NCBI GenBank assembly: GCA_946055105.1
Contig: CAMGEK010000004.1
Span: 1-41,281, forward strand
From: an uncultured Clostridia bacterium
Lineage (GTDB): Bacteria; Bacillota; Clostridia; Christensenellales; Borkfalkiaceae
DNA: 41,281 bases
Direction of reading: 5' to 3'
Shown here piece by piece: positions 1-41,281 of this stretch; position 1 is the stretch's first letter; every line of letters begins with the position of its first letter. Below the pieces are notes generated by a model. It saw only the letters and a list, made by a program, of their open reading frames with translations. It ran no database searches and was not told the origin of the DNA. The position numbers and the translations under genes were made by a program.

Positions 1-2
1 CC

Positions 3-806
3 ACTTTCACCGTCGAAAAGAACGGCTCGATCGAGGACCGTCTCGACGCGTTCACCGAGTACGGTCAGTACGTCGATTTTTACAACGAACTGCGTGCGGG
101 CGCGTATTCGAGAACTTCCATGCTCAATTACGAATCGCATTATTCGCATTTTTTGAAGCTGGCGCAGGAGGGCGCGAAAGACGTCGTGCATTTCACGATT
201 TCGAGCGGACTTTCTCCCACGAAGGACGTCGCGGCGAAAGCTGCGGAGGACGTGAAAAAGGATTATCCCGAATTTAACGTCCTGGTCGTCGATCCGCTCA
301 CCGCGACGGTCGGACAGGGTGCGCTGGTGCGAATGGCGCTCAAATGCCGCAACGAGGGCAAGAGCGCGTCCGAAACGTACGATTACGTCAATTCCCTGCG
401 GCAGCATATCCAGCATTTTATCGTGGCGGACGATCTGCAATATCTCAAACGTGGCGGCCGCATTTCAGCGGCCTCGGCGGCGATCGGCGGCGTGCTGGGG
501 ATCAAACCCATTATTTCGTTCAACAAAGAGGGGAAACTTTACGCCATCGATAAGGTGCGCGGCGTGAAAAAAGCGATTTCCTTTATCAAATCGAAGATGG
601 AGAAAGAGGGCCCCGACGAACTCGGATACGTCTTTATCGTGCATACGGATAACGAACCCGTCGCGGAAGAATTGGCGGCTTACGTGCGCGAAAAATTCGG
701 AATCGAACCGTACGTTTCGATTATGGGTCCCGTCATCGGCTCTCACGTCGGACCGAACGCGTTTGCGCTCGGCTATATCAGCAAGAGCGAACGGAACGAA
801 TTCTGA
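3..806 (+). CDS. DegV family protein (5' truncated by window edge)
   Basis: Frame stays open from nt 3 (TFTVEKNGSIEDRLDAFTEYG...YSRTSMLNY...) and matches the DegV-like C-terminus of the 40252-41124 protein (LKRGGR(I/V)S, IKP(I/V), G(P/S)VIG(S/T)H.GP). Confidence 0.9.
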   Translation, partial: TFTVEKNGSIEDRLDAFTEYGQYVDFYNELRAGAYSRTSMLNYESHYSHFLKLAQEGAKDVVHFTISSGLSPTKDVAAKAAEDVKKDYPEFNVLVVDPLTATVGQGALVRMALKCRNEGKSASETYDYVNSLRQHIQHFIVADDLQYLKRGGRISAASAAIGGVLGIKPIISFNKEGKLYAIDKVRGVKKAISFIKSKMEKEGPDELGYVFIVHTDNEPVAEELAAYVREKFGIEPYVSIMGPVIGSHVGPNAFALGYISKSERNEF

Positions 807-846
807 CCGTTCTCCGATCCGCAATGCGGAACGTTACAATTCAACA

Positions 847-1015
847 CCGACGCGGGTACCTCTTCCGCGGAAGAGGTTCAAAAGGGAAGAGAGCGCAAAG
901 CTCCGCAGCCCCCGCTACTGTTCGGCGAAGCGCGTATTCACTGCTCATGCGGGAAGGATACGGTTCAACGCCCGCCGTCGTCTTCGGACGAAAGCCAGGA
1001 GACCTGCCCCGTCGG
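847..1015 (+). promoter_or_regulatory. Cobalamin (B12) riboswitch
   Basis: GAGGTTCAAAAGGGAA, CCGCAGCCCCCGCTACTG, TCACTGC, GGGAAGG and AAAGCCAGGAGACCTGCC in canonical order; P1 CCGACG (847-852) pairs with CGTCGG (1010-1015). Confidence 0.93.
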
Positions 1016-1098
1016 CAACACCTTTCTTTTTTCGGGTCGGAGAAAAGGAGCGTCAAGACGATGCGGAAGTCGCGTTTTTTGCGGCTTCCTTGCTTCGG

Positions 1099-1132
1099 CG
1101 CGCTTTCGCTCCTACCGAAGGCGCGTTTTTTT
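1099..1132 (+). terminator. Rho-independent terminator, probable riboswitch expression platform
   Basis: CGCGCTTTCG-CTCCTAC-CGAAGGCGCG stem followed by T7. Confidence 0.8.
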
Positions 1133-1193
1133 GTCGTTTCGCCCGTTCCGCAGACTGCGGGAAGGGAAATTTTTACGTAGGAGGTAAATATTG

Positions 1194-1712
1194 ATGAAAC
1201 GAATGAAATTGGCGGCGGCAATCGTCGCGATGGTGACGGCGCTCGGATGCGCTTACGTTACGGGCTGTGATTCGGCGGAATCTGCGCCGCTCACGGGCAG
1301 TATGCAGTTTGTGATCAAGGACGCGGACGGCGTGAACGTGAAGAGCTATACGGTCGATCTTTCCGCGTTCAAAATTACGGATTCCGCGGAGACGGTGCTC
1401 AACGCGCTCGTCGAAAACGAACTCGCCTATTACGAGGGATACCGCTCCTCATACGGTCTCTTTCTGACCGCCGCGGGCTATTACGAGAGCGCGGAATCCT
1501 ATTCCCCCGTTTACGTCGTCAGACAGGACGCGGCGTCGGGGAAATACGTGTACGTCTATACGACCGTCGTTGCGGATCAGGATACTTCCGATTATAAATA
1601 CGAGATGCAGTACGGGGAAACTTTGCTGATCAGTTCCGCCGTCGGAATTTCGTCCATGCACGTCGAGGACGGCGCGACGATCTGCATTTCGGAAATCGTA
1701 TATTCCTCCTGA
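1194..1712 (+). CDS. Lipoprotein with DUF4430-like domain, putative cobalamin-binding
   Basis: SD AGGAGG at 1179; signal peptide with lipobox VTGC; DUF4430-like text (TVLNALVENELAYYEGYRSSYGLFLTAAGYY); downstream of B12 riboswitch. Confidence 0.75.
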   Translation: MKRMKLAAAIVAMVTALGCAYVTGCDSAESAPLTGSMQFVIKDADGVNVKSYTVDLSAFKITDSAETVLNALVENELAYYEGYRSSYGLFLTAAGYYESAESYSPVYVVRQDAASGKYVYVYTTVVADQDTSDYKYEMQYGETLLISSAVGISSMHVEDGATICISEIVYSS

Positions 1713-1717
1713 CTGCG

Positions 1718-2434
1718 ATGAAAGGGAAGAAAGAACGCTCCGCGTTGGAGATTTCCTATCTTGCGCTCATGACCGCCCTGTTGCTGGGCGGTCAATTTGC
1801 GCTGTCCATGGTAGCGGGCGTGGAAGTCGTAACCGTGCTCCTTCTGACCTTTTCTTATTCCTTCGGTTGGAAACGCGGCATGATCGTCGCGACCGCTTTT
1901 TCTCTTCTGCGCTGTTTTCTCTTTGGATTCTTCCCGTACGTCGTCGTGCTCTATCTGCTTTATTTCAACGCGTTCGCGTTTTTGTTCGGCATGCTCGGAA
2001 GACGTAAAACGACCGTTCCGATCTGTCCGATTCTGCTCGTTCTGATGAGCGGGGCATGTCTGTACTTTGCGTTGAACGGCGTACCCGTGTCCTTGATGGC
2101 GGATCGGCTGGAAGTCTTTCTGTGGATTCTCTTCGGGCTGTTTGCGGCGCTCCTCGTTCTCTATCCCTGCATACGGTTTTTCGGCGGAGAGCGGGGGATT
2201 GCGGAGGAGCTTGCGACCGTGACCGTGCTCGGCGCGTTCTGTACCGTTTGCTTTACGCTGCTCGACGACGTTCTCTATCCGCTTTGGGGCGGACTCAGGG
2301 GGGACGCCGCGATCGCCTATTTTTACAACGGCTTTTTCGCCATGATTCCGCAGACGGTCTGTACGGTGATCACCGTCGGCGCGCTCTTTCTTCCGTTGCG
2401 GAAAATTTTTGATTTTGCCGCAAAAAAGCTGTAA
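1718..2434 (+). CDS. ECF transporter S component-like membrane protein, putative cobalamin uptake
   Basis: Multiple hydrophobic helices, N-terminal LEISYLALMTALLLGGQ typical of ECF S components; 5 nt after the DUF4430-like gene. Confidence 0.7.
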   Translation: MKGKKERSALEISYLALMTALLLGGQFALSMVAGVEVVTVLLLTFSYSFGWKRGMIVATAFSLLRCFLFGFFPYVVVLYLLYFNAFAFLFGMLGRRKTTVPICPILLVLMSGACLYFALNGVPVSLMADRLEVFLWILFGLFAALLVLYPCIRFFGGERGIAEELATVTVLGAFCTVCFTLLDDVLYPLWGGLRGDAAIAYFYNGFFAMIPQTVCTVITVGALFLPLRKIFDFAAKKL

Positions 2435-2438
2435 ACGG

Positions 2439-2467
2439 TTGCCTGTCGGGGAAGAATATGGTATAAT
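2439..2467 (+). promoter_or_regulatory. Predicted sigma-A promoter for proS
   Basis: TTGCCT - 17 nt - TATAAT. Confidence 0.6.
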
Positions 2468-2496
2468 TAGCCTATCTTATTTTTGCAACGGAGTAA

Positions 2497-3930
<1,434 letters not shown>

Positions 3931-3990
3931 GATTGACGGCTCGCGCGGCTCACGCAAAGCGAAGAAATTGACGGAGGCGAAACAAGCGAA

Positions 3991-4662
3991 ATGTACCGAT
4001 ACGAAACGCATCTCCATACGTCTGTCACGAGCGCGTGCTCCCGTTTTCAGCCGGAAGAGATCGTGGAGAAATATACCGCGCTCGGCTATGCGGGCGTGTT
4101 CGTGACCGATCATTTTCTCAACGGAAACACGACCGTACCGCGTTCTTTGCCGTGGGAAGAGCGGATCAAACGTTTTTGCGACGGATTCCGCGCCGTGCGC
4201 GAGTGCGCCGAAGGCAAGATAGACGTGTTTTTCGGATTTGAATATTCTTACAAGGGAACGGATTTCCTCGTCTACGGATTGGAAGAGGAGTGGTTGCTGG
4301 CGCATTCGTCGATCACGGAACTGCGCGTGAACGATTTTTGTCGGTTCGCGCGCGCGGAAGGCGGGCTTGTCGTGCAGGCGCATCCGTTCCGCGAGGCGGA
4401 TTACATCGACCATATCCGACTGTTTCCCTCCGTCGTGGACGGATTGGAGACGCTGAACGCCTGTCGGGACGAACGGTGCAACCGTCTTGCCGAGAACCTT
4501 GCGAACGAGTACGGACTGCGCAGGACGGCGGGATCGGATATTCACGGCGTCGGGCAAAAGAAGCTTGCCGGCATGGCGTTTTCCGAACGGTTACGATCGG
4601 GCGCGGACTATGCCGCGCGCGTTAAAGCGGGAGAGGGCAACATTTTCACGCTTACGGAATAA
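3991..4662 (+). CDS. PHP domain-containing protein
   Basis: MYRYETHLHTSVTSACS...VFVTDHF...QAHPFRE...GSDIH motifs typical of PHP phosphoesterases. Confidence 0.85.
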   Translation: MYRYETHLHTSVTSACSRFQPEEIVEKYTALGYAGVFVTDHFLNGNTTVPRSLPWEERIKRFCDGFRAVRECAEGKIDVFFGFEYSYKGTDFLVYGLEEEWLLAHSSITELRVNDFCRFARAEGGLVVQAHPFREADYIDHIRLFPSVVDGLETLNACRDERCNRLAENLANEYGLRRTAGSDIHGVGQKKLAGMAFSERLRSGADYAARVKAGEGNIFTLTE

Positions 4663-4697
4663 GAAAGGAGACGCGCCGTCAGGGCGCGAAAAAAGAT

Positions 4698-6068
4698 ATG
4701 AAACATACAGACATCGTTGAGATTCTCAAAGGAGATTTTCTCGGAAAGCGCGTTACCGTTTGCGGGTGGGTTCGGACGTTCCGCGACTCCGCTCAGGTGG
4801 CGTTTCTGGAATTGTCCGACGGGACGAGTTTTTCCCGATTGCAGATCGTCGTCGATAAAAGCGCGATCGCGCTTGACGGCGAATGTACGAAGAACGGCGC
4901 TTCCGTCTGCGTCAAGGGCGAGATCGTCAAGGCGTTCAAGGGCGAGGGCGTGGAGCTCAATGCGGAAGAGGTCGTTCTGCTCGGCGCATGCCCGTCCGAC
5001 TATCCCATTCAGAAAAAGCGCACGTCGCTCGAATTTTTGCGCGGAATTCCGCACCTGAGACTGCGCACGAATACGTTCAACGCGGTCTTTCGCGTCCGTT
5101 CGATCGCGGCGCAGGCGGTGCACCGTTATTTCCACGAGCGGCATTACGTCTACGTCAACACGCCCATTATCACGGCGAGCGATTGCGAGGGCGCGGGAGA
5201 GATGTTCCGCGTGACGACGCAACCGTTCGACGCGAAGTACGCCTCCGAAGCGGAGTATTACAAGAACGACTTCTTCGGTCAGAAAGCGGGACTTTCCGTT
5301 TCGGGACAGCTCGAAGGCGAAGTCGCGGCGACGGCGTTCTCCAAAATTTACACGTTCGGACCGAGCTTCCGCGCGGAGAACTCCAACACGACCCGCCATC
5401 TTGCGGAATTCTGGCACATCGAGCCGGAAGTCGCCTTCGCGGAACTTCCCGACATCATGGAAATTGCGGAAGAGATGATCAAGTACGTCATTCGCGCCGT
5501 GCTCGAAGAATGTCCGGACGAGATGAATTTCTTCGACTCGTTCATTGAAAAGGGATTGAAAGACAAGCTGTGGCACGTCGTCAACAGCGAGTTCGGCGTA
5601 CTCGATTACACGGACGCGATCGGGATTCTGCAAAAGGCGGACGCGCAGTTTTCCTATCCCGTGGAATGGGGGTGCGATTTGCAGACGGAACACGAGAAGT
5701 ATCTCACCGACGTCGTCATGCAAAAGCCCGTGTTCATCATCAATTATCCGAAAGAGATCAAGTCGTTCTATATGAAACAGAATTCCGACGGAAAAACGGT
5801 CGCGGCAACCGACTTGCTCGTTCCCGGAATCGGGGAAATTATCGGTTGCAGCGAGCGGGAAGCCGATCCCGAAAAGTTGCTCCAAGCGATGAAAATCCGC
5901 AACATGGATCTTTCGTCCTATCGGCAGTATCTCGATCTTCGGAAGTTCGGAACGGTTCCGCACAGCGGATTCGGACTCGGATTCGAGCGCTTTGTCATGT
6001 ATGTGACCGGCATGGAGAATATCCGCGACGTCACGCTGTTTCCGAGAAGCGTCAACAATATTATGTAA
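4698..6068 (+). CDS. asnS: Asparaginyl-tRNA synthetase
   Basis: N-terminal OB-fold (VTVCGWVRTFRDS), class II motifs, C-terminal GFGLGFERFVMYVTGMENIRDVTLFPRSVNNIM. Confidence 0.95.
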   Translation: MKHTDIVEILKGDFLGKRVTVCGWVRTFRDSAQVAFLELSDGTSFSRLQIVVDKSAIALDGECTKNGASVCVKGEIVKAFKGEGVELNAEEVVLLGACPSDYPIQKKRTSLEFLRGIPHLRLRTNTFNAVFRVRSIAAQAVHRYFHERHYVYVNTPIITASDCEGAGEMFRVTTQPFDAKYASEAEYYKNDFFGQKAGLSVSGQLEGEVAATAFSKIYTFGPSFRAENSNTTRHLAEFWHIEPEVAFAELPDIMEIAEEMIKYVIRAVLEECPDEMNFFDSFIEKGLKDKLWHVVNSEFGVLDYTDAIGILQKADAQFSYPVEWGCDLQTEHEKYLTDVVMQKPVFIINYPKEIKSFYMKQNSDGKTVAATDLLVPGIGEIIGCSEREADPEKLLQAMKIRNMDLSSYRQYLDLRKFGTVPHSGFGLGFERFVMYVTGMENIRDVTLFPRSVNNIM

Positions 6069-6070
6069 CG

Positions 6071-6094
6071 AAAGCGCGCCGCGGCGCGCTTTTT
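6071..6094 (+). terminator. Rho-independent terminator after asnS
   Basis: AAAGCGCGCC-GC-GGCGCGCTTTTT. Confidence 0.75.
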
Positions 6095-6157
6095 GCGCGG
6101 CGGTCAAAGCGCGTGCATTTGCGGACGGAAAGTCCGCGATAAGGGAGGACCGAAAAA

Positions 6158-6955
6158 ATGAAGCTCATTGTGTTTTGCGATTACGGATTGGACGACGCGG
6201 CGGCGACTTACGATCTTTTGCGCCGCGCGAAGGGGTATGAAGCGATCGATCTCGTGGCGATCGGCGGAAACGTACCGCCTGCCGTCGCGCTGAAAAACGC
6301 GCTGAAATTGCTCGCAGGCTTGGATTTTCCGCTTCCGCCGCGGGTGCGCGTCGTCGATACGACTGCCGTTTCTCAACCGTATCGGTTTCTCAAAGACATT
6401 CACGGCGACGACGGAATGGGCGATCTGTTGCCCGAAACGCAGGAGACTTCCGTTCCCGTGGTCGGCTTTTCCGAATGGCTGCTTACGGCGGAAGAGGGAT
6501 ACGCCCTGTTGAGCCTCGGACCGATGACGCTCGTCAAAACGCTCGTCGGACGGGCGGCGCCGTCGCGATTTGTGTTTATGGGCGGGAATATCGCGGAAAC
6601 GCCCAACTATCACGGCTATGAATTTAACCATGCGCTCGACAGAGAAGCTTTTTCCGCGTGCGTGAAACTTCCGCACGTTGCGATCACGATGGATACCTGT
6701 CGCGTTCCCGTTCTGAATATACAGGACTGCGGCTTGTCGGGAACGGGCATGTTGCGGGATCTGGTGCGGAGATCGCGGGAACTGACGTTCCGTTCCGGAG
6801 AAAAGGGGTGCTATATCTGGGACGATTTGGCGGTCAAGTATCTGCTGCATCCCGATTGGTTCAAGCTGGAAACGCGCGCCGATCGCGACGGCAATCTGCT
6901 GACCGTCGCGCGCTACGTTCTGAACAAGCCCTTTACGGAGATCGTAGACGAGTGA
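6158..6955 (+). CDS. Nucleoside hydrolase family protein
   Basis: MKLIVFCDYGLDDAAATYDLL, VAIGGNV, LLSLGPMTLVKTL, FMGGNI; SD GGGAGG. Confidence 0.75.
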   Translation: MKLIVFCDYGLDDAAATYDLLRRAKGYEAIDLVAIGGNVPPAVALKNALKLLAGLDFPLPPRVRVVDTTAVSQPYRFLKDIHGDDGMGDLLPETQETSVPVVGFSEWLLTAEEGYALLSLGPMTLVKTLVGRAAPSRFVFMGGNIAETPNYHGYEFNHALDREAFSACVKLPHVAITMDTCRVPVLNIQDCGLSGTGMLRDLVRRSRELTFRSGEKGCYIWDDLAVKYLLHPDWFKLETRADRDGNLLTVARYVLNKPFTEIVDE

Positions 6956-7040
6956 GCCGCTTGCCGCGACCGCGAACCCTGCGAGGACGGTGAAAGACGC
7001 GTTCAAGCGCGCGGCGTATTTTGTAAGGAAGGTTCAAAAA

Positions 7041-7085
7041 ACAGACCGATTTTCCGATGTGATTCGGGGAATCGGTCTGTTTTTG
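7041..7085 (+). terminator. Rho-independent terminator after nucleoside hydrolase gene
   Basis: ACAGACCGATT..GGGGAATCGGTCTGT then TTTT. Confidence 0.8.
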
Positions 7086-7164
7086 CGTTGATATGCTTAT
7101 TTTTTTCTTGCGACGCGCGAAAATTTGTCTCGGAGGAGATTTGTCTCATTTTTCCGTTCGTTCC

Positions 7165-7264
7165 GTGCGCGGCTAAGAGATCGCTCCGTTTTAACCGTTG
7201 ATCCCCTGATTCTTCGATGATCAAAGTGCGCGGCTAAGAGATCGCTCCGTTTTTTAATCGTTGA
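7165..7264. repeat. Two direct-repeat copies, about 39 bp each, 61-bp offset
   Basis: GTGCGCGGCTAAGAGATCGCTCCGTTTT..AA.CGTTGAT at 7165-7203 and 7226-7264. Confidence 0.8.
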
Positions 7265-8252
7265 TTCCCGTCTGCCGTTCGTTTTCAAAAGGGGCGTTAT
7301 AGAGCGCGGAGGCGTTCGGCTCGAACACGGGCGCGCCCGTCCGATCGAAACCGACTTTCAGAACGTGCGCGTGGCGGTTGCGGTCGTTCAGAGGATCGCC
7401 CTTGATCGTTTCGTAATTTCGGAAATGAAGGACGCAGAGCGTCTCACCGTTTTTGCCCTCGGTGAAAGAGTTGTGTCCCGGACCGTAAATTTTTAGCGAC
7501 GGATTGGTTTTCAGAACGGGATAACGGCGTTTTTTCCAGGACGCGGGATCGAGCAGGTCGGCGTTTCCGTCCGCCTCCAACATTCCCATGCAATAGCATG
7601 CGCCCGTTGCGGAAGCGGAAAACGTACAGTAAATTTTCTCGCCGTGTTTGAGAACGGCGGGACCTTCGTTCACCCAGAATCCGCCGTCGCGTTCCCAATC
7701 GTAATCGGGCGTCGAGAGCAGAACCTGCACGCTTTCGAGCTCGGACGGCGTTTTCAGCGCGGCGAGATAGAGATTGGAGATTCCCGAAACGTTTCCGACT
7801 TTTTGCGCCCAGATCGTATACCACCGTCTGCGGTGTTCAAAAACGGTCGCGTCGAGCGAAAAATCGGTAAACGAGAAGGGATCGCCCTGCGCCGCCCGCA
7901 TCATGCCGCCCTCCGTCCATTCGTCCCGCATGGGATCGTCGCCCCGACAGACGAGAACGTAGGGGCGGATTTTCCACACGTCCGCTTCGTCGCTCGCGGC
8001 GAAATAGATCACCCACTTTCCCATCAGAAAGTGGATTTCGGGCGCCCAGACGTGCGAGGACATTTCGCCGTGCGGGCGTCTGTTCCAGACGACTCTCGGT
8101 TGCGCCGAGGCGAGCCCGTTGATCGACTGCGCGCTACGCAGTTCGATTTTGTCGTAGGAGGGATGCGTTGCCGTAAAATAATAAATTCCGTTATGTTTGA
8201 GAATGAACGGATCCGCCCGTTGCGGCACGAGCGGAGAGAGATATTGCTCCAT
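7254..8252 (-). CDS. Glycoside hydrolase family 43-like protein (beta-propeller glycosidase)
   Basis: RADPFILKHNGIYYFTATHPSYDKIELRSA; HVWAPEIHFLMGKWVIYFAAS; LDATVFEHRRRWYTIWAQ; GPGHNSF. Confidence 0.88.
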   Translation of the reverse strand: MEQYLSPLVPQRADPFILKHNGIYYFTATHPSYDKIELRSAQSINGLASAQPRVVWNRRPHGEMSSHVWAPEIHFLMGKWVIYFAASDEADVWKIRPYVLVCRGDDPMRDEWTEGGMMRAAQGDPFSFTDFSLDATVFEHRRRWYTIWAQKVGNVSGISNLYLAALKTPSELESVQVLLSTPDYDWERDGGFWVNEGPAVLKHGEKIYCTFSASATGACYCMGMLEADGNADLLDPASWKKRRYPVLKTNPSLKIYGPGHNSFTEGKNGETLCVLHFRNYETIKGDPLNDRNRHAHVLKVGFDRTGAPVFEPNASALYNAPFENERQTGIND

Positions 8253-8429
8253 AATGAAACCGCCTGTTTGGAGGATTCCCCGAACGGGCGGTTTTTATGC
8301 GTTGCGAATAAAATATTGCGGAAATTTTCTTCATCTGATAAAAGCGTCTGAGCGAAAAATTCGCGGAAAGCGCGACTTCCGAATCGTCTTGCTTGCACGG
8401 TATCGTGAGTCGTGTTGCTTTCGATCCGC

Positions 8430-10943
8430 TCAACGCGCCGCGGAACGTTTTTGATCGCTTTTGCGCGGTTTCAGATAGAGATAACCGCCCGCAATGACGA
8501 CGGCGAGCACGCAGAGCACGACGATCAGGCTGATTCGGAGCGCGTCGGGATTCTGACGGGCGAGCATGTCCGCGGTGATTTCGGCGTAATAGGACGTTCC
8601 GTCTTGTTCAAAACGGGCGAGGTAGGTTTCGCCGTTTTCCGTTATTTCGATTCTCGTGCGTTCAAAGAGACGCACTTCGTCTCCGTTTTCCGCACGGAAC
8701 ACGACGCCTTCCTCATGTTCCGCGAGTTCGGCAAATCGGAACTGCGTTCCCGATTCGATCGGCGGAACGGCGGTCAGATAACTGATCGGCAAGTATCCGC
8801 ACGTTCCCGTTGTACGGTTGCGCACATACGCAAACGTGCATTCGTTTTCGTTTGCGGCGGCGACGGTGGCAAGCAGATCAACCCGGTCTCCTCGCGTAAG
8901 TTCCTCCGAGCGCAAGTCTTCGGAGAGGCACGGAAAGAGATAGAGCGCCGTTCCGTTCGTCAGATAACGCTCTCCGTCCGTCTCCGTCCAATAGTTCTCC
9001 CGTCCGATCTCCGCGATGAAGTTCCGTTCGCGGCGGAAGAGATTGACGGTATAGCGGTGGTCGCTTCCGACGAGCGCCACGACGTGATACTCCGAGGTCT
9101 GCGCCAGCAGGATTCCGCGCATTGCGGTTTGCGTGCGGAAGTAGCGGACGTAGGGGAAATATTCTCCGCTCTCTTTCAAAGCGGAAAGGTCGGTCGTGAC
9201 GCCGATCGCGTTGTCTTCGACCGTGACGAGCGCAAGCGGTTGTTCGGGCGAGAAAATTTCGTCCGTCGCGTTTTCCGTTCCGATCGCGTCCAAGGCGGAA
9301 AAGGTCAAAACGTCCGTCCTTAATATAAAGGTATCGTAGAGAAGCTCGATTTTGTCGTCCTCGAAGCCGAGCGCGAAGTCCTTCGGTTCGGGAAAGGAAT
9401 CGGTGCGGTAAACGCTTCCCGCAACGTTGACCGTTGCGAATAACGTTCCGTTCCGATAGACGCAATTGCCTTTGAGACAATAGAGATTCCCGTTATAATC
9501 GGCTTTCAGAGAGCGAAAGTCCACGGGAAGCGTAACGGAGAGACGCTCTCCCTCCTCGGCGGAGACGAACGTATCGGCGGAATACCCGATCACGGAGCCG
9601 TCCTCGCCCGCAACGTAGAGCGTGTTGAATACGTCGCAGGTCAGCGCCTTCGGGACGAAAGAGGAAACGTTGCGGTATTTTTCCCGTTTCACCGTTCCGT
9701 CTGCGGAGACGGAGCCGTAGTCGTTCGCCGTCGTAACGTAATAAACGGCGCCGTACGAACATGCGACGCCCGCAAGAGAGCGTTCCGTCAGCTTCGTTTC
9801 AAACGTCTTGTCGCCGTCCTTCCGATAGACGGAAAGCCGCGCCGTATCGCGATCGGCTACGGCGATATAGTCTCCGTCTGTTGCAACGAGCATCTGCGCA
9901 TATGCGCAATCGATGACCGAAAAACGGTCTGCCGAGCGATCGTAGACGGAGACGCGGGCGTTTCCCTCGTCGGCAACGACGGTCAGATCGCCCGCCCGCG
10001 CGATGCGCGAAGCGTCAGAAAGCCGCGTTGCGGAAGAAGAACCGCCGCAGATTTCATAGCCGTTATAGACGGCGCCCGTCGCGGAGACCGTCACGCCGAG
10101 CACGGAATCGTCTTTTACGCAGTACAGGTTGCCTTCGTACTGCGTCAGCGCGGAAAAATTCCCCTCTAAAAGGCGCACGGCGTTCCCGTTTCCGTCCGAG
10201 CGGTACAAGCCGCCGCCCGTGCCCGAAGTCGTATAATACAGAGCACCCCGATACGCGCAAAGCGCGGTCAGATTGTCCGCTTCGGACGGACGGTCGGTCA
10301 GAAACCGGTTGTTGATCTGAACCGAACCGTTTTCGTCGACGGTGTAAGAATAATACGTCGAACCGCCCGCGCAGAGCAACGCGCCGTCGGCATAGGCGAG
10401 GTGCGGAACGCCGATCGGGCGCTCCTGTTCGAGCACGACGGAAGTCGAATCGCTCAGCGAAAACCGCGTGATCTTCGTGTTGTAATTGGATACGGCGGCA
10501 TAGTACAGCGCATCGCCTTCGATCAGGAAATTGGAAGCGGGAAACGCCTGCCGCACGGCGACGGGAGCGGTATTCAGATCGGAAAGGATATACAGAAGGG
10601 TATCTTCGTCCGAAAAATACAGCGTGCCGTTCTCCGTAAACTGAATTTTTGCGATCGTCGCCGTGTGCGCGTAACGCCGATAGACGCGTTCGCTCCTGTC
10701 GTACAGATACAGGGAAGTTCCGTCCGCAATCGCGACGTAACGGTCGCAGAACGCGACGTCCTTCGGAGCTTCGAGCGGCAGATATTGTTCGTACTCGGAC
10801 GGAAGAAAGAGTTCCGCGTTTTCCGTCGTGATCTCCGTCGCCGCGTCCCGTCCTTCTTCGGCGCGGGCGACCGTCGTAAATCCGACGCCCGTTCCCGCGA
10901 CAAACGCCGTTATCATCATCAAACTGAGCAACTTTCCTTTCAT
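8430..10943 (-). CDS. Large secreted protein: signal peptide, beta-propeller-like repeats, SH3-like region, C-terminal TM anchor
   Basis: N-terminal signal (LLSLMMITAFVAGTGVGF...ARAEE); repeated beta-strand text; C-terminal TM ISLIVVLCVLAVVIAGGYLYLKPRK. Confidence 0.7.
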   Translation of the reverse strand: MKGKLLSLMMITAFVAGTGVGFTTVARAEEGRDAATEITTENAELFLPSEYEQYLPLEAPKDVAFCDRYVAIADGTSLYLYDRSERVYRRYAHTATIAKIQFTENGTLYFSDEDTLLYILSDLNTAPVAVRQAFPASNFLIEGDALYYAAVSNYNTKITRFSLSDSTSVVLEQERPIGVPHLAYADGALLCAGGSTYYSYTVDENGSVQINNRFLTDRPSEADNLTALCAYRGALYYTTSGTGGGLYRSDGNGNAVRLLEGNFSALTQYEGNLYCVKDDSVLGVTVSATGAVYNGYEICGGSSSATRLSDASRIARAGDLTVVADEGNARVSVYDRSADRFSVIDCAYAQMLVATDGDYIAVADRDTARLSVYRKDGDKTFETKLTERSLAGVACSYGAVYYVTTANDYGSVSADGTVKREKYRNVSSFVPKALTCDVFNTLYVAGEDGSVIGYSADTFVSAEEGERLSVTLPVDFRSLKADYNGNLYCLKGNCVYRNGTLFATVNVAGSVYRTDSFPEPKDFALGFEDDKIELLYDTFILRTDVLTFSALDAIGTENATDEIFSPEQPLALVTVEDNAIGVTTDLSALKESGEYFPYVRYFRTQTAMRGILLAQTSEYHVVALVGSDHRYTVNLFRRERNFIAEIGRENYWTETDGERYLTNGTALYLFPCLSEDLRSEELTRGDRVDLLATVAAANENECTFAYVRNRTTGTCGYLPISYLTAVPPIESGTQFRFAELAEHEEGVVFRAENGDEVRLFERTRIEITENGETYLARFEQDGTSYYAEITADMLARQNPDALRISLIVVLCVLAVVIAGGYLYLKPRKSDQKRSAAR

Positions 10944-11029
10944 GACTCCATTATATCACGGGATCGGGAAATTGACAAGCGGGAGTCCGAGAAAAAATTT
11001 TTTAAGTTTTTTGACATATTGGCATACGT

Positions 11030-11058
11030 TTGTCAGGTATTTTATGTTATGATATAAG
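11030..11058 (+). promoter_or_regulatory. Predicted promoter upstream of the ArpU/sigma-like regulator
   Basis: TTGTCA - 17 nt - TATAAG. Confidence 0.45.
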
Positions 11059-11117
11059 CACAAACAAATGTTTAGTTTTTTTCGGATTGCCCGCGAACGC
11101 GGGAGAGCGGAGAGGTT

Positions 11118-11807
11118 ATGTCGGAATACGATTACGTAAAAGTACTTTTATACGCCTATCCTCAATTACCGGCTTTTGCAGAAGCGATCGGCGTGAGCGT
11201 AGAGAACCGGGCGGCTCTGTCTTTTCGGTCTGTGAAGGATACGCTTTCGATTGCGGAGGAGCTTGCGACGGAGTTAGGACGGAAGGCGCGGCTTATGAAC
11301 GTATGCGAGAAATTGGATCGGATTCTGTTACGGTTGACGGAAGAGGAGGCGTTCTTGCTCGAATACAAATATTTCCGTCGGAAACGGCAGTTGCGGGAAA
11401 AGTTTTCCGAATGGGCGTTCGATTGTTCGGAGCGCAGTTATTATCGGAAACAAACCGCGCTGTTGCGAAAAATCGCCGCGCGTCTGATTGCGTGCGGCGA
11501 AACGGAAGAGCGGTTTTTGGAGGAGTTTTCCGACTGCGCGCCCCTCATGCGGCTCTATCGCGCGTTGAAGGCGGGCAAGGAGCGGACGTTCGTTGCGAAA
11601 CGCGAGAAGAGCGCGCTCTCGTTCGGTCAGAAGTCGGAAGGATCTTCCCGCGGCGGCGTCGGAGATTTCTTTCCGCGAAGGACGAAGACGGCGATCGCGA
11701 CGACGGACGCGCAGGCAAGACAGATGAGAAAGATGCGCACGCCGGACAGCGATTGTCGCGCGGATTCGTTTTCGGAATCCGCCGCGCCCGAAGCGGGAAC
11801 GAGATAG
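11118..11807 (+). CDS. Phage-type ArpU / sigma-70 region 4-like transcriptional regulator
   Basis: SD GGAGAGG; LTEEEAFLLEYKYFRRKRQLREKFSEWAFDCSERSYYRKQTALLRKIAARL resembles an HTH of phage late regulators; last ~60 codons are antisense to 11627-12331. Confidence 0.6.
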   Translation: MSEYDYVKVLLYAYPQLPAFAEAIGVSVENRAALSFRSVKDTLSIAEELATELGRKARLMNVCEKLDRILLRLTEEEAFLLEYKYFRRKRQLREKFSEWAFDCSERSYYRKQTALLRKIAARLIACGETEERFLEEFSDCAPLMRLYRALKAGKERTFVAKREKSALSFGQKSEGSSRGGVGDFFPRRTKTAIATTDAQARQMRKMRTPDSDCRADSFSESAAPEAGTR

Positions 11808-12331
11808 TCGGTATTGAGATCGTATTCGATCTCTTCCGTCACGGGGATATAACCGAATTTTCCGTCTCCGTACACATAGCAATATTGCGCGCTTCCCACG
11901 GTAAACGTGCCGTAAAACAGGTAGGTGACGTCGACGCTTTGCAGGAATTGATCGGAGAGCGCGGGAGAGGAATTCGGAAGCGTATACGTCACGGTGATTT
12001 CCCGTTTGAGATAGGGGCGACGGGGGATAAAATCCACGAACGTGAGCTCGGCTTTTTTGCAATACCCCGCGATCTTGCGATAGGGCGCAAGCTCCTCCTG
12101 GTATTCCACGCAACAGAAGGGATCTCCGAGCGCGGTGATTTTCACGTAATAGGTATAGGGAATCGCAAACAGTCCCGCGTTGTCGTTGGGTTCGGTATAG
12201 AGATATACGTTTTTCGCGTCGGCGACGGCGTAGAGTTCGCTCTCTTCCGCCCGTGCCGCAAGCGCGCGGACGGGCGCCGGAAAGGCGAGGAGCGCGGCGA
12301 CGGCGAGAAACAATGCGCATAATCGTTTCAT
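11627..12331 (-). CDS. Secreted SH3-like protein with C-terminal TM anchor
   Basis: Signal peptide MKRLCALFLAVAALLAFPAPVRALAARA; TM IFLICLACASVVAIAVFVL then short charged tail. Confidence 0.7.
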   Translation of the reverse strand: MKRLCALFLAVAALLAFPAPVRALAARAEESELYAVADAKNVYLYTEPNDNAGLFAIPYTYYVKITALGDPFCCVEYQEELAPYRKIAGYCKKAELTFVDFIPRRPYLKREITVTYTLPNSSPALSDQFLQSVDVTYLFYGTFTVGSAQYCYVYGDGKFGYIPVTEEIEYDLNTDYLVPASGAADSENESARQSLSGVRIFLICLACASVVAIAVFVLRGKKSPTPPREDPSDF

Positions 12332-12384
12332 AACCGCGATTATACCGCCGACGACGGCGCGTGAAAGAATAAATTTTATCGGAT

Positions 12385-13818
12385 ATGGTCGAAATTATAG
12401 AAAAAATCAAGGCGATCGAGGCGGAACAGCGCAGGCGCGCGGGCAACGACGCGCTCGCACGCTATAATACGGGACGGAAAAAGCACCGCAAACAGCTCGC
12501 GTTCCACCGCTGTCGGAAACGCAATCGGTGGGTGTTCGGCGGAAACCGATCGGGAAAAACGGAATGCGGCGCCGTGGAGGCGGTCTATCTGGCGCGCGGC
12601 GTGCATCCCTATCGGAAGAATCGGAAAAACGCGTTCGGTTGGGTGGTTTCGCTCACGGCGCAGGTTCAGCGCGACGTCGCGCAGAAGAAAATTTTACACT
12701 ATCTCCGTCCGGACTGGATCGAGGACGTCGTGATGACAAGCGGAAGAAAAGACCGTCCCGAAGCGGGCGTCATCGACCAGATTTTTATCAAAAACGTGTT
12801 CGGAGGGACTTCCGTCATCGGGTTCAAGAGCTGCGATCAGGGCAGAGAGCGTTTTCAGGGCAGTTCGCTCGATTTCGTCTGGTTCGACGAGGAACCGCCC
12901 AAAGAGATTTACGAGGAATGTCTGATGCGCGTTGCGGACAGGCGCGGGGACGTGTTCGGTACGATGACGCCTCTGAAAGGGTTGACCTTCGTCTACGAGG
13001 AGATCTATCTCAACCGAAGAAACAATCCCGAAATCTGGTACGAATTTATGGAATGGGCGGACAATCCCTATCTTTCCAAAAAGGAGATCGCCCTGCTCGA
13101 AGCGACGTTGGACGAAACGACGCTGCAATCGAGAAAGCTCGGTCGGTTTTGTACGCGGGAGGGGCTCGTCTATCCCGAATTCGACGAAAGCGTGCACGTC
13201 GTCGAACCCTTCCCCGTTCCCGCCGAATGGCAGGACGAAATCTCGATCGATCCCGGCTTGCATAATCCGCTCTCGGCGCATTGGTACGCGGTGGATTACG
13301 ACGGGAACGTTTACGTCGTGGCGGAGCATTATTGCGCGGGACGGGACGTGGATTATCACGCGCGGGAACTATATCGGATCAGCGAGGCGATCGGCTGGAA
13401 GCGCGATTCCGCGGGGCGGCTCTCCGCGCTCATCGACAGCGCGGCGGGACAGCGGACGCTCGCCGCTTCCAAGAGCGTGTCCGAGCTGTTCTACGAGCGG
13501 GGGATTCTCGTCAATCCGCGCGTCAACAAGGAACTGTTCGGCGGGATCGCACGCGTGAAAAGTTATCTGAACCCCAAAAACGGTCTGCCGAATTTATATA
13601 TATTTTCCTGCTGTACGAATATGATACGGGAAATCAAGGGGTATTTCTGGGGGAGCGGGGAGAGCCCCGAAAAACGGGACGATCATGCGATGGACGAATT
13701 GCGGTATTATCTGATGAGCAAGCCGTCGCACACCGCGCCGCCGACGGAAAAAAGCGCGGTCGCCCGCGATAAAGAGCGGCGCATGCGAAAACTTGCAAGG
13801 AGGAATCATGGAAGATGA
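12385..13818 (+). CDS. terL: Phage terminase large subunit (ATPase and nuclease motifs intact)
   Basis: Walker A FGGNRSGKTE, Walker B LDFVWFDEEP, nuclease acidic motifs SIDPGLHN, ALIDSA, DDHAMDELRYYL. Confidence 0.93.
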   Translation: MVEIIEKIKAIEAEQRRRAGNDALARYNTGRKKHRKQLAFHRCRKRNRWVFGGNRSGKTECGAVEAVYLARGVHPYRKNRKNAFGWVVSLTAQVQRDVAQKKILHYLRPDWIEDVVMTSGRKDRPEAGVIDQIFIKNVFGGTSVIGFKSCDQGRERFQGSSLDFVWFDEEPPKEIYEECLMRVADRRGDVFGTMTPLKGLTFVYEEIYLNRRNNPEIWYEFMEWADNPYLSKKEIALLEATLDETTLQSRKLGRFCTREGLVYPEFDESVHVVEPFPVPAEWQDEISIDPGLHNPLSAHWYAVDYDGNVYVVAEHYCAGRDVDYHARELYRISEAIGWKRDSAGRLSALIDSAAGQRTLAASKSVSELFYERGILVNPRVNKELFGGIARVKSYLNPKNGLPNLYIFSCCTNMIREIKGYFWGSGESPEKRDDHAMDELRYYLMSKPSHTAPPTEKSAVARDKERRMRKLARRNHGR

Positions 13819-14065
13819 ACGCGTAAAACGGGCGCTCGAAAAGGTGGCGCTTGGCTATTCGCTCGAAGAGGTTACGGAAGAGTACGGCGTGGAGGACGGG
13901 GAACTGAAACTTCTCAAACGCCGCGAAATCAAAAAGGAAATTCCGCCCGATCTGAAAGCGGTCAAACTGCTTCTCGAAGAGAAGGATTACGCCGCGATGT
14001 CGGACGAGGAGCTTGAATCGGAAAAGCGGCGGTTATTGTCGCTGTTAAAGGAGGAAGAAACATGA
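13808..14065 (+). CDS. Small acidic/helical protein between terL and portal; possible terminase small subunit
   Basis: SD AAGGAGG before ATG at 13808; stop overlaps portal start (ATGA); HTH-like SLEEVTEEYGVEDGELKLLKRREI. Confidence 0.7.
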   Translation: MEDERVKRALEKVALGYSLEEVTEEYGVEDGELKLLKRREIKKEIPPDLKAVKLLLEEKDYAAMSDEELESEKRRLLSLLKEEET

Positions 14066-15924
14066 AACTTGACGAAACGCAGAGGGAGGAGCGGCGCGTA
14101 AAGGCGCTCGTCTCCGAAATCAGGGAAGATTTTGCCGCGCGACAGGCGGCGCGGCGGTCGCTGGAACGGGGTTGGCAGTTGAATATCAACTTCGTCAACG
14201 GCAATCAGTATTGCGACATTTCGCCCGCGGGCGATCTCGAAGAAGAAGATCCCGCGTTCTATTGGCAGGCGCGTCGGGTTTTCAACCATATCGCGCCCAC
14301 CATCGATACGCGGCTTGCCCGTCTTTCAAAAGTGCGCCCGACGCTCGGCGTCCGCGCGTTTTCCGATTCCGAAGCCGACGTGAAAACGGCGCGTCTGTGT
14401 TCCAATATTCTGAAATCGGTCAAAAACAGGATCGATCTCGATCGCGTCATTTCCGAAGCGACGCTCTGGTCGGAAACGTGCGGAACGGCGTTTTATAAGG
14501 TCGTCTGGAATTACGACGACGGCATGGTGATCGGAACGGACGAGACGGGGCGCGTCTTGCGCGAAGGAGACGCGAACGTCATCGCGCTCTCTCCGTTTGA
14601 AATTTATCCCGACCGCCTGACCGCAGGGAGCATGTCCGAAGTGAAAAGCATCATTCATGCGAAGGCGCTACCCGTGTCCGAGATCGGGGAAAAGTTCGGC
14701 GTATCCCTTCCGGGCAGACGGATCGACGATTTTTCGCTCGCGCCTTATTCTTCGGCGGGGGGCTGGAAACGGCCTGCGGACGGCTGCGACGCCCCCGTGC
14801 TCGAAGATCATGAGATTTTAATCGAACGGTATACCCGTCCGGACGGGACGAACCCCGAAGGACGGTTGGAGATAGTTGCCGGGGACAGACTTCTGTACGA
14901 GGGAGCGCTTCCCTATCGGAACGGAGACAGGGGAGAACGCGCGTTGCCCTTTATCCGTCAGACTTCGATTCCGCTTCCGGGCGCCTTTTTCGGCACTTCG
15001 GTCGTGGACAGAATGATTCCCCTGCAACGGGCGTACAATGCGGTCAGAAACCGCAAACACGAATTTCTCAACCGACTGTCGATGGGAGTCATCGCGGTCG
15101 AGGACGGCTCCGTGGACGCGGACGAGCTGGCGGAAGAGGGCTTATATCCGGGAAAGGTTCTCGTCTACCGGCAGGGTTCGCCGACGCCGAGTTTCCTCGA
15201 CTGCGGGAAATTGCCGTCCGAGTTTGCCGAGGAGGAAGAGCGGATTTCAAACGAGTTCATTCTCGTATCGGGAATGAGCGAAATTTCCAGAAATTCCGCG
15301 AATCCCACACATGTGACCTCGGCGGTCGGATTGCAGCTCCTCATCGATCAGGACACCAACCGTATGAAAATGAGCGTGGAAAGCGTGGATCGGGCGGTAA
15401 AGGAAGCAGGCAAACAGATTCTTCACCTTTATAAACAGTTCGCCTCCGCAAAACGCGTTCTCCGCATGACGGGTACGGGCGGGCATACCGAGCTGTTTTA
15501 CTTCGACGCGAGCGATATTTCCGCAGACGACGTGCAGTTCGACACGGAATACGACCGTACGCCCGAACAGTTGCGCGAGGAGATGCTCAATCTGCTCAAC
15601 CTCGGGCTGTTGAAGGATGAAAACGGCAAACTTTCGGACGATACGAGAAACAAACTGCTCGAAGCGCTCGGGTACGGATCGTTTGAAAACGCGAGGGATA
15701 TTTCCCGACTTCACGTCAAAAAGGCGGAGCGGGAAAACGTCCTTCTGGCGCAGCGCGACGTGGAGGCGGCGACGTACGACGATCACGAACTTCACGTTAC
15801 GGAACATACGCGCGCCCTGCTTTCCGGCGGGGAAGATACGGAGGCGACGCGGGAGCGGATTATGCGCCATCTCGAAAGTCACCGTCGCCTGATGGGAGGG
15901 ACCTATGCAAGAGGAGAACATTGA
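14062..15924 (+). CDS. Phage portal protein
   Basis: 620 aa between terL and scaffold/MCP; FVNGNQYCDI...RRVFNHIAPTIDTRLARLSKVRPTLGVRAFSDSEADVKTARL...YNAVRNRKHEFLNRLS. Confidence 0.88.
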   Translation: MKLDETQREERRVKALVSEIREDFAARQAARRSLERGWQLNINFVNGNQYCDISPAGDLEEEDPAFYWQARRVFNHIAPTIDTRLARLSKVRPTLGVRAFSDSEADVKTARLCSNILKSVKNRIDLDRVISEATLWSETCGTAFYKVVWNYDDGMVIGTDETGRVLREGDANVIALSPFEIYPDRLTAGSMSEVKSIIHAKALPVSEIGEKFGVSLPGRRIDDFSLAPYSSAGGWKRPADGCDAPVLEDHEILIERYTRPDGTNPEGRLEIVAGDRLLYEGALPYRNGDRGERALPFIRQTSIPLPGAFFGTSVVDRMIPLQRAYNAVRNRKHEFLNRLSMGVIAVEDGSVDADELAEEGLYPGKVLVYRQGSPTPSFLDCGKLPSEFAEEEERISNEFILVSGMSEISRNSANPTHVTSAVGLQLLIDQDTNRMKMSVESVDRAVKEAGKQILHLYKQFASAKRVLRMTGTGGHTELFYFDASDISADDVQFDTEYDRTPEQLREEMLNLLNLGLLKDENGKLSDDTRNKLLEALGYGSFENARDISRLHVKKAERENVLLAQRDVEAATYDDHELHVTEHTRALLSGGEDTEATRERIMRHLESHRRLMGGTYARGEH

Positions 15925-16348
15925 AAGGGCTTCCGGAGAGGAAGAGCGTTCCGCGGAGGCGGAGAAAAAAGAGGCTCCGTTCGCTCTCGGGAAATTCGCG
16001 AGCGTCGATGCCCTCGTACACGCCTACGAGGAGTTGGAGTCGGAATTTACCCGTCGCAGTCAGAGACTGAAACGCCTCGAAGAGGAGAACAAAGCTCTCG
16101 CGGCAAAAAACGAAGGCGGCGAGGGAAATTCTGCCGCGGCGTGGACGGAAAGCGATTCGCTTTACCGTGCGGTCAACGAAAACGAAGGGGTGCGCGCCCG
16201 CGTGCTGAGCGATTATATCGCTTCGCTCAAAGGCGTGCCTCTGATGACGGAAGGCGGCGTCGGCGTAACCGCGCCTCCGCCCAAAGCAAAAACGATTGCG
16301 GACGCGGGGCGCATGGCGCTCGGATATTTCCGCGATCGGAATCATTGA
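15905..16348 (+). CDS. Scaffolding-like protein
   Basis: Highly charged coiled-coil protein immediately upstream of the capsid gene; SD GGGAGGG. Confidence 0.7.
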   Translation: MQEENIERASGEEERSAEAEKKEAPFALGKFASVDALVHAYEELESEFTRRSQRLKRLEEENKALAAKNEGGEGNSAAAWTESDSLYRAVNENEGVRARVLSDYIASLKGVPLMTEGGVGVTAPPPKAKTIADAGRMALGYFRDRNH

Positions 16349-16362
16349 AAAGGAGTTAATTT

Positions 16363-17514
16363 ATGGTAACCACACAAACGGCTGATAACGCATTGAAATC
16401 GTATTATCTCGACGTGGTGAGCGATCAGCTCAACCTCGCGGTCAATCCTCTGCTGGCGCAGATCCGTCGCAGTACGGCGGACGTCTGGGGAAGAGACGTC
16501 AGAAAACTCGTTCGGTTCGGCGTAAACGGCGGGATCGGCGCGGGGACGGAGGACGGCGCGCTTCCCGCCGCGGGAGGCAACAATTACGCGCAATTCGTCT
16601 CGCCGCTGAAAAATCTATACGGAACCATCGAGATTTCCGATAAGGCGATCCGCGCTTCCGCGAACAACGAGGGCGCGTTCGTCAATCTGCTCAACGACGA
16701 AATGGAGGGGCTGGTGAAGAGCTCTTCGTTCAACTTCGGAAGAATGTTGTTCGGGGACGGCAGCGGCACGCTCTGCACCGCCTCCGCCGTGACGGGTACG
16801 ACGTATACCGTCGATTCCGTCGCCGCGGTTGCGGAGGGCATGATCGTGGACGTCTACGTTTCCGGCAGCGTCGCCGCGTCGGGACGCACGATCACCGCGG
16901 TGGACAGAAGCGCGAAAAAGATCACGATTTCGGGATCTGCGATCGCGACTTCGGATAAGGCGGTCTTTGTCGTTCAGGGCTCTTACGGGCTCGAACTTAC
17001 GGGACTCGGCGCGATCTTCTCCGATTCCGCTACGCTCTACGGCGTGACGAGAAACGGGAATCATTGGTTGACCCCCTATCGGGAAACGGCGGTCGGCACG
17101 ATCACGGAGACGAAAATTCAGAAGGCGATCGACGCGCTGGAAGAGAATGCCGGCAGCAAAGTCAACTTCATCGTCTGTTCCTGGGGCGTTCGCCGCGCGT
17201 TGGCGTCCGTGCTCGCGCAATACCGTCAGACGGAGAGCATGACGCTCGAAGGCGGTTTCCGTGCGATCAGCTTCAACGGAATCCCCGTCGTGGCGGACAG
17301 ATTCTGCCCGAGCGGGACCATGTACCTGTTGAACACGGACGACTTCTGCCTGCACCAGCTCTGCGACTGGCAGTGGCTGGAAGGCGAGGACGGAAAGATT
17401 CTCAAACAGAAGGCGGGCAAGCCCGTTTATACGGCGACGCTCGTCAAGTATGCCGAACTCATCTGTTCCCGTCCCTGCGGACAGGCGAAACTTTCGGGTA
17501 TCACCGAAGCGTAA
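16363..17514 (+). CDS. Phage major capsid protein, HK97-fold type, with beta-rich insertion
   Basis: VRKLVRFGVNGGIGAGTEDGALPAAGG...NLYGTIEISDKAIRAS...MEGLVKSSSFNFGRMLFGDG...GFRAISFNGIPVVADRFCPSGTMYLLNTDDF. Confidence 0.88.
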   Translation: MVTTQTADNALKSYYLDVVSDQLNLAVNPLLAQIRRSTADVWGRDVRKLVRFGVNGGIGAGTEDGALPAAGGNNYAQFVSPLKNLYGTIEISDKAIRASANNEGAFVNLLNDEMEGLVKSSSFNFGRMLFGDGSGTLCTASAVTGTTYTVDSVAAVAEGMIVDVYVSGSVAASGRTITAVDRSAKKITISGSAIATSDKAVFVVQGSYGLELTGLGAIFSDSATLYGVTRNGNHWLTPYRETAVGTITETKIQKAIDALEENAGSKVNFIVCSWGVRRALASVLAQYRQTESMTLEGGFRAISFNGIPVVADRFCPSGTMYLLNTDDFCLHQLCDWQWLEGEDGKILKQKAGKPVYTATLVKYAELICSRPCGQAKLSGITEA

Positions 17515-17520
17515 TCATGC

Positions 17521-17548
17521 AAAGAGCGGGGGAAACCCCGCTCTTTTT
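17521..17548 (+). terminator. Rho-independent terminator/attenuator inside the capsid operon
   Basis: AAAGAGCGGGG-GAAA-CCCCGCTCTTTTT, perfect stem with GNRA-type loop. Confidence 0.88.
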
Positions 17549-17564
17549 AATCGGGAGGTAAAAT

Positions 17565-18125
17565 ATGTTGGTGAAAGAAGTCGTCGCGCTTGCCGCGGCG
17601 AACATGGGTCGGGAAGATCTCGTGAACGACGCCGAAACGCTCGAAGGAGAGCCGTCGGGGGAACTCGCGTCCCTTCTGCGTTGCTATAATCTCGTCGAAA
17701 ACGAGGTCGCGCTCGACTATTTTCCGCTCAAACGGTGCGAGCGTCTGTCCGCGGAGGAAGGTCGGATTCCCTATTCTTCCTTTTCGATGGCGCCCGTGAA
17801 CGTGATTCGCGTGGAGAACGGGGCGGGGCGCGCGCTCGCGTTTGAACTGTTTCCCGATCATCTCTGTCTGTCGGACGGGAAGGGGGAAGAAGCGATCGTC
17901 ACGTACGCCTATTCTCCTGCGGAAAAGAAATGGACGGAGGAAAGCGCCTTCTCGGACGGCGCGATTTCGGCGCGGTTGCTCGCTTTCGGCGTTGCGGGAG
18001 AGTTCTGTCTTTCGCGCGGGCAATTTTCCGAGGCTTCCGTATGGGAAAAGCGGTATCAGGACGCGTTACGCGCCGCGAATACGCCCTGCCGCAGACGCGC
18101 GATGCGGTCGAGGAGATGGGCGTGA
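17565..18125 (+). CDS. Head-tail adaptor/head completion-like protein
   Basis: Position after MCP; VKEVVALAAANMGREDLV...LLRCYNLVENEVALDYFPL. Confidence 0.6.
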   Translation: MLVKEVVALAAANMGREDLVNDAETLEGEPSGELASLLRCYNLVENEVALDYFPLKRCERLSAEEGRIPYSSFSMAPVNVIRVENGAGRALAFELFPDHLCLSDGKGEEAIVTYAYSPAEKKWTEESAFSDGAISARLLAFGVAGEFCLSRGQFSEASVWEKRYQDALRAANTPCRRRAMRSRRWA

Positions 18126-19417
18126 GATACCGGAAAGATTTGTCTGCGCCCGCCTTTACCGCAAGGACGGTGAAGCTCGAAGGCTGTTCCGCGTTCCGCG
18201 AACGGGAAGACGCGCTCGTAGCGGAAAAATGCGTGCAGTTTCGTCCGGACGGAGACGCGTTCGTGTGCGGAGAGGGCGGAAAAATATTGACGGAAGCGAC
18301 GGGGATTTTCCGTTTGATGCGGGGCATGGACGGCGTCGTCGGATACGGCGACGGAAAAATCTACTGCTTTTACGGAGAAAAAACGGAAATCGGAGCGACG
18401 GAGACGCCGAACGCCGTCGTGGAATGGAAAGACGCGGACGGCGTACCGAGAACGTACGCCGTATCCGACCGGAAAATCGTGCGGTTGGACGCGGGCGGCG
18501 TAACGGAGATCGAAGGCGCGGCGGGAGGCGTTTGCGCCGCGGTCCATTACGAGCGGTTGTTTACCGCGAGCGGCGATCGCGTGCGCTATTCCCGCGCGCT
18601 GGCTCCCGAAGATTGGACGGAGGCGGCGCAGGGCGCGGGATACGTCGATCTTCCTTCGGAGGACGGAGCGATCGTGGCGATGGTCTCGTACAAGGAAAAA
18701 CTCTATCTGTTCCGTGAGCGCGGGATCATGCAGCTGCGCGTTTTAGGGGATAATCTGAATTTCAAGGCGGCGTCCATGCCCTATTCCTGTGGGAAACTCT
18801 ACCCGAGGACGGTGGTAAACTGCGGCAAACGCGTGTTATTCCTGACCGATCGCGGACTGTATGCGTTCAACGGCGCGGGGTGCGTGCGATTGGGCGGGAG
18901 CGGGTTTTCCTCGCTCGATCTCAGCGCGGACATGGTTGCCGCAAACGTCGGAGACCGATATTATCTTGCGGCGACGAGCGAGGGGCGGCGCAGGATTCTC
19001 TCCTACGACGAACAGACGGAGACGGGATATTTTATCCGCGCGGGGGCGAAGGAACTCGCCTCCGACGGCAAAACGCTCTACTATACGGCGGAGGGAAAAC
19101 TCTGCCGTCTCACGGAGCGCGGATTTCCCGAGGGCGAGCGCGCCGCGTGTACGCTCGAAAGCTGCCGCTCGTCGTTCGGATTGTCGGGAGAACGGAAATT
19201 CCTCGACGGCATTACGCTGTCGGGAGAGGGATTTTTCCGCGTGACGGCGACGGGCGAGACGTGCGAAAGAGCTGCGGGAAGGGCGGGTGAAAAACTGCGG
19301 TTTTCCGCGCCCGTCCGCGGTTCGTCCTTCCGTCTCCGCATCGAAAGCGGTTCGGAGGGCGTCTGTCTGCGGGGAATTACGTTGAACATGCGGGAGGAGA
19401 ACGCGTATGGTTATTGA
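18116..19417 (+). CDS. Beta-propeller-like phage neck/tail-hub (DNA stabilisation-like) protein
   Basis: Repeated beta-strand blocks (YKEKLYLFRERGIMQLRVLGDN, VLFLTDRGLYAFNG); overlaps upstream gene by 10 nt. Confidence 0.6.
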   Translation: MGVRYRKDLSAPAFTARTVKLEGCSAFREREDALVAEKCVQFRPDGDAFVCGEGGKILTEATGIFRLMRGMDGVVGYGDGKIYCFYGEKTEIGATETPNAVVEWKDADGVPRTYAVSDRKIVRLDAGGVTEIEGAAGGVCAAVHYERLFTASGDRVRYSRALAPEDWTEAAQGAGYVDLPSEDGAIVAMVSYKEKLYLFRERGIMQLRVLGDNLNFKAASMPYSCGKLYPRTVVNCGKRVLFLTDRGLYAFNGAGCVRLGGSGFSSLDLSADMVAANVGDRYYLAATSEGRRRILSYDEQTETGYFIRAGAKELASDGKTLYYTAEGKLCRLTERGFPEGERAACTLESCRSSFGLSGERKFLDGITLSGEGFFRVTATGETCERAAGRAGEKLRFSAPVRGSSFRLRIESGSEGVCLRGITLNMREENAYGY

Positions 19418-19898
19418 TATCATCGATCTGACTTCGGACGAGTATTCCAATCTGTCCGCGGTGCAGCTCGCCATGGTGCGTGCGGCGCAGGCGAAGAAGG
19501 ATAAAATTTTAGCCGACGCGGAGGAGCGGAAAGGGGAGCTGTTCCGATTGACGCTTTCCAACCGCACGGCGCGCTCGACGGCGTTGCGGGACGCGCAGGC
19601 GCAGATCGACGAGCGGGCGCTCGCGGAGATCGAAACGGTGAGAAGCGATTTGAAATATCAGATCGCATACGAGGGAATCGCGCAGGAGGGGAACGAGTAC
19701 GGACCCTACCGCTATCCCGAAAATCCGAACTACAATCTCACCTATTCGCAGCGTTTCCTTGTCGTGCGGAATTACTATATGAGCGCGACGAGCGATCCGA
19801 ACGCGCGCTTGCAGGCGTATTCGATGGATACGCTTGCGCGGGAATATCTAGGCGAGTTCTATCAGACGCTCTACGAATTGCTTGCCTCTTACTGCTGA
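19407..19898 (+). CDS. Coiled-coil protein at end of capsid module, function unknown
   Basis: SD GGAGGAG; AMVRAAQAKKDKILADAEERKGEL... then YGPYRYPENPNYNLTYSQRFLVVRNYYM. Confidence 0.6.
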   Translation: MVIDIIDLTSDEYSNLSAVQLAMVRAAQAKKDKILADAEERKGELFRLTLSNRTARSTALRDAQAQIDERALAEIETVRSDLKYQIAYEGIAQEGNEYGPYRYPENPNYNLTYSQRFLVVRNYYMSATSDPNARLQAYSMDTLAREYLGEFYQTLYELLASYC

Positions 19899-19948
19899 AT
19901 TTTGGACGGGGAAGTATAAATCGGACGCGGATTTGCCAAATTATAGGT

Positions 19949-20044
19949 ATGAGAAAGATTCGTACCAATCCGCTCGGCAAGACGCGGGACGAGCGCGAAA
20001 CGTGCTTCCCTTCCTCGGAACGGGAGGAGGTGCGTTCGGAATGA
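19949..20044 (+). CDS. 31-aa basic small ORF translationally overlapping spoVAC
   Basis: MRKIRTNPLGKTRDERETCFPSSEREEVRSE; stop TGA overlaps the spoVAC start in ATGA. Confidence 0.35.
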   Translation: MRKIRTNPLGKTRDERETCFPSSEREEVRSE

Positions 20045-20496
20045 CGGGAAAAAACAGGGAAAACTATAACCGGAATTATATCGCGTACGTCAATTCGTTC
20101 GATCCGCCGACCAAGCATTTCAAGACGTGCGGACACGCGTTTCTCGTAGGGGGATTTATCTGTTCCGTAGGGCAGTTCTTCCGATATATGCTGGAATTTG
20201 CGGGATTGACGGGCGAGGAGCTGGCGGGCGCCGTTTCGATATTACTGATATTTCTCGGAACGCTGTTGACGGGCTTGGGCGTGTACGATCGGATCGGTCG
20301 GCATGCGGGCGCGGGCAGTATCGTTCCGATTACGGGGTTCGCCAATTCCGTCGCCTCTCCCGCGATCGAATTTAAGACGGAAGGTTTCGTCTACGGCATG
20401 GCGGCGAAGATGTTCATTGTCGCGGGACCGATTATCGTGTTCGGCGTAAGCGCGGGCGCGGCGGTCGGGATCGTCTATTGGCTGTTGGGGCTGTAA
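20041..20496 (+). CDS. spoVAC: Stage V sporulation protein AC family
   Basis: HAFLVGGFICSVGQFFRYMLEFAGL...LIFLGTLLTGLGVYDRIGRHAGAGSIVPITGFANSVASPAIEFKTEGFVYGMAAKMFIVAGPIIVFG; SD GGAGGAGGT. Confidence 0.93.
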   Translation: MTGKNRENYNRNYIAYVNSFDPPTKHFKTCGHAFLVGGFICSVGQFFRYMLEFAGLTGEELAGAVSILLIFLGTLLTGLGVYDRIGRHAGAGSIVPITGFANSVASPAIEFKTEGFVYGMAAKMFIVAGPIIVFGVSAGAAVGIVYWLLGL

Positions 20497-20513
20497 AAAT
20501 TCATGGAACAGGA

Positions 20514-20545
20514 AGCGGATGCGTTCTGAGAGCGCATCCGCTTTT
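20514..20545 (+). terminator. Terminator after spoVAC
   Basis: AAGCGGATGCG-TTCTGAGA-GCGCATCCGCTTTTC. Confidence 0.75.
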
Positions 20546-20688
20546 CTTTATGGGCTCAGAGACTCGCTCGCAGAGCAAGTTACTATGGACAAATCAAAAT
20601 CCGTACGAAAGACGGTTTTGATCATTTCAGAGAGATCCCGTTATTTTTATCTTGCGCCGAGGAGAAAGAACGACTTGACATAACAATG

Positions 20689-20725
20689 AAAAGTCCGCTG
20701 CGGAGGCGTCGTCTCAACAGCGGAC
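20689..20725 (-). terminator. Terminator after rfbB
   Basis: Minus strand GTCCGCTG...CAGCGGAC then TTTT. Confidence 0.65.
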
Positions 20726-20732
20726 CTTTCGT

Positions 20733-21758
20733 TTATTTTCTTTCAGCGTAGTTCTTTTTGAGCCATTCCCGATTGCTTGCATTGCATTCGTCGAGCCACC
20801 ATTGGTTTTCCCGATACCATTCGATGGTGCGTTTAATGCCGTCCTCGAACGTTGTGGTCGGTTGCCAGCCGAGTTCCGCCATCGCCTTTGCGGGGTCGAT
20901 TGCATAGCGTTGATCGTGTCCGTGTCTGTCCGCAACGTGCGTTATCAACGATTCCGGTTTGCCGAGTTCGGTGAGAATGCGCTTTACAATATATAGATTG
21001 TTTCTTTCGTTGTGCCCGCCGAGATTGTACACCTCGCCGATTCTGCCCTTTTCAATGACGGCTAAAATGCCGTAGCAGTGATCTTTTACATACAGCCAGT
21101 CCCGCACGTTCAGTCCTTCGCCGTAGACGGGAAGGCTCTCGTCGTGACTTGCTTTGGAAATCATCAGGGGAATGAGCTTTTCGGGAAACTGATACGGACC
21201 GTAGTTATTGGAACAACGGGAAATCGTCACGGGCAGACCGTACGTTCTGTAATATGCGAGAACGAGCAGATCCGCGGACGCCTTGGAAGTCGAATACGGA
21301 CTGCTGGTATGTAAAGGGGTGTCCTCGTGAAAAAACAGATCGGGGCGATCCAAAGGAAGGTCGCCGTAAACTTCGTCGGTCGATACCTGATGATACCGGT
21401 CAATTCCGTACTTGCGGCAGGCGTCCATAAGGACGGCAGTGCCGAGAATGTTGGTCGTAAGGAACGCTTCGGGGTCTAAAATCGAGCGGTCGACGTGAGA
21501 TTCCGCCGCAAAGTTGACTACGGTATCGGGCTTTTCCTCCTCGAAGATTTTATAAATTTCTTCGCGGTTGCGGATATCCGTCTTATAGAATTTATAATTT
21601 GGATTTTTCAGTTCCTCTCTGATGGTAGACGGATTTGCCGCATATGTGCAAACGTCCACGTTGATGACTTTATCATCAGGTCTTTCCGCAAGCAATAATT
21701 TGCAGAAGCAATTCCCGATAAACCCCGTTCCACCCGTTACTAAAAAAGTTTTTCTCAT
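20733..21758 (-). CDS. rfbB: dTDP-glucose 4,6-dehydratase
   Basis: VTGGTGFIGNCF, AAESHVDRSI, YSTSKASADLL, NNYGPYQFPEKLIPLMI, GEGLNVRDWLYVKDHC. Confidence 0.95.
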   Translation of the reverse strand: MRKTFLVTGGTGFIGNCFCKLLLAERPDDKVINVDVCTYAANPSTIREELKNPNYKFYKTDIRNREEIYKIFEEEKPDTVVNFAAESHVDRSILDPEAFLTTNILGTAVLMDACRKYGIDRYHQVSTDEVYGDLPLDRPDLFFHEDTPLHTSSPYSTSKASADLLVLAYYRTYGLPVTISRCSNNYGPYQFPEKLIPLMISKASHDESLPVYGEGLNVRDWLYVKDHCYGILAVIEKGRIGEVYNLGGHNERNNLYIVKRILTELGKPESLITHVADRHGHDQRYAIDPAKAMAELGWQPTTTFEDGIKRTIEWYRENQWWLDECNASNREWLKKNYAERK

Positions 21759-21959
21759 AATAAAATCCTTGTCAATGATAGCATCGTCAATCTAATTCAA
21801 TAAAAGGTAAGAAGCCGGCTTTTGCGTGAATTATTTGTATTATCAGAAATAATACGTTAAAATTTTAATTGAAATATAAATGCGAGAAAGAAGCGTCCGC
21901 TCGGCTTCTTTTTCGCATTTCATTCACATACGGTGATTGCTTATCAATCACGGCGTATT

Positions 21960-22034
21960 TGGTACTCCCTGCGGGAATCGAACCCACAACTAGCCCTTAG
22001 GAGGGGCTTGTTATATCCATTTAACTAAGGAAGC
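21960..22034 (-). tRNA. tRNA-Arg(CCT)
   Basis: Reverse complement GCTTCCTTAGTTAAATGGATATAACAAGCCCCTCCTAAGGGCTAGTTGTGGGTTCGATTCCCGCAGGGAGTACCA; anticodon loop CTCCTAA; CCA encoded. Confidence 0.93.
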
Positions 22035-22403
22035 AAACGTATTTAATTGATTTTGTTCCGAAAAATAACGCATTTTCCTAAGGATGCGCATGAACCGTCG
22101 GAAAGACGCAATCGGCAACTTTCGCCGCGGACGATCAATCACCGTTTTATTCCGAAAGTTCCGTTCTATTCCGAAACTTGCGTTTCTCGAATACGGTCAA
22201 CGAAAAATCCGAAAAATATCATCGGACGACCGTATCAATATCTTACCGCATTTTTCTGAAAAAAGCAAGGGATTTTATCAACGGATTCTGATTTTCATTT
22301 TTTTGCAAAAAAATTCTATAAGTTCAGCTTATAGCATATATAAGCGATTCAAAACGGATTTCATGGGCAATAAAATGGAAAAATATCCGCAAATTTGGTA
22401 TAA

Positions 22404-23789
<1,386 letters not shown>

Positions 23790-23800
23790 GGAATCGTTTG

Positions 23801-23839
23801 AAAAATACGGCGGAACCGACGGTTTCGCCGTATTTTTTT
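23801..23839 (+). terminator. Terminator after gdhA
   Basis: AAATACGGCG...CGCCGTATTTTTTT. Confidence 0.85.
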
Positions 23840-23866
23840 GCGTTGCGAAAAAACAGTAAGCACATT

Positions 23867-24021
23867 CGCAATCGTATCGGTACTTTATCTTGATTGCGGA
23901 GATTCCCTGCGCTTGCCGTGGAACGGCTCACCGTAAGAGCGTTCCCGAAGTCCGGCGCGAGAGGGCTTCGGAATGGCGAATTTTATGATTTTTTCCGATA
24001 AGTCAGACGTTCGCAGTCTGA
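23867..24021 (+). ncRNA. Candidate structured RNA of unassigned class
   Basis: Four consecutive hairpins in non-coding sequence: CGCAATC/GATTGCG, GAACGgCTC/GAGCGTTC, CCGAAGTCC/GGGCTTCGG, TCAGAC/GTCTGA; no matching ORF. Confidence 0.35.
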
Positions 24022-24211
24022 TCAATCGAAAGCGTCCGTCGGGGGTTCGCATTTTTTACTTCTGCATGGGCAATTGAACAAATCCTCACCCTTATGCCGT
24101 TATGAAACGTTACAAATAGATTGGAGAAGCGGAAAAAGTTCCCCGTACGGTTGTTTTTTCGGAAAACTTATGATATACTAAATAAGACGGATTTTTTCCG
24201 AAGGAGGTCGT

Positions 24212-25147
24212 ATGTCGGAACAAGAAGAAACACAAAAAAATTCCAGACTTGCGGAATTTCTGACCGATATTCTGCGCGGCGTCGCGATCGGCGTGGCGTT
24301 TATCATTCCGGGGTTTTCGGGCGGATCCGTCGCCGCGATTCTCGGAATCTATGAAAAATTGGTGGGAGCGATTGCGGATATTTTCCGCTCCTTCCGAAAG
24401 AGCGTGGCAATTCTGCTTCCCATCGCGCTCGGCATGATTATCGGGATCGGCGCGTTGTTGTTCCCGCTCGGCTGGGCGCTGACGAAATTCCCGATTCCGA
24501 CCGTCTGTCTGTTTGTGGGGCTCGCGCTGGGCGGACTTCCGTCCGTAAGCGAAAAAGTGCCCGGAAAACCTACGCCGAAAAATCTCGTCGCGCTTTTGAT
24601 TCCCCTTGCCGTCGCGGCGTCGCTTTCGTTCTTGCCGACCGCGGGAGACGTCGATCTGTTCTCTCTGAACGCGGGCGGGTATCTTCTGCTCGTCCTGATC
24701 GGCGTCGTCGGATCGTGCGCGCTCGTCGTTCCGGGCATTTCCGGTTCCATGCTGCTTCTCATTTTCGGATACTATAATCCGCTCATTCATCTGGTGACCG
24801 ATCATCTGTTGCACGGTCGGAACGTGGGCGTCGCGATCGCGGTGCTCGGTTGTACGGGAATCGGGATTCTGATCGGATTTTTCTGCATTTCGCTTCTCAT
24901 GAAAATTTGTCTGAAACGCTATCCGCGCGGAACGTATTTTGCGATTATCGGATTTATTCTCGGGTCGGTTCCGACGGTATTCGTTTCGACGGCGAAAGAC
25001 GCGGGGCTGACTTTGACGACGCTTCCCGCGTCGCCGTGGTATTGGATTGCGTCCGTACTGTTGCTTGCCGTCGGGATTTTCGCCGCCTACTCGTTCGTAC
25101 GTTTTGCGCGGAAGAAATCCGTTCGGGAACCGAAAGAGGAGCGTTAA
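24212..25147 (+). CDS. DUF368 family membrane protein (PopT-like polyprenyl-phosphate transporter family)
   Basis: RGVAIGVAFIIPGFSGGSVAAILGIYEKL; LVVPGISGSMLLLIFGYYNPLI. Confidence 0.88.
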   Translation: MSEQEETQKNSRLAEFLTDILRGVAIGVAFIIPGFSGGSVAAILGIYEKLVGAIADIFRSFRKSVAILLPIALGMIIGIGALLFPLGWALTKFPIPTVCLFVGLALGGLPSVSEKVPGKPTPKNLVALLIPLAVAASLSFLPTAGDVDLFSLNAGGYLLLVLIGVVGSCALVVPGISGSMLLLIFGYYNPLIHLVTDHLLHGRNVGVAIAVLGCTGIGILIGFFCISLLMKICLKRYPRGTYFAIIGFILGSVPTVFVSTAKDAGLTLTTLPASPWYWIASVLLLAVGIFAAYSFVRFARKKSVREPKEER

Positions 25148-25198
25148 CCGTTTGCGGCGGGAGAATACGCAAATCGTTCGGTAGCTGCCGACGTCTTA

Positions 25199-25239
25199 AA
25201 ACGCGCCCGAAAGCATTCCTGCTTTCGGGCGCGTTTTTG
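25199..25239. terminator. Bidirectional terminator between DUF368 gene and Rnf operon
   Basis: AAAACGCGCCCGAAAGCA-TTCC-TGCTTTCGGGCGCGTTTTT. Confidence 0.88.
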
Positions 25240-25286
25240 TAATTCTTGAATGGGTATTGTACAGGTTTTTTCAGATAGGGAAGAGC

Positions 25287-25491
25287 GAACGCCTGTGATC
25301 GGCGGTTTCCCTTTCTCGGAGCAGGAAGAACGAACGCCCGCGATCGGCGGGTTTTCTTTCTCAGAGCGGGAAGAATGAACGCCCGCGATCGGCGGTTTCC
25401 CTTTCTCGGAGCGGGAAGAGCGAACGCCCGCGATCGGCGGGTTTTCTTTCTCAGAGCGGGAAGAACGAACGCCCGCGATCGGCGGTTTTCC
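25287..25491. repeat. Tandem minisatellite, 45-bp period, about 4.5 units in alternating A/B subtypes
   Basis: Units start at 25287, 25332, 25377, 25422, 25467 (GAACGCCCGCGATCGGCGG...); A = GGTTTCCCTTTCTCGGA, B = GGGTTTTCTTTCTCAGA. Confidence 0.95.
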
Positions 25492-25529
25492 GATCCGATC
25501 GCCGATACGGCGCGCGTGGGAAAGAGGAA

Positions 25530-26348
25530 TCAATATCTCGTTCTTATGGTATGGCGGGGGCATGCTTCCGCGCACTTGCCGCATTTGATACAGGTGTCGT
25601 AATTGACCACGGGGAGATTGTCGAGCATCGTGATCGCGCCGACGGGGCAGGTTTTCGCGCACTTTCCGCAGGCGATACAGCCGTATTTGCAGACGTCGAG
25701 CACCGCTTTTCCCCGATCGTGGGAGGAACAGGCGATATAAATTTTCGCGTCGGCGGGAATACGCGCGAAGAGCGTTTTCGGACAGGTCAGAATACAGGCG
25801 CCGCAGGAGATGCAACGGTCCGGATCGACGAGCGCGCATTCGTGTTTGAGCGCGATCGCTTCTTCCGGACAAACGCGCACGCAGTTTCCGTTTCCGAGAC
25901 AGCCGTATTTGCAGGCTTTTGCGCCGCCGGAAAGTTTCGCCTGTTCCGCGCAATCGACCGCGCCGACGTATTCGTATTTGTCTTTTGCGTTCAGTCCGCC
26001 CGAACACATGCAGACGCTGACGGTCGGTTTCCCCGCCGCGAAAGGGATGCCGAGGATTCGGGCGATCTCCGCTTTTTTATCCGATTCGGTCACGTGGCAG
26101 TCGTTGAGGTTGGCTTCTCCCGCGCACAGTTTGCCGGCGAACCCCGCGCAACCCGAACAGCCGCAGCCGCCGCAGTTTGCGCCCGCAAGGTTTTCGAGGA
26201 TTTTGGCAACCTTTTCGTCGGCGTTGGTTTTGCAGAACTTTGCGACGATCAGAATACAGACGATCAGAAGCAGGGCGATCGCGGCGAAAATACCGATCAC
26301 GACGCCGACCTGATTCCATTGGATTGCTTGAAGTAAGAGCGTTTTCAT
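25530..26348 (-). CDS. rnfB: Electron transport complex RnfB (Fe-S subunit)
   Basis: N-terminal TM; CGGCGCSGCAGFA cluster motif; several CxxCxxCxxxCP ferredoxin motifs; SD GGAGG before ATG. Confidence 0.93.
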   Translation of the reverse strand: MKTLLLQAIQWNQVGVVIGIFAAIALLLIVCILIVAKFCKTNADEKVAKILENLAGANCGGCGCSGCAGFAGKLCAGEANLNDCHVTESDKKAEIARILGIPFAAGKPTVSVCMCSGGLNAKDKYEYVGAVDCAEQAKLSGGAKACKYGCLGNGNCVRVCPEEAIALKHECALVDPDRCISCGACILTCPKTLFARIPADAKIYIACSSHDRGKAVLDVCKYGCIACGKCAKTCPVGAITMLDNLPVVNYDTCIKCGKCAEACPRHTIRTRY

Positions 26349-26360
26349 CGTCAACCTCCG

Positions 26361-26975
26361 TTAAATCAGCGTAAAGACGTAGAACGCCATCGCCATAAAG
26401 CTCGCCGCCATCATCGTGATCGGGAACCCTTTCATACATTTCGCGCAGGGCGTGTATTCGACGCGTTCGCGAACGCCGCCCATGAGCACCATGGCGAGGG
26501 TAAAACCCATTCCCGCGCAGAGCGCGTACAGCATGGCGAAGCCGAAATTCATTGCAGTCCCCTCCGCGACGCCCGCCGCGACGGAAGAGAGGTCGTTGGC
26601 GAGCACAAGTTCCGCAACGCCGAGAATCGCGCAGTTGGTGGTGATGAGCGGCAGATAAATTCCCATCGTGCGGAAGAGCGCGGGCAGGAATTTCTGTATG
26701 AGTTTTTCCAGCATCTGCACGAGCGCCGCGATGATGAAGATGAAGAAGATGATTTCGAGATATTCGATTCCGAGCGGCACCATGACGTAGGTGTAGAGCG
26801 GATAGGTGACGAGCGTCGCCAGAAGCATGACGAGCGTGACGGCAATTCCCATAGAGAAAGAGCTCTGAATCCGCTTTGACACGCCGAGGAAGGGGCAGAT
26901 GCCGAGGAATTTCACGAGAATAAAGTTTTGCGAAAAGACGGCGGAGACGACGATAATGAGAATGGTGGTCAACAT
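26361..26975 (-). CDS. rnfA: RnfA
   Basis: SQNFILVKFLGICPFLGVSKRIQSSFSMGIAVT; TNCAILGVAEL. Confidence 0.95.
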   Translation of the reverse strand: MLTTILIIVVSAVFSQNFILVKFLGICPFLGVSKRIQSSFSMGIAVTLVMLLATLVTYPLYTYVMVPLGIEYLEIIFFIFIIAALVQMLEKLIQKFLPALFRTMGIYLPLITTNCAILGVAELVLANDLSSVAAGVAEGTAMNFGFAMLYALCAGMGFTLAMVLMGGVRERVEYTPCAKCMKGFPITMMAASFMAMAFYVFTLI

Positions 26976-27638
26976 TTAAGCGCCCTCCTTTTCCGCGTCG
27001 AGCGCGTCGGACGGAACGCGCAACGCGCGCGAGCGTTTCGCGCGGCGCAGTTTCTCAAACCGATCGTTGATAAAGACAAACAGCGCGATGCAGATTCCGT
27101 AGACGAAGAACGCGCCCGCGTTATTGGAGAAGAAACCGACGGAGAACTCCCAGAGTTTAACGCCGAAGAAGCTTCCGCTGCCGAGCAGTTCGCGGATGAT
27201 TCCCATGAGCGTGATGGCGAACGTGAATCCGAGTCCGGTCGCTACGCCGTCCAGCGCGCTTTCGAGCACGGGGCGTTTGCTCGCGAACGCCTCCGCTCTT
27301 CCCAGAATGATGCAGTTCACGACGATGAGGGGCAGAAACACGCCCATCGATTCGGAGAGCGAGGGCAGGAACTTTTCTAAAAACATGCGGAGCAACGTCA
27401 CCATCGTCGCGATCACGACGATAAACGCGGGAATCCGCACCGTGCCCGGAATGATTTTTCTCAGAAGAGAGATCACCACGTTTGAAAGCAACAGTACGAC
27501 GGTTACGGAGAGCCCCATTCCGAGCCCGCTGAAAGCGGAGGAGGAGAGCCCGAGCGTCGCGCACGTTCCGAGCACGAGTTTGAACGTCGCGTTGTTCGCA
27601 ATCATTCCGTCCGTTGCGATTTTAGCGTATTTATTCAT
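26976..27638 (-). CDS. rnfE: RnfE
   Basis: NATFKLVLGTCATLGLSSSAFSGLGMGLSVTVVLLLSNVVISLLRK; VNCIILGRAEAFAS. Confidence 0.93.
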   Translation of the reverse strand: MNKYAKIATDGMIANNATFKLVLGTCATLGLSSSAFSGLGMGLSVTVVLLLSNVVISLLRKIIPGTVRIPAFIVVIATMVTLLRMFLEKFLPSLSESMGVFLPLIVVNCIILGRAEAFASKRPVLESALDGVATGLGFTFAITLMGIIRELLGSGSFFGVKLWEFSVGFFSNNAGAFFVYGICIALFVFINDRFEKLRRAKRSRALRVPSDALDAEKEGA

Positions 27639-28653
27639 GAAGACCTCCTTCTCCGTTCAAAAAGAGTTCGTAGTTTGCGGTCGCGAACGCCGCCGCGCGC
27701 ACGAACGACGCGGAGGATTCGGTCGCGCCCGTTTTCAATCCGTTGGAGGAGAGCGCGTCTCCGCGCAGAGCTCTGTCCTCGTCGAGCATCGCCTCGACGT
27801 CCGCCGCCCTTTTTCCGAGGAAGAACGATCCGTTTTTGAAGCTGTCGTCCACGTTCGCGTCGTAACCGCCCGTGGAGATTGCTCCTTCCGTCGAATAGGA
27901 AGCGATCGCGCCGTTTTCGACGACGATGACGGCGGTAAAGGAGGGCGCGTTGCCGTTCGCTTTCATGACGAGCCGATAGGAAACTTTCCCCGATTCGGGC
28001 GTGATCACGCTCTGTCCGAGATTGATAAAGCTCTCGTACAGATAGGTCTCCCGCGCCGCCTCTTCCCCGAATACGACCGTTTTACAGAAACTGATCGCTC
28101 CGTTGACCGCGTTGCACATCGCCGTCGAAGAGAGCGACGCGCCCGTATTCACGACGCGCACGCTCCCGCTTTCTTCCGCGACGGAGAACGTCTCGCCCGC
28201 TTTGAGCCGATCGTTATAAGCGGAGAAATGATCGTAAAAGGAATCGGAAAATTTCGAGAGATAGGTCTGTTTCGTATTCGTTTCGTAAACGACCTTTCCG
28301 ACGCCGCCGAACGCGCCGTGATCGGAGAGAACGACCACCCAAAGCGTTACCGTGCCGCCGTTGAACCCGCCTTTTCCCGTCGCCTGGACGAGCAGATTTC
28401 CGTCTCCCATGCGGTACGCGTAATTGACGACGGCGTTCGGCTGTTTTTTATTCTCTTCGGTGAGTTCGATCGTTTCCTCTACCGTTTCGGCTTTTCCGTA
28501 GATCTTCATCAGCGTCCGCGCGAATTTCTCTTCCGCCGAAACGTAGAACAGATCGTTGCAGATCGCAAGCAGACCGCCCGCGATGATGACGATAGCGAGC
28601 AGCACCGCGAAACTGCGGAACGCCGCGCTTTTGAAAAACTGTCTGACCGTCAT
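27631..28653 (-). CDS. rnfG: RnfG, long form with two FMN-type motifs
   Basis: Single N-terminal TM; TGASLSSTAMCNAV and TGATESSASFVRAA; ATGA overlap with rnfD. Confidence 0.88.
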   Translation of the reverse strand: MTVRQFFKSAAFRSFAVLLAIVIIAGGLLAICNDLFYVSAEEKFARTLMKIYGKAETVEETIELTEENKKQPNAVVNYAYRMGDGNLLVQATGKGGFNGGTVTLWVVVLSDHGAFGGVGKVVYETNTKQTYLSKFSDSFYDHFSAYNDRLKAGETFSVAEESGSVRVVNTGASLSSTAMCNAVNGAISFCKTVVFGEEAARETYLYESFINLGQSVITPESGKVSYRLVMKANGNAPSFTAVIVVENGAIASYSTEGAISTGGYDANVDDSFKNGSFFLGKRAADVEAMLDEDRALRGDALSSNGLKTGATESSASFVRAAAFATANYELFLNGEGGLHE

Positions 28654-29669
28654 GCGTTTGCCTCCTTCTTTTGTCCGCGCGTCTTTTTCGCGCGACGATA
28701 CCCGAACGGACGGCAGGGAATCGCCGCGTCGATCAGGAATACGACGAAATTCATCAGGAAGATGCAGAAGGAGACGACTTCGATGCCCGTCGCTTTCCGC
28801 AGTCCCGCCGTCAGCAATCCGAGCAGAACGAAATAGACGACATTTCCGAGTGCGGATTTGGGCGACGTGACGTAATCGGTCGCCATAAAAATCGCGCCGA
28901 GCATGAGCCCGCCGCCGAGGACGGAGGGCAGAAAGGCGTCGAAACTTCCTTCGAGCACGACGGCGAACAATCCCGTCGTCGCGATATAGAGAGTAGGAAG
29001 ATACCATTTGATCACGCCGCGCGCGCACAGATAGATCCCGCCTGCGATCAGGGCGATTTTGCACGTTTCCCCGATACAGCCCGCGACGCCCGTACCGAGC
29101 AGAAGATCGAGCGCGGAGAGCGTGCCTTTGCCCTGTAAACCGCTCGTGAGCGAAGTCGCGCCCGTTTGCAGCGATCCCAAGGGGGCGAACAGTTTTCCGA
29201 TCGACGGATCGGGATAGACGGTCATCGCCGCGAACGAGATGAAGAGAAAGATTCGTCCGCCGACGGCGGGATTGACGATATTTTTTCCCGTACCGCCGAA
29301 GAGCAGTTTGACCGCGCCGACGGCAAAGACCGCGCCGAGCACGGGCATGTACCAGGCTTCGAGGTTGGCGGGGAGGATCAGCGCGAGCAACAATCCCGTG
29401 ATCGCCGAAGTAAAGTCGAATTGTCCGCAGAACTTTTTCAGAACTTCTTTCGGGTTCGCCCATGCTTTATTCTGAATCAGAAACCAGACGAATTCCGTCA
29501 AAACGGCGCTGAACGTCGCGGCTAAGACAAAGACGAGCGCGGGAACGCCGAAAAAGACGATTCCCGCCGCGGTAGCGGGAAGAAGCGCGATCAGCACGTC
29601 AAGCATGATGCGCTTCGTCGTGCGGGGCGAGCGGACGTGCGGGGCGGCGGAGACGATAACGTGATTCAT
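28650..29669 (-). CDS. rnfD: RnfD
   Basis: SAAPHVRSPRTTKRIMLDVLIALLPAT; putative covalent FMN motif TGATSL; ATDYVTSP. Confidence 0.93.
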   Translation of the reverse strand: MNHVIVSAAPHVRSPRTTKRIMLDVLIALLPATAAGIVFFGVPALVFVLAATFSAVLTEFVWFLIQNKAWANPKEVLKKFCGQFDFTSAITGLLLALILPANLEAWYMPVLGAVFAVGAVKLLFGGTGKNIVNPAVGGRIFLFISFAAMTVYPDPSIGKLFAPLGSLQTGATSLTSGLQGKGTLSALDLLLGTGVAGCIGETCKIALIAGGIYLCARGVIKWYLPTLYIATTGLFAVVLEGSFDAFLPSVLGGGLMLGAIFMATDYVTSPKSALGNVVYFVLLGLLTAGLRKATGIEVVSFCIFLMNFVVFLIDAAIPCRPFGYRRAKKTRGQKKEANA

Positions 29670-29685
29670 ATTCTGCCTCTCCTTT

Positions 29686-30978
29686 TCATTTTTTGCGGCG
29701 AAGTTCCGCCTTCGCCTTGCGGATCGCCTGCGCCAGCGGTCTGCGCGCCGGACAGATATACGAGCAGGCGCCGCATTCGATACAGCTCAGAACGCCGCCG
29801 TACACGTTCGCTTTTTCGTAATCCCCGACGCTCGTATAAAATTCCGTCTGCATCGGCATGAGCTTCATGGGGCAGACGCCCGCGCATTTGCCGCAGTTGA
29901 TGCAGGGGGTGGGGGGATCGGCGTTCGTCTCCCGCGCGGTCAGAAAGAGGAATCCCGAACTCGTCTTGGTCACGACGGAAGTTTCCCCCGTCAGAGCCGC
30001 GCCCGTCATGGGACCTCCCGCAACGAGCTTGACCGCCTCTTCCGTCGCGCCGCCGCACGCCTCCGCCAGAGCGGAGAGGGGAGCGCCCACCGGACAGAGC
30101 AGATTGGCGGGAGCGGCGACGCCCCTTCCCGAAACGGTCACCACGCGTTCGACGAGCGGCTTTCCCTGTTCGATCGCTTCGCAGACGGCGAGCGCGGTTC
30201 CCACGTTCTGCACGTCCACGCCCGCGTCGGCGGGAAGTTTGCCGAGGGGCACCTTTCTGCCCGTACAGCAATAAATCAGATGCTTTTCCGAACCCATCGG
30301 GTACTGTTTTTTGAGCGCGACGACGGAAAGATCGGTCTCTTCAAAGAGCGCGATCGCGTCGGGTTTGTTGGCTTCGATTCCGATGACCGTCCGTTCCGCG
30401 CCCAGCGCCTTTTGCAGATAGCGCGCGCCGCGAACGATCTCGTCCCGCCGTTCGAGCATGAGCCGGTGATCGCAGGTGAGATAGGGTTCGCACTCCGCGC
30501 CGTTGATCAGAAGCGTGTCTACCTTGGTCGCGGGGCGTAACTTGACGTGCGTGGGGAATCCCGCGCCGCCCATGCCGACGATACCCGCCTCCCGCACCCG
30601 TTCGACAATCTGCTCTGCGGTCGGATCGGACAGCGGGGGCATGTACGCGGTTTCGTCCGTTTCTGCGCGGCGGATGACGATACAGGGCGCGCTGTCGCCT
30701 CTTCCGTCCGCCCGCGATTCCACGGCGGTCACCGTGCCCGCAACGCTCGCGTGAACGTTTACGCTCACATAGCCGTCCGCCCGAGCGATGAGCTCGCCGC
30801 GCTTTACCGTTTGTCCGACTTCCGCGACGGGAACCGCGGGTTTCCCGATATGGCGGGAAAGCGGAATCGCGACTTCGGAAACGGGGGGAAGCGGCTTGAT
30901 TTCGCATGCCGAAGAGAGCGATTTTTCTCCTCTCAGGCGAACGCCGCGCGAAAAAAATTTTCCTTTTACTGCTTTCAA
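29686..30978 (-). CDS. rnfC: RnfC
   Basis: GGAGFPTHVKL, NGAECEPYLTCDHRLML, CINCGKCAGVCPMKL and CIECGACSYICPAR; TTG start with GAGGAG SD. Confidence 0.93.
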   Translation of the reverse strand: MKAVKGKFFSRGVRLRGEKSLSSACEIKPLPPVSEVAIPLSRHIGKPAVPVAEVGQTVKRGELIARADGYVSVNVHASVAGTVTAVESRADGRGDSAPCIVIRRAETDETAYMPPLSDPTAEQIVERVREAGIVGMGGAGFPTHVKLRPATKVDTLLINGAECEPYLTCDHRLMLERRDEIVRGARYLQKALGAERTVIGIEANKPDAIALFEETDLSVVALKKQYPMGSEKHLIYCCTGRKVPLGKLPADAGVDVQNVGTALAVCEAIEQGKPLVERVVTVSGRGVAAPANLLCPVGAPLSALAEACGGATEEAVKLVAGGPMTGAALTGETSVVTKTSSGFLFLTARETNADPPTPCINCGKCAGVCPMKLMPMQTEFYTSVGDYEKANVYGGVLSCIECGACSYICPARRPLAQAIRKAKAELRRKK

Positions 30979-31535
30979 ACGATTGATTCTCCTCGATTGG
31001 TTGACGGTCGGTCGCCGCAGATCTGACGCAGACGCGCGGGAGGGATTCCCCTGAGCGTATAAACGACGGTCAGTCCTACGACGGCTCCCGCGATCGCGCC
31101 GATCAGCGCGAGATAGGGCGCATAGCCGAACAGCAGCGACGTTCCCGACAGCGCGCAATAGACGCAGAGCTGTACGAGATTGTGCGCGGCGGCGGCAACG
31201 ACGCTCACGCAAGTCAGACTGATCTTCGGAATCGCGCACAATAGCGCGCGCGACAGAAGCGTGCAGGCGATTCCTGCGGTGAAACTGTATAAAAGTTGCG
31301 AAGGATTTCCCGCGAAAACGCTGCCGAGCGTCGTCCGCGCCGTCGTCACGAGAAGCGCTTCGGGCAGTCCGAACAACACGAGCGCGATCAGAGAGAAAGC
31401 GTTGGAAAGTCCGATCTTCGCGCCGGGAAAGAACAGCGGCGGAAGGAGACTCTCGATCAGGAACGCGATCAGACCGAGCCCCGTAATCAGAGCGAGAAGC
31501 GCAATTTTTTTCGCATGCAACCTTTTCCGTTTCAT
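30975..31535 (-). CDS. Gx transporter family protein (heptaprenyl diphosphate synthase component I family)
   Basis: KIALLALITGLGLIAFLIESLLPPLFFPGAKIGLSNAFSLIALVLFG; stop overlaps rnfC start. Confidence 0.8.
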   Translation of the reverse strand: MKRKRLHAKKIALLALITGLGLIAFLIESLLPPLFFPGAKIGLSNAFSLIALVLFGLPEALLVTTARTTLGSVFAGNPSQLLYSFTAGIACTLLSRALLCAIPKISLTCVSVVAAAAHNLVQLCVYCALSGTSLLFGYAPYLALIGAIAGAVVGLTVVYTLRGIPPARLRQICGDRPSTNRGESIV

Positions 31536-31783
31536 TCTTATTTTATTATAGCCCAAGCGGGCGCGAAAGTCAACGCGGGGGTGCATAAAAATTTCCTTTT
31601 TTGGTCGAAAAAGGATAAAAAACAGGCTTTTGCGCACGTTGCGGAGGATTGACAAACCCGAAAAGCGGGTATATCATAAATAATAGGGTTTTGCCGAGAA
31701 TTTTGAAGCTGCGGAATACGGTGCGTTTCAAGCCGCAACTGTTTCTTGATTGCGACGTAGCCCGAGGCAAAGGAGAATGGATA

Positions 31784-32680
31784 ATGGAACATATTTACGA
31801 CGTCGCCGTCGTCGGGGGCGGGATCGCGGGATTTTCCGCCGCTCTGACGTTGAACAGTCTGAAAACGGACTATCTTTGGCTGGGAGAGCGCGGGTTCGGG
31901 AAGCTGCGCTATGCGGAGCACGTCCGCAATTATCCCGCGTTTTCGGGCGACGGAGAATCGCTGTGCGCCGCGCTGGAAGCGCAGATGGCGCGGGAGGGCG
32001 TGCGGCTCGTTCAGGCGCGCGCGGACGGAATTTACGCGACGGGAGACGGGTTTACGATCACGTCCGGCGAGACGGTCTATCGGGCGCGGGCGGCGATTCT
32101 CGCGACGGGCGTGGCGACGGACGGACAAATCGCGGGGGAAGAACAATTTCTCGGCCGCGGCGTGAGCTATTGCGCTGTGTGCGACGGCGCGCTCTATAAA
32201 AACAAGACGATCGCCGTCTACGTATCGACGCGGGAGTATGAAGAGGAGGCGGAGTACCTGGCGGGATTTGCGGCGAAGGTGTACGCGTTCTGTCCCTATG
32301 CCGCGCCGAAGTTCCGTTCCCCGAAAATCGAAGTGGCGGGGAAAAAGCCGATCGCGGCGGAGGGAACGAAACGGATCGAACGCGTTCGCTTTGAAGGCGG
32401 AGAGGTGAATGCGGACGGATTGTTTCTTCTGCGGAACGCGGCGCCGCCCGCGGCGCTTGCGGGAGGTCTGGAAACGGACGGCGCGCACGTCCGCACGACG
32501 GGCGGGCTGAAAACCAATTTACCCGGTCTGTTTGCGGCGGGCGACGTCGCGGGCAAACCGTATCAGTACGTCAAAGCGGCGGGGGAGGGAAACGCGGCGG
32601 CGTATGCGGCGCGCGATTACGCGGCGGCGCGGAAGCGTGAAGCGGAGAAAAAGACCGCCTGCGCGGAAAAACAAGCCTGA
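31784..32680 (+). CDS. Thioredoxin reductase-like flavoprotein with CAVC active site and no canonical NADPH-binding motif
   Basis: VAVVGGGIAGFSAALT FAD motif; CAVCDGALYKNK; GLFAAGDVAGKPYQYVKAAGEGNAAA. Confidence 0.88.
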   Translation: MEHIYDVAVVGGGIAGFSAALTLNSLKTDYLWLGERGFGKLRYAEHVRNYPAFSGDGESLCAALEAQMAREGVRLVQARADGIYATGDGFTITSGETVYRARAAILATGVATDGQIAGEEQFLGRGVSYCAVCDGALYKNKTIAVYVSTREYEEEAEYLAGFAAKVYAFCPYAAPKFRSPKIEVAGKKPIAAEGTKRIERVRFEGGEVNADGLFLLRNAAPPAALAGGLETDGAHVRTTGGLKTNLPGLFAAGDVAGKPYQYVKAAGEGNAAAYAARDYAAARKREAEKKTACAEKQA

Positions 32681-32704
32681 TCGGAAAAAAGAGCCTGTAA
32701 TCGC

Positions 32705-32733
32705 TTGAAAAGTGAAAAAAAATATTGTATAAT
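32705..32733 (+). promoter_or_regulatory. Predicted sigma-A promoter
   Basis: TTGAAA - 17 nt - TATAAT. Confidence 0.7.
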
Positions 32734-32774
32734 ATATTACGTTTTCGGAATCAGAAAAAGAGCGGAGGCGTAAA

Positions 32775-33107
32775 ATGACGTTGGAGGCATTACAGCATTA
32801 TCTCGACGTAGAGAAATGGAACGAGAGCGCGGCGCGCGGAGAGGATATGTGCGGAAAGTATCTGCGTTGCCGCTATTGCTACCGTTACGAAGCGAATCCT
32901 TGCGCGAACGCGCACAACCGGCTCGCGGCGTTGGACGGTACGGCGACGCCCGATCCCGCGCCCGCGGGACTGTTGCCCGAACCTCCGCTTCCCGCGGAAG
33001 AGGCGCAGGCGGCGGAAACGCGGGAAGAGCGGCGGCAGGTCGTGCGGCTCGCCGCGTCCCGTTCGGAGAACGCGGGGGAACGCGTCCGTCTGTTTGTATT
33101 CCGTTGA
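32775..33107 (+). CDS. Hypothetical protein with N-terminal Cys cluster
   Basis: Own promoter; MTLEALQHYLDVEKWNESAARGEDMCGKYLRCRYCYRYEANPCANAHNRL. Confidence 0.7.
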   Translation: MTLEALQHYLDVEKWNESAARGEDMCGKYLRCRYCYRYEANPCANAHNRLAALDGTATPDPAPAGLLPEPPLPAEEAQAAETREERRQVVRLAASRSENAGERVRLFVFR

Positions 33108-33176
33108 CGTTTGAAGCGTCCGTTCGCGTGGTATAAGAAAAGAAAACGCGCGAAAAAAGGAGAAGTTTTATTTTTT

Positions 33177-34235
33177 ATGGACAGTACCTCGATCGGTCTG
33201 TTGATTGCGCTCGTCGTGTTGGTCATAACGTCGGGATTTTTCTCGGCGACGGAGACGGCATATACGAGTTTCAGTACGGTGAGAATGAGGCGTTACGCGG
33301 CGAAGAGAGCGACTGCGCGTCTTGCGCTGAAAATGAGCGAAAACTTTAACAACGTGCTCACGACGCTGCTCATCGGAAACAATATCGTGAATATTACGGC
33401 GGCGTCCATCGCCACCGTTTTGTTTACGCGGCTTGTCGGCGATTTCGGCGTTACGCTATCTACGATCGTTCTGACGGTCGCAGTTCTTATTTTCGGGGAG
33501 ATCACGCCCAAGACGCTCGCAAAGGAATCGCCCGAAAAATTCGCCTGTTTCGCGGCATATCCGCTCTTTGTCTGTTCGCTCGTCTTTACGCCGCTCAATC
33601 TCGTATTCGGCGCGTGGAAAAAACTGCTGTTTCTGGTGTTCGGACTGAACAAGAAGAAACCCAAATATACGGAGGAAGAGTTCAAAATGCTCGTCTCCGA
33701 CGTCAAGGACGACGGGATTCTCAACGCCACGGAGCACGAGCTCATCACAAAGACGTTGCGGTACGACGAACTGCACGTCGGTTCGTGCATGATCCCGCTC
33801 GACCGCGTGGTGGCGGTGGACGTTCGTGCCAATCCGCGCGCGGTGTACCGTCTGTTCCGCGAAACGAATTTTTCGCGGATTCCCGTCTATAAGGGCAGTC
33901 GGAGCAACGTGGTCGGCGTTCTGTACCGCGCCGATTTTTACGAGAACATGCTCGCGGGCAGGGATAGTTTTTCTAATATTCTGCGCCCCGTGTCCTGGAC
34001 TACGGCGGACGAAAAGATTTCCGATCAATTAAAGACGATGCAGGCGCTGCGCGAGCAGATGGCGATCGTCGGCAACGAGGGCAACGCGCTCGGTCTGATC
34101 ACGCGCGAAGACATCATCGAGGAACTGCTCGGCGACGTGGACGACAAATACGATCTCACGCCGGACACCGAACCGATCACTCCGTTCATACCCGAACCGG
34201 AAAAACCCGAGAACGTAGACGAAACGGAGGAATAA
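33177..34235 (+). CDS. CNNM/CorC family transporter with CBS domains
   Basis: ALVVLVITSGFFSATETAYTSFSTVRMRRYA; FGEITPKTLAKESPEKFA; TEEEFKMLVSDVKDDGILNATEHELI. Confidence 0.93.
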   Translation: MDSTSIGLLIALVVLVITSGFFSATETAYTSFSTVRMRRYAAKRATARLALKMSENFNNVLTTLLIGNNIVNITAASIATVLFTRLVGDFGVTLSTIVLTVAVLIFGEITPKTLAKESPEKFACFAAYPLFVCSLVFTPLNLVFGAWKKLLFLVFGLNKKKPKYTEEEFKMLVSDVKDDGILNATEHELITKTLRYDELHVGSCMIPLDRVVAVDVRANPRAVYRLFRETNFSRIPVYKGSRSNVVGVLYRADFYENMLAGRDSFSNILRPVSWTTADEKISDQLKTMQALREQMAIVGNEGNALGLITREDIIEELLGDVDDKYDLTPDTEPITPFIPEPEKPENVDETEE

Positions 34236-34237
34236 AC

Positions 34238-34265
34238 GCGGCGGCGGTTGCGCCGCTTTTGTTTT
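34238..34265 (+). terminator. Terminator after CNNM gene
   Basis: GCGGCG-GCGGTTG-CGCCGC then TTTTGTTTT. Confidence 0.6.
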
Positions 34266-34325
34266 GGAAAACGTTACGCCGCAACGCGATTCACTGAGCG
34301 TTGCGGAAGAGACTTGGAGAAAACG

Positions 34326-35450
34326 ATGAAACTACTCGTTCCTGCGGCGACGGGGCTCGAAGCTTCCGTCAAACGGCAATTAAAAAATCTGGGCTACGGA
34401 GACCGTCCCGCCGTCAACGGCAGGATTTCGCTCGAAGGCGATTGGGAGGACGTCGCCCGCCTGAACGTATTTCTGCGTTCGGGCGAACGCGTTCTGCTTT
34501 CGCTCGGAGCGTTCCCCGCGCGCACGTTCGACGAACTGTACGAGGGCGTGTACGCGTTGCCGTGGGAAGAATTTCTGACGCCGCATGCGAAAATTCTGCT
34601 CGACGGGAAGTGCGTCAAGAGCGCGTTGATGGCGGTCAAGGCGGCGGGCGGCGTTACGAAAAAGGCGATTCTGAACCGTCTCGGGGACCGTTCGGGCGCG
34701 CGGAGCTTCGACGAACGCGGCGAACGCGCGATCGTCGGCGTGTCGCTCTTTGAGGACGTCGCGACGGTCACGCTCGATACGTCGGGAGACGGATTGCACA
34801 AGCGCGGATACCGCGTTCTGACCTACGACGCGCCGTTGCGGGAGACGGTCGCCGCCGCGCTGGCGGAGAGTTCCTTCTATCGCGCGGAGAAACCGTTTGC
34901 CGACGTGTTCTGCGGAAGCGGCACGATCGCGATCGAAGCGGCGATGATCGCGCTGAATCTCGCGCCCGGTCTCTCCCGCGGTTTTGATTTTACCGCGTGG
35001 AAATGCGCGCCGAAGGCGGCGCTCGATCATGCGCGAGAAGAGGCGCGCGCCGTCCGCGCTTGCGGAAAGACGCCGCGGATCTTTGCCTGCGACGTGTCGC
35101 CGCGCGCGGTGGAGATCGCGCAATTTCACGCAAAGCGGGCGGGCGTGTCCGAGGGAATCGAATTTCGGTGCGCGGATATGCGGCGGTTTACGAGTACGGA
35201 ACGATACGGCGTCATCGTGTCGAACCCGCCCTACGGGGAACGGCTCAAAGCCGATCTTTTCGAGCTTTATCGGGATTTTTCGCGCATGTTCCGAAGACTC
35301 CCCGATTGGAGTTGTTATTTTCTCACTTCGTACGGGGGAGCGGAGCGCGCGTTCGGGCGGAAAGCGGATAAAAAACGCCGCGTCTATAACGCCGGTCTCG
35401 AATGTACGTTCTATCGCTATTCGGGCGAAAAGCCGCCGCGCGGCGAGTGA
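34326..35450 (+). CDS. THUMP domain class I RNA methyltransferase (RlmL N-terminal family)
   Basis: KLLVPAATGLEASVKRQL; DVFCGSGTIAIEAAMIALNLAPG; IVSNPPYGERL. Confidence 0.93.
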   Translation: MKLLVPAATGLEASVKRQLKNLGYGDRPAVNGRISLEGDWEDVARLNVFLRSGERVLLSLGAFPARTFDELYEGVYALPWEEFLTPHAKILLDGKCVKSALMAVKAAGGVTKKAILNRLGDRSGARSFDERGERAIVGVSLFEDVATVTLDTSGDGLHKRGYRVLTYDAPLRETVAAALAESSFYRAEKPFADVFCGSGTIAIEAAMIALNLAPGLSRGFDFTAWKCAPKAALDHAREEARAVRACGKTPRIFACDVSPRAVEIAQFHAKRAGVSEGIEFRCADMRRFTSTERYGVIVSNPPYGERLKADLFELYRDFSRMFRRLPDWSCYFLTSYGGAERAFGRKADKKRRVYNAGLECTFYRYSGEKPPRGE

Positions 35451-35487
35451 TATTGTTGTGAAAATTGCAAAAAAAGCCGTTCAGGAA

Positions 35488-35517
35488 TTGACACCGAAAA
35501 AGAATGAAGTGTATAAT
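35488..35517 (+). promoter_or_regulatory. Predicted sigma-A promoter for marR-ABC
   Basis: TTGACA - 18 nt - TATAAT. Confidence 0.7.
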
Positions 35518-35550
35518 ATTGTAAAGCAACGTACAAACGGAGGAGCCGTC

Positions 35551-36018
35551 ATGGAAATCAACGAATACCTGATCACCCTGATTCGCGTGATCAAAGACAT
35601 GGAGAGCCTGGATTTCTTTATGGGAGACGCAAAACTGAGCCAGACGGAATTCCGACTGCTCCGCGAGATTATCATAGAGGGCGAACAGGGCGGGAAAGTG
35701 ATCTCTTCGGAGCTTGCGCGTCGCTTGGGCATTACCCGTTCCGCAATATCGCAGATCGTTACGAAAATGGAGAAGCGCGGAATTTTGAAGCGGGAACTTT
35801 CCCCGACCGATAAAAAAATTGCTTATATCCGTCTTTCGGATGCGGCGTACGGCGTGTTTGAAGAGCAGTGCGCGCGTGCGAACGCGGTGATGGAGCGGGT
35901 GACGGAGATCCTCGGCGAAGAAAAACTCCGTTCGCTCATCGCGGCTTACGACGAGTTTGCGTCCGTTCTCAACCGGGTAGCGCAGGGAGCGGACGGAACG
36001 AACGGAAAGGGAGACTGA
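35551..36018 (+). CDS. MarR family transcriptional regulator
   Basis: winged HTH: ISSELARRLGITRSAISQIVTKMEKRGILKRELSPTDKKIAYIRLSD. Confidence 0.88.
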   Translation: MEINEYLITLIRVIKDMESLDFFMGDAKLSQTEFRLLREIIIEGEQGGKVISSELARRLGITRSAISQIVTKMEKRGILKRELSPTDKKIAYIRLSDAAYGVFEEQCARANAVMERVTEILGEEKLRSLIAAYDEFASVLNRVAQGADGTNGKGD

Positions 36019-36021
36019 ACC

Positions 36022-38739
36022 ATGTTGCGTTTATCGAAGATCAAAAAAGATTATCGCGTCGCCGACAGCACCGTGCACGCGTTGAAGGGGATCGACCTCG
36101 AATTCCGCAGGAACGAATTCGTCTGTATCCTCGGACAGTCGGGCTGCGGAAAGACGACGTTGCTCAACATCATCGGCGGACTCGATCAATATACGTCGGG
36201 AGATCTGATCATCGACGGAAAATCGACCAAAGCGTTCACCGATCGGGATTGGGACGTTTACAGAAACCACAGAATTGGTTTTATTTTTCAGTCGTATAAT
36301 CTGATTCCGCACCAGACGGTGCTCGGGAACGTGGAGATCGCTCTGACGATCGCGGGGATCGGAAAGGCGGAGCGGCGGGAGCGCGCGAAAAAAGCGCTCG
36401 AACGCGTCGGATTGCAAGATCATCTGAACAAGCGTCCCAACCAGCTCTCGGGCGGACAGATGCAGCGCGTCGCGATCGCGCGGGCGCTCGTCAACAATCC
36501 GTCCATTCTGCTTGCGGACGAGCCGACGGGCGCGCTCGATTCGGCGACGAGCGTACAGATCATGGATCTTATTCGCGAGATCGCGGGCGAGCGGCTCGTC
36601 ATCATGGTCACACACAATCCCGAGCTGGCGGAGCAATACGCGTCGCGGATCGTACGTCTGAAAGACGGGCAGGTGGAGTCCGATTCCAACCCTTACGACG
36701 GTACGGAAGAGCGTCTGCGCAAGCGGGAGGCGGTGGAAAAACGCCGCGAAGAGTGGAAACAGAATCCCGAACTGAGAAAGTCGGCGAAGAAAAAATTCAA
36801 AGCGAACAGAAAAAAGTCTCAGAAGGCGAGCATGGGGTTCTTCACGGCGCTCGCGTTGAGCGCGCGCAATCTGCTCACCAAAAAGGGGCGGACGATCGTG
36901 ACTTCCGTCGCGGGCAGTATCGGAATCATCAGCGTCTGTCTCGTTCTGGCGCTCTCAAACGGCTTCCATAATTACATTATCCGCACCGAGGAGGATATGC
37001 TCTCCTTTTATCCCGTGGAGATCACGGAGAACGCGTTCGACATGACCTCCATTCTTGCGGGAATGCAGTCGAAAGACGAGATGCCCGACCTCGAACAGAT
37101 CGGCGATAAGGTGTACGTCAATTCCTTTCTGACGGGAATCGCGCAGGGCATGACCGTGACGAACGATATTACGAAGGGATACGTGGACTATATCGAAGCG
37201 ACCGATTCCAAACTTTATAACGCGATTCAATACGACTACGGGACGGTGCTGACGGATAATCTTGCGACGAGCGTGGTGGTCGGCGAATCGAGCGACAATA
37301 CGGAAACCAAGTACATGTCGCTTTCCAATCTCAAACAATTCTATATCAACGAACTGACGCAGAAGGCTTCGGAATACGGGCAGCTCGCGTACATGGTCGA
37401 CTATCTCGGCGGCGTCGTACATAGGATGCCCGACACCTCGGACGTTTCCGACGCGGCGTTCGGAGACTATATCTTATCGCAGTACGACGTGATCGCGGGA
37501 GAGTTCCCGAAAGCGGAGAACGAAGCGGTGCTGGTGGTCGGCGGCAATAACGACGTGACCGATCTTACGCTCGCGCAGCTCGGTTTTATCAGCGAACCCG
37601 ACTTCCTGTCCCTGTTCTCGCTTGGAGAGAACGCGGAGGAGGGTTCGGAACAAGAATATATGAGAGTCGAATTTCAGGAGATTCTCGACAAATCGTTCGT
37701 GCTCCTGTACAACGACGCGGTATATCGGCGAACGGACGGAACGACGGGGTACGCGTTTGACTATCAGGGGACGTTCGACGATCTGAATTTTTCCGAATCC
37801 GACGGCGTTCATGTGAAAGTAAGCGGCATTCTCCGGTTGAAAGACGGGCTTACCTACGGCTGTCTGAAATCGGGGCTCAATCTTACGGAAGCGCTCGTGG
37901 ACGATTATATCGAACAAAACATGAAGTCTGAACTCGTGCGTTGGATGAACGACGACGCGAACAAACTCAATTTAGGGGGAAAGTATTCCTTCTACCGTTC
38001 CCCCGCGGAACGTCTCAACGAATATTATCAGAGCGGAAAGACGATTATCGACAATCTCGATCAAGAGATTAAGGATCAGCTGCCGACTTTTCTTCGCACT
38101 CTGTTGGAAAACTCCTATATCGCGATTTACGAGAATCAGCAGACGCAGGCGCTCCGTTCGGTCGGCGGTTCGCACGAGGTCGCCGGGATCTTTATTTACG
38201 CAAAAGATTTCGATACGAAGGACGCGTTGCTGGCGCGGCTGGACGCCTGGAACAATGATCATGAGGAGGGCGAACAGATCACCTATACGGATCGGGTGGG
38301 ACTGCTGATGAGCATCATGCAGACGATGCTCGACGCGATTACCTACGTTCTCGTCGCGTTTACGGCGATTTCGCTCGTCGTTTCGTCCGTCATGATCGGG
38401 ATTATCACTTACGTCTCGGTGGTGGAACGCGTCAAGGAGATCGGCGTATTGCGATCGTTGGGCGCGCGGAAACGGGATATTAAGAATCTGTTCAATGCGG
38501 AGACGTTCATCATCGGCTTGTCAGCGGGCGTATTCGGCGTGATCGTCACCTACCTTCTTTCGATCGCCGTCAACGCGATCCTGTACGCGCTGGTGGGGAT
38601 CGCGAACATCGCCGCGCTTCCCGTCGTAACGGCAGTCGTCATGATTTGCGTCAGCGTCGGTCTGACGCTCATATCGGGCTTGATTCCCGCGTCGGCGGCG
38701 GCGAAGAAGGATCCCGTGATCGCGCTCAGAACGGAATAA
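36022..38739 (+). CDS. ABC transporter, ATPase fused to FtsX-like permease
   Basis: [51 protein letters not shown]-terminal FtsX-like block [27 protein letters not shown]. Confidence 0.93.
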
Positions 38740-38793
38740 AAGGCGGGAAAGCGGGCATAATAGAGAAAACGACGTTACGAGGAGTTGATTCTT

Positions 38794-38871
38794 ATGGCGA
38801 AGAAACAGAAGGTACCGCGCCTCTCGGACGAAGAGTACGAGGCGTACGTCAGATCTCTGATCGGAAAGTAA
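38794..38871 (+). CDS. 25-aa microprotein
   Basis: SD CGAGGAG; MAKKQKVPRLSDEEYEAYVRSLIGK; terminator immediately after stop. Confidence 0.55.
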   Translation: MAKKQKVPRLSDEEYEAYVRSLIGK

Positions 38872-38905
38872 AAAAGAGCGGAACGGATTACGTTCCGCTC
38901 TTTTT
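38871..38905 (+). terminator. Terminator after microprotein ORF
   Basis: AAAAAGAGCGGAACG-GATTA-CGTTCCGCTCTTTTT. Confidence 0.9.
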
Positions 38906-39140
38906 ATCCGCCGCGCGCCCGAACCGCAACCGCCCGAACCGCAATCGCGCGAATTCGGACAACTACAAACGGACGAGCCGCGATCGGACGAGGCGGCTGT
39001 CTCGGCGCGACGTTCGCTTCTTTTCCGAGCCGCAAACGATATGCGATATTTTTCTTTCTTTCGACAAAATCCGTGCGTTTTGTCATTCCGATTGGTGGTA
39101 TGATGATACAAAAAGCCGTTCAGGCGGAGGGAAAGGGCTC

Positions 39141-39908
39141 ATGGCAAGAAAAATCGTCGTCACTTCGGGGAAGGGCGGCGTCGGAAAAACAACGGTTACC
39201 GCAAATCTCGGCGTGCAACTTGCCAAAAAGGGATTGCGGGTGATCGTCTGCGATCTGGATTTCGGATTGAATAATATCGACGTCGTGCTCGGACTCGAAA
39301 ATCGCGCGCTGTACGACGTCGTGGACGCGATCGAGGGCAGGTGTCGTCCCAAGCAGGCGTTGGTTCGGCATCCGCTTTATCCGACGCTCTATTCGCTTAC
39401 CAGCAATCATCTGGCAGACCGGTACGTTTCGCCGCAGGCGATCCGTCTCGTGCTCGATTCCCTCGCGCCGCAGTACGATTATATCCTCATCGATTCTCCC
39501 GCGGGAATCGAAGAAGGCTTTCATCGCGCCGTGGCGGCGGCGGACGAAGCGTTGCTCGTGACGACGCCGCATATTTCCGCCATGCGGGACGCGGACAGAG
39601 TGGTCGGCATGTTGAGAAGTTATCGGCTGGAACAGACGGGATTGGTGGTCAATCAGGTGAGGGGGGATATGCTCAAACGCGGCGAAGTTCTCTCTCCCGA
39701 AGAAATTTCCGAGACGTTGCGGATTCCGCTCGTCGCGGTCATTCCGGAGGAGGATCGGATTTTTTTGGATAATATCTCCGAGAAGTCGCGGGCGTTTCGG
39801 CTGTTGGCGAGCGTATGCGCGGGCGGAAAAGTGAAAATCGTCGACGCGCAAAAGGGGTACGGAGGACTGTTCGGAGCGATCAGAAGGGGGTTGAAACGAA
39901 ATTTATGA
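39141..39908 (+). CDS. minD: MinD-like septum-site ATPase
   Basis: KIVVTSGKGGVGKTTVTANLGVQLAKKG; C-terminal amphipathic helix GLFGAIRRGLKRNL. Confidence 0.93.
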   Translation: MARKIVVTSGKGGVGKTTVTANLGVQLAKKGLRVIVCDLDFGLNNIDVVLGLENRALYDVVDAIEGRCRPKQALVRHPLYPTLYSLTSNHLADRYVSPQAIRLVLDSLAPQYDYILIDSPAGIEEGFHRAVAAADEALLVTTPHISAMRDADRVVGMLRSYRLEQTGLVVNQVRGDMLKRGEVLSPEEISETLRIPLVAVIPEEDRIFLDNISEKSRAFRLLASVCAGGKVKIVDAQKGYGGLFGAIRRGLKRNL

Positions 39909-40141
39909 AGCGGGAACGGGGCGCGGATCTGGCGCGATTGGAGCGCATGCTCGAAGCGGACAAGGAGGACATGAACGACGCGTGCCGTCGGGCGGCGGCT
40001 CGGGATTTGGAACGCGTGGCGGAGGAGTATTTCGAGCGGGAAGGCGCGGCTTCTCTTACGACGGAGCGGGACGGAAAGGGTTTGAAAGTGACGTTTTCTT
40101 TCCGCGCCGTGCGCGTGAAAAATTTCACTTCGCTGAAATAG
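39905..40141 (+). CDS. 78-aa protein overlapping minD, function unknown
   Basis: ATGA overlap with minD; MKRERGADLARLERMLEADKEDMNDACRRAAARDLERVAEEYFEREGAASLTTERDGKGLKVTFSFRAVRVKNFTSLK. Confidence 0.65.
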   Translation: MKRERGADLARLERMLEADKEDMNDACRRAAARDLERVAEEYFEREGAASLTTERDGKGLKVTFSFRAVRVKNFTSLK

Positions 40142-40150
40142 GCGTTGCGC

Positions 40151-40179
40151 TTGACAAACGGGATTCCTTCGGTTATAAT
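40151..40179 (+). promoter_or_regulatory. Predicted sigma-A promoter for degV
   Basis: TTGACA - 17 nt - TATAAT. Confidence 0.8.
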
Positions 40180-40251
40180 AATATCGTATCGTGGCAAAGG
40201 GAGAGTGTGTCCGATCGTTTTCTGGGAAATTTAAGCGGGACGGTAGTTATT

Positions 40252-41124
40252 ATGGGAAGACAATTTGCACTCTTAACGGATTCTTCTTCCGATCTGACGG
40301 AAGAGTATCTGACCGATCACGATCTTTTGTGCGTGAATCTCGGATTTATGATGAACGGAACGACCTACGAAGGCGAGGACGGCGCGAAAATGGACGTTCG
40401 CGATTTCTATGCGTCGTTGCGCGGGGGCTCGATGCCGACGACCTTTCAGGTGACGCCCGAACAGGCGAAAGCGCATATCGAACCGATCGTGAGCGCCGGG
40501 AGAGACGTCCTTGCGGTCGTCTTTTCGTCGGGACTGTCCGGTACGGCGAACAGTTTCGTAATGGCGGCAAAGGAGCTTTCGGAGAAATATCCCGAACGGA
40601 AAATCTTCGTCGTAGATTCGCTGTGCGCATCGCTCGGCGAGGGGTTGCTCGTCGATTACGTCGTTAAAAAGGCGGATAGCGGCGCGACGATCGAGGAAAC
40701 GCGCGACTTCGCGGAAGCGTTGAAGTTACATATTTGTCATCAGTTTACGGTTGACAATCTGTTTCATCTGAAACGAGGGGGGAGAGTGTCGGCGACGACG
40801 GCGGTCGTCGGATCGATTCTGAAAATCAAACCGGTCATGCACGTAGACGACGCGGGGCATCTGATCGCGATCGGAAAAGTAATCGGCAGAAAGAAATCGA
40901 TCGCGGCGCTCGTGGAACAGATGGAACTGCTTGCCGATCTTTCCGACGACGATCCGATTTTTATCAGTCACGGAGATTGCATGGAAGACGTCGAATATCT
41001 GATTTCGTTGGTAAAAGCGAAATTCGGCGAGAGAAAATTTTACGTCAATTACGTGGGAAGCGTAATCGGAACTCATTCAGGTCCCGGAACGCTGGCGTTA
41101 TTCTTCCGCGGAAAACGGCGTTAA
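40252..41124 (+). CDS. DegV family fatty-acid-binding protein
   Basis: LLTDSSSDL, MPTTFQVTP, VFSSGLSGTANS, VDSLCASLGEGLLV, HLKRGGRVSATTAVVGSILKIKPV, HSGPGTLALFF. Confidence 0.95.
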   Translation: MGRQFALLTDSSSDLTEEYLTDHDLLCVNLGFMMNGTTYEGEDGAKMDVRDFYASLRGGSMPTTFQVTPEQAKAHIEPIVSAGRDVLAVVFSSGLSGTANSFVMAAKELSEKYPERKIFVVDSLCASLGEGLLVDYVVKKADSGATIEETRDFAEALKLHICHQFTVDNLFHLKRGGRVSATTAVVGSILKIKPVMHVDDAGHLIAIGKVIGRKKSIAALVEQMELLADLSDDDPIFISHGDCMEDVEYLISLVKAKFGERKFYVNYVGSVIGTHSGPGTLALFFRGKRR

Positions 41125-41147
41125 GCGGAATCTTCCGTAAGGAAAGG

Positions 41148-41177
41148 CAAATTGCCGTCCGAAGCGGCGGCAATTTG
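41148..41177 (+). terminator. Hairpin, possible terminator after degV
   Basis: CAAATTGCCG...CGGCAATTTG; weak T tract. Confidence 0.4.
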
Positions 41178-41204
41178 TTGCGGAAGGGGAAGAAAGATCA
41201 ATAA

Positions 41205-41281
41205 GGAGCGTTATCGAAGCGGTCACAACGAGGCGGTCTTGAAAACCGTTTGGGTGCAAGCCCACGGGGGTTCGAATCCCT
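41205..41281 (+). tRNA. tRNA-Ser(TGA), 3' end cut off by window
   Basis: GGAGCGTTATCGAAGCGGTCACAACGAGGCGGTCTTGAAAACCGTTT...GGGGGTTCGAATCCC; anticodon loop CTTGAAA. Confidence 0.9.

Follow-up and report, generated by a model that had tools for sequence, protein, structure and literature searches.

Why would a bacterium keep a compact set of phage head and DNA-packaging genes in the midst of its own chromosomal genes? The question is raised by a 41,281-nucleotide stretch of DNA from the genus Candidatus Gallimonas (Borkfalkiaceae), hereafter the window, in which the original prediction, made from the sequence without database searches, had placed such a set at positions 11118–20496 and had proposed a gene transfer agent (GTA)-like particle, a DNA-packaging satellite, or a capsid co-opted for spore- or surface-linked physiology. 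As we argue below, these bacteria probably use the genes to make virus-like particles that package the cell's own DNA, rather than carrying a dying virus. Few GTAs are known outside Alphaproteobacteria, and the gene clusters behind much of the GTA-like packaging in the gut are not known; the cluster is a candidate genetic basis of the packaging of this kind reported in Christensenellaceae, and would document the vertical descent of a Gram-positive GTA over a long span.

A head and packaging module flanked by bacterial genes

As judged by the open reading frame (ORF) list and PHROG and Pfam matches, the head and packaging module is genuine and spans positions 12385–19898 of the window. Every ORF listed in the original prediction exists, and the libraries name TerL, a TerS-like protein, portal, capsid and hub; from TerL to the last module gene the cluster takes up 7.5 kb, its genes overlapping slightly and free of frameshifts, just as described. 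The large terminase TerL (12385–13818, plus strand; phrog_2, 2e-27; PF03237) is the single PF03237 terminase in the genome. It is followed on the same strand by a TerS-like small terminase that lacks the N-terminal helix-turn-helix (HTH) domain (13808–14065; phrog_309), a P22/SU10-type portal (14062–15924; phrog_156, 5e-35; PF16510, P22_portal), a scaffold-like protein with no library match, assigned by its place between portal and capsid and its retention in the family (15905–16348), the major capsid protein (16363–17514; phrog_14242, 7e-68), a connector/neck-like protein assigned by position and conservation, also with no library match (17565–18125), a fast-evolving hub/stabilisation-like protein (18116–19417, the start being at 18116; phrog_3287, 2e-12) and a 163-aa helical protein (19407–19898). 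The HK97 fold proposed for the capsid is borne out by the structural model (pLDDT 85), for which Foldseek retrieves capsids of this fold from phages Mic1, A-1(L), SU10 and HK97. The 163-aa protein, earlier described as a coiled protein, is 56–69% identical to its counterparts across the genus. It is probably a shortened DUF7934-type protein, to judge from hhalign, which pairs it with this family as found in other carriers (E 7e-5, 63% probability).

Upstream of TerL lies a putative late-gene activator of the ArpU/RinA phage regulator type (11118–11807, plus strand; weak matches to phrog_36, 1e-3, and phrog_248, 1e-2), which is kept in this position in most families. Between regulator and TerL sits a minus-strand gene (11627–12331) for a membrane protein whose tandem SH3b-like domains lie between a predicted signal peptide and a C-terminal membrane helix (model pLDDT 85; Foldseek matches to autolysin/NlpC SH3b domains, E ~2e-3). 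The divergent intergenic region that separates this antisense gene from TerL (12332–12384, no strand assigned) may carry promoters of both the packaging operon and the SH3b gene; in most Gallimonas loci the region upstream of TerL measures 39–60 bp and contains conserved blocks seen by eye. Since the gap (within 12300–12400) is very short and leaves scant leader space before TerL, leaderless starts are possible. Further out, an 837-aa large secreted protein (8430–10943, minus strand; DUF5050/DUF5711 propeller-like, with a C-terminal membrane helix, by Pfam) precedes the module in those Gallimonas loci where the contig is long enough, and is a genus-linked accessory; in other families a similar position is taken by large secreted proteins with no detectable homology.

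The flanks are bacterial, as stated in the original prediction: prolyl-tRNA synthetase (ProRS), a class II tRNA synthetase, GH43, a nucleotide-sugar dehydratase and glutamate dehydrogenase. The predicted lack of phage mobility, replication, tail and lysis genes also stands: among the window ORFs examined, none encodes an integrase or a replication, tail-fibre or lysis protein, and the corresponding gene set of a functional prophage is missing from the neighbouring ORFs examined. One tRNA-Arg is present in the window, with no integrase noted, and a DNA-level search of phage records returned only short matches of less than 100 bases. The last ORF of the stretch originally proposed (19882–20496) does not belong to the module: by Pfam it encodes the host protein SpoVAC. 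Synteny with spoVAC across the genus is partial, the gene adjoining the module in only part of Gallimonas and being sometimes inverted or displaced, which rules SpoVAC out as a module member and leaves the proposed spore link unsupported.

Distribution and gene order

Of the 36 other genomes of Gallimonas, 34 have a capsid homologue; for the order (taken by inference to be Christensenellales), 297 genomes were sampled and 176 have one. In genus and order carriers alike, the copy number is nearly always one. Across the class only 26 of 392 sampled genomes have it, 14 of them in the window's order, and part of the class-wide matches are true (pro)phages. Within Gallimonas the module occupies a single locus with conserved neighbours and a conserved order: secreted protein, regulator, antisense SH3b gene, TerL, TerS, portal, scaffold, capsid, connector, hub and 163-aa protein. 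Elsewhere the canonical cluster comprises ~13 genes: regulator, antisense SH3b membrane protein, TerL, TerS, CxxC protein, portal, scaffold, capsid, small protein, connector, hub, DUF7934 protein and two holins, BhlA (PF10960) and Phage_holin_1; relative to Gallimonas, the CxxC protein and the small protein 3' of the capsid are extra. Host addresses such as murG and infC-rpmI-rplT are common to different families.

Even genomes of 0.8–0.9 Mb retain the module, which implies a real benefit. It is not essential, as it is lost or broken in a few lineages: a 100% complete genome of family f28 (G064) has lost both TerL and capsid, and in genomes G009 and G061 TerL is truncated. That loss does occur makes persistence elsewhere meaningful.

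Individual loci depart from the canonical layout. A DNA-methylase/restriction-like block lies directly 3' of the capsid gene in three of them (L299, 11406–20254; L310, 5986–12763; L282, 8283–16250) and inside the module in a fourth, which has a truncated TerL and a capsid remnant (L081, 2329–9522); these insertions suggest a defence-island hotspot in the module. The capsid genes are duplicated in tandem in another f28 genome (G127; L079, 8035–10379). In family f76 a reduced scaffold–capsid–small protein–connector–hub set adjoins serC, with TerL at another locus (L069, L070). Among the IMG/VR loci (L262–L311), many viral contigs of 4–19 kb that carry this module appear chromosome-derived; the capsid-bearing viral contigs are mostly pieces of 4–19 kb and, going by the five inspected, probably chromosome fragments falsely called viral.

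Inheritance and selection

To judge inheritance, we compared module and host trees for 30 genomes from 11 families. The TerL, portal and capsid tree has 20 of 27 splits in common with the rpoB tree, including 17 of 19 strong splits, with no strong conflict, while label shuffling leaves at most 3 of 27 in common. The portal tree on its own agrees with rpoB in 16 of 16 strong splits; the capsid on its own agrees less well, with some conflicts.

TerL, portal, capsid, connector and terminal protein are free of internal nonsense codons (48–81 related loci); apparent stop codons in the alignments fell at match ends and were dismissed as start-site or end effects. Because saturation inflates the all-pairs median dN/dS, we used only the three closest pairs, which give 0.09–0.12 for TerL, 0.04–0.23 for capsid, 0.04–0.15 for portal, 0.07–0.10 for the 163-aa protein and 0.17–0.39 for the hub. 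TerL and capsid are the genes that the original prediction had singled out for this check. No gene of the module is better conserved than TerL, and the motifs earlier reported as intact are kept in 14 genomes of six families: Walker A (GGNRSGKT) but for a single S/T change, the DEE of Walker B, and the nuclease residues D289, D351 and D433/D437. With TerS and portal kept as well, DNA packaging is evidently what is selected.

These results bear directly on whether the module is the remnant of a decaying or defective prophage that chanced to retain its head genes. While the missing tail-fibre, lysis, integrase and replication genes and the existence of related true (pro)phages (L072, L301) would fit such an origin, decay should break genes at random, as it does not here: the module is intact in dozens of species, under purifying selection, in orthologous positions and with a host-like phylogeny, and the real decay in G009 and G061 looks different. 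We therefore regard a remnant as very unlikely.

TerS truncation and split loci

In most carriers TerS measures 85–119 aa and its match is restricted to positions 195–244 of phrog_309, while the TerS of a phage relative (L301) has 157 aa, covers positions 133–265 and shows weak HTH matches at its N-terminus. The N-terminal HTH of related phages' TerS is thus absent from the module protein. Two families, f33 and f13, retain a long TerS; that of an f33 carrier has 177 aa and covers the N-terminal part of phrog_309 too. Since non-specific packaging needs the loss of the DNA-recognition domain, the truncation fits a GTA and offers, on sequence grounds, a plausible molecular route by which packaging that was once site-specific could have become non-specific. 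One f33 locus (L085, genome G069, a single contig of 2.4 Mb) has two TerL copies and a long TerS, and also encodes a 493-aa protein with the look of a beta-helix tail spike by eye and no Pfam hit; it may represent the ancestral state.

In genus g32 of family f28 (genomes of 0.8–1.2 Mb), TerL, regulator and SH3b gene lie 38–103 kb from the TerS-to-holin block, both parts being intact, and in f76 TerL is likewise apart from the head genes. A virus could not propagate in this arrangement; a GTA could. The spacing in f28 suggests that the full genome of the element would not be packageable in its own particle. It also weighs against a phage satellite or capsid-forming chromosomal island mobilised by helper phages. 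Such an element might be expected to be small, with self-contained head and packaging genes, as the module is; however, no integrase or replication module was noted, and its chromosomal addresses are fixed in the genus or shared between families. This option of the original prediction is extremely unlikely.

Surface proteins, lysis and competence

The surface link originally proposed finds partial support: two secreted/membrane proteins, among them the SH3b protein, regularly accompany the TerL side of the cluster, and the SH3b gene stays beside TerL across families, even where TerL has moved. We guess that the SH3b protein acts in wall binding, particle release or reception. That a module devoid of tail-fibre or receptor-binding genes is accompanied by a wall-binding-type membrane protein and a large secreted one could also mean that its capsid was co-opted for a role unrelated to DNA, or that it forms a bacteriocin-like killing particle, as reportedly proposed for PBSX, in either case tied to the cell surface. 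The same question was left open for the GTA of Faecalibacterium prausnitzii, FpGTA (PMC12946183). Against both roles stand the conservation of TerL, the highest in the module, with its ATPase and nuclease residues all invariant, and the retention of TerS and portal, and we consider such co-option unlikely.

BhlA holin was found in none of the 37 Gallimonas genomes searched, and neither an endolysin nor a receptor-binding protein was identified for the module; for release and delivery, these results weigh against the GTA reading. ComEC and DprA are present in 18 of 18 carriers checked, but being equally common in non-carriers they do not discriminate.

A candidate gene transfer agent

GTAs are defined by particle proteins derived from tailed phages, by endogenised genes, often at several loci, and by vertical inheritance with co-diversification with the host; further, by a genome that exceeds the capacity of the particle, packaging of mostly random host DNA, and delivery of that DNA to other cells (PMC9662315). 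The first three can be examined in genomes, and all are found: homologues of TerL, TerS, portal, HK97 capsid and hub; endogenised genes at one locus in Gallimonas and with TerL split off in f28 and f76; and 17 of 19 strong splits in accord with rpoB. On these genomic signs we judge it about 80% probable that the module is a domesticated, chromosomally fixed GTA of podovirus type. The GTA-like option of the original prediction is thus strongly supported by vertical inheritance, single copy, an intact motor, purifying selection and dispersed loci.

Such a GTA might work as follows. A signal acting via the ArpU/RinA-like regulator would turn on the operon in some cells, and capsid and scaffold would assemble on the portal into a small head. 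Paired with a TerS devoid of its recognition domain, TerL would load host DNA regardless of a pac site, and connector, hub and DUF7934-type protein would close off the filled head by forming a very short neck. Cell lysis, via the holins in most other families, would release the particles, whose DNA may then enter related cells.

Comparison with known systems

By published description and gene content, the closest known system appears to be FpGTA (2026), a podovirus-like GTA for which particle and packaged DNA have been shown; the same study reports that Christensenellaceae DNA, too, is packaged in a GTA-like manner, and the one gene cluster that it describes is that of Faecalibacterium (PMC12946183). 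FpGTA likewise has a short-tailed-phage-type cluster of ~10 ORFs (TerS, TerL, portal RCH50851.1, scaffold, capsid RCH50849.1 and phage-related hypotheticals), a TerS without an obvious DNA-binding domain, near-ubiquity in its own genus, no replication genes and a host among gut Bacillota (PMC12946183). It differs in belonging to another order, while the Christensenellales module is inherited over many families; in having a second operon for its lysis and tail genes, while here holins lie within the main cluster in most other families; and in that its particles and packaged DNA were seen, while our module is known at the level of genes. No Faecalibacterium was recognised by 16S probe pattern among the 392 class genomes.

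The alphaproteobacterial RcGTA and CcGTA are vertically inherited head–packaging clusters that co-diversify with their hosts, with dispersed loci and a terminase without specific recognition. By description the module shares vertical inheritance, dispersed loci and probably a non-specific terminase with them, but they are siphovirus-like with a full tail. The nearest named phage capsids, those of the actinobacterial phages Shocker, Jasmine and Casserole, are ~29–32% identical (TerL ~26–27%); these, however, are complete phages of ~45–47 kb. P22/SU10-type podoviruses share the portal family, a hub-like protein and the SU10-like capsid fold, but these are free viruses whose tails bear spikes or fibres.

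Our literature search turned up no published GTA from Borkfalkiaceae. We give even odds to the fuller proposal that Christensenellales carry an order-wide, vertically inherited podovirus-type GTA, independent of or distantly related to FpGTA, which lost the DNA-recognition domain of TerS inside the order and recruited a wall-binding-type membrane protein beside the terminase.
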